Part shown: piece by piece, positions 1-64,000 of the stretch
Position numbering within the stretch: position 1 is the stretch's first letter
Layout: each line of letters starts with the position of its first letter
Assembly: GCF_009740395.1 (NCBI RefSeq)
Contig: NZ_WOXT01000006.1
Span: 1-64,000, forward strand
DNA from: Noviluteimonas gilva
Lineage (GTDB): Bacteria; Pseudomonadota; Gammaproteobacteria; Xanthomonadales; Xanthomonadaceae
DNA: 64,000 bases
Reading direction: 5' to 3'
The notes under the pieces: generated by a model
Told to the model about the DNA's origin: nothing
Seen by the model: the letters and a program-made list of their open reading frames with translations, nothing else
Database searches by the model: none
Translations under genes and position numbers: made by a program

Positions 1-35
1 CGCCGCACAGGGGCGTTTTCCACCGGTGACAAAAC

Positions 36-65
36 GGGGGGGGGGGCGCTAATTGGCCCCCCCCC
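36..65. repeat. Homopolymer inverted repeat (G run / C run)
   Basis: A run of eleven G (36-46) is followed ten bases later by a run of nine C (57-65), so the segment could fold into a pure G:C hairpin. There is no following T tract, so a normal terminator is unlikely. Runs this long are prone to slippage and to sequencing error. No gene was recognised in bases 1-112 apart from this and part of a dispersed palindromic repeat near 94-110. Confidence 0.5.
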
Positions 66-112
66 AACTCCATCGGCGCGGGTGTGTGCTTTTGGCCAGA
101 AGCGGACATCGC

Positions 113-203
113 TGGCGCCGACGGCAGGGATCGAACCTGCACCCAGCGGAGAAACCCCGTTGGGACTGCTGTGGCAGTACGTCTACCGTTCCGTCACGTC
201 GGC
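113..203 (-). tRNA. tRNA-Leu-like gene with a degenerate anticodon arm (possible pseudo-tRNA)
   Basis: Read on the minus strand, 203-197 (GCCGACG) pairs perfectly with 123-117 (CGTCGGC), followed by a discriminator G and an encoded CCA. The T arm (140-124) is perfect, with stem GCAGG/CCTGC around TTCGATC. A D arm of leucine type (ACG/CGT stem, loop containing GGTAGA) and a long variable arm of about 23 bases are present, as in class II tRNAs. The anticodon stem ACTGC/GCAGT is intact, but its loop is only four bases (CACA), so no standard anticodon can be read. The preserved stems argue against random sequence. It may be a tRNA-Leu relic that lost three loop bases, or an unusual tRNA-like RNA. 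Confidence 0.5.
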
Positions 204-267
204 GAAGATCAACGGGGCGAGACTACCAATTTCCGACTGACCGCTATCGGCCAGAAGCGGACATTCG

Positions 268-678
268 CTACTGGTCCCAAACGACAACATTGCCGCCACC
301 TTGACCGACCGCCAAGGTTCCCGTCGGCGCTTCCACTTGCCAAGCCTCGTAGCCGCTCGAATCGGCTATCACTTGAAGTGTGCAGGTACCAAACTGCAGC
401 GAAAGGTCGGCCGTGCCCTTTGTGACTTGCACTTCAGTCAACGTGCGTCCGACCAGGTTTGTCGAAAGCTCCGTAATGGCGTGCACCGGCGCATTTCGCC
501 AAAAAAGCTGGCCATTGTCGCGGCTGGTAAGCACGAGCGACTCCGCTAAAAGCAAACGCCATAGCGATTCGACTTGCACTCGATATCCATTGGACAGCAT
601 TACGACGCAAGGGAGGGCTTCCCATTGCTCGACGGCATCAACGCGTCCACCGATAAGAACCGACGCCCAGGATTCCAT
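268..678 (-). CDS. DUF6188-like small protein
   Basis: A protein of about 136 residues from the ATG at 678. The frame stays open upstream only through a dispersed palindromic repeat (764-828), so the longer reading is rejected. Two short beta-rich halves are visible: an N-terminal part with GYRVQVESLWRLL and a C-terminal part with the signature YEAWQVEAPTG, followed by a Gly-rich turn and VVVWD. That ending resembles the DUF6188 family of small proteins, from memory of the family pattern. Function is unknown; some relatives lie near toxin or immunity genes, but none is visible here. No signal peptide. No cysteine pair or catalytic motif was recognised. Confidence 0.6.
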   Translation of the reverse strand: MESWASVLIGGRVDAVEQWEALPCVVMLSNGYRVQVESLWRLLLAESLVLTSRDNGQLFWRNAPVHAITELSTNLVGRTLTEVQVTKGTADLSLQFGTCTLQVIADSSGYEAWQVEAPTGTLAVGQGGGNVVVWDQ

Positions 679-763
679 TTGCGGCCTCGTGAAGTAACGG
701 CGAAGGGTATTCAGGCGGAGACCAGCTAACAAGTCGAGCGGATCCGGAGCGCAGGCACGTTGA

Positions 764-828
764 ATGTCCGCTTTGGGTCGAAAGCGGACGTCCATGCCGA
801 ATGACCGCCTTCGGCCAAGAGCGGACAT
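764..828. repeat. Dispersed palindromic repeat, TGTCCGCTTT-type, paired copy
   Basis: Begins ATGTCCGCTTTGGGTCGAAA and ends with TCGGCCAAGAGCGGACAT, so the outer arms are inverted. The same unit recurs at 1232-1294, 50541-50570, 51151-51213 and 56557-56586, with half copies near 94-110, 248-268, 54029-54046 and 59450-59475. Translated, it gives the meaningless string RFRPKADI, which extends neighbouring reading frames artificially. Confidence 0.85.
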
Positions 829-837
829 GGGTATTGC

Positions 838-1182
838 CTACCAGCGTGGAACAGGCGGCTCCCCAGGCGAGATCAGAACATCTCGGGGGACAGGTTTTAG
901 GGCCGGCTCTCTAGTCAAACCGTAGCCCCATTTGACAAGTAAGTCGTACTGGCCGTTGAAGTCAGCATCAACGAGCGCCCAATTACGATCGCAGCACACG
1001 AAGTCATGAAACTCGAAATCAACAGCTCCGTCATGATTGCGGTCGTAGTACGTAACGGCGCCCACTGCATCTGGGCTTGACGCATTATCCGGCGGTGCCG
1101 CCGGACCTTTGGTGGCGCAGCCAGTCAGGGTTGCCGCAACGCTGAGAGCGAACAAGCTACGCATGGAACTTGTCAACGTCAT
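838..1182 (-). CDS. Small secreted lipoprotein with Asp-rich (calcium-loop-like) motifs
   Basis: A 114-residue protein with an N-terminal signal ending in a lipobox (TLTGC, cysteine about residue 22), so it is predicted to be exported, lipid-modified and anchored in a membrane. The mature part contains YYDRNHDGAVDFEF and VDADFNGQYD. These Asp/Asn-rich loops resemble EF-hand or dockerin calcium-binding loops, with a Cys-Cys pair between them. Start is ATG 1182; an in-frame ATG six codons on would also leave a signal peptide. No clear ribosome-binding site decides between them. It lies between two dispersed palindromic repeats, so it is probably its own transcription unit. Calcium binding is inferred from the motif only; the specific role is unknown. 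Confidence 0.6.
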   Translation of the reverse strand: MTLTSSMRSLFALSVAATLTGCATKGPAAPPDNASSPDAVGAVTYYDRNHDGAVDFEFHDFVCCDRNWALVDADFNGQYDLLVKWGYGLTREPALKPVPRDVLISPGEPPVPRW

Positions 1183-1231
1183 AGACGGAACTGGCGGGGG
1201 TGAAGCTGGAGACTAACGCCCCCTCTGCCGC

Positions 1232-1294
1232 ATGTCCGCTTTGGGTCGAAAGCGGTCACCGGCAACCGATGGCAGCTTTCGACTAGAAGCGGAC
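1232..1294. repeat. Dispersed palindromic repeat, TGTCCGCTTT-type
   Basis: Starts ATGTCCGCTTTGGGTCGAAA and ends near TAGAAGCGGAC. It matches the copy at 764-828 and separates the lipoprotein gene from the tandem array. Confidence 0.8.
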
Positions 1295-1319
1295 GGTTTC
1301 GCGAAACGCCATTCAAGCG

Positions 1320-1905
1320 CCAGGACGCGAACGCCTAACGCAGGCCTCTGAGGTCCTTTCGCAAGCCTCTGAGGTCCTAGCGCAAGCCACTGCGGTCCTA
1401 GCGCAATCCGCTGTGGTCCTGGCGCAAGTCGCTGTGGTCCTAGCGCAAGCCACTGTCCTCCTAGCGCAAGCCACCTTGGTCCTTGCGCAAGCCGCTGCGG
1501 TCCTAGCGCAAGCCGCTGCGGTCCTGGCGCAAGCCCCTGTGGTCTTAGCGCAAGCGTTCGACGTCCTATCGCAAGCGTACGCGGCCCTATCGCAAGCCTC
1601 CGCGGCCCTATCGCAAGCCTCCGGGGCCCTATCGCAAGCCTCCGGGGCCCTAACGCAAGCCTCCGGGGTCTCAACGCAAGCCACTGCGGTCTTATCGAAT
1701 GACCTCCAACGCCTTCGGAAGCATCACGAACGCCTTAGCGAAGGTCTGAGAGGCATAAGCGAAGATCTCCCACGCCTTCGCGAAGCGTTCCAACACCTTC
1801 GCTCAGACTTGGCACTCCTTGGCGAAGGGCATCGCACGCCTTAGCGAAGGCTTCCGACCCCTCCGCGAAGACCTCCAACGCTTGTCGGAAGACCTTTCAA
1901 GCGCT
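1320..1905. repeat. 21-bp tandem repeat array (minisatellite)
   Basis: From about 1320 to 1690 a 21-base unit recurs with variation; its core reads GCAAGCC, CTG, then GGTCCT and CGC. From about 1700 to 1905 a diverged 21-base periodicity continues, built around CGCCTTCG-type pieces. Because 21 is a multiple of three, several frames on both strands stay open and translate as seven-residue repeats, for example VLAQAAA on the plus strand. Coding potential is therefore not shown by openness alone. No convincing start site or gene is visible in 1295-2157. The array ends about 260 bases upstream of the small gene at 2170, on that gene's strand side. Confidence 0.85.
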
Positions 1906-2169
1906 TCGACAGAACGATCCGGCTTTGTCCTCGTTGCCGTCGCGTATGCGTACGACGCGGGACGGCGCAGGCTGTTCTCAGGAGCCTGAAACCTCCCTAA
2001 TAACGGACTGCTCGTCGAAAGGCGAACCGACGCGACTTCTGCGTCGGGAGGGTGGCGAATAAAAGACCTCGCAAGGGGGAATAGCCACGGCCGTTGCCGT
2101 TAGCGGAATTTCACCTCCTGACACCTTCGCGCCATTCCGGCGCGAGGCAATGAATCGATGGAGGTTCCC

Positions 2170-2430
2170 ATGCAAGATGCAGCACGCCCGCAGCTTCCGC
2201 CTGCGGTTTATGTCCTCCCGGAGAAATCGCACCTCGAACTTGTCGAGTTGCGCGAATACATGCGCGTGATGGGGCGCCTCGCGGAGCCGGGCACGACCGC
2301 CGCGAGCGGATTCGACAAGGCGCTGCGCTCGCACTCGTTCGTTTGGGTGTTCAAGCGCGTCGAACGCAGCATCGGCCGCGCCCTGAAAAAAGTGTATTGG
2401 TCCGCTGAACTCCAGGAGCGTGCGCGCTAA
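2170..2430 (+). CDS. XAC0095-like small protein
   Basis: An 86-residue protein of unknown function. The sequence has LPEKSHLELVELREYMRVMG then RLAEPGTTAAS. This pattern matches a second gene in the window (49479-49892) with VVAESSQLTLIQMRDHMRLL, RLTETGTAASS and a following helix. The family, as I recall it, is an XAC0095-like group confined to Xanthomonadaceae. The start at 2170 is chosen because GGAGG sits eight bases upstream and the paralogue has the identical GGAGGTTCCCATG context; the ATG at 2158 would place the start inside that leader. Predicted mostly helical, soluble, without signal peptide. A 21-bp tandem array precedes it, as it does for the paralogue. Confidence 0.6.
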   Translation: MQDAARPQLPPAVYVLPEKSHLELVELREYMRVMGRLAEPGTTAASGFDKALRSHSFVWVFKRVERSIGRALKKVYWSAELQERAR

Positions 2431-2776
2431 AAGGCCGGTCGCCGCGAAGGCGCCGAAGCCCGAGAGAGGACATCCAGGAGAACGCGCGACCGGAGCTCGG
2501 CTCCGAGATGTCCTCGACGGGCAAGGCGCCGCCCGTCTGGTGTGCTGGCTGTAGGCGCGCATCCATCAGCGCACAACGCACCCATTCAACAAGTGCTGTC
2601 GAGCAACCCAAAGCGTGGTGCGCAGCGGACGTCGCGTTGAAGGCCACATTGCGGAGCGTGAGCTCTTGCGGAGCAATGTGGCCTTCAATGCGGCGCGCCG
2701 ATGCGCCGGTCTGGTGGCGGTGCACAAACAACAACGACGATGGTTCTGCGTACTGCACCTCGGATTTACCCCACCC

Positions 2777-2810
2777 AAAAAGAAACCCGCCGAATGGCGG
2801 GCTTCTTTTT
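2777..2810. terminator. Bidirectional hairpin terminator, first copy
   Basis: Arms AAAAAGAAACCCGCC (2777-2791) and GGCGGGCTTCTTTTT (2796-2810) around GAAT. A T tract ends the hairpin on both strands. It is the duplicated copy of the murA terminator. Confidence 0.8.
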
Positions 2811-2943
2811 GACCTCCCCTGGAGGGGAGGTGGAGCGGAGCAATGTGGCCTTCAATGCGGCGCGGCGATGCGCCTAGCTGGTGGCGGTGCACAAACAACA
2901 AAGACGATGGTTCTGCGTACTGCACCTCGGATTTACCCCACCC

Positions 2944-2977
2944 AAAAAGAAACCCGCCATGCGGCGGGTTTCTTTTT
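2944..2977. terminator. Bidirectional hairpin terminator of the ibaG-murA operon
   Basis: Arms AAAAAGAAACCCGCC (2944-2958) and GGCGGGTTTCTTTTT (2963-2977) around ATGC, perfectly paired and with T tracts in both directions. It begins 24 bases beyond the murA stop. Confidence 0.85.
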
Positions 2978-3000
2978 GACCTCCCCTGGAGGGGAGGTGG

Positions 3001-4513
<1,513 letters not shown>

Positions 4514-4528
4514 TGCGGGGCGGTCCTG

Positions 4529-4549
4529 TAAACTGCGTCCTTCAGTTTA
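4529..4549. promoter_or_regulatory. Palindrome in the ibaG/kdsD divergent promoter region
   Basis: TAAACTG (4529-4535) and CAGTTTA (4543-4549) form a seven-base inverted repeat with a seven-base spacer, the only AT-rich part of this 83-base gap. The same hexamer TAAACT reads on both strands and could act as divergent -10 elements or as an operator. This is a motif-level inference. Confidence 0.35.
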
Positions 4550-4596
4550 GCGGAACGCCACCCCGGTCTTCCGCCTGCCCCGGAGCATCCGCATCC

Positions 4597-5604
4597 ATGG
4601 CGACTCCCATCCAGGCCGCCGCCCCCCAGGACGCCGACTTCGACTTTGCCGCCAGCGGCCGCCGCGTCATCGCCATCGAGGTCCAGGGCCTCGAAGCGGT
4701 CGCGGCCCGGCTCGACGGTGCCTTCACCGCGGCCTGCAGGGCGATCCTCGCCTGCCGCGGCCGCGTGGTGTGCACGGGCATGGGCAAGTCGGGGCATGTC
4801 GCGCGCAAGATCGCCGCGACCCTCGCCTCCACCGGCACGCCGAGCTTCTTCGTGCATCCGGGTGAAGCCGCGCACGGCGACCTCGGCATGATCACCGACG
4901 CCGACATCGTGCTCGCGCTCTCCTACTCCGGTGAAAGCGACGAGCTGCTCACCGTGCTGCCGGGGCTCAAGCGCCAGAACAACCTGCTCATCGCGATGAC
5001 CGGCCGCCCCGGTTCGTCGCTCGCGCGCGAAGCCGACGTGCACCTGGATGCCAGCGTGCCCGCCGAAGCCTGCCCGCTCGCGCTCGCGCCCACCGCCAGC
5101 ACCACCGCCGCGCTCGCGCTCGGCGATGCGCTCGCGGTCGCGCTGCTCGAAGCGCGTGGCTTCACTGCCGAAGACTTCGCACGCTCGCATCCGGCCGGCG
5201 CGTTGGGCCGTCGCCTGTTGCTGCACATCCGCGACGTCATGCACGCCGGCGACGACGTGCCGCGCGTGCGCGAAACCGCGACGCTCAGCGAAACGCTCGT
5301 CGAGATGAGCCGCAAGCGCCTGGGCATGAGCGCGGTGGTCGATGCCGAAGGCCACCTGCTCGGCCTCTACACCGACGGCGATTTGCGCCGCACGCTCGAC
5401 GATGCGCGCATCGACCTGCGTTCGACGCCGATCGCGTCGGTGATGACGCGTTCGCCGAAAGTCATCGGCGCCGACGCGCTCGCCGTCGAAGCCGCGCAAT
5501 TGATGGAAGAACACAAGATCAACGCCCTGCTCGTCGTGGACGCAGAGCGTCGCGTCGTCGGCGCGCTGAACATCCACGATCTCCTCCGCGCCCGGGTCGT
5601 CTGA
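4597..5604 (+). CDS. kdsD: D-arabinose 5-phosphate isomerase
   Basis: Interconverts ribulose 5-phosphate and arabinose 5-phosphate, the first step of Kdo synthesis for LPS. The 335-residue protein has an N-terminal SIS sugar-isomerase domain (about 45-185) with VVCTGMGKSGHVARK, FVHPGEAAHGDLGM and SYSGESDE. Two CBS domains follow (about 215-270 and 283-332), the usual KdsD/KpsF architecture. The histidine in the HPGEAAHGD loop is typical of the active site. The ATG at 4597 gives the normal N-terminus. kdsC follows after one base, so Kdo synthesis and LPS transport genes form one operon of at least five genes. Confidence 0.95.
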   Translation: MATPIQAAAPQDADFDFAASGRRVIAIEVQGLEAVAARLDGAFTAACRAILACRGRVVCTGMGKSGHVARKIAATLASTGTPSFFVHPGEAAHGDLGMITDADIVLALSYSGESDELLTVLPGLKRQNNLLIAMTGRPGSSLAREADVHLDASVPAEACPLALAPTASTTAALALGDALAVALLEARGFTAEDFARSHPAGALGRRLLLHIRDVMHAGDDVPRVRETATLSETLVEMSRKRLGMSAVVDAEGHLLGLYTDGDLRRTLDDARIDLRSTPIASVMTRSPKVIGADALAVEAAQLMEEHKINALLVVDAERRVVGALNIHDLLRARVV

Positions 5605-5605
5605 C

Positions 5606-6184
5606 ATGAACTATTCGCACCTGAACGACTTCCCCGCCGACATCCGCGAACGCGCGCAGCGCATTCGCCTGGCCTGCTTCGACGTCGACGGCACGCTCAC
5701 CGACGGCCGGCTCATCATCGACAGCGCGGGCAACGAATCCAAGGCGTTCCATGTGTTCGACGGGCTCGGGTTGAAGTTGATCCAGCACAAGGGCATCAAG
5801 GTGGCCTTCGTGACGGCGCGCGCGAGCGCGGCGGCGGAGAAGCGCGCGGCGGAACTGGGCGTGGAGTCGCACACCGGCGTGAGCGACAAGCTCGCGTGCG
5901 TGGAAGGCATCGCCAAGCGCATGGGGCTCACGCTCGACCAGGTGTGCTTCATGGGCGACGACCTCGCGGACCTGCGCGTGATGTTGCAGGTCGGCCTGTC
6001 GGTCGCGCCGGCGCAGGCGCATGCGTGGACGCGCGATCGCGTGCACTGGCGCACGCACGCGCGCGGTGGCGAAGGCGCGGCGCGTGAAGTCTGCGACCTG
6101 CTGCTCGCCGCGCAGGGTTACGCCGAAGATTTGCTGGCCGACATCTCGGTGGTCACGGGCGTGCGCGTCGAGAAGTCTTCGTGA
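5606..6184 (+). CDS. kdsC: 3-deoxy-D-manno-octulosonate 8-phosphate phosphatase
   Basis: A HAD-superfamily phosphatase that removes phosphate from Kdo-8-phosphate to give free Kdo. The 192-residue protein shows HAD motif I in CFDVDGTLTDGRL (two catalytic aspartates), motif II in VAFVTARAS and motif IV in VCFMGDDLADLRVM. It lacks a large cap domain, as expected for C0-type KdsC, which works as a tetramer. The stop overlaps the lptC GTG start (GTGA), indicating translational coupling. Confidence 0.95.
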   Translation: MNYSHLNDFPADIRERAQRIRLACFDVDGTLTDGRLIIDSAGNESKAFHVFDGLGLKLIQHKGIKVAFVTARASAAAEKRAAELGVESHTGVSDKLACVEGIAKRMGLTLDQVCFMGDDLADLRVMLQVGLSVAPAQAHAWTRDRVHWRTHARGGEGAAREVCDLLLAAQGYAEDLLADISVVTGVRVEKSS

Positions 6185-6777
6185 GCAGACGCGGCTGGCT
6201 GCTGATGGTGTTGTTCGTCGTCGCGGTGGCGATGGGCATCTCGGTGTGGAAGCACCGTCCGAAGGATCGCGGCGGCAGCGCCGACAACGGGCGCTCGGAT
6301 TACGTGCTGACCGACTTCGAGGCCATCGTGCTCGACAAGCAGGGCCGGGAGTCCTTCACGCTGCAGGCGCCGAAGCTCACGCGCAGCCCGGGCGACCAGA
6401 CGATGACGATCCAGACACCCGTCTTCTTCATCCCCGTCGCGCCCGCCGAAGGCCAGGTCCCCACGCGTGAAGCCGGCTGGGAAGTGCGTTCGAACACCGG
6501 TTGGGTGAGCGCGGACGGCGACGAACTGCGGCTGATCGGCGCGGTCGATGCGCGGACCGCCAGCGGCGCCGAGCGCCGCGTGACGATCAACACCGACCGC
6601 ATGAACGTTTTTCCGCTGACCAACCGGGCCACCGCTCCGGGGACGGTCACGGTCGTCCAGCCCGGCTCTATACTGCGGGGTCAAGGCATGGATGCGCGGC
6701 TCGACACCAAGCGCGTCCGATTCTCGTCGAACGTAAAGGCCCGTTATGTCCCGTCGTCGTCTGTCCCGTCGCCCTGA
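6181..6777 (+). CDS. lptC: LPS export system protein LptC
   Basis: A bitopic inner-membrane protein that passes LPS from the LptBFG ATPase to the periplasmic LptA bridge. The 198-residue sequence has one N-terminal membrane segment (WLLMVLFVVAVAMGISVW, about 5-23) and then a beta-rich periplasmic domain with the LptC pattern YVLTDFEAIVLDKQG and FTLQAPKLTR. The GTG start at 6181 overlaps the kdsC stop. The 3' end overlaps lptA by 32 bases. Sequence conservation in this family is low, so the call rests on the topology, the beta-strand pattern and the operon. Confidence 0.9.
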   Translation: MSRRGWLLMVLFVVAVAMGISVWKHRPKDRGGSADNGRSDYVLTDFEAIVLDKQGRESFTLQAPKLTRSPGDQTMTIQTPVFFIPVAPAEGQVPTREAGWEVRSNTGWVSADGDELRLIGAVDARTASGAERRVTINTDRMNVFPLTNRATAPGTVTVVQPGSILRGQGMDARLDTKRVRFSSNVKARYVPSSSVPSP

Positions 6778-7273
6778 TTTGCTGCGCTGGTTCGCGCTGT
6801 CGCTGCTGGGCGTCGCCGCCCTCGCCGGCGCGCGCACGTCGGACCGCAGCCAGCCGATGAACGTCGAGGCCGACGGCAGCGACTGTTCGATCAGCGACAC
6901 CGGCCAGTGCGTGCTCACCGGCAACGTGCACATCACGCAGGGCACGATGGTCATCCAGGCGGGCCGCGCGGTGGTGCATCGCGCCAACGGCGACATCCGC
7001 CGCGTCCAGTTCACGGGCAGCCCGGTGAATCTCACGCAGGAACTCGACGACGGCTCGACGATCAAGGCGCGCGCGCAGAACGTCGACTACGACATGGCCA
7101 CCGACACCGTCGTCTTCACCGGCGATGCGCTGATCGACCAGCCGGGCCGCGGCAACATTTCCGGTGGGCGCATTGCGTACAACATGCGCTCGGGCCAGGT
7201 GCAGGGCACCGGCGAAGGCGACAAGGGCCGCGTGCGCATGCAGTTCCAGCCCAAGCAGCAGGGAAGTCGCTGA
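6746..7273 (+). CDS. lptA: LPS transport periplasmic protein LptA
   Basis: A periplasmic beta-jellyroll protein that polymerises into the bridge carrying LPS to the outer membrane. The 175-residue product has a signal-like hydrophobic N-terminus ([18 protein letters not shown]). The OstA-type repeats are visible: [32 protein letters not shown], and later [18 protein letters not shown]. Two cysteines lie close together near residues 50-58. It starts inside the end of lptC and its TGA stop shares a base with the lptB ATG, so all three are tightly coupled. Confidence 0.93.
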
Positions 7274-7992
7274 TGCTGGTCGCGCAAGGGCTGCGCAAGT
7301 CGTATCGCACGCGCGCCGTCGTCCGTGATTTCGGCCTGACGCTCGACGCGGGCGAAGTCGTCGGCCTGCTCGGCCCCAACGGCGCGGGCAAGACCACCTG
7401 TTTCTACATGATCGTGGGCCTGGTCCCGGCCGACGCCGGGCAGATCGTGCTCGATGGGCGCGATATCACCGGCGATCCGATGTACACGCGCGCACGCCTG
7501 GGCGTGGGTTACCTGCCGCAGGAACCCTCGGTGTTCCGGAAACTGTCGGTCGCCGACAACATCCGCCTGGTGCTCGAACTGCGCGAAGACCTCGACGACA
7601 ACGGGCGCGAGCGCGAGCTCGAGTCGCTGATGGACGAACTCCAGATCGGCCACGTCGCCGGCCAGATGGGCGCCAGCCTCTCCGGTGGCGAGCGCCGCCG
7701 CGTCGAAATCGCCCGCGCGCTGGCCGCCAAGCCGCGCCTGATGTTGCTCGACGAACCCTTCGCCGGCGTCGACCCGATCTCCGTCGGCGAGATCCAGCGC
7801 ATCGTTCGCCACCTGAAATCGCGCGGGATCGGGGTGCTCATCACGGATCACAACGTGCGCGAGACCCTTGGCATCTGCGACCGCGCGTATATTCTCAACG
7901 AAGGCAGCGTGCTCGCGCAGGGGGCGCCGGACGCGCTGCTGGCGAACCCCGACGTCCGCCGCGTGTACCTGGGCGAAGCTTTCCGCCTGTAG
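7273..7992 (+). CDS. lptB: LPS export ABC transporter ATP-binding protein LptB
   Basis: The cytoplasmic ATPase of the LptB2FGC transporter. The 239-residue protein has Walker [10 protein letters not shown] (about 35-43), the Q-loop in [13 protein letters not shown], the ABC signature LSGGERRR, Walker [14 protein letters not shown] and the switch histidine in ITDHNVRET. These match LptB closely, including the FRKL segment. lptF and lptG are not in the window, as is usual since they sit elsewhere. The ATG at 7273 overlaps the lptA stop. Confidence 0.97.
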
Positions 7993-8040
7993 GTCCGTCG
8001 CGTCCGGCCGTCGGTTCCCACCGGCACCGTTGGACTCGAC

Positions 8041-9450
8041 ATGAAGCCCCGCCTCCAGACATCGCTGGGACAACATTTGGTCATGACGCCGCAGTTGCGT
8101 CAGGCCATTCGTTTGTTACAGCTGTCGACCGCGGAACTGGAGATCGAGATCGCCAGCGCGGTGGAGAGCAACCCGCTGCTGGACTGGGAAGAAGCCGCGC
8201 CGCAGGAGCCCCTGCCGGGCGACAACGCGAACGGCAACGGCGCCGACCACGACGACGCACCGCCCGCCGACGCCTCGCCGTGGGACGGCGACGAGCCTTG
8301 GTACGAGCGCATCGGCCCGGCGGACAGCGACGACGAACCGCTCGCCGAACAGGTCGCCGAATCCGAAACCCTGCACGACCACCTGTTGTGGCAGTTGCAC
8401 CTGAGTCACCTCTCGCCGCGCGATCGCACGATCGGCGTGGCGGTGATCGAAGGGATCGACGACGACGGCTACCTGCGCGAAACGATCGAAGCCATCGCCG
8501 AAAGCCTGCTGCCCGCGATCAACGCGCAACACAACGAAATCCTGACGGTGCTGCACCAGGTGCAGCGCTTCGATCCGCCGGGCGTCGGCGCGCGTTCGCT
8601 CAACGAATGCCTGCAGCTGCAACTCGCGTTGCTGCCCGACGATACGCCCGGGCGCGAACTCGCGAAGAAGATGGCCGACGGCCCGCTGGAACGCCTGCCG
8701 CGCATTGGCCTGGCGGGCCTTGCGAACGAACTGCATCGCCCGCTCGCGGAAATCGAAGAAGCCGTGCACGTGCTGCGTTCGCTCGACCCGCGCCCCGGCG
8801 CGCAGATGGGCGGCTTGTCGGCCGATACCTACGTGACGCCCGATTGCGTGGTGTGGCGCCAGCAAGGCCAATGGCGCGTGGCGCTGGCCTCCGGCGCGCG
8901 GCCGCGCATCTCCATCCATCGCGGCTACGAACGCATGATCCGTTCGGCGAGCGAAACCGACGCGGTCTATCTGCGCGGTCGCCTGCAGGAAGCGCGCTGG
9001 TTGCTCAAGTCGCTCGAAGCGCGCGGCGACACGCTGCTCAAGGTGATGCGCTGCCTGTTGCGCCAGCAATCGGCGTTCCTGGAATTCGGCGACCAGGCGC
9101 TGCGGCCGCTCACGCTGCGCGAAGTCGCCGGCGAAGTGGGCCTGCACGAATCGACGATCTCCCGCGCGATCGCGCGCAAGTTCGTGCGCACGCCGCGCGG
9201 CACGATCCCCCTGCGCGCCTTCTTCGCCTCCGGCATCGACACCGGCAGTGGCGGCGAGGCCTCCAGCACGGCCATCCAGGCGATGATCCGCCGGCTGGTC
9301 GAGGCCGAGGACCCGCGCAAACCGCTCTCCGACGCCCGCCTGGCCGAGAGCCTGAAGGCCACCGGCGTGCCCGTGGCGCGCCGGACGGTCGCCAAGTACC
9401 GTGAAGCCATGAGCATTCCCTCGTCGCAGGACCGCCTGCGAATCGGTTGA
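8041..9450 (+). CDS. rpoN: RNA polymerase sigma-54 factor
   Basis: Sigma-54 directs transcription from -24/-12 promoters and needs enhancer-binding ATPases. The 469-residue protein has region I (LQTSLGQHLVMTPQLRQAIR and LLQLSTAELEIEI), an acidic region II (about 55-105) and a core-binding region. A helix-turn-helix (EVAGEVGLHESTISRAIARK) is followed by the RpoN box ARRTVAKYREAMSIPSSQ near the C-terminus. It follows lptB by 48 bases and precedes hpf and ptsN, the classical rpoN neighbourhood. Many type IV pilus and flagellar genes in this group depend on sigma-54, but no dependent promoter is claimed here. Confidence 0.97.
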   Translation: MKPRLQTSLGQHLVMTPQLRQAIRLLQLSTAELEIEIASAVESNPLLDWEEAAPQEPLPGDNANGNGADHDDAPPADASPWDGDEPWYERIGPADSDDEPLAEQVAESETLHDHLLWQLHLSHLSPRDRTIGVAVIEGIDDDGYLRETIEAIAESLLPAINAQHNEILTVLHQVQRFDPPGVGARSLNECLQLQLALLPDDTPGRELAKKMADGPLERLPRIGLAGLANELHRPLAEIEEAVHVLRSLDPRPGAQMGGLSADTYVTPDCVVWRQQGQWRVALASGARPRISIHRGYERMIRSASETDAVYLRGRLQEARWLLKSLEARGDTLLKVMRCLLRQQSAFLEFGDQALRPLTLREVAGEVGLHESTISRAIARKFVRTPRGTIPLRAFFASGIDTGSGGEASSTAIQAMIRRLVEAEDPRKPLSDARLAESLKATGVPVARRTVAKYREAMSIPSSQDRLRIG

Positions 9451-9532
9451 ATCCCGGCCCGGCGGCCGCCTACTTCCCCTCACGGCCGCCGGGCGTATCC
9501 TGTCTTTCCGAAGTGAGCAAAGGAGGTCCGCG

Positions 9533-9850
9533 ATGCGCATCGACACCTACGGCCAGCAGCTCGAAGTCACGCCTGCCCTGCGCGACTACGTGGAATCCAA
9601 GCTCTCACGACTTTCCCGACACTTCGACCAGCCGATCGATGTCCGCACGCAACTCAGCCTGGAGCGCACCGACCATTGCGCCGAGGCGAACGTGAATATC
9701 GCCGGTCGCACGCTGCACGCCGATGCGACCGCACAGAACATGTACGCCGCGATCGACCTGCTTGCCGACAAGCTCGATCGCCTTCTCATGAAGCACAAGG
9801 AGAAGATCATCGATTCCCACCGCGGCGGGGACGCCGCGCGTCTCGGCTGA
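9533..9850 (+). CDS. hpf: Ribosome hibernation promoting factor (short HPF)
   Basis: A 105-residue ribosome-binding protein of the HPF/YfiA family that stabilises inactive 100S ribosomes in stationary phase. The pattern MRIDTYGQQLEVTPALRDYV, YVESKLSRLSRHFDQPIDV and the C-terminal DLLADKLDRLLMKHKEK is characteristic. The length indicates the short gammaproteobacterial form without the dimerisation tail. A near-perfect Shine-Dalgarno AAAGGAGG lies upstream at about 9520-9527. It sits between rpoN and ptsN as in many proteobacteria. Confidence 0.94.
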   Translation: MRIDTYGQQLEVTPALRDYVESKLSRLSRHFDQPIDVRTQLSLERTDHCAEANVNIAGRTLHADATAQNMYAAIDLLADKLDRLLMKHKEKIIDSHRGGDAARLG

Positions 9851-9860
9851 CCCGCAAACG

Positions 9861-10340
9861 ATGCCGTTCCAGTCGCTGCTCGCCGCCGAACGCGTCGTCC
9901 TGCTCGATCAGGCAGGGGACCGCGACGGCGTGCTCGACGCTGCGGCAAGTTTGCTTTCCGACGCATCGCCTGCGGGTACGCAGGCGATCGCCGAGAGCCT
10001 GCGCAAGCGCGAACGCCTGGGCAGCACGGCGATCGGGCACGGCATCGCCATTCCGCACGGCCGCACCAACGCCTTCGACCACGCACGCGCCGCGTTCCTG
10101 CGCTTGCGCGAGCCGATCGATTTCGGCGCCAGCGACGGTGAGCACGTCGACCTCGTGTTCGCCATGGCCGTGCCGGAACATTTCACGCAGGAACACCTGC
10201 AGTTGCTCGCGCAGATCGCCGAGCAATTCGCCGACGCCGGTTTCCGCGATGCCCTGCGCACCGCGCCCGACGTCACGGCGCTGCGCAGGGTGTTGCTGGT
10301 CCCGGCGTTCGCGCTCGACGAAGCGGTACGCACTCCATGA
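9861..10340 (+). CDS. ptsN: PTS IIA-like nitrogen regulatory protein
   Basis: EIIA-Ntr is the terminal phospho-acceptor of the nitrogen-related phosphotransferase chain and regulates partners according to its phosphorylation state. The 159-residue protein carries the mannitol-type EIIA active site GIAIPHGR, with the phosphorylated histidine at about residue 66. The following [12 protein letters not shown] is also typical. Its stop overlaps the hprK start by four bases. A dedicated EI-Ntr (ptsP) and an Ntr-HPr are not in the window, so the general HPr and EI at 12624-14632 may serve it. Confidence 0.93.
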
Positions 10341-11284
10341 CGCAGCGGATCGCGGCGCAGGAATTGTTCGACCTGCACCAGCAACGACTGGGCTTGCGAT
10401 GGGTCGCCGGCCAGTCCGGTGCGATGCGCGTGCTCGAATCGGTCGAGACCGTCGCACGCCGTCCTTCGCTGGCCGGTTATCTCAACATCATCTATCCCAA
10501 CAAGGTGCAGATCCTCGGGACCGAGGAACTGCAGTGGCTCGACGGGCTGGATTCGCGCGCGCGCTGGGAAGTGATCGAACGCATCATGCAGGCGCGCCCG
10601 CTCGCGCTGGTGATCAGCAAGGAACAACGCGTTCCCGAAGACCTGCGCGAAGCGGCGGAGGAATCCGAAACACCGCTGTGGCTCTCGCCGCGCCGCGGAC
10701 ACGAATTGCTCAACCATCTGCAATACCACCTGGCGCGCACGCTCGCGCCGCGCGTGACCTTGCACGGTGTGTTCATGGAGATCTATTCGATCGGCGTGCT
10801 GATCACCGGCGAGTCGGGATCCGGTAAGAGCGAGCTCGCGCTGGAACTGGTGACGCGCGGCCATCGCCTCGTCGCCGACGATGCGCCGGAGTTCACGCAG
10901 ATCGCACCCGACGTGCTCGACGGCACGTGCCCGGAGTTGTTGCAGGACCTGCTGGAAGTGCGCGGCCTGGGCGTGCTCAACGTGCGCCAGATGTTCGGCG
11001 ACACCGCGGTGAAGAAGAACAAGTACCTGCGCCTGATCGTGCACCTGACCAAGCCGCACCTGGAACCGCAGGCCGCGGGCATGGAACGCATCACCGGGGA
11101 TCTGAGCGTGCGCCGCCTGCTCGATCTCGACGTGCCGCAGATCACCCTGCCCGTCATGCCCGGCCGCAACCTGGCGGTGCTGACCGAAGCCGCCGCGCGC
11201 GGGCACATCCTGCGCGCGAAGGGCGTCGATCCCGCGGCCGCCTTCATGGCGCGCCATTCCCATTTCCTCGAACGGTCCAGCTGA
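10337..11284 (+). CDS. hprK: HPr kinase/phosphorylase
   Basis: Phosphorylates and dephosphorylates the regulatory serine of HPr. The 315-residue protein has a variable N-terminal domain and a C-terminal catalytic domain. It shows the P-loop GESGSGKS (about 158-165), the preceding conserved [14 protein letters not shown], the [15 protein letters not shown] signature and the late [16 protein letters not shown]. HprK is common in Firmicutes and in some proteobacteria, including Xanthomonadaceae. HPr in this window keeps Ser46, its substrate. The gene overlaps ptsN and is followed after three bases by rapZ. Confidence 0.95.
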
Positions 11285-11287
11285 CGA

Positions 11288-12190
11288 GTGAGTACGCCGC
11301 CTCCCGTTCCACCCGCCCCGCCCGCGCAGCCGGTGCCGAGTTTGATGATCGTCAGCGGCATGTCCGGTTCGGGCAAGTCGGTCGCGCTCAACACGCTCGA
11401 AGACCTCGGGTTCTATTGCGTCGACAACCTGCCCGCGGACCTGCTGCCGGAATTCGTGCGGCGCGTGATGCGCGGCGAAGACCGTCCGGAAAAACTCGCC
11501 GTCGGTCTCGACGTGCGCAGCGGTGGCGACCTGGGCGTGATTCCCGATGTGTTGTCGGAAGTCGGCGGGCTCGGGCTCGATCCCAAGCTGCTGTTCTTCG
11601 ACGCCGAAGACGACGTCCTGCTGCGCCGCTACGCCGACACGCGCCGCCGCCATCCGCTCAGCCATCTCGGCCTGGCGCTGGCCGATGCGATCGCGCTGGA
11701 ACGCCAGGCGCTCAAGCCGCTGCGCCAGATCGCCGATGTCGTGCTCGACACCAGCGCGCTCAACGTCCACAAGCTGCGGCGCCTGGTGATCACCGAGTTC
11801 GGCCTGGGCGAAGCGTCGACCCTGTCGCTGCTGTTCGAATCCTTCGCCTATCGCCGCGGCGTGCCGCCGGATGCGGACTTCGTGTTCGATGCGCGCTGCC
11901 TGCCCAACCCGCATTGGGACGCACGCCTGCGCCCGCTGTCGGGTCGCGACAAGGACGTCAGCGATTACCTGGAGGCGCAGCCGGACGTCGTGCAATTCGC
12001 CGGCGAGATCGCGCAATTCCTCGATACCTGGCTGCCGCGCCTGCAATCGGACACGCGCAGCTACGTGACGGTCGCCTTCGGCTGCACGGGTGGGCGCCAT
12101 CGGTCGGTCTACCTGGCCGAGCGCTTGGCGCGGCACGCCCGCGAGCGTGGTTGGGCCGAAGTTGCGGTGCACCATCGCGAGCTGGACTGA
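11288..12190 (+). CDS. rapZ: RNase adapter protein RapZ
   Basis: RapZ binds nucleotides and small RNAs; in enterobacteria it presents GlmZ to RNase E to control amino-sugar synthesis. The 300-residue protein has Walker [13 protein letters not shown] near the N-terminus, followed by [13 protein letters not shown]. The C-terminal RNA-binding domain carries [14 protein letters not shown]. The annotated start is GTG 11288, three bases after hprK; it adds a Pro-rich leader of about 19 residues. An internal ATG at 11345 would give the more usual N-terminus and cannot be excluded. Whether a GlmZ-like RNA exists in this organism is unknown. Confidence 0.93.
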
Positions 12191-12209
12191 CTTGCACTAA
12201 CCTGCCGCC

Positions 12210-12602
12210 ATGACCGTCGGCGTCCTGCTCATCACCCACGAAGGCATCGGCAGCGCCATGCTGTCGGTGGCCACGCGCCTATTGCGCCAGTTGCCGCTGA
12301 AGACCGAAGCGTTCGAAGTGCCCTTCGACGCCGACCCGGACGCGCTGCTGCCCCTGGCCAGCGCCGCGCTGCGGCGCGTCGATGGTGGCCAGGGCGTGCT
12401 GGTGCTGACCGACCTGTACGGCGCCACGCCCAGCAACCTCGCCGCGAAGCTTGCGCGCATCGGCACGCCGGTCAAGCGCGTGTCGGCGCTGAGCCTGCCG
12501 ATGCTGCTGCGCGTGATGAATTACGCAGAAATGGATCTCGAAGAGATTCCGAACGTCGCCGGCGCGGGCGCGCGCAACGGCGTGATCCATGATGACGCCT
12601 GA
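12210..12602 (+). CDS. PTS mannose-family EIIA component
   Basis: A 130-residue EIIA of the mannose type. It has the active-site histidine at residue 10 in VLLITHEGIGSAML and the conserved VLVLTDLYGATPSN loop. In sugar-transporting systems this domain passes phosphate to EIIB. No EIIB, EIIC or EIID gene is nearby, so it probably has a regulatory role with HPr and EI, as proposed for similar truncated systems in other proteobacteria. It starts 19 bases after rapZ and is followed by the HPr gene 21 bases later. Confidence 0.92.
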   Translation: MTVGVLLITHEGIGSAMLSVATRLLRQLPLKTEAFEVPFDADPDALLPLASAALRRVDGGQGVLVLTDLYGATPSNLAAKLARIGTPVKRVSALSLPMLLRVMNYAEMDLEEIPNVAGAGARNGVIHDDA

Positions 12603-12623
12603 GCCGATGCAACAGGGAACCGC

Positions 12624-12893
12624 ATGATCGAGCGCGAGCTCTTGGTGGCCAACAAGCTGGGCCTGCACGCGCGGGCCACGGCCAAGCTCGTGCAATTGCT
12701 GTCGGGCTATCGCTGCGGCGCGACGATCGCGGCGAAAGGCCGCGAAGTGAACGCCAAGAGCATCATGGGCGTGATGTTGCTCGCCGCCGGCCAGGGCACG
12801 CCCGTCGTGCTGCGCGTGGATGGCGACGACGAAGCCGAAGCCGCCGCCGCCGTCTCGGACCTGTTCGAGCGCCTCTTCGACGAGGGCGGCTGA
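12624..12893 (+). CDS. ptsH: Phosphocarrier protein HPr
   Basis: HPr carries phosphate from EI to EIIA proteins. The 89-residue protein has the active-site histidine at residue 15 in NKLGLHARATAK and the regulatory serine at residue 46 in AKSIMGVMLLAA. The serine matches the presence of HprK in the same operon. Its stop overlaps the first base of the ptsI start, giving strict stoichiometric coupling with EI. Confidence 0.96.
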   Translation: MIERELLVANKLGLHARATAKLVQLLSGYRCGATIAAKGREVNAKSIMGVMLLAAGQGTPVVLRVDGDDEAEAAAAVSDLFERLFDEGG

Positions 12894-14632
12894 TGCGGCA
12901 GGTCCTGCCCGGTCACGGCGCATCGCGCGGCAGCGCGCTCGGCCGTGCACGGGTGCGCCTGCCCCACGTTCTCGACGTTCGCGAAGAACACATCGAAGCC
13001 GATGCGGTCGAGGCCGAACTCGAACGCCTGCACGGCGCGATCGACATCGTGCGCGGCGAAATGCGCGTGCTGCGCCAGCGCCTGCATGGCGCGCTCGCGC
13101 AGGAAGTCGGCGAATTCCTCGATCTGCACGCGCTGCTGCTCGACGACCCGGAATTGCTGCAGGGCCTGGATGACCTGATCCGCACGGGCCGCTACAGCGC
13201 CGATTACGCGCTGCGCCTGCAACGCGACCGCATCGCGAACGTCTTCACCACGATGGACGACGCGTACCTGCGCAGCCGCATCGACGACATCGACCAGGTC
13301 ATCGGGCGCATCCACGTCGCGTTGCATCGGCGCGAAATTCCCGTCGAAGGCCTTGCCGGCGACATCCTGGTCACCGACAACATCGCGCCGGCCGAACTCG
13401 CGCAGTTGCAAGCGCAGGGCGTGATGGCGGTGGTGACCGCGGGCGGCAGCGCGTTGTCGCACAGCGCGATTCTTGCGCGCAGCCTGCATCTTCCGTTGGT
13501 CGTCGGCGCCGCGCAGGCGCTGTTGCGGGTGAACGACGGCGACGTGCTCGCGGTCGACGGCACGAGCGGACTCGTCGTTCTCGAACCCAACGCCGAAGAC
13601 CTGCGCGGCCATCGCTCGCGCATGCGCGACCAGGTGCGCGAACGCCGCCAGCTCAATCGCCTGCGCCGCGAACCCACGCGCACGATCGATGGCGTCGACA
13701 TCAAGCTGTGGGCGAATGCCGAATCGCGCGCGGACGTCGCCGAAGCGCATGCGCTCGGCGCCGCGGGCGTGGGCCTGTATCGCACCGAATTCCTGTTCCT
13801 GCAGCGCATGGAGCTGCCCGACGAGGAAGAACAATTCCGCGCCTATCGCGATGTCGTGCTCGGCATGACGGGCCGCACGGTCACCATCCGCACGCTCGAC
13901 CTCGGCGCCGACAAGGCCGATCGCAGCGGCCTGGTGCTCGAAGGCGAACCCAATCCCGCGCTCGGCCTGCGTGGCGTGCGGCTGTCGCTCGCGCGCGAAG
14001 AATTGTTCCGCACGCAGATGCGCGCGATCGTCCGCGCCTCGGGCTACGGCCCGGTGCGCGTGCTCGTGCCGATGATCAGCAGCCGCGAGGAGATCGTTTC
14101 CGTTCGCCGCCTGCTGAAGAAGGTGCTGGCCGAAGTGCGGCGCGAAGGCCACGAAGTCGCCGACGTGATCCCGCTCGGCGCGATGATCGAAGTGCCCGCC
14201 GCGGCGATCGCCCTGCCCGGCTTCGTGGGCGCGGTGGATTTCCTTTCGATCGGCACCAACGACCTCATCCAGTACCTGCTCGCCGCCGATCGCAACAACG
14301 AGGCGCTGGGCGAGATCTACACGCCGCTGCATCCGGCGCTGATCCGGCTGCTGCACCAGATCATCCGCATCGCCCACAAGCGCGGGAAGCCGGTGGCCGT
14401 GTGCGGCGAGATGGCGGGCGATGCGACGTTCGCGCCCCTGCTGCTGGCCCTGGGCCTCGGGGAATTCAGCCTGCACCCCAATACGCTGCTCGAACTGCGC
14501 CGAGCGATCCGCAATTGCGACCTGGGTGCGTTGCGGGCGCACGCCCCCGCGCTGCTGCGCGCACGGGACCGCCGGAGCATCGAGGACTGGCTGGAAGACA
14601 ACCGATTCGCGAAATCCATTCAACAGGGGTAG
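12893..14632 (+). CDS. ptsI: Phosphoenolpyruvate-protein phosphotransferase (enzyme I)
   Basis: EI takes phosphate from phosphoenolpyruvate and passes it to HPr. The 579-residue protein has an N-terminal HPr-binding helical domain and the phosphohistidine site GGSALSHSAILAR (His at about 190). The C-terminal PEP-binding TIM barrel contains LYRTEFLFL, TIRTLDLGADK and the catalytic cysteine in AVCGEMAGD. It is the last gene of the phosphotransferase cluster; mgtE follows after an 87-base gap. Confidence 0.96.
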   Translation: MRQVLPGHGASRGSALGRARVRLPHVLDVREEHIEADAVEAELERLHGAIDIVRGEMRVLRQRLHGALAQEVGEFLDLHALLLDDPELLQGLDDLIRTGRYSADYALRLQRDRIANVFTTMDDAYLRSRIDDIDQVIGRIHVALHRREIPVEGLAGDILVTDNIAPAELAQLQAQGVMAVVTAGGSALSHSAILARSLHLPLVVGAAQALLRVNDGDVLAVDGTSGLVVLEPNAEDLRGHRSRMRDQVRERRQLNRLRREPTRTIDGVDIKLWANAESRADVAEAHALGAAGVGLYRTEFLFLQRMELPDEEEQFRAYRDVVLGMTGRTVTIRTLDLGADKADRSGLVLEGEPNPALGLRGVRLSLAREELFRTQMRAIVRASGYGPVRVLVPMISSREEIVSVRRLLKKVLAEVRREGHEVADVIPLGAMIEVPAAAIALPGFVGAVDFLSIGTNDLIQYLLAADRNNEALGEIYTPLHPALIRLLHQIIRIAHKRGKPVAVCGEMAGDATFAPLLLALGLGEFSLHPNTLLELRRAIRNCDLGALRAHAPALLRARDRRSIEDWLEDNRFAKSIQQG

Positions 14633-14719
14633 GCGCCTTCATCCCGCGCAGGCCATAATTCGCGCCATGAACGCCTGACCCTGTCGCGCCCTCGTGTGCG
14701 ACGCGCCAACGGACCCCGA

Positions 14720-16081
14720 ATGGCCGAAGCGATCCGCCACGAGAAGACCGCACGACAGCTGCGTCTGTTATCGGACGCGCTCGACAGCGGCCGCCTCGGC
14801 CCCGTGCGGCGCCTGGTCAACACGCTGTCTCCTGCGGAGATCGGCAACCTCCTCGAATCGCTTCCGCCCGCCAAGCGCACGGTGGTGTGGGGGCTCGTCG
14901 ATCCCGAAGACGATGGTGAAGTGCTGGTCCACGTCGGCGACGACGTGCGCGAAAGCCTGCTCGCCGAGATGGACCCCGACGAAATCGTCGCGGCCGTCGA
15001 AGACCTCGACATCGACGATCTCGCCGACCTGGTCGAAGACTTGCCGGACACCGTCATCGACGAAGTCCTCAAGTCGATGGACCGCGAGAACCGCGAGCGC
15101 CTGGAACAGGTGCTGTCCTACGACGAGGACACCGCCGGCCGTTTGATGAACCCCGACGTGGTGACGGTGCGCACCGACACCACCGTCGATGTCGTCCTGC
15201 GTTACCTGCGCCTGCGCGGCGAGCTGCCGGACCACACCGACCATCTGTACGTCGTCAGCCGGCGCCATCAGTACCTGGGCCGCATCGCGCTGCAGGCGCT
15301 GCTCACGCACGAACCGGGCACGCCGATCAACCAGCTGATCGACGACGAACAACCCGCGCTCGGCGTGGACGAGTCGTCGGACGAAGTCGCGCGGCAATTC
15401 TCCGACCACGACTGGATCAGCGCGCCGATCGTCGACGACAACAACATCCTGCTCGGCCGCATCACCATCGACGACGTCGTCGACATCATCCGCGAACAAG
15501 CCGAACACCAGGTGCTCGGCGCCGCGGGCCTGGACGAGGACGAGGACCTGTTCTCGCCGGTGCGCCGCGCGTTCCGCCGCCGCCTGCTGTGGCTGTCGAT
15601 CAATCTCGGCACGGCGTTCCTCGCCGCGAGCGTGGTCGGTCAGTTCGAAGGCACGATCGAGAAGATCGTCGCGCTCGCCGTGCTGATGCCCATCGTCGCC
15701 GGCATGGGCGGCAACGCCGGCACGCAGGTGCTCGCGCTGATGGTGCGCGGCCTGGCGCTCGGCCAGGTCGGCGCGTCGAACGTTCGGGTGCTGCTGTGGA
15801 AGGAATTGCGCGTCGCTCTGATGAACGGCTTGAGCCTTGGCATCGTGCTCGGCGCGATCGTGTTCTTCTGGTTCGGCGATGGCGTGCTTTCGCTCGTCAT
15901 CGCCTCGGCGCTGACGGTCAACCTCGTGTTCGCCGCGACTGCCGGCGTGCTGGTGCCGCTCACGCTCCGGCGCATGGGCTTCGACCCGGCGCTCGCAGGC
16001 GGCGTGATCCTGACGACCGTCACCGACGTGATGGGCTTCCTCGCGTTCCTGGGGTTGGCGACGCTGGTGTTGTTGCGCTGA
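14720..16081 (+). CDS. mgtE: Magnesium transporter MgtE
   Basis: A magnesium channel of the inner membrane gated by its own cytoplasmic domains. The 453-residue protein has an N-terminal superhelical MgtE_N domain rich in acidic LVEDLPD-type repeats (about 10-130) and two CBS domains (about 140-255). The C-terminal five-helix pore domain (about 285-450) includes the conserved PIVAGMGGNAGTQ and later DVMGFLAFLGLA. The start ATG 14720 gives MAEAIRHEKT; an upstream GTG is possible. No M-box riboswitch is visible in the short leader; a CATAAT near 14652 may be a -10 element. Confidence 0.95.
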   Translation: MAEAIRHEKTARQLRLLSDALDSGRLGPVRRLVNTLSPAEIGNLLESLPPAKRTVVWGLVDPEDDGEVLVHVGDDVRESLLAEMDPDEIVAAVEDLDIDDLADLVEDLPDTVIDEVLKSMDRENRERLEQVLSYDEDTAGRLMNPDVVTVRTDTTVDVVLRYLRLRGELPDHTDHLYVVSRRHQYLGRIALQALLTHEPGTPINQLIDDEQPALGVDESSDEVARQFSDHDWISAPIVDDNNILLGRITIDDVVDIIREQAEHQVLGAAGLDEDEDLFSPVRRAFRRRLLWLSINLGTAFLAASVVGQFEGTIEKIVALAVLMPIVAGMGGNAGTQVLALMVRGLALGQVGASNVRVLLWKELRVALMNGLSLGIVLGAIVFFWFGDGVLSLVIASALTVNLVFAATAGVLVPLTLRRMGFDPALAGGVILTTVTDVMGFLAFLGLATLVLLR

Positions 16082-16111
16082 TCAAGCGCCTCAACGGCAT
16101 TTCAACCGAGA

Positions 16112-17035
16112 CTACTCTTCGGACGATTTCCGCTCGTCGGCCTCAACCTTTATGGTGCCAACCAACGATATGACCTCGTTTGCCGCGATCTCGTCGAGTT
16201 TTGCTGATTCAGATAGTCGCGCAAGCAAGCCGTCGCGAATGAACGCCGGCAGAGCTGGCCCATCTTTCTGAAGGAATTGTTCGTTTAGAGTCTTAGCAAT
16301 TCGTTGCAGCGTGAGTCCGACGGCAAGTTTGTTGCCTACGTTATTGGCTATTTCTAGCGCTTGACTCTGAGTAATAAGCAAGTTGACAGGGACTTTACGG
16401 GATGCCCACATCCACTCCTCGACGCGCTTCAAGTCATAGAGGGTGATGTCCAACCTGGCAGTTCGCGCGTCGACTGCGTCAACCTGAGCAACGACTTGAG
16501 AAACCCTTGTTCGCAGCTCTGCTACTGCGGATTGGATTTTGGCATCGACCACTGACAAGTTCTCAGCAACCTTTAGCGAGAGTGCTGCTTCAACGCGGTC
16601 TTGCATCTGCTCGATCTTCTCATCAAATTCCTTTCGCAGCGCGACCTTGTCCTCATCGTAAAGTTTTTTGTTCGTGAACCAACTGAAACCTAGCAGCAGC
16701 AGGGTAAGCGTCACGACAACACCAAGGGACCAAAGGACAGTGTTGAGCAACTTGTCTTGGAAACCCCTAAGAAGTTCATTTTGCTCGCGAAGGGCGATGA
16801 GTTCCTTCTCTGAAGGCGCAATCGCGACCGGATTCTTACCTTCTCCAGATTTCACCCTGCCGTCTGGTACCAATGCCGCCTCAGACGAAGAACGCGTAGT
16901 CGGCAGGACAGGCGCGGTTTCGCTTGAGCCACGCCCCGCGTTAGTAATTTCCGATGCAGTCGCGTTTAGCAAGGAACACGAAACGCAACCAAAAAAAAGG
17001 GCGACCAAAGCAAATGTCCGAGGCAGCCTACTCAT
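16112..17035 (-). CDS. Membrane protein with coiled-coil region, unknown function
   Basis: No family was recognised. The 307-residue product has an N-terminal signal-like segment (FALVALFFGCVSC) ending in a possible lipobox and a Ser/Thr/Pro-rich linker. A strong membrane segment follows (VLWSLGVVVTLTLLLLGFSW), then a long charged helical region (DEKIEQMQDRVEAALSLKVA onward) expected to form a coiled coil, and a C-terminal helical part. The start ATG 17035 is chosen because the signal-like stretch directly follows. Codon use is visibly more AT-rich than in neighbours, and the gene separates mgtE from pyrB. It may therefore be a late acquisition. A role in envelope organisation is only a guess. 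Confidence 0.65.
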   Translation of the reverse strand: MSRLPRTFALVALFFGCVSCSLLNATASEITNAGRGSSETAPVLPTTRSSSEAALVPDGRVKSGEGKNPVAIAPSEKELIALREQNELLRGFQDKLLNTVLWSLGVVVTLTLLLLGFSWFTNKKLYDEDKVALRKEFDEKIEQMQDRVEAALSLKVAENLSVVDAKIQSAVAELRTRVSQVVAQVDAVDARTARLDITLYDLKRVEEWMWASRKVPVNLLITQSQALEIANNVGNKLAVGLTLQRIAKTLNEQFLQKDGPALPAFIRDGLLARLSESAKLDEIAANEVISLVGTIKVEADERKSSEE

Positions 17036-17162
17036 CTCTAACCTCACTGTTGTGTAGAACGCACCGCGAATGGGATCCGCCAATTTTCATTGCGTGCGGA
17101 ACGCACTTGAACTTCAAGCGCAACTAAAGGTCAGTTGGTCCCCGGTTAAATGCCCCGGAGAT

Positions 17163-18110
17163 TTAGGCTCCGAGCAACACTTCCAGCACCGCCATGCGCG
17201 CGGCCACACCATTCGCGACCTGGCGGAGGATGAGCGACTGCGGGCCGTCGGCGACGTCGTCGTCGATTTCCACGCCGCGATTCATCGGGCCCGGATGCAG
17301 CACGACGGCTTCCGGTGCCGCGCGGCGCAGGCGCGTCGCGGTCAGACCGTAATCGCGGTGGTAGGCGTCGAGCGAACCGACGAGGCCTTCTTCCATCCGT
17401 TCGCGTTGCAGGCGCAGCATCATCAGGACGTCGACGCCCTCGAGCGCGGCGTCGAAGTCTTCGGTCACGACGCATCCATCGAGCGTCGCATCCGTCGGCA
17501 GCAAGGATTGCGGCCCGCACACGCGGATTTCGCCGGCACCGAGCGTGCGCAACGCATGCAGGTCGGTGCGTGCCACGCGCGAATGCTTCACGTCGCCGAC
17601 GATGGCGACCTTCAGTTGCGAGAAGTCCGCACCCTTCGCCTGGCGAATGGTGAGCATGTCGAGCAAGCCCTGCGTGGGATGCGCGATGCGGCCGTCGCCG
17701 GCGTTGATCAGCGCTGTGCCCGGGCGCGCTTCGCCGGCGAGCGCCGCGACCGCACCGTCTTCCTTGTGGCGGACGACGAAGCCGTGCACGCCCATCGCTT
17801 CGAGCGTGCGCATGGTGTCGCGCGCGGTTTCGCCCTTGCTCGTCGAGGAGGTGGATGCATCGAAGGTCAGCACGTCGGCGCCCAGGCGCTGCGCGGCGAT
17901 CTGGAAACTCGAACGCGTGCGCGTCGACGGTTCGAAGAACAACGTGCACACCGTGCGGCCGACCAGCGTGCTGCGCAGCGAGACATCGCCGCGGCGGTCG
18001 TCGAAGTTCTGCGCGAGGTCGAGCAAACGCACGAGCACCGTGCGCGGCAGGCCTTCGAGCGTGAGGAAATGGCGCAGGCGTCCCTGCGCATCCACCTGGG
18101 CAACGGTCAC
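17163..18110 (-). CDS. pyrB: Aspartate carbamoyltransferase catalytic subunit
   Basis: Condenses carbamoyl phosphate with aspartate in pyrimidine synthesis. The 315-residue protein has the carbamoyl-phosphate loop FFEPSTRTRSSF and the STSKGETARDT loop. HPTQGLLDMLTI, VGDVKHSRVARTD and HPGPMNRGVE also match the catalytic chain. The GTG start 18110 overlaps the ruvX stop (GTGA), so it is translationally coupled. No pyrI regulatory subunit is adjacent; instead the operon order is algH-ruvX-pyrB, common in this family and in pseudomonads. Confidence 0.96.
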   Translation of the reverse strand: MTVAQVDAQGRLRHFLTLEGLPRTVLVRLLDLAQNFDDRRGDVSLRSTLVGRTVCTLFFEPSTRTRSSFQIAAQRLGADVLTFDASTSSTSKGETARDTMRTLEAMGVHGFVVRHKEDGAVAALAGEARPGTALINAGDGRIAHPTQGLLDMLTIRQAKGADFSQLKVAIVGDVKHSRVARTDLHALRTLGAGEIRVCGPQSLLPTDATLDGCVVTEDFDAALEGVDVLMMLRLQRERMEEGLVGSLDAYHRDYGLTATRLRRAAPEAVVLHPGPMNRGVEIDDDVADGPQSLILRQVANGVAARMAVLEVLLGA

Positions 18111-18622
18111 TCGGCGGCTCCGCTCTGTGTGGTGAGAATGGGAGGGCTGCCATTGGGCAGCATTTCGATGCTGTCGTCGACGCGAATCGCGTCCTGCGGC
18201 GCGGCGAGCCAGCGTTCGATGATCACCGCGGCGGCCACGGCGTCCAGCGCGGCGGCGTCGCGGCGTTTCTTGCGGCCTTCGGCGCGATCGGCGGCGAAGC
18301 GTTGCGCGGCTTCGATCGAGCTCGCGCGTTCGTCGACAAGCACGACGGGCAAGCGATAACGCCCATGCAGTTCGCGCGCGAAGGCGAGCGCGCGGCGACG
18401 GATCGGCTGGTCGCCGCCGTCCATGGTCATCGGATCGCCGACCACCAGACCATCGGGACGCCATTCGGCGCGCAGGCGATCGATCGCGGCCCAGTCGGGG
18501 CCATGCGCATGCACGTCGATCACCGCGAGCGCGCGCGCACCGCTGCCGAACGCGCTGCCGACGGCGACACCGATGCGCCGCATGCCGACATCGAACCCGA
18601 GCACGGTGCCATCGAGTTTCAT
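18107..18622 (-). CDS. ruvX: Putative Holliday junction resolvase RuvX (YqgF)
   Basis: An RNase H-like fold nuclease implicated in 16S rRNA 5' end processing and also named as a putative resolvase. The 171-residue protein has the N-terminal catalytic aspartate in LGFDVGMRRIGVAVG, the glutamate-bearing VVLVDERASSIEA, and a late aspartate in DAAALDAVAAAVI. The ATG shares a base with the algH stop, and the stop overlaps the pyrB start. The C-terminal tail after IIERWLAA is about 30 residues longer than in compact homologues. Confidence 0.92.
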   Translation of the reverse strand: MKLDGTVLGFDVGMRRIGVAVGSAFGSGARALAVIDVHAHGPDWAAIDRLRAEWRPDGLVVGDPMTMDGGDQPIRRRALAFARELHGRYRLPVVLVDERASSIEAAQRFAADRAEGRKKRRDAAALDAVAAAVIIERWLAAPQDAIRVDDSIEMLPNGSPPILTTQSGAAE

Positions 18623-19188
18623 CAGGCGTGCCCGCTGTGGTCGGCCATCTGCGTGAGGTCCACGCCGATGCTGCCGGCCGCGGCCTGCCAGCGCGCGCCC
18701 AGCGGCGTTGCGAACAGCAGGCCCGGATCCATCGGCACGGTCAGCCAACTGTCTTCGATCAATTCCTGTTCCAGTTGCCCCGCGCCCCATCCGGCGCACC
18801 CGAGCGCGACGATGGCATTCGACGGGCCACCGCCGCCGGCCATCGCTTCGAGGATGTCGCGCGAGGTGGTGACATAGAGCGCATCGCCGATCTGCATCGT
18901 CGAATCCCAGCCGTCGCCGCCGTCGTGCAGCACGAAGCCGCGTTCGGGATGCACGGGGCCGCCGGACAGCACGATCTGCCCGCGCAGGTCGTCGTTCTCG
19001 CTGTCGATGCCCATCTGTTCGAAGACATCGCCCAGCGTGTACTCCGACGGGCGATTGACGACCACGCCCATGGCGCCCTCGGCATCGTGCTGGCAGACCA
19101 GCGCCACGCTCCGCGCGAAATGCGGGTCGGTGAGCGCCGGGAGCGCGATGAGCAACCGATTGGCAAGTGGCGTCGGACTGGCTTGCAT
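18622..19188 (-). CDS. algH: UPF0301/AlgH family protein (YqgE)
   Basis: A 188-residue member of the AlgH/YqgE family, soluble alpha/beta proteins of uncertain biochemical role, linked to alginate regulation in Pseudomonas. Recognisable signatures are [42 protein letters not shown], and the late [14 protein letters not shown]. It heads the algH-ruvX-pyrB operon on the minus strand. The whole cluster order is the conserved context by which the family is usually recognised. Confidence 0.93.
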
Positions 19189-19214
19189 GGGCGGGATTCT
19201 ACCCCCGGTGACGG

Positions 19215-19589
19215 CTAGAGCGTCGCGAGGCGCTGCACCGTGTCGGGATACCGTTGCACGAGGCGAATGAGGACCGCGGCCTGCGCGTTCGGACGCGCGC
19301 GGCCCTGCTCCCAGTTCTCGAGGGTGCGGGGATTGGTGCGCAGGAAGTCGGCGAAGACGGGGCGCGACAAGTCCAGGGCCTCGCGGAGCTTGATCAACTC
19401 GGCAGGCTTGACCTCGGGCACCGTTCGCAAAGACACCACGTGCGTGCGCAGGGTGCGCTTTCCTTCGCGAGCTTCGCGCAATGCGTCGAAGCCTTCGACC
19501 AGTTCCGCGAACAGGTCGCGCTTCTTGCGCGGCGCGGCCCGCTTGGCCACACGCGCGGGAGCGGTTTTCTTCGTGCGCTTGGTCGCCAT
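19215..19589 (-). CDS. Antitoxin with Cro/C1-type helix-turn-helix (HigA/NadS-like)
   Basis: The 124-residue product has a Lys/Arg/Ala-rich N-terminus and a C-terminal [23 protein letters not shown] followed by [19 protein letters not shown]. That form is typical of HigA2/NadS-type antitoxins that repress their own operon. The ATG 19589 lies two bases after the toxin stop; a TTG at 19595 overlapping that stop is possible. Toxin-before-antitoxin order is the HigBA arrangement. It probably binds the palindrome at 19934-19962. Confidence 0.82.
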
Positions 19590-19591
19590 GG

Positions 19592-19930
19592 TCAATGCCT
19601 CGCGTTGCGTTCGGAGATCAGGAGCTTCTTCAGGAAGGTGCGCTGCAGCGGCGTCAGATCACGGACTTCACGCTTGTCGTAGATCGCAAACAACCACAAC
19701 TGCGCACCTGCCGGCCACCAGTAATAGATGATTCGCAAGCCACCGCGCTTGCCCTTGCCGCGTCGCTTGTCCAGGAAGCGAACCTTCCGCAGGCCACCCG
19801 CGCCCGGAATCAGATCTCCCGCCTCCGGATCGGCGAGGAGCAACTGTTGCAGCGCCTGGAAGGCGCCGTCATCCAGATAGCCGGCGAGCGCGCCCTGGAA
19901 TGGCGGGAGTTCTACGAAGGTGGCATCCAT
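19592..19930 (-). CDS. RelE/HigB-like toxin
   Basis: A 112-residue member of the RelE/HigB2 (COG4737-like) toxin group, expected to be a ribosome-dependent mRNA endonuclease. Signatures are the N-terminal [20 protein letters not shown], the central [20 protein letters not shown] and the strand [20 protein letters not shown]. The basic stretch [10 protein letters not shown] fits RNA binding. The start ATG 19930 gives [11 protein letters not shown] and lies immediately downstream of the palindrome. Longer frames upstream read through noncoding sequence. Whether the toxin is active cannot be told from sequence. Confidence 0.85.
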
Positions 19931-19933
19931 GAT

Positions 19934-19962
19934 ACGACTGTACGCAGGTTGCGTACAGTCGT
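19934..19962. promoter_or_regulatory. Palindromic operator of the toxin-antitoxin operon
   Basis: ACGACTGTACGCA (19934-19946) and TGCGTACAGTCGT (19950-19962) form a perfect 13-base inverted repeat with a GGT spacer. It ends three bases before the toxin start codon. Position and symmetry fit autoregulation by the HTH antitoxin. Confidence 0.75.
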
Positions 19963-19987
19963 TTTGCCGACAGGTTGCCCAAATGGC

Positions 19988-20016
19988 AGAAGGGAGCGGT
20001 TTCCCGCTCCCTTCAT
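19988..20016 (-). terminator. Hairpin terminator downstream of pilU
   Basis: Read on the minus strand, GGGAGCGG and CCGCTCCC pair around GAAA, followed by a short TTC. The T tract is weak, so termination may be partial. It separates pilU from the toxin-antitoxin operon. Confidence 0.55.
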
Positions 20017-20042
20017 GAATTGCCTTACGCGTTGGACTGACG

Positions 20043-21173
20043 TTACCGCGCTTCTGCAACCTCGACGCCATCCAACCCCTGCGCCAGCGTGCGCGCGTCG
20101 CCGCCCTGCGCGAGCTTGATGCGCAGGCGCACTTCGTTCGCCGAGTCGGCGTAACGCAGGGCGTCCTCGTAGGAGATCTCGCCGGCCTGGTACAGCTCGA
20201 ACAGGCTCTGGTCGAAGGTCTTCATGCCGAGGTTGGTGGATTCCTTCATCACTTCCTTCAGCTTGTGGATCTCGCCGTCGCGGATGTAGTCCTGCACCAG
20301 CGGCGTGCCCAGCATGATTTCCATCGCCACGCGACGGGCCTTGCCGTCGGGCGTGGGGATGAGCTGCTGCGCGACCACGCCCTTGAGGTTGAGCGAAAGG
20401 TCCATCAGCAACTGGCCGCGGCGGTCTTCCGGGAAGAAGTTGATGATGCGGTCCATCGCCTGGTTGGCGTTGTTGGCGTGCAGCGTGCACAGCACCAGGT
20501 GGCCGGTTTCGGCGAAGGCGATCGCGTGGTCCATGCCTTCGCGCGTACGCACCTCGCCGATCATGATCACGTCCGGCGCCTGGCGCAGCGTGTTCTTCAG
20601 CGCGGCATCCCAGCTGTCGGTGTCGATGCCCACTTCGCGCTGCGTGATGATGCAGCCTTCGTGCTTGTGCACGAATTCGATCGGGTCTTCGATCGTGATG
20701 ATGTGGCCCGTCGAGTTACCGTTGCGGTAGCCGATCATCGCCGCGAGCGAGGTCGACTTACCCGTACCCGTGGCGCCCACGAACACGATGATGCCGCGCT
20801 TGGTCATCGCGAGCGTCTTGATGATCGGCGGGAGGTTGAGTTCCTCCACGCTCGGGATCTTCGTCTCGATGCGGCGCAACACCATGCCGACCTGGTTGCG
20901 CTGGTAGAAGCACGACACGCGGAACCGGCCGACGCCCGCGACGCCGATCGCGAAGTTGCACTCGTGCGTCTTCTCGAACTCTTCGCGCTGCTGCGGATTC
21001 ATCACGTTCAGCACGAGATCGCGGCTCTGCTGCGGCGTGAGCGGGTTTTGCGTGATGGGCGAGATCTTGCCGTGCACCTTCATCGACGGCGGCATGCCGG
21101 CCGTGATGAAGAGGTCCGACGCCTTCTGGTGCGCCATCAGCTTGAGGAACGAGGTGAAATCGATGCTGCTCAT
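20043..21173 (-). CDS. pilU: Type IV pilus retraction ATPase PilU
   Basis: A hexameric secretion ATPase that assists PilT in pilus retraction. The 376-residue protein has Walker A GATGTGKST, the Asp box ITIEDPIEFVH, Walker B DVIMIGEVRTRE and the His box LCTLHANNANQA. Full-length similarity to PilU rather than PilT is shown by MAHQKASDLFITAGMPPSMK, HECNFAI and the C-terminal SYEDALRYADSANEVRLRIK. It follows pilT by 19 bases on the same strand and a weak hairpin terminator ends the unit. Confidence 0.95.
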   Translation of the reverse strand: MSSIDFTSFLKLMAHQKASDLFITAGMPPSMKVHGKISPITQNPLTPQQSRDLVLNVMNPQQREEFEKTHECNFAIGVAGVGRFRVSCFYQRNQVGMVLRRIETKIPSVEELNLPPIIKTLAMTKRGIIVFVGATGTGKSTSLAAMIGYRNGNSTGHIITIEDPIEFVHKHEGCIITQREVGIDTDSWDAALKNTLRQAPDVIMIGEVRTREGMDHAIAFAETGHLVLCTLHANNANQAMDRIINFFPEDRRGQLLMDLSLNLKGVVAQQLIPTPDGKARRVAMEIMLGTPLVQDYIRDGEIHKLKEVMKESTNLGMKTFDQSLFELYQAGEISYEDALRYADSANEVRLRIKLAQGGDARTLAQGLDGVEVAEAR

Positions 21174-21192
21174 AGAAGTGTGCTCCCGACCG

Positions 21193-22230
21193 TCATTCGA
21201 ACAGTCGCTTGTCCTTTGCGTATTCCTTGGCGTGCTGGCGCGTCACGAGACCGCGCTTCACGAGATCCTGGAGATGCTGGTCGAGGGTCATCATGCCGTG
21301 CGCCTGGCCGGTCTGGATCGCCGAATACATCTGGGCGACCTTGTCTTCGCGGATCAGGTTACGGATGGCCGGGATGCCGACCATGATTTCCCACGCCGCG
21401 GTACGGCCGCCGCCCACTTTCTTCAGCAGCGCCTGCGAAATCACCGCGCGCAGCGATTCGGACAGCATCGAGCGGACCATCGGCTTTTCGCCGGCGGGGA
21501 ACACGTCGATGATTCGGTCGATCGTCTTGGCGGCCGACGAGGTGTGCAGCGTGGCGAACACGAGGTGGCCGGTTTCCGCGGCGGTGAGCGCCAGGCGGAT
21601 GGTCTCGATGTCGCGCATTTCGCCGACGAGGATGTAGTCGGGGTCTTCGCGCAGTGCCGAACGCAACGCCTCGTTGAAGCCGTGCGTGTCGCGGTGCACT
21701 TCGCGCTGGTTGATCAGGCACTTCTGCGAGGTGTGCACGAATTCGATCGGGTCTTCGACCGACAGGATGTGCGCGTACTCGTTCTTGTTCACGTGGTCGA
21801 GCATCGCCGCCAGCGTGGTCGACTTGCCCGAGCCCGTCGGGCCGGTCACGAGGATCAGGCCCTGCGGCTGGTCGATCAGTTCCTTGAAGATGCGCGGCGT
21901 GTCGAGGTCTTCGAGCGTCAGCACTTCGGAAGGAACGGTACGGAACACCGCGCCCGCGCCGCGGTTCTGGTTGAACGCGTTGACGCGGAAGCGCGCCAGG
22001 CCGGGGATCTCGAACGAGAAGTCGACCTCGAGGAATTCTTCGTAATCGCGCCGCTGCTTGTCCGACATGATGTCGTAGACGAGCGCGTGCACCTGCTTGT
22101 GGTCCAGCGCAGGAATGTTGATGCGGCGGACGTCGCCGTCCACGCGGATCATGGGCGGGAGGCCGGCGGACAGGTGAAGGTCCGACGCCTTGTTCTTGAC
22201 CGAGAACGCCAGAAGTTCGGCGATATCCAT
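21193..22230 (-). CDS. pilT: Type IV pilus twitching motility ATPase PilT
   Basis: The main retraction ATPase that disassembles type IV pili for twitching and DNA uptake. The 345-residue protein starts MDIAELLAFSVKNKASDLHL. It has Walker A GPTGSGKST, Asp box SVEDPIEFVH, Walker B YILVGEMRDIET, His box FATLHTSSAAKTIDR and the conserved AIRNLIRE motif characteristic of PilT. It is divergent from yggS with about 140 bases between starts, a conserved pairing in many gammaproteobacteria. Pilus structural genes are not in the window. Confidence 0.97.
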   Translation of the reverse strand: MDIAELLAFSVKNKASDLHLSAGLPPMIRVDGDVRRINIPALDHKQVHALVYDIMSDKQRRDYEEFLEVDFSFEIPGLARFRVNAFNQNRGAGAVFRTVPSEVLTLEDLDTPRIFKELIDQPQGLILVTGPTGSGKSTTLAAMLDHVNKNEYAHILSVEDPIEFVHTSQKCLINQREVHRDTHGFNEALRSALREDPDYILVGEMRDIETIRLALTAAETGHLVFATLHTSSAAKTIDRIIDVFPAGEKPMVRSMLSESLRAVISQALLKKVGGGRTAAWEIMVGIPAIRNLIREDKVAQMYSAIQTGQAHGMMTLDQHLQDLVKRGLVTRQHAKEYAKDKRLFE

Positions 22231-22369
22231 TTACGTGCTCCCCCGCACGGCGATTGAAGTGCCAACTGATGAACGACTGGTGCTTTGGCACCCCCCACGG
22301 GCAGTATGGGCGCCGCCCTCCCCGCGGTGTCAACCGCGGATTCCGCGGCGATCACGAGGTTGCGACGAG

Positions 22370-23050
22370 ATGCTCACCCCTGCCCTTGACGCTGTCGTTC
22401 AACGTATTGAGAACGCGGCTCGGCAGTACGGTCGGCCAGCCCGCCTCCTGGCGGTGTCCAAGCGCCAACCGGCCGCGGCGGTCGCGGCCCTGGCGGCGGC
22501 CGGGCAGCGCGCCTTCGGCGAGAACTACGTGCAGGAAGCGCAGGGCAAGCAAGCCGAACTCCGGGATCCGACCCTGGAGTGGCACCTGATCGGCCATCTG
22601 CAATCCAACAAGGCCGCCACCGCCGCGCAGGCCTTCGACTGGGTGCAGACCGTCGACCGGGCCAAGCTCGTGCCCCTGCTGGCCGCGGCCCGGCCCGACG
22701 AGCGCGGCCCGCTCAACGTGTTGATCCAGGTGAACATCGACGACGAGGCCAGCAAGCACGGTTGCCGGCCCGAAGACGCCGGCGCGCTGGCCGATGCCGT
22801 CGCCGCCGCGGCGCCCCGGCTCGCGCTGCGCGGGCTGATGGCGATCCCCGCGCCGCTGGAGGACATGGACCGTCGCCGCGCCGCCTTCGCCCGCATGAAG
22901 ACCTTGTTCGACACCCTCGCCGCCAGCCATCCGTCGATGGATACGCTGTCGATGGGCATGAGCGAAGACTTCGACCTGGCGATCGCGGAAGGCGCGACGA
23001 TGGTGCGCGTGGGCACGGCCTTGTTCGGCGAACGTGCGCCGCGCAGCTAA
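22370..23050 (+). CDS. yggS: YggS family pyridoxal phosphate homeostasis protein
   Basis: A PLP-binding alanine-racemase-fold protein that buffers vitamin B6 and affects amino- and keto-acid balance. The 226-residue protein shows the PLP lysine in LLAVSKRQPA, the FGENYVQEAQ motif, WHLIGHLQSNK, and the phosphate-binding end MVRVGTALFGER. The ATG 22370 gives the usual N-terminus with a GAGG element upstream. It leads yggS-proC-DUF4426, an arrangement typical beside pilT. Confidence 0.95.
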   Translation: MLTPALDAVVQRIENAARQYGRPARLLAVSKRQPAAAVAALAAAGQRAFGENYVQEAQGKQAELRDPTLEWHLIGHLQSNKAATAAQAFDWVQTVDRAKLVPLLAAARPDERGPLNVLIQVNIDDEASKHGCRPEDAGALADAVAAAAPRLALRGLMAIPAPLEDMDRRRAAFARMKTLFDTLAASHPSMDTLSMGMSEDFDLAIAEGATMVRVGTALFGERAPRS

Positions 23051-23059
23051 ACTTCGGCG

Positions 23060-23878
23060 ATGAACGACCCCATCGCATTCATCGGCGGCGGCAACATGGC
23101 GCGCAGCCTGATCGGCGGCCTCGTGCCCGCCCGCGTGCCCGCTTCCGCGATCCACGTGGCCGAACCGGTCGATGCCCTGCGCGACGCGCTCGCGCGGGAC
23201 TTCGGCGTACACGTCGCCGCGGACAACGCCCCCATCGCGAACGCCGCCGGCATGTGGGTGCTCGGCGTCAAACCGCAGGTGTTGCGCGAAGTGTGCGAGG
23301 CGCTCGCGCCCATCGCGCGACGCACGCGCCCGCTGATCGTCTCCATCGCCGCCGGCATCACAACCGCGCAGCTCGATCGTTGGCTCGGCGGCGGCTTGCC
23401 CATCGTGCGCACGATGCCGAACACGCCGGCGTTGCTCGGCGCGGGCGTCACCGGCCTGTTCGCCAATGCACTGGTCGATGCGCAACAGCGCGAGCGCACG
23501 CAACAGTTGCTCGGCGCGGCCGGCCGCACGGTGTGGATCGATGACGAAGCGCGCATGGATGCGGTCACGGCCGTGTCCGGCAGCGGCCCGGCCTACGTGT
23601 TCCTGCTCGCCGAAGCGATGCAGGCCGCGGGCGAAGCCGAAGGCCTGTCGCCCGAAGCGGCGCGCGTGCTCGCATTCCAGACGATCCTCGGCGCCGGACG
23701 CATGCTGGTCGAAAGCGACGTGGGCGCAGCGGAATTGCGCGCGCGCGTGACCTCGCCCAACGGCACCACGCATGCCGCGATCGAAACCTTCGAAGCCGGA
23801 GGCTTCCGCGATCTCGTGCACCGCGCCGTGCACGCCGCCGCCGTGCGCGGCAAGGAGTTGTCCGATGCGAACGATTGA
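23060..23878 (+). CDS. proC: Pyrroline-5-carboxylate reductase
   Basis: The last step of proline synthesis, reducing pyrroline-5-carboxylate with NAD(P)H. The 272-residue protein has the Rossmann motif FIGGGNMARSLIGG near the N-terminus and WVLGVKPQVL. VRTMPNTPALLGAG and the late signature VTSPNGTTHAAIETFE complete the family pattern. Nine bases separate it from yggS and its 3' end overlaps the DUF4426 gene by 14 bases. Confidence 0.96.
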   Translation: MNDPIAFIGGGNMARSLIGGLVPARVPASAIHVAEPVDALRDALARDFGVHVAADNAPIANAAGMWVLGVKPQVLREVCEALAPIARRTRPLIVSIAAGITTAQLDRWLGGGLPIVRTMPNTPALLGAGVTGLFANALVDAQQRERTQQLLGAAGRTVWIDDEARMDAVTAVSGSGPAYVFLLAEAMQAAGEAEGLSPEAARVLAFQTILGAGRMLVESDVGAAELRARVTSPNGTTHAAIETFEAGGFRDLVHRAVHAAAVRGKELSDAND

Positions 23879-24335
23879 ACGCGCTGCCGTGTTGCTCGTC
23901 GCCGGCGTCCTCGCGGCCTGCGGTGGCGGCTCGACGCCCGTGCCCGCGCAAGCGGCGCCGCCGCCCGCCGATCTGCACGATGGCGATCTCCACATCCACG
24001 CCACCGCGGTGAACACGCTCGCGCTGCCCGAAAAAGTGACGCGGACCTACGGCATCCCGCGCGGCGAACAAACGTGGATGCTGTTGGTCACCACGCGCCA
24101 GGGCGAAGAAGGCCGCGACGTCGCGGTGCCGGCGAAAGTCTCGGCCACCGCGCGCGATCTGCAGGGCCGCAAGATCGAAATCCCGATGCGCGAGTTGCGC
24201 ACCGGCGACGGCTTGCTCGACAACGTCGGCACCTTCTCGATCACCCCGCCCGACACGCTGCAGTTCACCGTACAGGTCACGCCGGTCGGTGCGCAGACGC
24301 GCACGCTCACCTTTACGCGCGAAGTGGCGAAGTAG
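23865..24335 (+). CDS. DUF4426 lipoprotein
   Basis: A 156-residue exported protein with signal peptide and lipobox (VAGVLAACGGG), hence probably an outer- or inner-membrane lipoprotein. The mature domain fits DUF4426: HIHATAVNTLALPEKVTRTY, a central beta-sandwich, and TFSITPPDTLQFTVQVTP. Function unknown; DUF4426 genes commonly follow yggS-proC. The ATG overlaps the proC end. Its 3' end overlaps the convergent gene at 24313-25113 by 23 bases. Confidence 0.85.
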   Translation: MRTIERAAVLLVAGVLAACGGGSTPVPAQAAPPPADLHDGDLHIHATAVNTLALPEKVTRTYGIPRGEQTWMLLVTTRQGEEGRDVAVPAKVSATARDLQGRKIEIPMRELRTGDGLLDNVGTFSITPPDTLQFTVQVTPVGAQTRTLTFTREVAK

Positions 24336-25113
24336 CCCACGCGCGCACGATGCGCGCGATCGCGTCGACGCCGTCGGTCAACGCCGCCGGCCCCGGTTGC
24401 AGGATGATCGGCGACTTCACTTCATGCAGTTGCCCGTCGCGCACGGCGGGAATCGCGTCCCAGCCGGGGCGCGCGGCGACGCGTTCGGGGCGGAAGCGCT
24501 TGCCGCACCACGACCCCAGGATGATGTCGGGCGCGCGGCGGATCACTTCGTCGCTGTCTTCCAGGATGCGTTGTTTCGCGAGCGATTCCATCGCGCGCTC
24601 GGGAAAGATGTCGTCGCCGCCGGCGATGCGCACGAGTTCGGCGACCCAGCGGATGCCGGTGATCGGCGGCTCGTCCCATTCTTCGAAATAGACGCGCGGG
24701 CGGCGATCGAGTTTCGCCGCGTCCGCTGCGATCGCATCGAGTCGGCGCTGTAATGAATCTGCATAAGCCTCCGCGCGCGCGGCCGCGCCAACCATCGCAC
24801 CGAGACGGCGGATGTAATCGAGGATGCCCTCGACGCTACGATGGTTCGAGATCCACACCTCGACGCCATGGCGGATGAGCTCGGCCGCGATGTCGGCCTG
24901 GATGTCGGAAAACCCGATCGCGAAATCCGGTTTGAGCGCAAGGATCGCGTCGATCTTCGCGCTGGTGAACGCGCTGACCTTCGGCTTGTCGCGTCGCGCG
25001 GCGGTCGGCCGCACGGTGAACCCGCTGATGCCGACGATGCGGTCCTGCTCACCGAGCGCGTACAGCGTTTCGGTCGGTTCCTCGGTGAGGCAGACGATGC
25101 GGGACGGCGGCAT
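24313..25113 (-). CDS. Periplasmic-binding-protein-like (BtuF/FecB-type) protein
   Basis: The 266-residue protein resembles class III periplasmic binding proteins for cobalamin or iron complexes. It has RIVCLTEEPTETLYALGEQD, VGISGFTVRP, ILALKPDFAIGFSDIQADI, and later AARPGWDAIPAVRDGQLHEV. No clear signal peptide is present; the N-terminus [12 protein letters not shown] enters the fold at once, so the protein may be cytoplasmic or its export signal may be lost. No ABC permease or ATPase gene is adjacent, and no cobalamin riboswitch was found upstream. It shares a base with the pdxH stop, so it is probably co-expressed with it. Confidence 0.78.
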   Translation of the reverse strand: MPPSRIVCLTEEPTETLYALGEQDRIVGISGFTVRPTAARRDKPKVSAFTSAKIDAILALKPDFAIGFSDIQADIAAELIRHGVEVWISNHRSVEGILDYIRRLGAMVGAAARAEAYADSLQRRLDAIAADAAKLDRRPRVYFEEWDEPPITGIRWVAELVRIAGGDDIFPERAMESLAKQRILEDSDEVIRRAPDIILGSWCGKRFRPERVAARPGWDAIPAVRDGQLHEVKSPIILQPGPAALTDGVDAIARIVRAWATSPLRA

Positions 25114-25712
25114 CAGGGAAACAGCATGCGCGTCGACCACGTGCCGTCGTCGCCGCGTTCGTGCAGGTGACGCTCGTGCAGGCGGAACTGCGCGCCGTAC
25201 CAGAACTCCACGGCGCGCGGCACGATGCGGAACCCGCTCCATCGCGGCGGGCGCGGCACGGACTGGCCTTCGAATCGGCGCTCGACGTCGGCCAGGCGGG
25301 TTTCGAAGGTTTCCTTCGAAGCCAGCGTTTCCGATTGATCGGAGGCCCACGCACCCAACTGGCTGCCGCGCGGGCGCGAAGCGAAATACGCATCGGCTTC
25401 GGCGTCGTCGACGATCTCGACCTCGCCCTCGATCCGCACCTGCACGCCGAGCATCACGCGCGGCCAGTGGAACAGCAGCGCGGCCTGCGGATTGCCCTGC
25501 AGCTCGCGGCCCTTGCGGCCGTCCAGGTGCGTGTAGAAGACGAAGCCGCGCGCGTCGTGCGCCTTCAGCAGCACGGTGCGCGCCGAGGGGCGGCCCTGCG
25601 CATCGGCGGTCGCGACGACCATGGCGGTGGGGTCGGGTTCGCCCGCCGCCGCGGCTTGCGCGAACAGGTGGTCGAAGGTGGCAAGAACGTCGGTGGGGAG
25701 GTCGGCGCGCAT
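25113..25712 (-). CDS. pdxH: Pyridoxine/pyridoxamine 5'-phosphate oxidase
   Basis: An FMN enzyme that makes pyridoxal phosphate from its 5'-phosphate precursors. The 199-residue length is usual. Signatures are [20 protein letters not shown] with [16 protein letters not shown], the FMN-contacting [25 protein letters not shown] and the C-terminal [19 protein letters not shown], ending with WSTRMLFP. The start 25712 gives [13 protein letters not shown]; an ATG six codons earlier is in frame. It is divergent from aroK with about 30 bases between starts. Confidence 0.95.
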
Positions 25713-25743
25713 GGCTGCATTCTCGCGCATTAAGATCGGCGGC

Positions 25744-26286
25744 ATGAATCCCGCCCCGCACCTGATCCTGATCGGCCCCATGGGGGCCGGCAAGTCCTCG
25801 ATCGGCCGCCGCCTCGCCGAGCGCCTGGGCCTGCCCTTCACGGACATGGACTCGGCCATCGAAGCCCACGCGGGGACGAAAGTGACGACGATCTTCGATC
25901 TCGAGGGCGAAGCCGGGTTCCGTGCGCGCGAACGCGAGATGCTCGCCGAAGTGCTGCATTCGCCCGCCGGCGTGATCGCAACCGGCGGTGGCGTGGTGCT
26001 GGCGGAAGACAATCGCCGGCTGCTGCGTGAAGGCGCGTTCGTCGTCCATCTCGACATTTCGGTCGAAGGCCAACTCGAGCGGCTGGCGCGCGATCGCACG
26101 CGACCGTTGCTGCAACGCCCCGATCGCGAAGCGGTCTTGCGCACGCTCGCCGAGGAGCGCGCGGCCTTGTACGCCGATGTCGCCGACCTGCGCTTTTCGA
26201 CCGACGGAATGAGCGCGCACGAGGCGGCGCTGCAACTCGCGCGCCTGGTCGACGCAAAGTGGCAGCGCAGCGAGGCCGCGGCATGA
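25744..26286 (+). CDS. aroK: Shikimate kinase
   Basis: Phosphorylates shikimate at the 3-hydroxyl in the chorismate pathway. The 180-residue protein has the P-loop [13 protein letters not shown], the shikimate-binding [20 protein letters not shown], the [10 protein letters not shown] motif and the lid region [12 protein letters not shown]. Its stop overlaps the aroB start (ATGA), the standard aroK-aroB coupling. Confidence 0.96.
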
Positions 26287-27365
26287 GCGGCGTGCGGCAC
26301 GTCGATGTCGGCGGCGCGCAGCCCTATCGCATCGCGATCGGCGACGGCTTGCTGCGCGATGGCGCCGCGCTTGCCGAACACGTGCGCGGGCGGCATGTCT
26401 TCGTCGTGAGCGATGCGCATGTCGCGCCCTTGTATGCGCTGCGCGTGGTCGATGCGCTGCAGGCCGCGCGACCCGATCTGCGTTGCATCGTGTCGTGCAT
26501 CCCCGCCGGTGAATCGGCGAAGACGCTGGAGCGTTTCGGCGAACTCGTGCGCGAGCTGGCCGACTTCGGCGCCACGCGCGATGCGTGCGTGGTCGCGCTC
26601 GGCGGCGGCGTGGTCGGCGATCTGGCGGGCTTCGTCGCCGCATGCTGGATGCGCGGCATCGATTGCGTGCAATTGCCGACGACCTTGCTCGCGATGGTCG
26701 ATTCGTCGGTCGGCGGCAAGACGGCCGTCGACATGCCGCAGGGCAAGAATCTCGTCGGCGCGTTCCATCCGCCGCGCGCGGTGTTCGCCGATACGGCGAC
26801 GCTGCAGACGCTCCCCGATCGCGAACTGCGCGCGGGCCTGGCCGAGGTGGTGAAGTACGGCGCGATCCGGGATGCAGGCTTCCTGGAATGGCTCGACGCG
26901 CATTCGGAAGACTTGCTCGCGCGCGATGCCGATGCGCTGGCCGAGGCCATCGCGCGCAGTTGTGCGCACAAGGCGGAGATCGTCGCGCGGGATCCGTTCG
27001 AACGCGGGGAGCGCGCGCTGCTCAATTTCGGGCACACGTTCGCGCATGCGATCGAGAGTGAGCAGGGCTATGGCGGCTTGAATCACGGCGAAGCGGTCGC
27101 GGTCGGCATGGTGTGCGCCGCGCGTTTGTCTGCACGCCTGGGCCTGGCGAGCGATGCGGACGCGACGCACCTGGAAAGTCTGCTGACGCGTTTCGGCTTG
27201 CCGGTCGCGGTGCCCGCGGGCTTGTCGTCCCCCGCCCTCGTCGCACGCATGCGCCTGGACAAGAAGGCCGCCGCGGGCGGGCTGCGCTTCATCCTCTGGC
27301 GCGGCACGGGCCAGGCCGAAATCATTCCGAACGTCGACGAACAGTCAGTGGCCGCCGTCCTCTGA
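26283..27365 (+). CDS. aroB: 3-dehydroquinate synthase
   Basis: Converts DAHP to 3-dehydroquinate using NAD and a divalent metal. The 360-residue protein has [18 protein letters not shown] (NAD site), the [19 protein letters not shown] signature, [11 protein letters not shown] and [11 protein letters not shown] with metal ligands. The start 26283 lies within the aroK stop. A nested palindromic repeat follows the gene at 27383-27423. Confidence 0.96.
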
Positions 27366-27382
27366 CCCACCCGCGGCCTTCA

Positions 27383-27440
27383 TCCCCCTTCCAAGGGGGA
27401 TCGAATGCGCAACGCGCATTCGAGGGGGATGACGCGAGGC
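27383..27440. repeat. Nested double-hairpin repeat, copy 1
   Basis: TCCCCCTT/AAGGGGGA (27383-27400) is followed directly by TCGAATGCGC/GCGCATTCGA around AAC (27401-27423), then GGGGGATGACGCGAGG. The same layout with different inner stem bases occurs at 35971-36020 and 47871-47925. Confidence 0.75.
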
Positions 27441-27457
27441 AGAAGTACAATCCCCCC

Positions 27458-28456
27458 ATGCAAATCGGCCCGCACCTCCTGACCCCCAAGGTCATCCTCG
27501 CCCCCATGGCGGGCGTGACCGACAAGCCGTTCCGGGTGTTGTGCAAGCAGCTCGGCGCGGGCCTGTGCGTGTCGGAGATGACCACGTCCGATCCGCGCTT
27601 CTGGAAGACCAGCAAGTCCGTGCACCGCATGGACCACGACGGTGAACCCGCGCCCATCAGCGTGCAGATCGCCGGCACGGTGCCGGAGGTGATGGCCGAT
27701 GCCGCGCGCTACAACGTCGACCACGGCGCGCAGATCGTCGACATCAACATGGGCTGCCCGGCGAAAAAGGTCTGCAGCGCGTGGGCGGGCTCGGCGTTGA
27801 TGCGCGATGAAGGTTTGGTCGCGCGCATCCTCGAAGCCGTGGTGAAGGCCGTCGACGTGCCGGTCACGCTGAAGATCCGCACAGGCTGGGCCGCGGACCA
27901 GCGCAATGCGCCGGTGATCGCGCGCATCGCGCAGGAGAGCGGCATCGCCGCGCTCGCGGTGCACGGCCGCACGCGCGACCAGCAATACGGTGGCGTGGCC
28001 GAGTACGACACGATCGGCGAAATCAAGGCGATGCTGTCGATCCCGGTGGTCGCCAACGGCGACGTCGATTCGCCGGAGAAAGCCGCCTTCGTGCTCGCGC
28101 AAACCGGATGCGATGCGGTGATGGTGGGCCGCGCGGCGCAAGGCCGGCCGTGGATCTTCCGCGAGATCGCGCACTACCTGGCAACGGGCGAAACGCTGCC
28201 GCCGCCTTCGCTCGTCGAAGTGCGCGACGTGCTGCTCGGCCACTTGGAAGCGCTGCACGCCTTCTACGGCGAACTCTCCGGCGTGCGCATCGCACGCAAG
28301 CACCTGGGTTGGTATGCGAAGGACCGTCCGGAAAACCACGCCTTCCGCCACGTGGTGAACCGCGCGGAAAGCGCGGAGATGCAGGTGGCGCTGACGCGTG
28401 ATTACTTTGATGCGTTGATTGCAGGTGATTCCGCCCGTTGGCTCGTGGCCGCCTAG
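27458..28456 (+). CDS. dusB: tRNA-dihydrouridine synthase B
   Basis: An FMN-dependent enzyme that reduces uridine to dihydrouridine in tRNA D loops. The 332-residue protein shows LAPMAGVTDKPFRVLC, EMTTSDPRFW, SVQIAGTVPEVM, VDINMGCPAKKVCS with the catalytic cysteine, VTLKIRTGW, HGRTRDQQY, ANGDVDSPEKA and VMVGRAAQGRPWIF. The MGCPAKK motif points to the DusB class. fis, the frequent partner of dusB, is not adjacent here. The start 27458 gives MQIGPHLLTP. Confidence 0.94.
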   Translation: MQIGPHLLTPKVILAPMAGVTDKPFRVLCKQLGAGLCVSEMTTSDPRFWKTSKSVHRMDHDGEPAPISVQIAGTVPEVMADAARYNVDHGAQIVDINMGCPAKKVCSAWAGSALMRDEGLVARILEAVVKAVDVPVTLKIRTGWAADQRNAPVIARIAQESGIAALAVHGRTRDQQYGGVAEYDTIGEIKAMLSIPVVANGDVDSPEKAAFVLAQTGCDAVMVGRAAQGRPWIFREIAHYLATGETLPPPSLVEVRDVLLGHLEALHAFYGELSGVRIARKHLGWYAKDRPENHAFRHVVNRAESAEMQVALTRDYFDALIAGDSARWLVAA

Positions 28457-28708
28457 CGACGCCTCCACCCGATGAAACCCCTCCCCGGCCCTCCCCTGCC
28501 TTCGCAGGGGAGGGAGAAGTGGTTGGCGTCGTGCGCGACGTCCGAAACTACGGAGTCACAGGTCTTTGCAGGGGAATGTGTTCGTCGGCGCGTCTCACGA
28601 CGGGCGGCTGCACACTGACGTCGACCACGGCGCGAGCATGCGCAACGCGTGCATCCGATGTCTGCACGATCCATCCCGTCGACAACGCGAACGCTCTTAC
28701 GCGCAGCG
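28457..28708. other. Intergenic region with a strong palindrome and no supported gene
   Basis: Holds a perfect hairpin, CCCTCCCCTGC (28489-28499) and GCAGGGGAGGG (28504-28514), without a T tract, of a kind often dispersed in this bacterial group. A minus-strand frame (28548-28844) overlaps the next gene and has no plausible start; it is not annotated. Confidence 0.5.
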
Positions 28709-29752
28709 TCAGTCGCTGCCCTGCACATGCGCCGGCGCCGACGCGGTCGTCGGCGGCGCACGCCAGATGCGCGTCCACATCGTGCCCAGGCGCCGCGAGG
28801 CTTCCCACGGCCACTTCATCTGTTGTGCGGGAATCGCGCGCCACTCATCCCCGTCGAGCTTCGCGATGGCGAAGCGAAAGCTGTAATCGGGCTCCGAGCC
28901 CATCCGCAGATCGCTGAGCACGAGCTTGCCGTCGCGCACCTGCGCCTTCGCGAAGTGATGGTTGAACCACAACAGCCGCGCGACCTGCGGTGCATCGCGC
29001 ACCGCATCCAGCGCGCCCGTGTCGGAGGGAAAGTGCGTGAAGTGGATCGGCCCGCGGTCGGCGACGAGCGAGCGCTCGCCTTCGACGAATCCGTCCGGCG
29101 TCATCGCCACCACGCGCCACAGCAACGTATTGAAGGGCATCGGCACGGAGAACCGCCGCGCATCGCCCAGCCCGATCGCGGCGAGCGAAGACTGCGCCTC
29201 GCGTTCGATCATCGCCTTGGCGACGAACGACCAGCCGACATACCCCACCGCGATCGCGAGCGACGCCACCACCGCGCGCTGCGCCTGCGGCCGCGCGCCG
29301 AACCAGGCCGCAACCAGGCACCCGATCACCAACGGCACGGTGAGCATCGGATCGATGATGAAGAGCGTGGACCACATCGTCGGCGGCACCGGCAGCGGCC
29401 ACCACAATTGCGTGCCGTAGACGGTGCATGCGTCGATCAACGGATGGGTGATCAGGCACAGCTGGATGATCCAGAACCATCGCATCGGCGCCGCCGCCAC
29501 GCGCCCGCCCCGCGACCGGAACCACGCCCACAGCAGCAATCCCACAAGCGGCAGTACGAGCAGCGAATGCGTCGCCGCGCGATGCCAGGTCAGTCGAACG
29601 ACAGGGTCGTCGGTGAGCAGCAGCGGCAGGACATCGATGTCGGGCAAGGAGTTGAGCGCGGCGCCCGCCAACAGGGCGGCGCGGCGTTGCGTGGGCGGTG
29701 CGAGGGCCGCGGCGATGGCGCCGCCGATGAAAAGATGCGTGATGGAATCCAT
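28709..29752 (-). CDS. Membrane-bound metal-dependent hydrolase (YdjM/DUF457 type)
   Basis: A 347-residue inner-membrane protein of the group often annotated LexA-binding, inner membrane-associated putative hydrolase. It begins MDSITHLFIGGAIAAAL, a typical start with a conserved histidine. NSLPDIDVLP and HRAATHSLL supply the predicted metal ligands, as does LITHPLIDACTVYGTQL. About four membrane segments occupy the first 200 residues; the C-terminal 140 residues are soluble. Function is unproven. It is transcribed away from metK. Confidence 0.85.
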   Translation of the reverse strand: MDSITHLFIGGAIAAALAPPTQRRAALLAGAALNSLPDIDVLPLLLTDDPVVRLTWHRAATHSLLVLPLVGLLLWAWFRSRGGRVAAAPMRWFWIIQLCLITHPLIDACTVYGTQLWWPLPVPPTMWSTLFIIDPMLTVPLVIGCLVAAWFGARPQAQRAVVASLAIAVGYVGWSFVAKAMIEREAQSSLAAIGLGDARRFSVPMPFNTLLWRVVAMTPDGFVEGERSLVADRGPIHFTHFPSDTGALDAVRDAPQVARLLWFNHHFAKAQVRDGKLVLSDLRMGSEPDYSFRFAIAKLDGDEWRAIPAQQMKWPWEASRRLGTMWTRIWRAPPTTASAPAHVQGSD

Positions 29753-29856
29753 GGCGGCGATCCTAGCCTGCCGCCGCCTGTCTCCTTCCCGTCAAAGCAT
29801 GGTGTTCATTTAACTGCGGGAGGGGCGCAAACTCCCCAATCCGGTCCGCGCGCCTG

Positions 29857-29896
29857 TACAATGCGCGCCCTCATCCTTTCATCCGCATTAAAGGAT
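29857..29896 (+). promoter_or_regulatory. metK leader: -10 element and hairpin over the ribosome-binding site
   Basis: TACAAT (29857-29862) is a likely -10 box. Downstream, ATCCTTT (29873-29879) pairs perfectly with AAAGGAT (29890-29896) across a ten-base loop. The second arm is the Shine-Dalgarno sequence of metK, ten bases before its ATG. The fold would hide the ribosome-binding site. It does not match a SAM riboswitch class I recognise. Confidence 0.4.
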
Positions 29897-29906
29897 ATAC
29901 GCAGCG

Positions 29907-31133
29907 ATGACCAGCTCCAGCTACCTCTTCACCTCCGAATCGGTGTCCGAAGGCCACCCGGACAAGATCGCCGACCAGATCTCCGACGCCGTCCTCGACG
30001 CGATCCTCGCGCAGGACAAGCGCGCGCGCGTGGCCTGCGAAACGATGGTGAAGACGGGCGCGGCGATCGTCGCCGGCGAAGTCACGACCGGCGCATGGGT
30101 CGACATCGAGTCGCTCGCGCGCAAGGTCATCAACGACATCGGCTACGACAACTCCGACGTCGGCTTCGACGGCCACACCTGCGCGATCATCAACATGCTC
30201 GGCAAGCAGTCGCCGGACATCGCCGCGGGCGTGGATCGCAAGAAGCCGGAAGAACAGGGCGCGGGCGACCAGGGCCTGATGTTCGGCTACGCCTGCAACG
30301 AGGCGCCGGAATTCATGCCGGCCCCGATCTATTACTCGCACCGCCTGGTCGAACAGCAGGCCAAGGTGCGCAAGGCGAAGAATTCCAAGCTGCCGTGGCT
30401 GCGCCCCGATGCGAAGTCGCAGGTCACGCTGCGCTATGAAGCCAACAAGATCGTCGGCCTCGATGCCGTCGTCCTGTCCACGCAGCACGATCCGGGCATC
30501 AAGCAGAAGGACCTGGTCGAGGGCGTGTACGAGCACATCCTCAAGCCGGTGCTGCCGAAGAACTGGCTCGACAAGCTGCCGAAGAACAAGGTGCACATCA
30601 ATCCGACGGGCATCTTCGTGATCGGCGGCCCGGTGGGCGACTGCGGCCTGACCGGCCGCAAGATCATCGTCGACAGCTACGGCGGCATGGCCCGCCACGG
30701 TGGCGGCGCGTTCTCGGGCAAGGATCCCTCGAAGGTCGACCGCTCGGCCGCGTACGCCGCGCGTTACGTCGCCAAGAACATCGTCGCCGCCGGCCTGGCC
30801 GACAAGTGCGAAGTGCAGGTCTCCTACGCCATCGGCGTGGCCGAGCCGACGTCGATTTCGGTCACCACCTTCGGCACCGGCAAGATCTCGGACGACAAGA
30901 TCGAGAAGCTGATCCGCAAGCACTTCGACCTGCGCCCGTACGGCATCGTCAAGATGCTCGACCTGATCCACCCGGTGTACCAGGCCACCGCTTCGTACGG
31001 CCACTTCGGCCGCAAGCCCACGCAGGTCGAGTACGTCGACGGCAACGGCAAGAAGCACAAGGCCACCGCGTTCTCCTGGGAGAAGACGGACAAGGCCGAC
31101 GAGCTGCGCAAGGATGGCGGCCTGAAGAAGTAA
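29907..31133 (+). CDS. metK: S-adenosylmethionine synthetase
   Basis: Makes SAM from methionine and ATP. The 408-residue protein starts [20 protein letters not shown], with the metal and ATP ligands of the family. It contains the signature [12 protein letters not shown], the second signature [16 protein letters not shown] and late [11 protein letters not shown]. It heads a SAM-cycle cluster with ahcY and metF on the same strand. A short leader hairpin covering its Shine-Dalgarno may tune translation. Confidence 0.97.
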
Positions 31134-31182
31134 GTGACACGAAAATCGGGCGCGCGGCGCGATGCCGCGCGTCCTGCTTCGT

Positions 31183-31253
31183 CGAGGGGCGCTGCGACCG
31201 TGGATAGGCACGGCCAGGCTCGACGGGGTGCACCAAGCAACGGCGCCCGCTCG
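31183..31253 (+). promoter_or_regulatory. S-adenosylhomocysteine (SAH) riboswitch
   Basis: The metK-ahcY gap contains the SAH aptamer core: CGAGGGGCGCTGCGACCG, then a hairpin, CCAGGCTCGACGGGG, CACC, AAGCAACGGCGCC and CGCTCG. CGAG (31183-31186) and CTCG (31250-31253) close the outer stem. This matches the known SAH-sensing RNA family, which activates ahcY when SAH accumulates. The ahcY ATG begins 19 bases downstream with GGAG as ribosome-binding site. Confidence 0.9.
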
Positions 31254-31271
31254 ATTTACGGAGCAAACGCC

Positions 31272-32693
31272 ATGAACGCGCAAGTCAAGCAAGCCCACGA
31301 TTACAAGGTCGCCGACATCTCGCTCGCCGACTGGGGCCGCAAGGAAATCGACATCGCCGAGCACGAGATGCCGGGCCTGATGTCCATCCGCCGCAAGCAC
31401 GCCGCCGCCAAGCCCCTGAAGGGCGTGCGCGTGACCGGTTCGCTGCACATGACCATCCAGACCGCCGTGCTGATCGAGACGTTGAAGGACGTCGGCGCCG
31501 ACGTGCGCTGGGCCTCGTGCAACATCTTCTCGACGCAGGACCACGCCGCCGCCGCGATCGCCGCCACCGGCACGCCGGTGTTCGCGTGGAAGGGCGAGTC
31601 GCTCGAGGAATACTGGGACTGCACGCTCGATGCGGTGACCTTCCCGGGCGGCAAGGGTCCGGAGCTGGTCGTCGACGACGGCGGCGACGTGACGCTGCTG
31701 ATCCACAAGGGTTACGAGCTCGAACAGGGTTCGGACTGGGTGAACACCGCCTCGGGTTCGCACGAAGAGCAGATCATCAAGAACCTGCTCAAGCGCGTGG
31801 CCAAGGAGCGCCCCGGCTTCTGGACCAACGTGGTCAAGGATTGGAAGGGCGTCTCCGAAGAGACGACCACCGGCGTGCACCGCCTCTACCAGATCGCCGA
31901 ACAGGGCAAGCTGCTGGTGCCGGCGATCAACGTCAACGACTCGGTCACCAAGTCGAAGTTCGACAACCTCTACGGCTGCCGTGAATCGCTGGCCGACGGC
32001 CTCAAGCGCGCGATGGACGTGATGCTCGCGGGCAAGGTCGCGGTGGTGTGCGGTTACGGCGACGTCGGCAAGGGTTCGGCGCATTCGCTGCGCGCGTACG
32101 GCGCCCGCGTGGTCGTCACCGAAATCGATCCGATCTGCGCCCTGCAGGCCGCGATGGAAGGTTTCGAAGTCAACACGATCGAAAGCACGCTCGGCCGCGG
32201 CGACATCTACGTCACCACGACCGGCAACAAGGACGTCATCACGCTTGCGCACATGCAGGCGATGAAGGACCAGGCGATCGTCTGCAACATCGGCCACTTC
32301 GACAACGAGATCCAGGTCGACGCGCTGTATGCCTCCGGCGCGCAGCACATCAACATCAAGCCGCAGGTCGACAAGTACATCTTCGGCAATGGCAACGCGA
32401 TCTTCCTGCTGGCCGAAGGCCGCCTGGTGAACCTGGGTTGCGCCACGGGCCACCCGAGCTTCGTCATGTCCAATTCGTTCTCGAACCAGACGCTGGCGCA
32501 GATCGACCTGTGGGCCAACAAGGACACCTACGAAAAGACGGTGTACCGCCTGCCGAAGCACCTCGACGAAGAAGTCGCCCGCCTGCACCTGGAGAAGATC
32601 GGCGTCAAGCTGACCACGCTCACGCAGGAACAGGCCGACTACCTCGGCGTGTCGGTGCAGGGCCCGTTCAAGCCCGAGCACTACCGCTACTGA
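31272..32693 (+). CDS. ahcY: Adenosylhomocysteinase
   Basis: Hydrolyses S-adenosylhomocysteine to adenosine and homocysteine, relieving inhibition of methyltransferases. The 473-residue protein has [20 protein letters not shown], the catalytic [11 protein letters not shown] and the NAD site [20 protein letters not shown]. It ends in KPEHYRY, the conserved C-terminus that reaches the neighbouring subunit. The start ATG 31272 is chosen over the longer open frame because that frame runs through the SAH riboswitch. A hairpin terminator-like sequence follows. Confidence 0.97.
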
Positions 32694-32700
32694 GTCGCGC

Positions 32701-32733
32701 GAGCGGGCGGCCCAAGGGTCGCCCGCTTCGTTT
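32701..32733 (+). terminator. Hairpin terminator-like sequence after ahcY
   Basis: AGCGGGCG and CGCCCGCT pair around GCCCAAGGGT, followed by TCGTTTC. The T tract is short, so read-through into metF is plausible. Confidence 0.5.
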
Positions 32734-32757
32734 CAAACCCTCGGCACGGATCCACAC

Positions 32758-33591
32758 ATGGCCCTGCGCGTTCCGATCTCCTTCGAGTTCTACCCGCCCA
32801 AGACCGACGAGCAACGCACGCAACTGGACCGCACCGCGGGCCGGTTGAAGACGCGTTCGCCCGACTACGTCTCGTGCACCTTCGGTGCCGGCGGTTCGAC
32901 GCTGTCGTACACGCCCGAAACGGTGCAACGCCTGCGCGAAGCGCACGGGTTGAACGCCGCGCCGCACATCTCCTGCATGGGCGGCACGCGCGAGGAACTG
33001 CGCTCGCTGCTCAAGCTCTACCGTGCGTTGGGTTGCAAGCGCGTGGTCGCATTGCGCGGCGACATTCCTTCGGGCATGGCGCGCATGGGCGACTTCCGCT
33101 TCGCCTCGGACCTGGTGGAATTCATCCGCGCCGAGCACGACGGCTTCTTCCACATCGAAGTCGGCTGCTATCCGGAAATGCACCCCCAAGCGGATGATCC
33201 GTTCGCCGACCTGCGCCACTTCAAGGCGAAGGCCGACGCGGGCGCCGACGGTGCGATCACGCAGTATTTCTACAACGCCGATGCGTATTTCCGCTTCGTC
33301 GACGATGCGCGCAAGCTCGGCATCACCATTCCGATCGTGCCCGGCATCATGCCGATCTCCAACTTCACGCAGCTTCGACGCTTTTCGGAAAGCTGCGGCG
33401 CGGAGATTCCGCGCTGGATCGGCAAGCGCATGCAGGCCTACGGCGACGACAGCGAGAGCATCCGTGCATTCGCGGCGGAGTTCGTGGCGCAGTTGTGTTC
33501 ACGCCTCATCGACGGCGGCGCACCGGCCTTGCACTTCTACACACTCAATCTCTCGAAGCCGACGCTGAACGTCATCGAACTGCTCGACTGA
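32758..33591 (+). CDS. metF: Methylenetetrahydrofolate reductase
   Basis: A flavoprotein reducing 5,10-methylene-THF to 5-methyl-THF, the methyl donor for methionine synthesis. The 277-residue protein contains ISFEFYPPKTDEQ with the catalytic glutamate, VSCTFGAGGST, PHISCMGGTREEL, VALRGDIPSGM, FHIEVGCYPEMHP and GAITQYFYNADAYFRF. It completes the SAM-cycle cluster with metK and ahcY. Confidence 0.96.
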   Translation: MALRVPISFEFYPPKTDEQRTQLDRTAGRLKTRSPDYVSCTFGAGGSTLSYTPETVQRLREAHGLNAAPHISCMGGTREELRSLLKLYRALGCKRVVALRGDIPSGMARMGDFRFASDLVEFIRAEHDGFFHIEVGCYPEMHPQADDPFADLRHFKAKADAGADGAITQYFYNADAYFRFVDDARKLGITIPIVPGIMPISNFTQLRRFSESCGAEIPRWIGKRMQAYGDDSESIRAFAAEFVAQLCSRLIDGGAPALHFYTLNLSKPTLNVIELLD

Positions 33592-33689
33592 GTTTCGACG
33601 ATTGCGCCGTTTTTTGGCGTGTTCAGCAACGATGCGTTGACGCAGGCACGCAGATGCTGCGCGTGGATTTCCACGCGGGCACGGCTGCC

Positions 33690-34370
33690 ATGCTTCGATC
33701 GATCAACACAGGGATGTGTCTTGCGCTTGCGTGCGCAGCAGCGGCCGTCGCGCCGAATGTCGCGCGCGCCGCGCCACCACCGGCCGTGCAGCAATGCATC
33801 ACGGCCGACGGCAACGTGCTCTATACCGATAAACCGTGTCGCAGCATCGGCGCGCGCGCAGTGGCGATGCGCGGCGAACTCGCGACGCGCCTGGTGCGCG
33901 AAAGCGCGACCGAAGCGCGCTACACGGGCGTGGAAGTCGCCTTCATTTCGAACGGAAATGCACCCCGCGCACCCACCGCCACGATGCGCGCAGCGCGCGA
34001 AGCCATTGGCCGTCGCTCCCACCAGGGCGGCTGCGCGCGCACGACGACGCAGTTGGCGATGGACCTGCGCGGCGCATTCGCACTAGGCGACGTAAACCGC
34101 ATCGCCGAGAGTTTCCATTGGGTCGGCATGTCGCAGCGCAGTGCCAATGCGACGATGAAGCGCCTGCAAGCGCTGACCAAACGCAGCCTGGTCGACGTGC
34201 AGTATTACGACGCGCAGATCGGCGGTTGGATGGAAACCGCGGACGCCGGTCGCGGTGCCCCGGTCTCGTCGGGCGGCGTGATGCAGCTGCAATTCGGCGA
34301 CGGAATGCACGCGACGATCGAGGACTTCGACGTAGTTCCCAATGGCGGGTGCTGGTTCGTGCGCTTCTAG
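33690..34370 (+). CDS. Exported DUF4124-domain protein, paralogue 1
   Basis: A 226-residue protein with a signal peptide (MCLALACAAAAVAPNVARA) and an N-terminal DUF4124-like motif, QQCITADGNVLYTDKPC, whose two cysteines may form a disulfide. The rest is not recognised but is shared with the next gene: FALGDVNRIAESFHWVGM versus IEQGDANRLSGIYNWVGV. Both end in an aromatic tail after Gly-Cys-Trp (GCWFVRF here). The start 33690 gives the best signal peptide; an ATG at 33654 is an alternative. Tandem duplication is clear; function is unknown, probably periplasmic. Confidence 0.75.
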   Translation: MLRSINTGMCLALACAAAAVAPNVARAAPPPAVQQCITADGNVLYTDKPCRSIGARAVAMRGELATRLVRESATEARYTGVEVAFISNGNAPRAPTATMRAAREAIGRRSHQGGCARTTTQLAMDLRGAFALGDVNRIAESFHWVGMSQRSANATMKRLQALTKRSLVDVQYYDAQIGGWMETADAGRGAPVSSGGVMQLQFGDGMHATIEDFDVVPNGGCWFVRF

Positions 34371-34407
34371 GCTGTCGCGGCCCAGCCGCCGGGGGTAGGC
34401 TGTCGCG

Positions 34408-34983
34408 ATGCGCATGCTGCTCCTGCTTTCCCTGTTCGCCCTCGCGTGCCTGTGGCCGCACGCGGCGCATGGGCAAGTGCGCAAATGCATTTCGCCCGAC
34501 GGTCGCCCGCTCTACACCGACCAGAAGTGCGAAGCACTCGGCGCAACCGAACCGCCGGCGCCGCCGACGCTCAACCCCAGCATGGCGGCAGAGGTCTCCA
34601 AGAGCAATCGCCTCTACATGGGCGGCTGCACGCAAACGCTGCAGGACCTCGTCTTCGAAATCCGCACCGCGATCGAACAGGGCGACGCCAACCGGCTATC
34701 GGGCATCTACAACTGGGTCGGCGTCTCCGATGCCACGGCCCTGTCGATCATGGAGCGCCTGGACAAGATCGCGCATCGCCCGCTGCTCGACATCCAGCCG
34801 ATCTCGGCCGATCCGGAATCCGAGGGCGCCCTCACGGGCGATGCCGGCGACGTGCCGCGCACCACCGTCCGCCGCCCGCCGGTCGGCCTGCGCCTGGAAC
34901 AGACGCTGCCGCAGAGCATCACACCCGCACGCACCGTGCTGGGCCTGCGGCGCCATTACGGCTGCTGGTGGGTGAGCCTCTAG
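34408..34983 (+). CDS. Exported DUF4124-domain protein, paralogue 2
   Basis: A 191-residue protein with a signal peptide (MLLLLSLFALACLWPHAAHG) and RKCISPDGRPLYTDQKC, the same DUF4124-like cysteine-bracketed motif as the preceding gene. A shared domain (GDANRLSGIYNWVGVSDATA, IMERLDKIAHRPLLDIQ) and the ending GCWWVSL show it is a tandem paralogue about 37 bases downstream. Proteins of this sort are periplasmic with no established activity. Confidence 0.75.
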   Translation: MRMLLLLSLFALACLWPHAAHGQVRKCISPDGRPLYTDQKCEALGATEPPAPPTLNPSMAAEVSKSNRLYMGGCTQTLQDLVFEIRTAIEQGDANRLSGIYNWVGVSDATALSIMERLDKIAHRPLLDIQPISADPESEGALTGDAGDVPRTTVRRPPVGLRLEQTLPQSITPARTVLGLRRHYGCWWVSL

Positions 34984-35032
34984 GCCGCCGGCCGCTTACA
35001 ATTGCGGTTCCCCACGCAAGCGAGCTGCCGGC

Positions 35033-35956
35033 ATGACGATGGTCTATCCCGAATGGATTTGGCACAACGGCGCCATCAAGCCCTGGGCAGACGCCACCAC
35101 GCATGTCATGTCGCACGCGATCCACTACGGCTCGTCGGTGTTCGAAGGCATCCGTTCGTACGACACGCCCAAGGGCCCGGCGATCTTCCGCCTCACCGAC
35201 CACAACCGTCGCCTGATGGCCTCCGCGCGCATCTACGACATGCCGATGCCGTACTCGGTCGATCAGATCAACGCCGCGTGCCGCGAAGTGTTGAAGAAGA
35301 ACGACCTGGGCAAGGCGTACCTGCGTCCGGTCGCGTTCCGCGGCCTCGGTGGCTTCGGGCTTTCGGCGGATACGCCGACCGACGTCGCGGTCGCTGCATG
35401 GAAGATGGGCGCGTATCTCGGCGACGGCGTGCTCGAAGAAGGCATCGATGCATGCGTGTCGAGCTGGCAGCGTTTCGCTCCCAACACGATTCCCGCGGGC
35501 GCGAAGGCTGGCGGTAATTATCTGTCGGGCCAGTTGGTCGCACGCGAAGCGCGTCGCCTCGGTTTCGGCGAAGGCATCGCGCTGGCGTCGACCGGTTTGC
35601 TGAGCGAAGGCGCGGGCGAAAACCTGTTCCTGGTGTTCGACGGCGCGCTGCACACCACGCCGATCAGCGCCGCATTGCTCAACGGCATCACGCGCAACAC
35701 GATCATGGCGCTCGCGCGCGAAGTCGGCATCCCGGTGGTCGAGCGCGACATCCCGCGCGAATACCTCTACCTGTGCGACGAGCTCTTCATGTGCGGCACG
35801 GCGGCGGAAATCACGCCGATCCGTTCCGTCGACGGCCGCCAGGTCGGCATCGGCCGCGCTGGCCCGGTGACGCGCCGCATGCAGGAACTCTTCTTCGGCC
35901 TGTTCAACGGCAAGACCGAAGACAAGTACGGTTGGTTGGAATATGTAGACGCGTAA
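35033..35956 (+). CDS. ilvE: Branched-chain amino acid aminotransferase
   Basis: A PLP class IV transaminase for leucine, isoleucine and valine synthesis and breakdown. The 307-residue protein has IWHNGAIKPWADATTHVMSH, HYGSSVFEGIRSY, the PLP lysine in IPAGAKAGGNYLSG, ASTGLLSEGAGENLFLV and the phosphate-binding GITRNTI. The final segment FFGLFNGKTEDKYGWLEYV is typical. It stands alone on the plus strand, with a nested palindromic repeat between it and the convergent sensor kinase gene. Confidence 0.95.
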   Translation: MTMVYPEWIWHNGAIKPWADATTHVMSHAIHYGSSVFEGIRSYDTPKGPAIFRLTDHNRRLMASARIYDMPMPYSVDQINAACREVLKKNDLGKAYLRPVAFRGLGGFGLSADTPTDVAVAAWKMGAYLGDGVLEEGIDACVSSWQRFAPNTIPAGAKAGGNYLSGQLVAREARRLGFGEGIALASTGLLSEGAGENLFLVFDGALHTTPISAALLNGITRNTIMALAREVGIPVVERDIPREYLYLCDELFMCGTAAEITPIRSVDGRQVGIGRAGPVTRRMQELFFGLFNGKTEDKYGWLEYVDA

Positions 35957-35970
35957 GCGTCCCTGCTGAT

Positions 35971-36020
35971 ACCCCCCGTGCAAGGGGGGTGACGCGCGCA
36001 AGGCGCGCGTCGGGGGGGGG
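35971..36020. repeat. Nested double-hairpin repeat, copy 2
   Basis: ACCCCCC/GGGGGGT (35971-35990) is followed by GACGCGCGC/GCGCGCGTC around AAG (35991-36011) and then a run of G. It lies between convergent ilvE and the sensor kinase. It has the layout of the copies at 27383 and 47871 with different inner arm bases. Confidence 0.7.
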
Positions 36021-37346
36021 TTACCGCACCACATCCCCAAACCGAAGCGTCGCAATCACCCCCTGCACCTCCCCCGGCACCACGCGCACATCCCATCCGT
36101 ACAGCGCGCACAGCCGGCGCACGATCGACAAGCCGATGCCCGCGCCCTGCGAATGCTCGGCGTGCGTGCCGCGATAGCCGCGCTCGAACAGCCGCGCGGC
36201 TTCTTCCGCGCTGAGCCCGGGACCGGAGTCGATCACTTCGACGCCATCGGGCCGCATGCGCACGATGACCTCGCCTTCCAGCGTGTACTTCACCGCGTTG
36301 CCGATCAGGTTGCCGAGCGCGACCGCCACCGCGGCTTCCGGCGCATCGACGACCAGGCCGCCCTGCCCTTCCATCCGCAGCACGAGCGCCTTGCCGCCCA
36401 ACTGCGCGCGATGCATGTCGAGGAGTTGCTCGGCGACCTTGCTGACGTCGGTCGCGCCGTGGCCGCGCTCGTTGCGCGACAGCAGCAGCAGCGCGCTGAT
36501 GAGATCGGTGCATTGCTGTTCGGCGCGCTGGATGCGGCGCAGGCGCGCCTGCATGCGTTCGTCGAGTTCAGGGCGCGAGAGCAGCAACTCCGTGGCACCG
36601 CGGATCACCGCGAGCGGTGTACGCAACTCGTGGCTCACGTCGGCGTTGAATTCGCGGTCGCGCTGCACGACTTCGGTCAGGCGCGCGGCGTAGTCATCCA
36701 GCGCCGAGGCGAGCTGGCCGACTTCGTCGTTCGGGAAGTGTTCGGCCAGCGACACCGGTTCGCTGCTGCGGCCCGAGCCCTTGAGCCGATTGGCGAGTTC
36801 CGACACCGGGCTCATGACGCGCGAGGCCGCCCACCAGCCCACCAGCAACGAGAGCAGCGTGAACACCACGACCGCGCCGTAGATGCCGCGGTTGAATTGC
36901 TCCGCGCCGCGCATCGTCTGCGTCATGTCGTAGGCGAGGAAGAACCAGACCGTCGGCGTCTTGCGCACCGCGAGCTTGTAGGAGAACGCCTGCCCGTCGT
37001 CGTCGACGCCGCTGAGCTGGTGGATGCCGTCGGGCAGTTCGTACCATTGCGGTTGGTTCTGGCGCACGCTCTCGAACTTGTCGGGCGTGAACGCGAACGC
37101 GCGAATCTGGTCGACCGGCAGGCTCGGGTTCTGCGGATCGCGCGCGTACTGCTGCGCGTACAGATCGATGTTGCGGTTCATCAGGTCGACGACGAGCTTG
37201 TCTTCGACCTGGTTGCGCACCTTGTCCACCGCGTAGGCGAACAGCGCCGTCAGCCCGAACCCGAGCAGGACGAACGACAAGATGATGCGGCTGCGGAGCT
37301 GGCGCCGATAACGGCGCGGGCGTCGCGTTATCTCAGGCGCTGGCAT
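36021..37346 (-). CDS. Sensor histidine kinase
   Basis: A 441-residue membrane kinase. Two membrane segments (about 20-42 and 156-177) flank a periplasmic sensor region of about 110 residues, followed by a HAMP linker. The phospho-acceptor motif VSHELRTPLAV has its histidine at about 239. The ATPase domain has the N box NLIGNAVKYT, G1 DSGPGLS and G2 GAGIGLSIV. It overlaps the end of the response regulator gene by 14 bases, so the pair is one operon with the regulator first. The overall form resembles QseC/PhoQ-class kinases, but the stimulus cannot be read from sequence. Confidence 0.9.
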   Translation of the reverse strand: MPAPEITRRPRRYRRQLRSRIILSFVLLGFGLTALFAYAVDKVRNQVEDKLVVDLMNRNIDLYAQQYARDPQNPSLPVDQIRAFAFTPDKFESVRQNQPQWYELPDGIHQLSGVDDDGQAFSYKLAVRKTPTVWFFLAYDMTQTMRGAEQFNRGIYGAVVVFTLLSLLVGWWAASRVMSPVSELANRLKGSGRSSEPVSLAEHFPNDEVGQLASALDDYAARLTEVVQRDREFNADVSHELRTPLAVIRGATELLLSRPELDERMQARLRRIQRAEQQCTDLISALLLLSRNERGHGATDVSKVAEQLLDMHRAQLGGKALVLRMEGQGGLVVDAPEAAVAVALGNLIGNAVKYTLEGEVIVRMRPDGVEVIDSGPGLSAEEAARLFERGYRGTHAEHSQGAGIGLSIVRRLCALYGWDVRVVPGEVQGVIATLRFGDVVR

Positions 37347-38016
37347 CGGGTGCGGCGATCCGGTATCCGATGCCGTGGCGGGTCTGGATCAGCGGCGTGC
37401 CGAAGGGCTTGTCGACTACGGCGCGCAGGCCGTGGATGTGCACGCGCAGCGAATCCGAATCGGGCAATTCCTCGCCCCACACGCGCGTCTCCAGTTCCTG
37501 GCGCGTGACCACCGCCGGCGAGGCTTCCATCAGCGCCTGCAGGATCTTGAGCGCGGTCGGGTTGAGTTGCAGCAGCTTGGCTTCGCGGCGCACTTCGAGC
37601 GTGTCGAGGTTGTATTCCAGGTCGCCGACATTGAGCACGCGCGTCTGCACGCCACGACCGCGGCGGGCGAGCGCGTTGAGGCGCACTTCCACTTCCTGCA
37701 GCGCGAAGGGTTTGATCAGGTAGTCGTCGGCGCCCGAGTCGAAGCCGGCGAGTTTGTTGTCGAGCGAGTCCCGCGCGGTGAGCATCAGCACCGGCGTCTG
37801 CTTGCGCGCTTCGTTGCGCAGCTTGCGGCAGACCTCCAGGCCGTCGAGGCCCGGCAGGCTGAGGTCGAGCACGATCGCATCGAAGTCGTGCACCACCGCC
37901 AGGTGCAGGCCGGTGACGCCGTCCGCGGCGAAGTCCACCGTGTGCCCGCGGTCCTCGAGATAGTCCCCGAGGTTCGCGGCGATGTCCTGGTTGTCTTCGA
38001 TGACGAGGATGCGCAT
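37333..38016 (-). CDS. OmpR/PhoB-family response regulator
   Basis: A 227-residue regulator. The receiver domain (about 1-115) has the acidic pair in VIEDNQD, the phospho-acceptor Asp51 in IVLDLSLPGLDG, MLTARDS and the lysine in YLIKPFAL. The C-terminal winged helix (about 125-222) has TRQELETRVWGEE, SLRVHIHGLRAVVDKP and TRHGIGYRI. The start 38016 gives MRILVIEDN; upstream frame is noncoding. It forms a two-component system with the overlapping kinase gene. Target genes are not evident here. Confidence 0.92.
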   Translation of the reverse strand: MRILVIEDNQDIAANLGDYLEDRGHTVDFAADGVTGLHLAVVHDFDAIVLDLSLPGLDGLEVCRKLRNEARKQTPVLMLTARDSLDNKLAGFDSGADDYLIKPFALQEVEVRLNALARRGRGVQTRVLNVGDLEYNLDTLEVRREAKLLQLNPTALKILQALMEASPAVVTRQELETRVWGEELPDSDSLRVHIHGLRAVVDKPFGTPLIQTRHGIGYRIAAPDASA

Positions 38017-38107
38017 CCGGGCTTTGTCCTGCAGGTTCGGCGGGGGGGCCGTCGCGATTCTGCCAGAGCGGCAAGCGACGGTAGTGTCGATGTTGGGCGC
38101 ATCTTCC

Positions 38108-38148
38108 CAAAAACAAAGGCCCAGGCACGTTTTGCGTGCCTGGGCCAA
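38108..38148 (-). terminator. Strong hairpin terminator
   Basis: On the minus strand GGCCCAGGCACG and CGTGCCTGGGCC pair around CAAAA, followed by TTTGTTTTT. It terminates transcription coming from rimK and isolates the two-component operon, whose start is about 90 bases further on. Nothing else was recognised in 38017-38303. Confidence 0.8.
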
Positions 38149-38303
38149 ATCAAGCCCCGATGACCGTAATCTGCTTCGTCCGATGCGGCGGGCCGAGCGG
38201 TCTACGACAGATTCGCGGTAGGGAAAGGCTACGCAGGGGGCGATTAAACCGGCGTTAAAACCAGCGGTCGAATGGCGTTAAAAATTCGATAATCCGCTGA
38301 TCC

Positions 38304-39221
38304 TCAGGCGGCCCGCGTGGTGGGCGCCCGCTTGTGCGTTCCCGACCGTTTGCCGCCGTTGGCCACGTATTCGATGATGCTGCCTGCAATATCGACGCCG
38401 CTGGCGGCCTCGATGCCTTCCAGACCCGGCGAAGCGTTGACCTCCAGGATCAGCGGGCCGCGGCGGGACCGGATGAGGTCCACGCCCGCCACCCCCAGCC
38501 CGAGGAGCTTGGCGGCGCGAAGGGCGACCTCTTCCTCGCGCGGCGTGGCGGTGACCGCCTTCGCCGAGCCACCGCGATGCAGGTTCGAACGGAAGTCGCC
38601 CTTCGGTGCCTGGCGCTTCATCGTGGCGACGACGCGATCGCCGACGACGAAACAGCGCAAGTCCGCGCCCTTCGCTTCGGCGACGAACTCCTGCACGAGG
38701 AAGTTGGCGTAAAGCCCGCGCAAGGCTTCGATCACGCTGCGCGAGGCGGAGAGTTTTTCGGTGAGCATCACGCCCGCGCCCTGCGTGCCTTCGTTGAGCT
38801 TGATGACGTGCGGCGTGGGGCCGAGCATCGCGAGCAGGTCGGAGGTGTCGTCGGGGTTGTCGCCGAACACCGTCGCCGGCAGCGCAAGGCCTTCGGCGGC
38901 GAGGATCTGGTGGCAGCGCAGCTTGTCGCGCGCCTTGAGGATGGAGTCCGACGGATTGGGCGTGGTGGTCCCCATCAGTTCGAACTGGCGCAACACCGCC
39001 GTGCCGTAGCGCGTGACCGATGCGCCGATGCGCGGGATGACCGCGTGGTAGCCGGTGAGCGGCTTGCCCTGGTGGTGCATCGCGAAGCCGTCGACCGCGA
39101 TGCGCATGTAGCAGCGCAGCGGATCGAGCACGCGCACGCTGTGCCCGCGCTCGCGCGCGGCCTCGACCAGGCGCCGCGTCGAATACAGCTTCGTGTTCCG
39201 CGAGAGGATCGCGAGTTTCAT
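38304..39221 (-). CDS. rimK: ATP-grasp ligase RimK (ribosomal S6 modification type)
   Basis: A 305-residue ATP-grasp ligase that adds glutamate residues to the C-terminus of ribosomal protein S6 in E. coli; some relatives make poly-glutamate or modify cofactors. Signatures are [62 protein letters not shown] and [15 protein letters not shown] with metal ligands. Its start overlaps the stop of the retropepsin-like gene, a pairing seen in pseudomonads where rimB and rimK act together. Confidence 0.94.
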
Positions 39222-39652
39222 GCGGGGGGTTTTCCGTGCAGGAAAGAGCGGGCGGGATCGATGGTGAACGCACGGGCGAGCGCCGTGCGGCCGAGGAGCA
39301 TCGGAAACAGCATTCCACGCCGATCGGTCAGGTTGATTTCCACCTCACGTTCGACGCCCGCCAGCACCAGCGGTGTGCGCAGGAACACGCGCCGGCTGCG
39401 GTTGCCGCCCGAGTCGGTGACTTCCCGCTCGTCGCTGATCGGCCCCTGCGCCTCGATGACCTGCCCGCCGATCATGCCCGTGGCGATGCGGAAGCCGGCC
39501 CATGGCACGCCGCCTTCGACGAAGCGCCACTGGTTGTCCACGTGCAGCGAGGAGCTGCGCGCGCCGGTATCCACTTTCGCGCGAATGGAGACGATGCCGA
39601 GCGCCGGCAACGACAACCACTCCCGCCAACCGAGCACGACGCGTGCGGCCAC
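39218..39652 (-). CDS. Retropepsin-like ATP-dependent zinc protease family protein (RimB-like)
   Basis: A 144-residue protein of the putative ATP-dependent zinc protease family with a retropepsin fold. The aspartyl motif is [12 protein letters not shown], preceded by [14 protein letters not shown] and followed by [14 protein letters not shown] and [16 protein letters not shown]. In pseudomonads the rimK-linked member (RimB) is reported to process RimK-modified substrate. The four-base overlap with rimK supports joint function. Confidence 0.88.
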
Positions 39653-39823
39653 CTGGCCTCCGGGGGAAAGAATGCGGTCAGGCGCTCTACCCGACCGAGG
39701 GCGCGCAGCATAAACGAGCGAGCGTTATCGGAATGAAGGACCGTCGGCAGTCCGCGACGAACGGGAATCCCCGGCCCCGCGCGTTGCCAGCCGCCTGCCG
39801 CCGGGCATAGACTCGCGCCTGAC

Positions 39824-39897
39824 GCGGGTGTAGTTCAATGGTAGAACTGCAGCTTCCCAAGCTGCTAGCGTGGGTTCGATTCCCATCACCCGCTCCA
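39824..39897 (+). tRNA. tRNA-Gly (anticodon CCC)
   Basis: Cloverleaf is complete: acceptor GCGGGTG/CACCCGC, D arm GTTC-AATGGTA-GAAC, anticodon stem GCAGC/GCTGC with loop TTCCCAA (anticodon CCC), T arm with TTCGATT, discriminator T and encoded CCA. CCC reads the GGG codon. Confidence 0.97.
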
Positions 39898-39905
39898 CAC
39901 ATCGG

Positions 39906-39931
39906 AACGACGGCCTTGCGCCGTCGTTTTT
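39906..39931 (+). terminator. Terminator of tRNA-Gly
   Basis: AACGACGGC (39906-39914) pairs with GCCGTCGTT (39920-39928) and runs into TTTTT, eight bases after the CCA end. Confidence 0.85.
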
Positions 39932-39954
39932 CGTTTCAGGCGGCGGGAAATCAT

Positions 39955-40120
39955 TGGCGCGCCGCCCGAACGTGGTGGGTTCCGAATTTTTTTGGGAAAA
40001 AATCCGAAACCCACCACGCTGGGGCATCACCTTGCGGGCCGCTTCGATCGGGCGCTTCGCATGTGCTTCATTGGTGGGTGCGAAGCCAGCTTCGCACTAG
40101 CCCATCGTTTTCCGCACAGC
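39955..40120 (+). repeat. Structured repeat element, copy A
   Basis: Starts GGCGCGCCGCCCGAACG, then a long hairpin (39972-40017) with outer arms GTGGTGGGTT / AACCCACCAC around a T-rich/A-rich centre. The shared block CGCTGGGGCATCACCTTGCG follows. A second hairpin TGCGAAGC / GCTTCGCA (40079-40096) ends the copy. Four more copies lie at 49482, 56610, 58287 and 59513; copies C and E are inverted. Confidence 0.9.
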
Positions 40121-40185
40121 GGGCACGCTTCAAACAACGAGGCCCGCTTGCGCGGGCCTCGTCGTTACCTGCGATGTCGCTGCGA

Positions 40186-42021
40186 TCAGAACCGCTTGCC
40201 CACGCTCACGAACACCGTCGCGTTGTCGCCGGCTTCCTGGCCGACGCTCGCCGTCGCACCGATGTCGGTGTCGACGCCGAACAGCTCCGTGCGCACGCCC
40301 AGCACCAGCGTGCCGTAGTTTTCGTCGTGCTCGGTGTTCGGCACGGCGTACGGCAGGGTGCCGGCGATGGTCAGCGATTGCGCGAACGCTTCTTCCGGCG
40401 CGTCTTCGAACTCGTGTTCCCACGTGAACTTCGCGTACGGCACGGCGGTCGGCGACACCTCGAAGCGCGCCTGCCAACCGGCGGCGCCGACGAGCGAATC
40501 GTAGTTCTGGTCGGGGAAGGCCAGGCCCGCGGCGTCGATGCGGTTTTCGGTGTAACCATCGACGTCGATGCGCTGCGCGAGCACCGAAACCACCGGGCCG
40601 TGCGTCAGCGAACCGGAGTGGAAATCCCAACCCGCCGATGCGCCGAACGTGAGGTTCTCGCCATCGGGCGAGCCTTCGTACACGCGCACGACCGGGCCGA
40701 GCTGCACGTTGCGCGTGACGTCGTAGCTGACGCTCGTCCAGCTCAACTGCGCGTTGACCCACACGTTGCCGGAGAACCAGCCGGCGAAGCCGCCGATGGT
40801 CAGGTCGTCCTGCGAGAAGTCGCCCTTGCGGCCGCCGTAGTCGAAGTCATTGCGGCCGAAACCGGCGAAGCCGCCGTACACGAAGTCGCCGCTGGCCCAG
40901 TCGACGCCGAACAACAGCGCCGGACCCGTGCCGTCGTAATCGCCCGGTGCGTCGTAACGCTGCGTGTCGCCACGCAGGTTCGCCCACCAGTGCGCGCCGT
41001 CTTCGGCCGGCTTGACCGGCATGTGCGAGGCGACCATCTCCGCGCGCGACTTGCCGATCAACTGCTCGGTGTACGGAAGCAGCGCGATCTGGCGCGGCGC
41101 TTCGAGCACCGAGATCGCGTACTGGCCGAGGATCGCGTGCGCGCCGCCGGTCGGATGCACGCCATCGGCGAACACGTAGGTCAACGCGGCATCGGGCGAG
41201 ACGAGCGTGCCCGGGTTGCACGTCAGCGACTGCGCGGTGATCTGCGGCTGGCACGCGGTGCCGGTGGTGTTGGTGAAACCGTAAGCCTGCGGCGAGGCGA
41301 TGATTTCGCGCAGCAGGTTGAACGTATCGAGCGGAATGACGCGCAGGCCCTGCGAGGACAGCGTCGAGAACAGCGCGTTGTTGTAGGTCACCGACAACTG
41401 CGTGGCGCCCGCCGATGCGGCCGGGCCCTGCGCGGCGAACGCGGGCGTGGCGCCCAGGTCCGGCACCGTCGGCACGAGGATGTACTTCGCACCGGCGCCG
41501 GTCAGCGCGGCCACATTGCCGACCTGCGAACCGACCGCCTGGAGCATCGTCGTCTGCGCGGGTGCGCCGCCGGCGATCGCGAACAGATCGTTCGCGCCGC
41601 CCCACACCGTGTACAGCGCATGCGAATCGGCGACGCCGCCGGTGGCCGTCAAATAGTTGGTGATCTGCGTGCTGAGCGACGGGATCGCGCCGAGCGGGCT
41701 CGCGCTGTCGGTGCCCGTGCGCGCGCCGCCGACGGCCCAGTTGGTGCCGCCCTGGTTGCCGCTGGCCGCGTTGGTGCCGTAGTAGTCGGCCAGCCACTCC
41801 GACCAGACCAGCGTCGGGTTGGTGGTGAACTTGCCCGTGATCGCGGCCGCGGGCCCACCGATCTGCACCAGCGCCGGGCGGTTCCACCCCGAGTCGGTGA
41901 GGCTGTCGCCGAAGAACACGGTCTGCGTGTAGGTCTGCGCGGCGGCGGGGAGCGCGGCCAGCGCGAGGGCGGCAGCAAGGAGACTGCGGACGGGCTTGAA
42001 CGCCCGGTGGGTCTGCTTCAT
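40186..42021 (-). CDS. GDSL esterase/lipase autotransporter (EstA-like)
   Basis: A 611-residue outer-membrane autotransporter. It has a signal peptide (LLAAALALAALPAAAQ) and a GDSL hydrolase passenger with the nucleophile in VFFGDSLTDSGW. Block III is VWGGANDLF and block V is FADGVHPTGGAH with the Asp-His pair. A C-terminal beta-barrel of about 260 residues ends in VFVSVGKRF, the terminal phenylalanine of such barrels. The EstA group hydrolyses esters at the cell surface and affects motility and biofilm in Pseudomonas. The start 42021 has GGAG seven bases upstream; the frame is open much further but crosses thiS in antisense. A c-di-GMP riboswitch lies about 300 bases upstream on the same strand. 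Confidence 0.93.
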   Translation of the reverse strand: MKQTHRAFKPVRSLLAAALALAALPAAAQTYTQTVFFGDSLTDSGWNRPALVQIGGPAAAITGKFTTNPTLVWSEWLADYYGTNAASGNQGGTNWAVGGARTGTDSASPLGAIPSLSTQITNYLTATGGVADSHALYTVWGGANDLFAIAGGAPAQTTMLQAVGSQVGNVAALTGAGAKYILVPTVPDLGATPAFAAQGPAASAGATQLSVTYNNALFSTLSSQGLRVIPLDTFNLLREIIASPQAYGFTNTTGTACQPQITAQSLTCNPGTLVSPDAALTYVFADGVHPTGGAHAILGQYAISVLEAPRQIALLPYTEQLIGKSRAEMVASHMPVKPAEDGAHWWANLRGDTQRYDAPGDYDGTGPALLFGVDWASGDFVYGGFAGFGRNDFDYGGRKGDFSQDDLTIGGFAGWFSGNVWVNAQLSWTSVSYDVTRNVQLGPVVRVYEGSPDGENLTFGASAGWDFHSGSLTHGPVVSVLAQRIDVDGYTENRIDAAGLAFPDQNYDSLVGAAGWQARFEVSPTAVPYAKFTWEHEFEDAPEEAFAQSLTIAGTLPYAVPNTEHDENYGTLVLGVRTELFGVDTDIGATASVGQEAGDNATVFVSVGKRF

Positions 42022-42090
42022 CGAACGCTCCAGGGCACACGGTTGGGTATGGTGCGTGAACTCTGCCACGCCCCGAGCGAGAATGCGCGC

Positions 42091-42291
42091 ATGGACATTC
42101 TGCTCAACGGACAGACGCGGACCCTCGCCTCGGGTGCCACGATCGCCGCATTGCTGGAGGCCGAAGGCCTCGCGGGCCGCCGCGTGGCGGTGGAAGTCAA
42201 CGGCGAGATCGTGCCGCGAGGTGTGCACGCGACGCATGCGCTCGTCGAAGGGGACCGGGTCGAAGTGGTCCACGCGCTCGGCGGCGGCTAG
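42091..42291 (+). CDS. thiS: Sulfur carrier protein ThiS
   Basis: A 66-residue ubiquitin-like sulfur carrier for the thiazole moiety of thiamine. It starts MDILLNGQTRTLASG, has VAVEVNGEIVPRG and ends in the required Gly-Gly (HALGGG). Its partner thiG lies 311 bases downstream rather than directly adjacent. The gap holds a minus-strand riboswitch and terminator whose T tract touches the thiS stop codon. thiS is also antisense to the esterase leader. Confidence 0.92.
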   Translation: MDILLNGQTRTLASGATIAALLEAEGLAGRRVAVEVNGEIVPRGVHATHALVEGDRVEVVHALGGG

Positions 42292-42320
42292 AAAAAAGAC
42301 GCGCGATGACACCATCGTGC
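42292..42320 (-). terminator. Terminator of the c-di-GMP riboswitch
   Basis: Read on the minus strand, GCACGATG (42320-42313) pairs with CATCGCGC (42308-42301) with one mismatch around GTGT, then GTC and six T (42297-42292). It directly follows the aptamer, as in transcription-terminating riboswitches. Confidence 0.7.
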
Positions 42321-42410
42321 GGTATCGGGAACCCGGCTGTCCGCGGCAGGGGGAGTGCCGGAGGACCCGTAGCTTTGCGACCCCGGCTTTCGCGCGGGTG
42401 TGCCGTGGCG
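42321..42410 (-). promoter_or_regulatory. Cyclic di-GMP-I (GEMM-I) riboswitch aptamer
   Basis: Read on the minus strand, the segment matches the GEMM-I consensus: GGCACACC, a stem capped by a GAAA tetraloop (GCGCGAAAGCC), GGGGTCGCAAAGCTACGGGT, a variable hairpin, and CAGCCGGGTTCCCGATA. The GCAAAGC receptor and the GCCGGGTT/CCGA closure are the diagnostic parts. It lies in the 311-base thiS-thiG gap but on the opposite strand, pointing toward the esterase gene. The remaining gap (42411-42602) has another perfect hairpin (CGCGCGATG / CATCGCGCG near 42414-42433) and no gene. Confidence 0.8.
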
Positions 42411-42602
42411 TACCGCGCGATGGGCATCGCGCGCAGCGGTGTGATTGCGTCGGCCGGGTCAGGGGTGAGCCCGTCTTCGTAATCGGTGCCGCTCCTCCAG
42501 CCTTACGCACCCCCCGGTGAACACAGGACACCCCGTGCGCAAATCCCCACGATTGACGATCTTCGGAACGCCCTGACCGACGAACGGCGTTACCATTCAC
42601 GG

Positions 42603-43406
42603 ATGCAAGACACCTCCGCCTTCGCGGCCGACGACGCCCTGGTCGTCGCGGGCCGCCGTTATCGTTCCCGTCTGCTCACCGGCACGGGCAAGTTCAAGGA
42701 TTTCGACGAGACCCGCCGCGCAACCGATGCAGCGGGCGCGCAAATCGTCACCGTCGCGATCCGTCGCATGAACCTGGGCCAGGATCCGAACGCGCCGAAC
42801 CTGCTCGATGCGTTGCCGCCCGAGCAATTCACGCTGCTGCCCAACACCGCGGGCTGCTACACCGCCGACGACGCGATTCGCACATGCCGCCTTGCGCGCG
42901 AACTGCTCGACGGCCACAAGCTCGTCAAGCTCGAAGTGCTCGGCGATGCGCGCACGCTGTATCCGGATGTCGTGCAGACCCTCGCCGCCGCCGAGCGCCT
43001 CGTTGCCGACGGCTTCGACGTGATGGTCTACACCTCCGACGATCCGATCCTCGCCAAGCGCCTGGAAGACATCGGCTGCGTCGCGGTGATGCCGCTCGCC
43101 GCGCCCATCGGTTCGGGCCTGGGCGTGCAGAACAAATACAACCTGCTCGAAATCGTCGAGAACGCGAAGGTGCCGATCATCGTCGACGCCGGCGTGGGCA
43201 CCGCGTCGGATGCGGCGATCGCGATGGAACTGGGCTGCGACGGCGTGCTGATGAACACCGCCATCGCCGGCGCGAAGGATCCGATCCTGATGGCGCATGC
43301 GATGAAGCTCGCTGTCGAAGCGGGCCGCGCCGCGTTCCGCGCCGGCCGCATTCCGCGCAAGCGTTACGCCTCGGCCTCGAGCCCCGTCGATGGCCTGATC
43401 GGTTGA
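42603..43406 (+). CDS. thiG: Thiazole synthase
   Basis: Forms the thiazole phosphate of thiamine from deoxyxylulose phosphate, dehydroglycine and ThiS thiocarboxylate. The 267-residue TIM-barrel protein has [49 protein letters not shown] (catalytic lysine), [10 protein letters not shown] and [20 protein letters not shown]. No TPP riboswitch was found before thiS or thiG. Confidence 0.96.
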
Positions 43407-43417
43407 TTGCCTGATCA

Positions 43418-44167
43418 ATGCCAGCCGATCCCGTCGATAAAAAGCCCTTCACCAAGGAACCTGGCAACCGCAAGGTTCGCAGCTTCGTGCTGCGGCAGGG
43501 GCGCTTCACGCCTGCGCAGCAGCGCGCGTTCGACGAACAGTGGCCGCGCTTCGGTCTCGACTACACGGGCACGCCGCGCGACTTCGACGCCGCCTTCGGC
43601 CGCAAGGCGCCGCGCGTGCTCGAAATCGGCTTCGGCAACGGCGAGGCGTTTCGTTACGCCGTGGCACGCGACCCGGGCCGCGACCTGATCGGCATCGAAG
43701 TCCACGCCCCGGGCGTAGGCCGCCTGCTCAACGCGCTGGCCGCGGACGATGCGAAGAATGCGCGCGTCTATCACCACGACGCCGTCGAAGTCCTGCAGCA
43801 CGAGATCGCCGACGCCAGCCTCGACGAAGTGCGCATCTACTTCCCCGATCCCTGGCACAAGAAGCGCCACAACAAGCGTCGCCTGGTGAACCCCGAGTTC
43901 GCCGCGCTGCTCGTGCGCAAGCTCGCGCCCACGGGGCGCTTGCACCTTGCGACCGATTGGCAGGACTATGCCGAGCAGATGTGGGACGTGCTCGATGCGA
44001 CCCCCGGGCTGGCCAATCGCGCCGGCCCGCGCGGGACGGTGCCCCGCCCCGAATGGCGTCCGCAGACGCATTTCGAGACGCGCGGCCAGAAGCTCGGGCA
44101 TGGGGTGTGGGACCTTCTGTACGACGCAGTGCCCGCGACCGGCGGGCCAGGGGAAACGAACGCGTGA
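43418..44167 (+). CDS. trmB: tRNA (guanine-N7-)-methyltransferase
   Basis: Methylates G46 in tRNA variable loops using SAM. The 249-residue protein has the SAM motif [45 protein letters not shown] with the catalytic and substrate residues, [13 protein letters not shown] and a late [15 protein letters not shown]. It follows thiG by eleven bases and overlaps the next gene by four (GTGA), so thiG-trmB-permease are co-transcribed. Confidence 0.95.
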
Positions 44168-46008
44168 ACGACACCGCGTTGATGCTCACCACCGACATGA
44201 AGCTCGTGCTCGGGCTGGTGGGCTTCACGATGGTGATGTTCCTGTTCGAGCGCATCCGCGCCGACGTCGTCGCGCTGGTCGTCCTCGTGCTGCTCGGCCT
44301 CACCGGGCTCGTCGCGCCGGAAGATCTGTTCGGCGGTTTCTCCGGCAACGCGGTCATCTCGGTCATTTCCACGATGATCCTCGGCGCGGGCCTGGACCGC
44401 ACCGGCGCGCTCAATCGCCTCGCGGCCTGGTTGTTGCGGCGTTCGAAAGGCATGGAGGAGCGCCTGCTCCTGCTCACCAACTCGGTGGCCGGCCTCAACT
44501 CCTCCTTCATGCAGAACCCGTCGGTGATGGCGCTCTACCTGCCCGTCGCCTCGCGCCTGAGTTCGCGCACGGGCCTGCCCTTGTCGCGCTTCCTGTTGCC
44601 GTTGGCCGTGGCCATCGTGATGGGCGGCTCGCTGACGATGGTCGGTACCTCGCCGCTGATCCTGCTCAACGACTTGCTGGTCTCGTCGAACGCCAACCTG
44701 CCTTCCGGTGCCGCGACGCTCGAACCGCTGCACATGTTCGCGCCGATGCCGATCGGCCTGGCGCTGCTCGGCGCGGGGTTGCTGTACTTCCGCTACTTCG
44801 GCGACAAGCAACTCGAGCAGTACGACATCGACCGCGGCGTCACGCCGGCGCGCACGCAGAGTTACTTCGCGCAGGCCTACGGCATCGAAGGCGATGTGTA
44901 CGAACTCACGGTCTCCGCCGACAGCCCGCTCGTGGGCATGTCGCTGGGCGAAGCCGAAGCCTTGCGCGGCGCACCGTTGCTGCTCGCGCTGAAGACCGGC
45001 AACGAATCGCGCCTGGCACCGCCGGCCGATGCGCGCATCTGGGTCGGCAGCGTGATCGGTGCGATGGGCGAGCGCCAGGTCGTCGCGGATTTCGCGCAGA
45101 ACAATTTCATGCGCATGAGCACGCGCCTGCGCACCTTCGGCGATCTGTTCAATCCCAGCCGCGCGGGCATCGCCGAAGCCGTCGTGCCGCCGACCTCGCA
45201 ATACATCGGCAAGTCGCAGGCCGAACTGCAATTGCGCAAGCAATACGGCATCAGCCTGCTCGCGGTGAACCGCGACAAGACCGTGCATCGCGAAAACGTG
45301 CGCCAGCTCAGCCTGCGCGCCGGCGACATGCTCGTGCTGCACGGCATCTGGCAGGACCTCGCGCAGGCCGCCGAAAACAAGGACTTCGTGGTGGTCACCG
45401 ACTACCCGAAGGGCGAGCAGCGTCCGCACAAGTTCAAGCTCGCGATCGGCATCTTCGTGGTGACGATGTTGCTCGCCCTGTCCACGCGCATCCCGGTGTC
45501 GATCGCGCTGATGACCGGCGTGGCGGGCATGCTCGTCGCCGGCGTGCTGCACATCGACGAAGCCTATTCGGCGATCAGCTGGAAGACCGTCTTCGTCATG
45601 GCCTGCCTGATTCCCTTGGGATGGGCGATGGATTCCAGCGGCGCGGCGGCGTGGATCGCGGGGCACACGATCGAACAGCTGCCCGAAGATTTGCCATTGG
45701 TCATCGTCGAAATCGTGTTGTGCCTGCTGACGACCTTGTTCTCGCTGGTCATCGGGCACGTCGGCGCAACGATCGTGATGGTGCCGATGGCGATCAACCT
45801 CGCATTGGCCGCGGGCGGCAATCCCACTGCGTTCGCGTTGCTCGTCGCGCTGTCGGCGTCGAACAACTTCATGACCGCGTCCAATCCGGTGATGTCGATG
45901 ATCACCGGCCCCGCCGGTTACCAGCCGCGCGATCTGTGGCGGCTGGGTGCGCCGCTGTCGCTGGTCTACCTGATCGTGATCGTCGCAGCCGTGAACATCA
46001 TGTTCTGA
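44164..46008 (+). CDS. SLC13-family permease with two RCK_C (TrkA-C) domains
   Basis: A 614-residue inner-membrane transporter of the divalent anion:sodium symporter type. Membrane segments at both ends flank a cytoplasmic insert with two TrkA-C domains (about 239-320 and 335-415; [20 protein letters not shown] and [14 protein letters not shown]). Transport motifs include [33 protein letters not shown] and, in the second half, [16 protein letters not shown]. Dicarboxylate, sulfate or other anions are possible substrates; sequence alone does not decide. The GTG start overlaps trmB. Confidence 0.88.
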
Positions 46009-46014
46009 AGCGGG

Positions 46015-46371
46015 TCATGTTCTGACGACGCGCACGAGCCCGTCTTCCACGACGACGGGAATTGTGCGCAATGCGGCACCCCGGCACGGCCCGGCGATGC
46101 ATTCGCCGCCCTGCAACTCGAATGTCGCGCCATGCACCGCGCACACCAGGCGGCCCTGCTTGTCCTTCAGGAAGCGACCCGGCGCCCAATCGAGGCGACG
46201 GCCCGCATGCGGACACACGTTGAGCCACGCGCGCACGGCGTCGCCTTCACGCAGGACGATCAGCGATTCGGCGTCGTTGCCTTCCAGGCGCGCCTCGATT
46301 TCATGCAGTCCACCGTCTTCGAGTTGGTCGAAGCGGAGAAGTGCGTCGCGTTGTTCGTCGGCGGAGGTCAC
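46015..46371 (-). CDS. Rieske [2Fe-2S] ferredoxin-like protein
   Basis: A 118-residue protein with both Rieske cluster motifs, CPHAGRRLDW and CAVHGATFELQGG, giving two Cys and two His ligands. The acidic N-terminus and absence of membrane segments point to a soluble electron carrier, like ferredoxin partners of oxygenases or the NirD group. No oxygenase is next to it. Its stop is six bases from the convergent permease stop. Confidence 0.9.
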   Translation of the reverse strand: MTSADEQRDALLRFDQLEDGGLHEIEARLEGNDAESLIVLREGDAVRAWLNVCPHAGRRLDWAPGRFLKDKQGRLVCAVHGATFELQGGECIAGPCRGAALRTIPVVVEDGLVRVVRT

Positions 46372-46458
46372 GATTTAACGAAGTCCTCACACGCTTGGCG
46401 AATGGGGGCCGGATACTCGCCGCCCCGGCACTGCCGCATTGTGTCACGGCCCCCGACG

Positions 46459-46746
46459 ATGATCGCATTCACGCACCGCTTCGACTCCACCGCATTCCGC
46501 AACGCGTTCGCGCCGCGCAAGCCGCGTCGCCCGTGGTTGCGCGTGTTGTTCGGGTTGGTTGGCGTCGCATTGCTCGTCGCGCTGGTCGCCGTGAGCGTCG
46601 TCGTCGGTGTCGCGATGATTTCCGCCGGCTTGCTGATCAAGCTGTGGAAGTCGCGCAGCGCGTCGCGCGTGCAGCGCGATCCGCGCGTGATCGACGGCGA
46701 ATATCGCGCCGTCCGCAACGACAAGCACGCCCTCCCCTCCGCATGA
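46459..46746 (+). CDS. Small single-span membrane protein, unknown function
   Basis: A 95-residue protein with a basic N-terminus (RKPRRPWLR) and one long hydrophobic stretch (VLFGLVGVALLVALVAVSVV onward), then a polar C-terminus ending in DGEYRAVRNDKHALPSA. No family recognised. Its stop overlaps the next start (ATGA), so it is translationally coupled to the fumarylacetoacetase-family gene. Confidence 0.65.
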   Translation: MIAFTHRFDSTAFRNAFAPRKPRRPWLRVLFGLVGVALLVALVAVSVVVGVAMISAGLLIKLWKSRSASRVQRDPRVIDGEYRAVRNDKHALPSA

Positions 46747-47420
46747 GCGACGTCGTCGCGCCGACCGCGCCGGTGCGCATCCCGGTGCGCGGCGGCGGTA
46801 CGTTCCCCGTGCGTCGCGTTTACTGCGTCGGCCGCAACTTCGCCGACCACGCGAAGGAAATGGGCGCCGCGGTTCCCGCATCGAAGGCCGAACGCGGCAC
46901 GCCCGTGTTTTTCGCCAAGCCCGCCGACGCCGTCGTCCTCGATGGCGTCGTGCCGTATCCGCCGGGCACGAACGACTTGCACCACGAAGTCGAACTCGTC
47001 GTCGCACTCGGCGAAGACGCGCAAGTCTTCGGCTACGCCGTCGGCCTGGACCTGACACGCCGCGACCTGCAATCGGCCGCGAAGGCCAAGGGCCTGCCGT
47101 GGGATACGGGCAAGGGCTTCGACTTCTCAGCACCGGTGGGCGAGCTCGTGCGCGCCGATACCCTCGAACCCCTCGCCCCGCGCCGCATCTCGCTCGAAGT
47201 GAACGGCACGCAGCGCCAGGCCTCCACGCTCGACCAGTTGATCTGGGACGTGCCGGAGATCCTCGCGGAGCTGTCGAACCTCTACGCGCTGAAGGCAGGC
47301 GACCTGGTCTTCATGGGCACGCCCGCGGGGGTCGGCCCGCTGCAGCCCGGCGACGTCTTCACGGCCCGCGTCGACGACGTGCTGGCCCTTCACGGTCGCA
47401 TCGACCCGCCCCTGCGCTAA
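46743..47420 (+). CDS. Fumarylacetoacetate hydrolase family protein
   Basis: A 225-residue protein of the FAH superfamily, whose members act as acylpyruvases, oxaloacetate tautomerases or decarboxylases. It contains RVYCVGRNFADHAKEMG, VFFAKPADAVV, LHHEVELVVALGEDAQ with metal-binding acids, GLDLTRRDLQ, WDTGKGFDFSAPVG and VFMGTPAGVGPL. The short form matches YcgM-like acylpyruvases; exact substrate cannot be fixed from sequence. Coupled to the preceding small membrane protein gene. Confidence 0.88.
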   Translation: MSDVVAPTAPVRIPVRGGGTFPVRRVYCVGRNFADHAKEMGAAVPASKAERGTPVFFAKPADAVVLDGVVPYPPGTNDLHHEVELVVALGEDAQVFGYAVGLDLTRRDLQSAAKAKGLPWDTGKGFDFSAPVGELVRADTLEPLAPRRISLEVNGTQRQASTLDQLIWDVPEILAELSNLYALKAGDLVFMGTPAGVGPLQPGDVFTARVDDVLALHGRIDPPLR

Positions 47421-47458
47421 CCTCGTGGTCGCCGGCCTGTCGCCGGGGAGGACTGCGC

Positions 47459-47863
47459 ATGGGCATGCTCACGGAGTTCAAGGCGTTCATCGCACGCGGC
47501 AACGTCGTCGACCTCGCGGTCGCCGTCGTGATCGGTGCGGCGTTCGGCAAGATCGTCACCGCGCTGGTCGAAGGCCTCGTCATGCCGATCATCGCGATGA
47601 TCACGGGCGGTGCGAGCGTCGCCGCGTGGAAGTACGTCGTCACGCCCGGCGTCACCGACGCCACCGGCAAGGTCCTCACCGCCGAAGTCGCCTTCAAGTA
47701 CGGTTTGGTGCTGCAGACGGTGATCGACTTCCTGCTGATCGCCTTCGTGATCTTCCTCGTCCTGAAGGCCTACAACCGCGTGCGCGAACCCGCGCCCGAA
47801 GCCGCGACGCCCGAAGACGTGCTGTTGCTCCGCGAAATCCGCGATTCCCTGAAGACGCGTTGA
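47459..47863 (+). CDS. mscL: Large-conductance mechanosensitive channel
   Basis: A pentameric inner-membrane channel that opens under extreme membrane tension. The 134-residue protein has the first helix and pore segment (LTEFKAFIARGNVVDLAVAV then VIGAAFGKIVTALVEGLVMP), a periplasmic loop, the second segment (VLQTVIDFLLIAFVIFLVLK) and a C-terminal helix ending in LLLREIRDSLKTR. All family hallmarks are intact. A nested palindromic repeat follows. Confidence 0.97.
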   Translation: MGMLTEFKAFIARGNVVDLAVAVVIGAAFGKIVTALVEGLVMPIIAMITGGASVAAWKYVVTPGVTDATGKVLTAEVAFKYGLVLQTVIDFLLIAFVIFLVLKAYNRVREPAPEAATPEDVLLLREIRDSLKTR

Positions 47864-47870
47864 GCAGTCA

Positions 47871-47925
47871 CCCCCCTTCCAAGGGGGGTCAATCGCGCAC
47901 CGCGCGATTGGGGGGGATAACGCGA
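47871..47925. repeat. Nested double-hairpin repeat, copy 3
   Basis: CCCCCCTT/AAGGGGGG (47871-47888) then CAATCGCGC/GCGCGATTG around ACC (47890-47910), followed by GGGGGATAACGCGAGGC. It shares the flank ACGCGAGG with the copy at 27383 but has different inner arm bases. Confidence 0.75.
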
Positions 47926-48020
47926 GGCAGTACCCCCCCAACATGACCACCAGCACCCCTGCATCGCAGGGGTCCGCTGCTACGCTCGCAGTCTTTCCGC
48001 AAGCCTGGGGTCTGTCCGCA

Positions 48021-49448
48021 ATGCGCCTTGTCCCGACGATGCTCGCCACCGTCCTCGCCGCCTCGATCGCCGCCGCCCAGGCCGCGACGCCCGCGGCACA
48101 GACGACAACCATTTCTCCGGCGGCGATCCAGCACGCCACGCAATTGCGCGACAAGGCCGTCGCCGACGACACCGGTTACAAGATCGTCGAATCGCTGACG
48201 ACCGAAGTCGGCCCGCGCATGGCGGGCAGCGAAGCCGACGCGCGCGCAGTCGCGTGGGCGGTCGCGAAGTTCAAGTCGCTCGGCTACGACAAGGTGTGGA
48301 CCGAGCCGGTGACGTTCCCGAAGTGGGTGCGCACCAGCGAACACGCGCAGGTCCTCGGCGACCACGCGCAGCCGCTCACGCTTACCGCGCTCGGCGGCAG
48401 CCCCGGTGGCACGGTCGAAGGCGAGGTCGTGCGCTTCGCCGATCTGAAGTCGCTGCAGGAAGCGCCCGCCGGTTCGCTGAAAGGCAAGATCGCTTTCATC
48501 GACGTGCCGATGGAACGCGCGAAGGACGGCAGCGGTTACGGCATGGGTTCGCAGATCCGCGGACGTGGTCCGTCGGCGGCAGCGAAGGCTGGCGCGTCGG
48601 CGTATCTGATGCGTTCGGCGGGCACCGATTCGCATCGCAATCCGCATACCGGCATCACGCGTTTCGACGACGGCCTGACGCCGATTCCGTCGGCCGCGCT
48701 GGCGACGCCGGATGCCGAACAACTCTCGCGCCTGGTCGCGCTCGGCAAGCCGATCCGCGTCAAGGTCGCGCTCGATGTCGGTTGGACCGGCGAGGCGACG
48801 TCGTACAACGTCATCGGCGAAATGCGCGGCCGCAGCAAGCCCGACGAAGTCGTCGTGATCGGCGGTCACCTGGATTCGTGGGACCTCGGCACCGGCGCGA
48901 TCGACGACGGCGCGGGCGTGGCCATCGCGATGGGCGCGGGCAAGTTGATCGGCGACATGAAGCAGCGCCCGGCGCGCACGATTCGTGTGGTTGCATTCGC
49001 CAATGAGGAGCAGGGTTTGTACGGTGGTCGTGCGTATGCGGAGAAGCATGGTCCCGACGTGCGCAAGCATCAGATCGGCGCGGAAAGCGACTTCGGTGCC
49101 GGCCGTATCTATGCGTTCAGCACGGGCGCGCCGGAGCGTGCGCTGGGTGCGGTGAAGCAGATCGCCGACGTGCTCGCGCCGCTCGGCATCGCGTACACGC
49201 CGGGCGAAGGTGGCCCGGGCCCGGATATCAGCCCGTTCGCTGGCAATGGTCTCGCGTGGGCCGCGTTGCGCCAGGACGGCACGGATTACTTCGACTACCA
49301 CCACACGCCGGACGACACGCTCGACAAGATCGATCCGAAGGCGCTCGCGCAGAACGTCGCGGCCTATGCGGTGTTCGCTTATCTGGCGGCGGATGCGCAG
49401 GGGGATTTTGGTAGCGAGGCGAAGAAGGTTACGCCGCCGCGCGAATAG
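48021..49448 (+). CDS. Secreted M28-family zinc peptidase
   Basis: A 475-residue exported aminopeptidase-type enzyme. It has a signal peptide (MLATVLAASIAAAQAA) and a substrate-side domain containing the PA-like insertion (about 120-250). The di-zinc catalytic domain shows VVIGGHLDSWDLGTGAIDDG, FANEEQGLYGG with the catalytic glutamate pair, an aspartate in GAESDFGA and the final histidine in DYHHTPDDTLDKI. The start 48021 is chosen because it opens directly into the signal peptide; the frame is open further upstream. Similar peptidases act in the periplasm or outside the cell in Xanthomonadaceae. Confidence 0.93.
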   Translation: MRLVPTMLATVLAASIAAAQAATPAAQTTTISPAAIQHATQLRDKAVADDTGYKIVESLTTEVGPRMAGSEADARAVAWAVAKFKSLGYDKVWTEPVTFPKWVRTSEHAQVLGDHAQPLTLTALGGSPGGTVEGEVVRFADLKSLQEAPAGSLKGKIAFIDVPMERAKDGSGYGMGSQIRGRGPSAAAKAGASAYLMRSAGTDSHRNPHTGITRFDDGLTPIPSAALATPDAEQLSRLVALGKPIRVKVALDVGWTGEATSYNVIGEMRGRSKPDEVVVIGGHLDSWDLGTGAIDDGAGVAIAMGAGKLIGDMKQRPARTIRVVAFANEEQGLYGGRAYAEKHGPDVRKHQIGAESDFGAGRIYAFSTGAPERALGAVKQIADVLAPLGIAYTPGEGGPGPDISPFAGNGLAWAALRQDGTDYFDYHHTPDDTLDKIDPKALAQNVAAYAVFAYLAADAQGDFGSEAKKVTPPRE

Positions 49449-49478
49449 GTTTCGCTGCGAGAGCGCGCTACACCAGCG

Positions 49479-49892
49479 TTAGCGCGCCGCCCGAACGTGG
49501 TGTGTTCCAAACTTTTTTGGGAAAGAGTTCGGAACACACCACGCTGGGGCATCACCTTGCGGGTCGCTTCGATCAAGGGGCTTTCGCTCGAGCGTTCTTT
49601 GGGGGGTGCGAAGCGCGCTTCGCACTCGCCGATCGTTGAGAGCGGGGGCTGCTGCATGCCTTGACGCAAGCTCGTGGTCGTAGCGGATCCCTTTGAGGAG
49701 TTCCTCCAGGTCTCGTGCGAGGCGCGAGAACCACCACGCCAGTGCATCCGGACGGAACAAATTGTCATAGGAACTCGCCGCGGTGCCGGTTTCGGTGAGG
49801 CGAGAGAGCAAGCGCATGTGATCGCGCATCTGGATGAGCGTGAGCTGGGATGACTCGGCAACGACCAACACGGTCGGCTTTTGAGGGCGCAT
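49479..49892 (-). CDS. XAC0095-like small protein with repeat-derived C-terminus
   Basis: The first about 85 residues are homologous to the gene at 2170: VLVVAESSQLTLIQMRDHMR, LLSRLTETGTAASS, then a helical WWFSRLARDLEELLKGI. The start ATG 49892 has the same GGAGGTTCCCATG leader as the paralogue. From about residue 88 the frame runs into structured repeat copy B (49482-49640) and ends on a stop at the repeat's edge. The last about 50 residues are therefore translated repeat, not ancestral protein. The original stop may have been removed by repeat insertion. Function unknown. A 21-bp periodic array lies upstream. Confidence 0.6.
   Translation of the reverse strand: MRPQKPTVLVVAESSQLTLIQMRDHMRLLSRLTETGTAASSYDNLFRPDALAWWFSRLARDLEELLKGIRYDHELASRHAAAPALNDRRVRSALRTPQRTLERKPLDRSDPQGDAPAWCVPNSFPKKFGTHHVRAAR
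49482..49640 (+). repeat. Structured repeat element, copy B
   Basis: GCGCGCCGCCCGAACG, hairpin 1 at 49497-49542 with outer arms GTGGTGTGTTCC / GGAACACACCAC, the shared block CGCTGGGGCATCACCTTGCG, and hairpin 2 TGCGAAGC / GCTTCGCA (49607-49624). It overlaps the 3' end of the XAC0095-like gene in antisense. Confidence 0.9.
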
Positions 49893-50209
49893 GGGAACCT
49901 CCGTCGATCAGCGTTGAGGCCTTCGTGCTGAACTAGCGGCACGAAGGAGTCGGGAGGCTGAGAAAACCGGATGATTCGGCCGGGCGTTATTCCCCCATTG
50001 GGGTCTGGTATTCCGCCCCCTCCCGACGCAGAACCGCAACGTCGAAGGACGGCCGCCAGAGGCAACCGCCAATCAAGAGTTTCTCAGGCTCTGTGGGCGA
50101 TCCTGCAATCGTCTTTGCGGGCAACCAATCAGACGAATGCTCGTCCGGATGCGGGACAAATCTCGCGTCCTGCAGGAGTGCGAACGCTGTCGGAAAGCGT
50201 TGCTCCAGG

Positions 50210-50480
50210 TCCGCAACGTCTCGGGAGACGCTACCGACCTCTTCGAAGGCATCCGCGACCTCTCCGAAGACCTTCGTGACCTCTCCCGAGACGTCAAGGG
50301 ACATCTTGGTAGACGTCCACGATCTCTATGGAGAAGTCTGTTGACCTCTCGGTCGAAGTCACTGATCTCTGAGGAGACATGCATTGCTCTCTTCGCAGGC
50401 GTCCGCGATCTCTCCGGAGACATCCATCCAGCCTTCGTAGTCGTTCGCGGTCCTTCGCGAGACGTCCGCTGACATCTCAG
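50210..50480. repeat. Degenerate 21-bp periodic repeat region
   Basis: Units built around GACCTCTCCGAAGACCTTCG and GCGATCTCTCCGGAGACATC recur every 21 bases with much variation (blocks about 50210-50310 and 50385-50480). On the minus strand they read as seven-residue repeats such as DVSGEVTKVFGEVADAF, interrupted by a stop. The layout mirrors 1320-1905: both arrays lie about 260-320 bases upstream of an XAC0095-like gene. No gene is confidently called in 49893-50617; a minus frame (49987-50304) is possible but unsupported. Confidence 0.6.
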
Positions 50481-50540
50481 TCGAAGTTCGCAATGCATTG
50501 GTCGGGGTTCTCGTTGCTTCACGACCCTCTCCCCAAGCGC

Positions 50541-50570
50541 GATGTCCGCTTTCGGCCAAAAGCGGACATC
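50541..50570. repeat. Dispersed palindromic repeat, perfect copy
   Basis: GATGTCCGCTTT (50541-50552) and AAAGCGGACATC (50559-50570) are perfect 12-base arms around CGGCCA. This is the cleanest copy of the TGTCCGCTTT family. Confidence 0.9.
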
Positions 50571-50617
50571 GCCGGAGACTCCCCGAATCGCCCCTTCATG
50601 CCCATTACAATCTCCCA

Positions 50618-51109
50618 ATGGACCTGACAGCCCTCTTAATCCCAATTGCCGTTACAGCCGTCATCTCATTGCTACTGCGGCTTGCATCCCCGCACGCAAT
50701 TTCCGTCGACGGCAGAACGACCATCGGCTACGGCGTGGGAGTCAGGAGCTTTGCTGTTCTTTCTGGACTGGTCACGCTGGCTCCGCTCGTTGGGTCGTTT
50801 TTCGTGGAGCCCAAGGACCGGATTGCGATGCTCATGATCGCCGCCACTTTCGGATTCCCGGCCCTTTACCTACTTTTTGAGAGCTTCGGCGTCCGCATTG
50901 TCTATTCGGACAGTGGGATCGAAGCGTTTTCGCCGTGGCGCAAGAATCGATCCTTCGCTTGGGACGAACTACGCGGCGTAAGTTTTTCCGAGATGGCACG
51001 GTGGCATCGAATCGAAACCACTCGTGGGTACGTGCGCATGCACGAGATGAAGTCGGGAGTAGCTTCGTTGCTGCAAGAGTTGGAACGCAGAGGCATCAGC
51101 ATCAAATGA
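50618..51109 (+). CDS. Small membrane protein with a PH-like domain, unknown function
   Basis: A 163-residue protein. The N-terminal half has about three hydrophobic segments (LLIPIAVTAVISLLLRLA, SFAVLSGLVTLAPLVGSFF, IAMLMIAATFGFPALYLLF). The C-terminal half is a compact beta-domain (VRIVYSDSGIEAFSPWRKNR, FAWDELRGVSFSEMARW, RIETTRGYVRM) resembling bacterial PH-like domains, and ends in a helix. No specific family is certain. It lies between two copies of the dispersed palindromic repeat, so it is probably monocistronic. The ATG 50618 is the first sensible start. Confidence 0.65.
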   Translation: MDLTALLIPIAVTAVISLLLRLASPHAISVDGRTTIGYGVGVRSFAVLSGLVTLAPLVGSFFVEPKDRIAMLMIAATFGFPALYLLFESFGVRIVYSDSGIEAFSPWRKNRSFAWDELRGVSFSEMARWHRIETTRGYVRMHEMKSGVASLLQELERRGISIK

Positions 51110-51769
51110 GGTCTCCCGGGAACGAGACTGGCTGAGCCGCGTGGTCGGGAATGTCCGCTTTGGGTCGTTAGCGGTCACCCCATGACCGACTGCTATGGGC
51201 CAGAAGCGGACATTGTCCATCCGTGCGTAGAGGGAGTTCGCTGATTACCTGGGGTGATGTCCCATCGAAGCGCGGCGCGGGGGCACACCCTCAGGTTCGT
51301 GGCCTTCGTGCGTCGAACAGGCCGGACGACAAGCCGGGGATGGCCGCTCCGCATCGATGGGCCGGGCGCCCGCACGCGGCGGTCATTGCCGCGCTCATGA
51401 GCGGTATCAATGCCCGACCCGCGTCGATCTCCCAAAGGCCTGATGCGCGCTACGACCGGCCTGAGAGGCTGCAGCGAAGCCATCGCGGCCTACCAGCGCC
51501 TGCGCCAGATCCTGTTCATCACGCTGGCCGGCAGCCGTCCTGCACGAGCGAGCGGCTGTACCAGACCATCCGCGGATGAGCGCGTCGCCAATTCGTAGGC
51601 AATAAATCTGGCGGCCTGGCGGACCCTTAGCGGGTGCCCTGGAGTTCCCGCTCGTGACGCCATCGGAGCTTCGTCGTCCGCATTTGTCGCTATGCCCGAG
51701 GCCGCCTCGACAGCCTCTTCGAGCCTGACCATTCCTGATCCGCTTCCAACTTAGGTCCTTGGAGGACGC
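51110..51769. other. Intergenic region with one dispersed repeat and no supported gene
   Basis: Contains a paired TGTCCGCTTT-type repeat at 51151-51213. The remaining sequence has several short open frames in conflicting directions (for example 51223-51579), none with a ribosome-binding site or recognisable domain. Confidence 0.5.
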
Positions 51770-52300
51770 ATGAAGATTAAACCTCTGGTGCTGCGCGCCC
51801 TCTTGTCCCTATTGCTAGTCAGCAGTTTTACGACCCAAGCGACTCCCTTAGGTGCTACTGCAATCGGTGGGGAGCCAGCAGACAACCTGGTGCAGGTCGA
51901 GTGGTCGGTAGAACCGTCCAAAAAAATCAGTGAAGCCGAAAAGACAGCCTTGTTGGAGCACTTGCGCCTAGCACTATTAGCGGCGCTGCCCAATGACCAA
52001 CCCGCGGTGCGTCCGCTGAAGATCCGAGCGCATATCACTGCCGTTGATACCGTCTCGCCAGCCCTGAACACTGCCTCGGCCCTCTTGCTGTTCTTGCCGT
52101 TTGATCGAGGCGGTGCCTCAGTCGAAATCCAAGCAGTGGACCTGAACACCGGAGAGCAGGTCGCTTCCATGACCAAGAGTTACTCGCCGTCAATGAGGAA
52201 GATGAGAGCACGCTTTAAGAAGCTCGCGCCCGCCCAACTTGCATTGGAAGAGCTTGCCTCTGTTTTTTCTGCACAACTAGCTTTGGCTCGCACTCAGTAG
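51770..52300 (+). CDS. Exported protein, DUF3313-like
   Basis: A 176-residue protein with a signal peptide (LVLRALLSLLLVSSFTTQAT) and a strong ribosome-binding site (TTGGAGGA, 51758-51765). The mature part has NLVQVEWSVEPSKKISEAEK, a helix, then RPLKIRAHITAVDTVSPALN and SVEIQAVDLNTGEQVAS, a pattern like the DUF3313 group of exported proteins. Codons are less GC-rich than in the core genes. Function unknown; periplasmic location inferred from the signal. Alone on its strand before the glycosyltransferase. Confidence 0.65.
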   Translation: MKIKPLVLRALLSLLLVSSFTTQATPLGATAIGGEPADNLVQVEWSVEPSKKISEAEKTALLEHLRLALLAALPNDQPAVRPLKIRAHITAVDTVSPALNTASALLLFLPFDRGGASVEIQAVDLNTGEQVASMTKSYSPSMRKMRARFKKLAPAQLALEELASVFSAQLALARTQ

Positions 52301-52340
52301 TGCTGGGGACCACCTTTTGCTTCCACTATTAGACTCCATC

Positions 52341-53606
52341 ATGAAGTCTCCCCCACCCATGAAGCTCGTCATCGCCACTTACGGCACGGAAGGCGACGTG
52401 CGCCCACTGGCGGCGCTGAGTCGCGCGCTCATCGACGCCGGACACCAGGTCCACCTGCTCGCCGACCGTTCCACCTTGCGGCACGCCGATGCGCTGGGCG
52501 TGCCAACCTCGGCGCTCTCCGGCGACATCAAGGGCGTCGACGATCCGCAGGCGGGAATCGACGCCGTCGTCGCGAACGATCGTGGCGTCCAGGGCATGGC
52601 GAAGGCGCTGGCGCACATCGCCAACACGCATGCGACCGCATGGCTGCGCGAAATCGTGCACGCGGCGCGCGATGCCGACGCGATCCTCGTGTCCGGCCTC
52701 GCGGCATTCACGGGCCTGTCCGCGGCCGAGTACCTGCGGCGCCCTGCCATCGGGGTGGGCTTCATTCCGTTTTCCCCGACCTCCGCGTTTCCCGCGCCTT
52801 TCGTGCCCTCGCGCTTCGTTCCGCGAGTCCTCAATCGCACGAGCCATCTGCTCATCAACGAAGTGCTCTGGCGTGCGTTCAAGCGATCCACCAATCGCGC
52901 GCGCGCCGAAGCGTTCGACATGCCGCGTCGCGACGCTGCCTGGACGACGCATCCGATGCTCTACGGCGTGTCGCCCTCGCTCGTGCCCGCGGCGCCGGAT
53001 TGGCCGGACACCACGTTCGTCAGCGGGCAGTGGATCGCGCCGAGCAAGGACTGGTTGCCGCCGGATGCGCTGCGCGCCTGGCTCGACGCTGGCGAGGCGC
53101 CGCTGTATGTCGGCTTCGGAAGCATGGTCGGGTTCGATCGCGACCGGCTCATGCGGTGCGTCGTGGAGGGCGTCGGCGGTCGACGCGTGCTCCTCCACCC
53201 GGGTTGGGCGGGACACGACGCGACACTCCCCGCCAATTTCTTCGTCGTCGACGACGTTCCGCACGATTGGCTGTTCCCGCGCGTCTCGGCCGTAATCCAC
53301 CACGGCGGCTCGGGGACGAGTCACTCGGCCGCGCGTGCGGGCGTTCCATCGGTCGTGCTCGCCTTCGCCGGCGACCAAGCGTTCTGGGGCGACCGTTTGG
53401 CAAACGCGGGCGTCGCCCCAAGGCCGCTCAACGGGCATCGCTGCAGCGCGCGCGAACTCGCGGATGGCATCGCGTTTGCCAGTCGCAGCGACGTGCGCGC
53501 AAAGTCACGGGCGTTGGGCGAACGCATGCAGGCAGAAAATGGACCTGCCATCGCGGTGGCAGCACTCGAACGACTCATCGCATTACACGCAGGAACCACG
53601 CCATGA
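52341..53606 (+). CDS. GT1-family glycosyltransferase (UDP-glucuronosyl/macrolide type)
   Basis: The 421-residue protein has a two-domain GT-B fold. The N-terminal domain starts MKLVIATYGTEGDVRPLAAL, with the acceptor side, and the C-terminal domain binds the nucleotide sugar through HHGGSGTSHSAARAGVPSVV (about 319-338) and AFAGDQAFWGDRL. LYVGFGSMVGFDRDRL is also typical. Such enzymes glycosylate small hydrophobic acceptors such as sterols, flavonoids or antibiotics. The acceptor is unknown. An alternative start is 52359. The stop overlaps the cupin gene start (ATGA). Confidence 0.88.
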   Translation: MKSPPPMKLVIATYGTEGDVRPLAALSRALIDAGHQVHLLADRSTLRHADALGVPTSALSGDIKGVDDPQAGIDAVVANDRGVQGMAKALAHIANTHATAWLREIVHAARDADAILVSGLAAFTGLSAAEYLRRPAIGVGFIPFSPTSAFPAPFVPSRFVPRVLNRTSHLLINEVLWRAFKRSTNRARAEAFDMPRRDAAWTTHPMLYGVSPSLVPAAPDWPDTTFVSGQWIAPSKDWLPPDALRAWLDAGEAPLYVGFGSMVGFDRDRLMRCVVEGVGGRRVLLHPGWAGHDATLPANFFVVDDVPHDWLFPRVSAVIHHGGSGTSHSAARAGVPSVVLAFAGDQAFWGDRLANAGVAPRPLNGHRCSARELADGIAFASRSDVRAKSRALGERMQAENGPAIAVAALERLIALHAGTTP

Positions 53607-53968
53607 ACACCGCATACGACATCGACACCGACACCATCCTCCACTCCGTCGGCACCGACTTCGACATCACTTCCATCGGTGCCGCACAGAGCCCCTGGTG
53701 GAACCGCACGCTCTGCGCCGTCAACGACACCTGGGTGCGCCTGGGCGTGCTGGATGGTGACTTCCACTGGCACAAGCACGACAACACCGACGAGTTCTTC
53801 ATGGTCATGGAAGGCCAGCTCGACATCGAACTCGAAGATCGCATGGTCACTTTGAAACCGGGCCAGGCCTTTACCGTGCCGAAGGGGGTGATGCATTTCC
53901 CGCATGCGCGCGGCCGCACCGTGGTGTTGATGATCGAGCGCGCGGGCGTGGCGCCGACGGGGGATTAG
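53603..53968 (+). CDS. Small cupin-domain protein
   Basis: A 121-residue single-domain cupin. Motif 1 is GDFHWHKHDNTDEFFMVMEG with two histidines and a glutamate as metal ligands, and motif 2 is PKGVMHFPHARG with a further histidine. This is the form of small cupins that act as isomerases, dioxygenases or sugar-binding proteins. Translational coupling to the glycosyltransferase suggests a shared substrate or pathway, which is inference. Confidence 0.87.
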   Translation: MNTAYDIDTDTILHSVGTDFDITSIGAAQSPWWNRTLCAVNDTWVRLGVLDGDFHWHKHDNTDEFFMVMEGQLDIELEDRMVTLKPGQAFTVPKGVMHFPHARGRTVVLMIERAGVAPTGD

Positions 53969-54123
53969 CGCCGGCACGCCGTTCATCAGGAACACAGGGG
54001 GCAGAGTGCCAATTTCCCGAGCTTTCGGCCAGAAGCGGACACTCACAACCCGACCATGCCTGGCCCCAGTTTCCTTTCGTTCCCCACCCAATATCTCTGC
54101 TCCCCTGCGCCCCAGCACTCCCG

Positions 54124-54537
54124 TCATGCGCGGGCAGCGCGAAGCGCTCGAAGGATGTCTCGACCGACTTCGGTCAGTTTCGGGGGCTCAGATGCGTCAA
54201 TGAAGCAAGCACCGAGATGGCCGACTCGCGCAATATCCTTGGTCAGCCCAACGCCGCGTTCGATGCGTTCAAGCACGAACAACAAGTCATGACGTTCTAG
54301 CAATCCTTCTGGCTCGTCATCTTGACGGCGAGTACCAATTCGACTGGCCTGGATCTCGTTCCACTTTTGTTCGACATAGGGTTCGACCGATTCCCAAGGA
54401 AGCGCCGACCGATTGCAGTCATTCCAAGTCCGTTGGGCAAGGGATTTGATGTCGGCCCATCTGCTGCCCCAGAAAAGTTCCGTGATTGCAGCTGTAAAGC
54501 TCTCCACCTCTCCCGAGGTGGCGCGATGTTCGTTCAT
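54124..54537 (-). CDS. Tryptophan-motif small protein, last gene of the Hsp20 operon
   Basis: A 137-residue helical protein. Its central region WADIKSLAQRTWND ... LPWESVEPYVEQKWNE shares spacing of Trp, acidic and hydrophobic residues with the products at 55183-55407 and 55445-55645. The C-terminal part (LLERHDLLFVLERIERGVGL) is not recognised. Start ATG 54537 gives MNEHRATSGEVE; upstream frame crosses a G/C-rich hairpin near 54601-54622. It is separated from the upstream gene by about 275 bases, so it may have its own promoter. Function unknown. Confidence 0.6.
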   Translation of the reverse strand: MNEHRATSGEVESFTAAITELFWGSRWADIKSLAQRTWNDCNRSALPWESVEPYVEQKWNEIQASRIGTRRQDDEPEGLLERHDLLFVLERIERGVGLTKDIARVGHLGACFIDASEPPKLTEVGRDILRALRAARA

Positions 54538-54812
54538 TAAGTGGGTCTCCGGTAGAGCTGCACGGAGGCCCCGAGTCGACGGCGCCGGGTGTTTGATCAA
54601 GGCGGCGGGGCGTATGCCCCGCCGTTTCTTTGCGCGAACTTCATACCTGGACTCGCTGAAAGCATCTCCCGTGCATCCTGAGGGATTCCCGCGCACTCAG
54701 GCTGACGAATGCCGAGCCGGCAAGCCCGCCTTTCACGATCGTGGTTTGGACGTCGCCGGCAAACCGTTCCAGCGCCATCTCGCCGAAGGTCCAGCAAATT
54801 CAGACGCGAGAC

Positions 54813-55163
54813 TTAATCATTCCCGCGCAGGCTTGGGTCCACTTGGGGTCGCGCGAGTCGAGACCCGAAATTATCCGCACACTTTGCCTCTTCGCCGAGT
54901 TGTCCCGCCCCGCGCGCGATCACGTCGACCAGTTCCGCAGTCCAGTCCTCCGCGAACACCTGCATGTGTTGCGAGAGCCAGTCGCTCGATCGTGCATCGG
55001 CAGGTAGGGGGATCGTCTGCGCGACGCAGTCGGCGCGAAGCCTGCGCCATTGCTGCAGCAGCACGTCTGGTTGAGGGTGACTGTGCAACAGGCTCTGCAA
55101 CACCAAGTGCTGCACCGCCACTTGCGCCTGGACAATCGCAAGCTCGTCGCGCCAGGTTTCCAT
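54813..55163 (-). CDS. Small helical protein, unknown function
   Basis: A 116-residue protein, METWRDELAIVQAQVAVQHL onward, probably helical, with a DWLSQHMQVFAEDWTAELVD segment. No family recognised. GGAG precedes the ATG by about nine bases. It starts 19 bases after the previous gene's stop, so it belongs to the Hsp20 operon. It has paired tryptophans but not the full motif of its neighbours. Confidence 0.6.
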   Translation of the reverse strand: METWRDELAIVQAQVAVQHLVLQSLLHSHPQPDVLLQQWRRLRADCVAQTIPLPADARSSDWLSQHMQVFAEDWTAELVDVIARGAGQLGEEAKCADNFGSRLARPQVDPSLRGND

Positions 55164-55182
55164 GTTCCGCTCCGGGCGATGG

Positions 55183-55407
55183 TCAATTCGGCTCGCTCGT
55201 CGCCGTCGCGAGGGAGGCCTTCTGGATCTCGTCGACAACGAGATCCCACGGCGGCTCGTCGGCTCCGCGCAGATCCTCCCAAGCTTCGGCAAGCACGGGT
55301 TCCAATTCTTCCCACGTCGCGTGCTCGTATTCCTCCTTCGCTGTGCGGATGATTGCCCTCAACAAATGTGGTTCGGCCGCGTTTGGCATTGTGTTGCAGT
55401 ACGACAT
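55183..55407 (-). CDS. Tryptophan-motif small protein in the Hsp20 operon
   Basis: A 74-residue protein. The motif ATWEELEPVLAEAWEDLRG then PPWDLVVDEIQKAS resembles helical-hairpin repeats found in bacterial stress proteins, where Trp, Glu-Pro and Trp recur at fixed spacing. The start ATG 55407 gives MSYCNTMPNAAEP; a TTG further upstream is possible. Flanked closely on both sides by genes of the same strand. Function unknown; stress association inferred from the operon. Confidence 0.6.
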   Translation of the reverse strand: MSYCNTMPNAAEPHLLRAIIRTAKEEYEHATWEELEPVLAEAWEDLRGADEPPWDLVVDEIQKASLATATSEPN

Positions 55408-55444
55408 GGCATCACCGTTCGAATGCAATTTTGGTCGTCGACTC

Positions 55445-55645
55445 TCAATGCAAGAACCAAGTTTCGCGAACGAAGTCGCGCACGTGTTCCCAGGGCAGAC
55501 GTTCCCGGAGGGGGGAGCGCTCGGTCCACGCCTGGCGGGCTCGCGGCTCTACCTCGTTCCAGCGCAAGCCCGGGCAAAGGTTCTGCAGGAACTTGGCGAA
55601 GGTAGCCACCTCGAAGGCATCGGACAGGAGCTTTCTGGTATCCAT
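55445..55645 (-). CDS. Tryptophan-motif small protein next to hsp20
   Basis: A 66-residue protein. LRWNEVEPRARQAWTE ... LPWEHVRDFVRETWFLH carries the same Trp/Glu-Pro/Trp motif as its downstream neighbours. GGTGGA lies about eight bases before ATG 55645, which is therefore preferred to the GTG at 55675. It directly follows hsp20 on the same strand with 55 bases between. Confidence 0.6.
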   Translation of the reverse strand: MDTRKLLSDAFEVATFAKFLQNLCPGLRWNEVEPRARQAWTERSPLRERLPWEHVRDFVRETWFLH

Positions 55646-55700
55646 GGCATCCACCCGGAATAGCGGCCGGCCCACCCATGTGAGCCAGCCGAAGAAGCGC

Positions 55701-56201
55701 TCACTGCTTGGAGGCTTGGTCCTCCAGCACGCGGCTGCCCAAGTGGTTCACCTGGATGCGACGGGGTGTCGTTTCGGGTCGCTTGGGGATGGATACTTCC
55801 AGCACACCGTTGCGGCCTTGCGCGGATATGCCTTGGGCATCGGCGCTGCCAGGCAACGCGAATCGCCGATGGAAAACCCCGTAGCTGCGCTCGATGCGCG
55901 AGAAGCGATTGGTCCGCGCTGCATTCTCGCTTTTGCGCTCGCCCTTGATGGTGAGGATCCCGTCGTCCATCGAGACCTCGATGTCGGCGGGCTCCATGCC
56001 CGGCAAGTCGGCTAGCAGGACGAAGCGCTCCGGCTCTTCGAGCACGTCCACGCGCGGCGTCCATTGGCTGGTGACGATGGAACTATCGTCGGAGGTGTCT
56101 TGGTCGAACCTGCCGCCTTCAAACATACGGTCGACGACACGGCGAAGTTCATTGTGCAAGTTCAGGCCGGTTGGCCAATCAGTCTGACGAACCATGTTCA
56201 T
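55701..56201 (-). CDS. Hsp20/alpha-crystallin family small heat-shock protein
   Basis: A 166-residue holdase chaperone that binds unfolding proteins. The alpha-crystallin domain (about 48-140) includes WTPRVDVLEEPERFVLLADL, PGMEPADIEVSMDDGILTIK, GERKSEN and SYGVFHRRFALPG. The consensus A-x-x-x-N-G-V-L region appears as ISAQGRNGVLEVSIPK, and the tail continues into RRIQVN. GGAG precedes the ATG. It heads a minus-strand operon of small tryptophan-motif proteins and is probably driven by a heat-shock type promoter at 56263-56291. Confidence 0.93.
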   Translation of the reverse strand: MNMVRQTDWPTGLNLHNELRRVVDRMFEGGRFDQDTSDDSSIVTSQWTPRVDVLEEPERFVLLADLPGMEPADIEVSMDDGILTIKGERKSENAARTNRFSRIERSYGVFHRRFALPGSADAQGISAQGRNGVLEVSIPKRPETTPRRIQVNHLGSRVLEDQASKQ

Positions 56202-56262
56202 GGCAAGTCTCCGGATTTTCCTTTTATTGATCCTGGTGGCGACGGGGGTTCCGTCGCGCGGG

Positions 56263-56291
56263 AAATTACCAATTCCGCTGCGAGTTTCAAG
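56263..56291 (-). promoter_or_regulatory. Candidate hsp20 promoter (sigma-32-like -35)
   Basis: Read on the minus strand, CTTGAAA (56291-56285) is a perfect sigma-32 -35 box and also resembles TTGACA. Sixteen bases after TTGAAA comes TAATTT (56268-56263). The -10 does not match the sigma-32 CCCCAT consensus, so either factor is possible. No gene lies in 56292-56609; 56557-56586 is a dispersed palindromic repeat. Confidence 0.45.
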
Positions 56292-56556
56292 CCATCGGCG
56301 ATGAGGGCTCTCAGGAAAAATTCAGACAGAATTTTTGCGGCGCACAATTCCGCGATGAGGCTCGGGAATCTTGCTGAACACTTTAGTCACGGGCTTGCCG
56401 AACGTAATTCCGTGGGCAAACCTTCGCTCAGGATCAGATGGCTGCGGCTCGTACACCGACTCCTACTTGACTCGACTTCCTTCGCACGCCAGCGCCGCGC
56501 GAAGGCTGCTCAAAGGTGTGCCCCAGGCGAGATTTTGTGAAGGCCAGTCACGCCGA

Positions 56557-56586
56557 ATGTCCGCTTTGGGTCGAAAGCGGTCACCC
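56557..56586. repeat. Dispersed palindromic repeat, TGTCCGCTTT-type
   Basis: ATGTCCGCTTTGGGTCGAAA then GCGGTCACCC. It directly precedes structured repeat copy C; a diverged copy precedes copy E at 59450-59475 in the same way. Confidence 0.75.
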
Positions 56587-56609
56587 ATTGAGCCGCCCTA
56601 GGCAATGGC

Positions 56610-56786
56610 CCTGCGCTCTCCCGACAACGATCGGCTTCCTGCAAAGCGCGCTTTGCAGCCCCCAATGAACGCTCGGGCGAAAGCCCCTTGATCGAAGCGA
56701 CCCGCAAGGTGATGCCCCAGCGTTGGTAGTTTCAAATTTTTTCCCAAAAAATTTGGAACTACCGACGTTCGGGCGGCGCGCCAATG
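56610..56786 (-). repeat. Structured repeat element, copy C (inverted)
   Basis: Inverted relative to copies A, B and D. Hairpin 2 is TGCAAAGC / GCTTTGCA (56640-56657). Hairpin 1 spans 56722-56766 with outer arms GTTGGTAGTTTC / GGAACTACCGAC, where two pairs are G-T wobbles. The CGCGCCGCC end is at about 56780. Confidence 0.9.
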
Positions 56787-56882
56787 ACGCAGAGCGACGC
56801 CCCAGGCGCGAACCCCAGAGGTTCACACAGCAGCAACACCCCCTCGACCACATTCCGGCCACCGCGTGTGGATACCCCCGCC

Positions 56883-58265
56883 ATGCATGGCTTGAAGCGC
56901 GCACTGACGCTTGGCTCAGCCTTATGCGCGATCGCCGGCGCAGCCCACGCGCAGGACGCGTTCTTCGGCACCGTACTGCAGGAACCCGGCAGCGCCGGCC
57001 TGGGCTTCGTCATGCGCACGGAGACCTCCCCGTACATCGACGGCGACAACCGCGACGACTTCCTCCCGCTCTATCTCTACGAAGGCGAACGCTTCTTCAT
57101 GCGTGCGAACGAAGTCGGCGTACGCATCTGGCACGACGACACGATGGGCTTCGAAGCGTTCGCAGAACGCCGCCTGGAAGGCTATCCCGAAGACACCGCA
57201 CCTGCCTCGCTGGAAGGCATGCAGATCCGCAACACCGGCGCCGACCTCGGCGCGCGCTTCTACCTGCAACAAGGCGCATCGCGTTGGGACCTGAGCGTGC
57301 GGCACGACATCGCCAACCTCTCGCACGGCACCGAAGCGCGCGCGGGGTACAGCTACACGATCCAGGGCGACCGATGGCGTTTGCAGCCGGTCGCGTTGCT
57401 GTCGTGGCGCAGCGCCGATCTCAACGACTTCTACTACGGCGTCTCACCGACGGAAGCGCGACCCGACCGCGCCGTCTACGACGCCGGCGCAGGATTCAAC
57501 ACGACGCTCGCGCTCTACGGCGAGTACCGTATCTTCCAACACTGGAGCCTGATCGGCGGCGCCTACGCGACACAGGTGTCGAGCGAAATCAGCGACAGCC
57601 CGATCGTCGAAGACGACCTGCGATGGGGCGTGATGGCAGGCGCGGTCTACGATTTCGGCAACAGCCAGGTGCGCTGGGACGACGACACCTCGCCGACCTA
57701 CATCAAGGTCTTCTACGGACGCGACAGCGGCGAAGGGTGCCACCTGGTCCGCATCATGGCGCTGCAATGCGTGAGCCTCAACGACGACGACCCGACCGAC
57801 ATCGTCGGCGTGCACGTCGGCCGCCCCTTCGTCTCGCGCTTCAACGATTGGCCACTCGACATCATCGGTTACGTCGGCGTGCTGCGGCATCTCGAGAAAG
57901 ACCGCCAGCGCGACAGCTGGCAGATCGACGCCTACATGAAGGGCTTCTGGTACGGATTCCCGTGGAGTCATCGCGTCAACACGCGCGTGGGTTTCGGCAT
58001 CGGCGTCTCGTACGCCGAGCGCGTGCCGTACACGGAGGTCAGCGCGCAGGCGCGGCGCGAAGAGAACACGTCGAAGCTGCTCAACTACCTGGAACCGAGC
58101 ATCGACGTGAGCGTCGGAGACATCTTCGGCAGCAAGCGCTGGCATGATCTGTACTTCGGATTCGCGGTGTCGCACCGGTCGGGGATCTTCGGAAGCTCGC
58201 AGTTGCTCGGGACTGTGGATGGTGGATCGAACTACATCTACGCGTATCTCGAAGGCGCGTTCTGA
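56883..58265 (+). CDS. MipA/OmpV-like outer-membrane protein with an extra C-terminal barrel region
   Basis: A 460-residue exported protein with signal peptide (LTLGSALCAIAGAAHAQ). The N-terminal half (about 30-240) resembles MipA/OmpV: YDAGAGFNTTLALYGEYRIF, WSLIGGAYATQVSSE and SDSPIV. The C-terminal half (about 245-460) has alternating aromatic strands (YIKVFYGRDSGEGCHLVRIM, GFWYGFPWSHRVNTRVGFGI) and ends GFAVSHRSGIFG ... YIYAYLEGAF. That ending recalls outer-membrane barrels such as lipid A-modifying enzymes, though no catalytic site is certain. MipA-type proteins scaffold murein hydrolases or form porin-like barrels. The length exceeds the usual MipA size of about 250 residues, so this is a two-part protein. 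Confidence 0.7.
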   Translation: MHGLKRALTLGSALCAIAGAAHAQDAFFGTVLQEPGSAGLGFVMRTETSPYIDGDNRDDFLPLYLYEGERFFMRANEVGVRIWHDDTMGFEAFAERRLEGYPEDTAPASLEGMQIRNTGADLGARFYLQQGASRWDLSVRHDIANLSHGTEARAGYSYTIQGDRWRLQPVALLSWRSADLNDFYYGVSPTEARPDRAVYDAGAGFNTTLALYGEYRIFQHWSLIGGAYATQVSSEISDSPIVEDDLRWGVMAGAVYDFGNSQVRWDDDTSPTYIKVFYGRDSGEGCHLVRIMALQCVSLNDDDPTDIVGVHVGRPFVSRFNDWPLDIIGYVGVLRHLEKDRQRDSWQIDAYMKGFWYGFPWSHRVNTRVGFGIGVSYAERVPYTEVSAQARREENTSKLLNYLEPSIDVSVGDIFGSKRWHDLYFGFAVSHRSGIFGSSQLLGTVDGGSNYIYAYLEGAF

Positions 58266-58286
58266 GGTTCGAGTGCTCCACCATCA

Positions 58287-58450
58287 TTGGCGCGCCGCCC
58301 GAACGTTGATGGTTCCAAATTTTTTGGGAAAAAATTTGAAACCATCAACGCTGGGGCATCACCTTGCGGGTCGCTTCGATCAAGGGGCTTTCGCCCGATC
58401 GTTTGTTGGGGGCTGCAAAGCAAGCTTTGCAGGAAGCTGATCGTTGTCGG
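58287..58450 (+). repeat. Structured repeat element, copy D
   Basis: TTGGCGCGCCGCCCGAACG, hairpin 1 at 58305-58349 with outer arms GTTGATGGTT / AACCATCAAC, the shared CGCTGGGGCATCACCTTGCG block, and hairpin 2 TGCAAAGC / GCTTTGCA (58414-58431). Confidence 0.9.
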
Positions 58451-58502
58451 AATAGCGCAAGCCGAGACCGCCGATGCTCAACGTTTAGCATTCGCTTGAT
58501 TG

Positions 58503-59042
58503 TTACGGCTCAGGCCCATCATATGCGCCGCCCGTTGCTTCGCCATTCGAGAGATTGACCCGGAATGGATGCCAAGAGTCGTCGTAGTGCCTGGCCTCGC
58601 CGAGGACGTCGTGGCGTGTGACTTGAAGGACGCGCAATCCGTCCCACGCAAGCCGACGGCTCCGCCAAACCCGGCCGGAACCGTTGATCAGTTCAATGTC
58701 CGTCGTGTTCGAAACAACGAAGCCACTGGCGTCCGGCGTTGGCGTGCAGGACTCAATCTGGCCTCCAAACGACTGGATGATTGATTTCGTCGCAGGGTCT
58801 ACGACGTAGGCCGTGCCACCCGCGATTACGAGAACATGCTTCGTATCGGAAAGAGCGACTGCGTGGTCGAAGAAACACAAGCCGCGTTGGAAGTTGCCAA
58901 CCCACGCTTCCCGCGTGCCCGCAAGAAAGCGGATCACGTAGCCCTCCCTGGAAACGGTAGAGCTCGTGTCACTAAATAGCTTGGGCAGATCTCCGTAAGC
59001 GGGTAGCCCGGGGAGCACTTCAAACACGAGCGCGATCTCCAT
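58503..59042 (-). CDS. Hypothetical protein, beta-rich
   Basis: A 179-residue protein of unknown function. It has beta-strand-rich sequence with propeller-like turns (FLAGTREAWVGNFQRGLCFF, HVLVIAGGTAYVVDPATKSI, TPDASGFVVSNTTDIELING). The C-terminal segment RLAWDGLRVLQ ... DDSWHPFRVNLSNGEATGGA recalls small uncharacterised, possibly immunity-type, proteins. It is the second gene of a two-gene minus-strand unit, 50 bases after the gene at 59093-59377. No signal peptide. Codons are less GC-rich than in core genes. Confidence 0.6.
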   Translation of the reverse strand: MEIALVFEVLPGLPAYGDLPKLFSDTSSTVSREGYVIRFLAGTREAWVGNFQRGLCFFDHAVALSDTKHVLVIAGGTAYVVDPATKSIIQSFGGQIESCTPTPDASGFVVSNTTDIELINGSGRVWRSRRLAWDGLRVLQVTRHDVLGEARHYDDSWHPFRVNLSNGEATGGAYDGPEP

Positions 59043-59092
59043 GGGAACAACGGGGAGGCCATGGTCACTTTCTGAGTGACCGGTATCGGTGG

Positions 59093-59377
59093 TCAGTCAT
59101 CCGAGAACGGCAGAGTCCTACGCTCTAGATCGCCCTGCCTCATTAGGTCCCGCAGCACCGCATCGATGACCGCAGGGGTCAACTCGCTCACAACGATCAT
59201 ATGTTTCTCGCCTAGGTGCACGCGGACCTGCGAGCCCTCGACAAAGTCGCCCACCGTTGCCAGGAGTTCGGGGGTTGCGAAGAACAGCCATCGCTTCCCG
59301 GATGGGAAATCAATGGTGACGTCCACCGTACACGTCATTGGGGACTCGATAGCGTCATCGATGGTGTACGAATACAT
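59093..59377 (-). CDS. Hypothetical protein, small alpha/beta
   Basis: A 94-residue protein: MYSYTIDDAIESPMTCTVDV, then a strand pair (IDFPSGKRWLFFATPELLA), VGDFVEGSQVRVHLGEKHMI and a C-terminal helix (AVIDAVLRDLMRQGDLERRT). No family is recognised with certainty. It precedes the beta-rich hypothetical gene with a 50-base gap on the same strand and may be its partner. The stretch 59378-59512 upstream holds a diverged dispersed repeat at 59450-59475 and no gene. Confidence 0.6.
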   Translation of the reverse strand: MYSYTIDDAIESPMTCTVDVTIDFPSGKRWLFFATPELLATVGDFVEGSQVRVHLGEKHMIVVSELTPAVIDAVLRDLMRQGDLERRTLPFSDD

Positions 59378-59512
59378 GGCGAGCCGCGGCGATGGTCCAA
59401 CTTGGGATTATGCAGGCCGGGTTAGTCTGCTGACGCGCACTTCGAAGGTCTGCCTTGGGTCGAAAGCAGTCACCCGGTGAGCAATGGCAGCTTCGGCAAA
59501 GGCCCTGGGCTC

Positions 59513-59686
59513 CCCCGACAACGATCGGCTTCCTGCAAAGCTCGCTTTGCAGCCCCCAACAAACGCTCGGGCGAAAGTCCCTTGATCGAAGCGACCCGCA
59601 AGGTGATGCCCCAGCGTTGATGGTTTCAAATTTTTTCCCAAAAAATTTGGAACCATCGACGTTCGGGCGGCGCGCCAATGATGGTG
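59513..59686 (-). repeat. Structured repeat element, copy E (inverted)
   Basis: Hairpin 2 TGCAAAGC / GCTTTGCA (59534-59551) and hairpin 1 at 59616-59660 with outer arms GTTGATGGTTTC / GGAACCATCGAC. It shares about 60 extra bases with copy C on the hairpin-2 side (CCCGACAACGATCGGCTTCC and beyond). It abuts the DUF962 gene stop. Confidence 0.9.
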
Positions 59687-59693
59687 GAACGCC

Positions 59694-59999
59694 TTACAGC
59701 TTCACCCGCCCCCGCAGCACATCGACAAACATCACCCAGTCGCCAACGAACGAATAGATCGGATGCTTGAACGTCGCAGGCCGATTGTGTTCGAAGAAAA
59801 AGTGCCCCACCCACGCGAACCCATAGCCGCAGCCCAGCGCCGCCAACAACCACCACGCATTCCCCGTCGCGATCGCGACACCAAGCAACGCCAACACCCC
59901 GCAACTCCCGACGAAATGCAGCCGCCGGCAAACCACGTTCGCGTGCTCGCCCAGATAGAACGGATAGAACTCGCGGAAGCTCGCGAAGCGCGCGCTCAT
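59694..59999 (-). CDS. DUF962/Mpo1-like membrane protein
   Basis: A 101-residue protein of the Mpo1-like (DUF962) family. It begins FREFYPFYLGEHANVVCRRL, where the conserved His-Ala-Asn segment is typical. Two hydrophobic segments follow (GVLALLGVAIATGNAWWLLA and nearby), then WVGHFFFEHNRPATFKHPIY and SFVGDWVMF. In yeast Mpo1 is an ER alpha-oxidation dioxygenase of 2-hydroxy fatty acids with iron-binding histidines. The bacterial role is not established. The start overlaps the mazG stop. Confidence 0.88.
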   Translation of the reverse strand: MSARFASFREFYPFYLGEHANVVCRRLHFVGSCGVLALLGVAIATGNAWWLLAALGCGYGFAWVGHFFFEHNRPATFKHPIYSFVGDWVMFVDVLRGRVKL

Positions 60000-60814
60000 T
60001 TCGACTCTTCCTTCTTCGCGCGATTCCAATAAGCGTCCTGCCCATCCAACGGCAATGAAGACAGATGAATCCCCTCCGCCTCCGCCATCACCTCCATCAT
60101 CCGGAACCGCCGCTCGAACTTCAGATTCGCCCGACGCAACGCAGACCCGACATCCACCTTCGCGTGCCGCGCGATGTTCGCGCACACGAACAACAGATCG
60201 CCGATCTCATCCTCCAGCCGATCGCGCGCGAACGCATCGGTGGGATCGACGGCGACGGCTTCGAACTCCGCCCGCACCTCGTCGATCTCCTCGTGCAACT
60301 TCTCGATCACGGGCGCAGGCCCCGGCCAGTCGAACCCGACCTTCGCCGCCTTGTGCTGCAACTTCACCGCACGCTGCCATTCCGGCAAACCACGCGCGAT
60401 GCCGGCCAGCGCACTCGTGTCCTCATGTCCCGCGGCGTCGCGCTCGCGGCGCTTGTGTTCTTCCCACGCGACCGTCTGCGCCTTCGCATCGCCGACTTGC
60501 GCATCGGCGAACACATGCGGATGCCGGCGCACCATCTTGTCGCAGATCGCCGCGACGACATCGTTGAAATCGAACGCGCCCTGCTCTTCCGCCATGCGCG
60601 CGTGGAAGACGACCTGCAACAACAGATCGCCGAGTTCATCGCGCAATCCCGGCAGATCCTTGCGATCGATCGCATCGGCGACTTCGTACGCTTCTTCGAC
60701 GGTATACGGCGCGATGCTCGCGAAGGTCTGCTCGACGTCCCACGGGCAGCCGCCATTCGGATCGCGCAAGCGCGCCATGATCTGTAACAAGGCATCGATG
60801 TTCGGCTTGCTCAT
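59996..60814 (-). CDS. mazG: Nucleoside triphosphate pyrophosphohydrolase MazG
   Basis: Hydrolyses (d)NTPs to monophosphates and affects the stringent response in E. coli. The 272-residue protein has two MazG domains. The first carries LRDPNGGCPWDVEQTFASI, EEAYEVADAI and DELGDLLLQVVFHA, with the metal-binding EExxE/ExxD pattern. The second carries EKLHEEIDEVRAE and LEDEIGDLLFVCANIARH, with WNRAKKEE at the end. It overlaps the cysQ stop by four bases. Confidence 0.95.
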   Translation of the reverse strand: MSKPNIDALLQIMARLRDPNGGCPWDVEQTFASIAPYTVEEAYEVADAIDRKDLPGLRDELGDLLLQVVFHARMAEEQGAFDFNDVVAAICDKMVRRHPHVFADAQVGDAKAQTVAWEEHKRRERDAAGHEDTSALAGIARGLPEWQRAVKLQHKAAKVGFDWPGPAPVIEKLHEEIDEVRAEFEAVAVDPTDAFARDRLEDEIGDLLFVCANIARHAKVDVGSALRRANLKFERRFRMMEVMAEAEGIHLSSLPLDGQDAYWNRAKKEESK

Positions 60815-61617
60815 GCGTTCATCCATTCGCGCCAGGGCAGTTGCGGATCGCCGAGTGCGAGGAAATCGCCGTTGAGGATCGTTTCGCGCTGGTTGTAGCG
60901 CATCGGACGGCCCTTCGCGTCGACGACCATGCCGCCTGCGGATTCCAGGACGATCTGCCCCGCGGCCGTGTCCCATTCGCTGGTCGGGCCGAAGCGCGGA
61001 TACACATCGAGCCCGCCATCGGCGAGCCGGCAGAATTTCAACGACGAACCCAGGCTCAGCGGTTCGGTCGGACCGAGCTTCGCGATGAACGCATCGGTGC
61101 GTTCGTCGCGATGCGAGCGGCTGGCGGCCACGCGCAGCGGTGCGGTCGCGGGGCGGCGCGACTGGATCGCGATCTCGCCGTCGCCACGCCGATGCAACGC
61201 AGGACCACCGCGCATCGCGTGCCACAGATCGCCCGTCACCGGCGCCTGCACGACACCGAAGATCACTTCGCCATCTTCGATGAGCGCGAGGTTCACCGAG
61301 AACTCGCCGTTGCGCTTGACGAACTCGCGCGTGCCGTCGAGCGGATCGACCAGCCACAGGCGACGCCATTCGCGGCGCATGTTCCATGTGGTGTCTTCCG
61401 CGGCTTCTTCCGAGAGCACGGGAATGTTGGGCGTCAGCGCTTCGAGGCCTTCGACGAGGATGCGATGCGCCGCAAGATCGGCCGCGGTGAGCGGGCTGCA
61501 GTCGGACTTGCGTTCGACCTCGAAGGGCTGCTCGTAGATCCCGAGGATCGCGACCGCGGCCTGTTGCGCAAGGGCAATCGCGCCTTCGCGCAATGCATCG
61601 TCGATCTTCATCATCAT
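60811..61617 (-). CDS. cysQ: 3'(2'),5'-bisphosphate nucleotidase
   Basis: An inositol-monophosphatase-fold enzyme converting PAP to AMP, linked to sulfate assimilation and PAP detoxification. The 268-residue protein has SDCSPLTAADLAAH, VLSEEAAEDTTW, LWLVDPLDGTREFVKRNGEF with metal ligands, VQAPVTGDLWHA, and late SEWDTAAGQIVLESAGG. Three consecutive ATGs (61617, 61614, 61611) are possible starts. It overlaps both nudE upstream and mazG downstream. Confidence 0.94.
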   Translation of the reverse strand: MMMKIDDALREGAIALAQQAAVAILGIYEQPFEVERKSDCSPLTAADLAAHRILVEGLEALTPNIPVLSEEAAEDTTWNMRREWRRLWLVDPLDGTREFVKRNGEFSVNLALIEDGEVIFGVVQAPVTGDLWHAMRGGPALHRRGDGEIAIQSRRPATAPLRVAASRSHRDERTDAFIAKLGPTEPLSLGSSLKFCRLADGGLDVYPRFGPTSEWDTAAGQIVLESAGGMVVDAKGRPMRYNQRETILNGDFLALGDPQLPWREWMNA

Positions 61618-62171
61618 CGATTGGCCGCCTGCATGCGCAGCCATTCGCGCACGACGAACAACGCGGCGATCGAGCGGCCTTCGGAGAAATCCTCGCGCAA
61701 GATCAGCTGGTCCAGCGCGTCGAGCTTCCATGGCACCACTTCCAGCTCCTCGGGTTCGTCGCCGGGCAGGCGTTCTTCGTACAGATCGCGCGCGAGCACC
61801 AGGTGCGTCTGGTGGCTCATGTAGGTGGGCGCGAGCGTGATCGAACGCAGCACCTGCAGGGAGCGCGCGCCGTAGCCGGCCTCTTCCTTCAGTTCGCGGT
61901 CGGCGGCCTGTTCGGGCGTCTCGCCGGCGTCGATGCGGCCTTTCACGAGGCCGAGTTCGTAACGATGCATCCCGGCCGCATATTCGCGCACGAGCAGCGC
62001 GGTCTGGGCGTCGAGCATCGGCACGACGATCACGGCCCCGTGGCCGCGCCCGTGAAGGCGTTCGTAGCGGCGGCGCTCGCCGTTGTCGAACTCCAGGTCC
62101 AGGCGCTCCATGCGCCAGGGGCCGGCGTCGTGCTCGGTGATGCCGTGGATGGTGGGCAGGCGGCGGGTCAT
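61614..62171 (-). CDS. nudE: ADP compounds hydrolase NudE (Nudix)
   Basis: A Nudix hydrolase acting on ADP-ribose, NADH and Ap3A-type compounds. The 185-residue protein has the Nudix box GRIDAGETPEQAADRELKEE followed by AG, with the catalytic REx2EE glutamates, plus the downstream ITLAPTYMSHQTHLVLA typical of NudE. The start ATG 62171 gives MTRRLPTIHG; an ATG at 62186 would leave only two bases to bioA. It leads nudE-cysQ-mazG-DUF962, a run of overlapping genes. Confidence 0.92.
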   Translation of the reverse strand: MTRRLPTIHGITEHDAGPWRMERLDLEFDNGERRRYERLHGRGHGAVIVVPMLDAQTALLVREYAAGMHRYELGLVKGRIDAGETPEQAADRELKEEAGYGARSLQVLRSITLAPTYMSHQTHLVLARDLYEERLPGDEPEELEVVPWKLDALDQLILREDFSEGRSIAALFVVREWLRMQAANR

Positions 62172-62188
62172 GGACGCAGAATGCACGA

Positions 62189-63562
62189 ATGGACAGCTTC
62201 GACCCGATGATAGCGCGCGACCTGCAGGTGCTGTGGCACCCCTGCACGCAGATGCGCGAACACCCCGCGATCCTGCCGCTGGTGCCCATTGCGCGGGGCG
62301 AAGGCGCGTGGCTGGTGGGGACCGATGGCAAGCGCTATCTCGACGCGGTGTCGAGCTGGTGGACCAACCTGTTCGGCCATGCCGAACCGCGCATCGCGCG
62401 CGCGATCGCCGAACAGGCGGGAACGCTCGAACAGGTGATCCTCGCCGGCTTCACGCACGAGCCCGCGGTCGCGCTCGCCGAACGCCTGCTTTCGTTCGCA
62501 CCACGCGAAGCGGGCCGCGCGCCGCTCGCGAAGGTCTTCTATGCCGACAACGGTTCGGCGGGCGTGGAAGTCGCGCTGAAGATGGCCTTCCACTGGTTCC
62601 GCAATCGCGGGCAAACGCAGCGCACGAAGTTCATCGCGCTGGAAAACGGGTATCACGGCGAAACGATCGGCGCGCTCGCGGTCGGTGATATTCCGCTCTA
62701 TCGGCGCGTGTATGCACCGCTGCTGGCCGAAGCGATCTTCGCGCCCTCGCCCGACGCCTACCTGGCGCGCGAAGGCGAGACGCCGGTCGATTGCGCCGAG
62801 CGCGCGGCGGAAGCATTGCGCGACATCCTCGAACGCCACGGCCACGAAGTCTGCGCGCTGATCCTCGAACCCCGCGTGCAATGCGCCGGCGGCATGCGGA
62901 TGCATGATCCGGTGTATCTCAAGCGTGCGCGCGAACTCTGCGATGCGCATGGCGTGTTCCTGATCGCCGACGAGATCGCCGTGGGCTTCGGCCGCACGGG
63001 TACGCGCTTCGCGTGCGAACAGGCGGGCATCCAGCCGGATCTGATGTGCCTGTCGAAGGGCTTGACCGGTGGATTCCTGCCGCTCGCGGCGGTGCTCGCG
63101 ACGCAGGCGATCTACGACGGCTTCCTCGATGATTCGCGCGAGCGCGCCTTCCTGCATTCGCACAGCTACACGGGCAATCCGCTCGCGTGCGCGGCCGCGC
63201 TGCGTGCGCAGGCGATCTTCGACGAAGACGACGTGCTGGTGCGCAACCTCGCGACGGCGGCGCGCATGACGGAACTCGCGGCGTCGGTCGCCGAGTCGCC
63301 GCACGTCGCCGATGCGCGCCAGGCCGGGATGATCCTCGCCTTCGAACTGACGAAGAACGGCGACAAGGCCACGCCCTTCGACGGCGCTTCACGCGTGGGG
63401 CTGCACGCTTATCGCAAAGCCCTGGAGCTGGGTGTCGTGTTGCGCCCGTTGGGCGACATCCTCTACTGGATGCCGCCCTACTGCATCGACGACGATCAGC
63501 TCGACCTCCTCGCGCGCGCCACGCGCGAGGCCATCTTCCACGCCACGAAGGACGCTGCCTGA
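62189..63562 (+). CDS. bioA: Adenosylmethionine-8-amino-7-oxononanoate aminotransferase
   Basis: A PLP class III transaminase making 7,8-diaminopelargonate in biotin synthesis, with SAM as amino donor. The 457-residue protein has VLWHPCTQM, DAVSSWWTNLFGHAEPRI, VFYADNGSAGVEVALKMAFH, ENGYHGETIGALAVGD, FLIADEIAVGFGRTGT and CLSKGLTGGFLPLAAVLA with the PLP lysine. A second ATG at 62207 is an alternative start. It is divergent from nudE with 17 bases between starts, so the promoters overlap coding sequence. No BirA-type operator was identified. Confidence 0.95.
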   Translation: MDSFDPMIARDLQVLWHPCTQMREHPAILPLVPIARGEGAWLVGTDGKRYLDAVSSWWTNLFGHAEPRIARAIAEQAGTLEQVILAGFTHEPAVALAERLLSFAPREAGRAPLAKVFYADNGSAGVEVALKMAFHWFRNRGQTQRTKFIALENGYHGETIGALAVGDIPLYRRVYAPLLAEAIFAPSPDAYLAREGETPVDCAERAAEALRDILERHGHEVCALILEPRVQCAGGMRMHDPVYLKRARELCDAHGVFLIADEIAVGFGRTGTRFACEQAGIQPDLMCLSKGLTGGFLPLAAVLATQAIYDGFLDDSRERAFLHSHSYTGNPLACAAALRAQAIFDEDDVLVRNLATAARMTELAASVAESPHVADARQAGMILAFELTKNGDKATPFDGASRVGLHAYRKALELGVVLRPLGDILYWMPPYCIDDDQLDLLARATREAIFHATKDAA

Positions 63563-64000
63563 TGCGTACCACGCGCGTATTCGTCGACATGCCGCTCAAG
63601 CCGGGCGCGTTGATCACGTTGCCGGACGATGCCGCCGCCCATCTGGTCCGCGTGTTGCGCCTGCAGGAAGGCGATGCGTGCGTGCTGTTCAACGGCGACG
63701 GTGGCGATTACTCGGCGTCGTTGCTGGTCGCCAACAAGCGCGGCGTGCAGGCGCAGGTGCTTGCGCGGCGCGAGGTCGACAACGAATCGCCGCTGCGCAT
63801 CGCGCTCGTGCAGGGGATCGCGCGCGGCGAGAAGATGGATTGGATCCTGCAGAAGGCGACCGAACTCGGCGTCGCCTCGGTGCTGCCGGTGCAGAGCGAT
63901 CGCAGCGAAGTGAAACTCGAACCCGAGCGCGCGGTGAAGCGGCTCGCGCATTGGCGCAGTGTGGTGGTGTCTGCGTGCGAACAAAGCGGGCGCGCACGCG
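63562..64000 (+). CDS. rsmE: 16S rRNA (uracil1498-N3)-methyltransferase, 3' end missing
   Basis: Methylates U1498 of 16S rRNA with SAM. The visible 146 residues hold the N-terminal PUA-like domain (RVFVDMPLKPGALITLP, AAHLVRVLRLQEGD, LFNGDGGDYSASL) and the start of the SPOUT domain (IALVQGIARGEKMDWILQKA, TELGV and VLPVQSDRSEVKL, then AHWRSVVVSACEQSGR). The C-terminal part with the trefoil knot lies beyond the window. Its ATG shares a base with the bioA stop. Confidence 0.94.
   Translation, partial: MRTTRVFVDMPLKPGALITLPDDAAAHLVRVLRLQEGDACVLFNGDGGDYSASLLVANKRGVQAQVLARREVDNESPLRIALVQGIARGEKMDWILQKATELGVASVLPVQSDRSEVKLEPERAVKRLAHWRSVVVSACEQSGRAR

Follow-up and report, generated by a model that had tools for sequence, protein, structure and literature searches.

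A known riboswitch class in an unusual place

Which gene does a riboswitch serve when the first gene it points at lies in antisense? This question is raised by the 64,000-nucleotide stretch of Noviluteimonas gilva DNA analyzed here (the window), where a c-di-GMP-I (GEMM-I) riboswitch, a known class in an unusual frame and an unusual place, sits between two plus-strand thiamine-pathway genes and is itself encoded on the minus strand. The Rfam covariance model RF01051 matched the minus strand at 42414–42324 over its full length (1–87 of 87), scoring 50.7 bits where the gathering threshold is 35; the E-value, calculated over the 64-kb window and the full set of 4227 families, is 5.7e-7. This is the only RF01051 match in the genome. 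A GEMM-I aptamer on this strand had been proposed by a sequence-only reading, which called for the Rfam check; the proposal is borne out, and the motifs it named, a GAAA-capped stem, GCAAAGC and CCGATA, are all found in the sequence along with GCCGGGTT. The limits of the element, real as it is, move slightly: rather than spanning 42292–42410, the aptamer occupies 42324–42414 and the hairpin plus U-run 42292–42321.

The hairpin with six T that the same reading saw directly behind the aptamer is also there. It is terminator-like (42300–42321, minus strand), with a stem of 3 + 5 bp around one A-C mismatch and a fold of −10.1 kcal/mol, and is followed by TCTTTTTT, in which T and C at 42299–42298 precede a run of six U (42292–42297, minus strand) whose end at 42292 adjoins the thiS stop codon. 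A terminator scan of 41950–42650 reported one site, against 0.5 ± 0.6 in shuffles of that region, which taken by itself is weak evidence for a terminator; it reported no other terminator-like site between the U-run and the esterase gene. The 5′ arm of the hairpin is the 3′ strand of the helix that closes the aptamer, and folding predicts that terminator and closing fold exclude each other. The genome has 18 GGDEF and 11 EAL matches; c-di-GMP is therefore presumably made, and the ligand should be present.

On the plus strand, thiS (42091–42291; PF02597, TIGR01683) and downstream thiG (42603–43406; PF05690) are separated by a spacer of 311 bp that holds the riboswitch. The element thus lies 3′ of thiS in the geometry of an antisense riboswitch, and thiS is entirely antisense to the leader of any read-through transcript. 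The next gene in the riboswitch direction, about 270 nt on beyond antisense thiS, is a GDSL esterase autotransporter gene (est; 40186–42021, minus strand; PF00657 and PF03797), the probable target; Pfam matches and coordinates agree with the start at 42021 and the intervening antisense thiS that had been read from the sequence. Like EstA/EstP-type esterases, est has a GDSL domain plus an autotransporter barrel, but it scored 206 bits against the NCBIfam EstP model (NF041609), far under the cut-off of 1000, and we accordingly name it a GDSL autotransporter and no more.

The thiS-thiG site in relatives

RF01051 matches are present in at least 32 of the 247 family genomes (strict filters). We compared 35 riboswitch loci, the window and 34 from relatives, with tandem copies counted as one locus. 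In 24 of them the riboswitch stands beside thiS and/or thiG and antisense to them. In 8 of these 24, the last aptamer is followed directly, about 40 nt on, by a secreted protein gene, here called X and homologous in all its copies; the other 16, window included, lack X, and there est comes next on that strand. Elsewhere in their genomes, 11 of the 35 loci carry the riboswitch before X (three loci) or before a ~2500-aa DUF11/SdrD_B protein or spore-coat-U proteins; of these last two kinds, the Pfam scan covered a single ~2500-aa copy and two of the spore-coat type.

As observations in their own right, X encodes a secreted protein of about 840–1150 aa behind c-di-GMP-I aptamers in 11 loci (L040, L043, L046, L049–L051, L054–L056, L058 and L060); searches of five copies against Pfam and of two against NCBIfam gave no match. 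Tandem and triple aptamers precede X at the same thiS-thiG site in L046, L051 and L043. Aptamers also stand directly before ~2500-aa secreted proteins in L033, L035, L036 and L037, the last of which (the scanned copy) contains DUF11 and SdrD_B, and spore-coat-U proteins follow an aptamer in L032 and L041. In two tandem loci (G035 and G008), the first aptamer has window-type flanks and the second stands directly before X. These two first aptamers, together with the 16 loci lacking X, make up the 18 loci of the window-type aptamer used below.

Adjacency of est, a natural argument for est as the target, was examined and dropped. A further 60 thiG loci were compared, and 47 of them have the order est, thiS, thiG but no riboswitch (no R1 match); in 44 of the 47, thiS is no more than 1 kb away from thiG. 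The arrangement predates the riboswitch, est would stand beside thiS with or without it, and the adjacency therefore carries no weight. No degenerate riboswitch remnants were detected in the riboswitch-free loci, whether with R1 (58 of the 60, all those of 300 bases or more) or with Rfam at a lax threshold (10 of them). When R1 was run on 10 of 32 loci from a scan of named genomes, its only matches were two genomes already in the set, G127 and G102; one of the ten, L157, had too little DNA upstream of est for a riboswitch to be visible. Relatives that keep the riboswitch directly before the esterase where thiS is absent, which the sequence-only reading had suggested looking for, did not occur among the fetched loci.

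Complementary flanks frame the aptamer

The window element shares with RF01051 a full-length match above threshold, the G before GCA, the GCAAAGC receptor and the GAAA cap, and differs from it in being framed by complementary and self-complementary flanks of 20–24 bp. The self-complementary 5′ flank (42411–42434, minus strand), which overlaps the first aptamer bases, pairs with the 3′ flank (42299–42324, minus strand) as an extended closing helix, and the first half of the 3′ flank doubles as the 5′ arm of the terminator. All 18 loci have 20–24 inter-flank pairs, the window 23. In every one of them the flanks pair more stably with each other than they do, on average, with flanks from the other genomes, and in 9 of the 18 the own partner is not surpassed by any foreign flank. 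In a plain MAFFT alignment, 82% of the cells of the extended helix are paired and 7 pairs are changed on both sides; the cells paired and the covariation score exceeded all 500 shuffles and the pairs changed on both sides 498 of 500, while further pair types exceeded only 375 of 500. The terminator hairpin had also been considered as the conserved structure, and was dropped: it showed no covariation across the family loci (68 of 500 shuffles scored as high), whereas the flank-to-flank helix does.

For the window sequence, folding favors the structure with paired flanks by about 39 kcal/mol over the one that lacks this pairing, whether or not ligand is present. As the closed fold prevails even without ligand, any switch would have to act during transcription, that is, kinetically; alternatively, the predicted helix may lock read-through on, giving constant read-through. 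Because the flank helix uses up the 5′ arm of the terminator, the ligand should favor read-through, which suggests a c-di-GMP ON switch.

A candidate promoter for the riboswitch, TGTCC-N18-CGTA, is located at 42504–42530 on the minus strand. The pattern TGNCC-N18-CGTN, with A the commonest last base, precedes the aptamer in 18 of 18 loci (2.3 in shuffles), at 108–124 nt in 17 and at 83 nt in G101; it was derived from the same 18 sequences on which it was counted and is, as a riboswitch promoter, suggestive only. At X-type loci it is not enriched (2 of 9). A model that includes the flanks scored 95–141 bits in the 18 family loci. Across 369 genomes sampled from the class, among them few other family members, its best score outside the genome that contains the window was 56.7 bits, and the framed form looks specific to the bacterial family of the host.

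The base before GCA, which we take to be the Vc2 G20 specificity position, is a G in the window (GGCA). By our own reading of the alignment, the 18 loci have 8 G, 6 A and 4 C at this position, and the window's genus has G, G, C, A and A. PMC6456294 describes an A-to-G change at nucleotide 20 that moves a GEMM-Ib switch from cGAMP to c-di-GMP. For the window, c-di-GMP is the natural guess at the ligand, and the variation between G, A and C among close relatives raises the possibility of other ligands or of a relaxed specificity.

Decay of the est promoter and gain of a U-run in one clade

In the gap between thiS and est, 36 of the 47 riboswitch-free loci carry a strict match to an est promoter of roughly the form KTGAGC-N17-WWCSAT. 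We built a matrix from those 36 and scored every gap against shuffles, the riboswitch loci being outside the training set. Among the 16 riboswitch loci without X, 12 retain the promoter (p ≤ 0.037), 11 of them at the usual place, so that est need not depend on the riboswitch there; in the twelfth, G101, the best site is inside thiS. The remaining four loci, G000 (the window), G127, G102 and G075, are the only ones at background level (p 0.35–0.89). Their gaps measure 69–78 bp, compared with 160 bp in the sister genome G039 (p 0.037). The 69-bp gap of the window (42022–42090) has a matrix score of 2.0 (p 0.63) and, in an alignment with four congeners, is without the −35 half of the conserved promoter. 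A −10-like hexamer, read by eye, is left in the four gaps (CACCAT in three, TAGCAT in G075), and a weak est promoter may survive in them. Poor scores (p > 0.05) also occur in 7 of the 47 riboswitch-free loci, among them G087 (0.28) and G167 (0.39, likewise at background level); est is therefore able to persist where the score is poor and no riboswitch is present. As a separate observation on the same gap, a plus-strand GAGAAT within 42080–42091 is separated by only a few bases from the thiS start codon that follows it, and a GACAAT-like hexamer occupies the same place in most thiS-est gaps, as if thiS were leaderless.

The same four genomes are the only ones among the 18 loci with a U-run of at least six (6–7) behind the hairpin; the other 14 have at most four (four in G078b, three or fewer in the rest). 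G039 combines a kept est promoter with TTTATC in place of the U-run. A quick est tree unites these four and places G039 as their sister (support 98 and 100). The est gene is open in all five, with dN/dS of 0.28–0.44 among the four. The decay of the promoter and the acquisition of the U-run thus map to a single branch: this is one clade, one event and one coincidence, not four. The earlier claim that est is the target accordingly changes its footing: the adjacency on which it leaned is no evidence, as the gene order predates the riboswitch, while the coincidence of promoter decay with the U-run beside an intact est speaks for it, in the window's clade only.

A possible transfer of the riboswitch to est

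The aptamer, the hairpin with its U-run, the compensatory pairing of the flanks, the decayed est promoter of the four U-run genomes and the intact est are directly seen, and the best-supported reading of them is that in the window's clade the riboswitch has been transferred to est, a reading in which we place about even confidence. In this model, leftward transcription of the riboswitch would start at a putative promoter some 110 nt before the aptamer, and the RNA would either end at the hairpin and its U-run, next to the thiS stop codon, or continue antisense through thiS into est. The long closing helix of the 5′ and 3′ flanks would take the 5′ arm of the terminator, and a ligand holding the first aptamer helix would favor read-through, making the element a c-di-GMP ON switch whose decision falls during RNA synthesis. 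With its own promoter largely lost, est in this clade would then depend on the read-through. A more elaborate history, which as a whole we consider rather doubtful, would have the switch built for X, X lost, the U-run gained, and est taken over beyond thiS as its promoter decayed, with one RNA raising est and lowering a thiamine-pathway gene with c-di-GMP, from a palindrome-framed strand-exchange platform that is maybe a distinct GEMM-I architecture of this bacterial family.

The main rival is that the riboswitch acts in antisense, the read-through RNA or the polymerase itself lowering thiS and perhaps thiG, with est incidental. Its geometry, an aptamer 3′ of thiS pointing back through it, is that of the SAM riboswitch at ubiG-mccB-mccA, and PMC9943018 reports that the antisense tendency is highest in the c-di-GMP riboswitch family. 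Moreover, the riboswitch is kept in 11 of the 12 loci without X outside the clade although est retains a promoter in the normal position there, and it must therefore do something besides supplying the sole est promoter in those genomes. However, outside the window's clade there is no six-U run, so the switched step would be unclear; we know of no c-di-GMP link to thiazole synthesis; and the decay of the est promoter within the clade is left unexplained. On balance we find antisense control possible yet rather unlikely.

The location of X about 40 nt behind the last aptamer in 8 of the 24 loci at this site, and the window-like flanks of the first aptamers in the tandems of G035 and G008, could also mean that the riboswitch once served X and, X being lost, is kept by inertia or locked in one state. 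X was found in none of the five genomes of the genus, in a search run without a positive control, and the variation of ligand-contact position 20 among the 18 loci points the same way. Decay would nevertheless erase a flank helix of 20–24 bp, which persists, compensatory changes included, across many genera (18 loci); the candidate promoter holds a fixed spacing, and the U-run is a gain within the clade. We judge such a leftover unlikely. That the hairpin is a plain terminator, shielding thiS from a constitutive antisense transcript with no switching at all, would account for a hairpin and U-run directly before thiS on the minus strand, but it does not account for the retention of a full-scoring aptamer and a long flank helix, and we hold it highly improbable.

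Relation to known systems

Several systems share parts of the proposed arrangement of transfer to est. The pilM riboswitch of Geobacter metallireducens is described in PMC9262584 as a transcriptional ON switch with a GEMM-I fold that responds to cGAMP, and that has an aptamer-closing strand common to the terminator, so that bound aptamer and terminator are mutually exclusive; the window differs in the G at position 20, which suggests c-di-GMP, in a far longer closing helix and in a target beyond an antisense gene. Antisense riboswitches (SAM at ubiG-mccB-mccA and B12 at pocR; PMC9943018) likewise lie 3′ of a gene and point antisense through it, whereas the window has a co-directional gene with a decayed promoter behind, and its antisense gene may be no more than an obstacle. 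Bc1 of Bacillus thuringiensis is also a c-di-GMP-I riboswitch with intrinsic terminators in a long leader; it has two, and PMC11218506 reports no c-di-GMP response in vivo or in vitro, a caution for the window. By titles and the starts of abstracts, none of the open-license papers found on an esterase or EstA together with c-di-GMP riboswitches, or on riboswitches in Lysobacter or Xanthomonadales, dealt with this locus.

If the transfer is real, it would capture a rarely visible process, a riboswitch gaining a new gene. Within a genus of five species, the sister would represent the old state, in which est has a promoter of its own and no strong U-run is present, and the other four the new state, so that the order of the steps and the need for each become testable. 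Displaced leaders of this kind would offer an explanation, one that needs no regulation, for some of the excess of antisense placements described among c-di-GMP riboswitches, and an EstA-like surface esterase would be tied to c-di-GMP.

The window contains a further riboswitch, of the SAH class, on the plus strand at 31178–31255 (61.9 bits, threshold 37). From their translations, we take the ORF just after it to be S-adenosylhomocysteinase-like and the one in front to be methionine adenosyltransferase-like, and a place before an S-adenosylhomocysteinase-like gene is usual for this riboswitch class.
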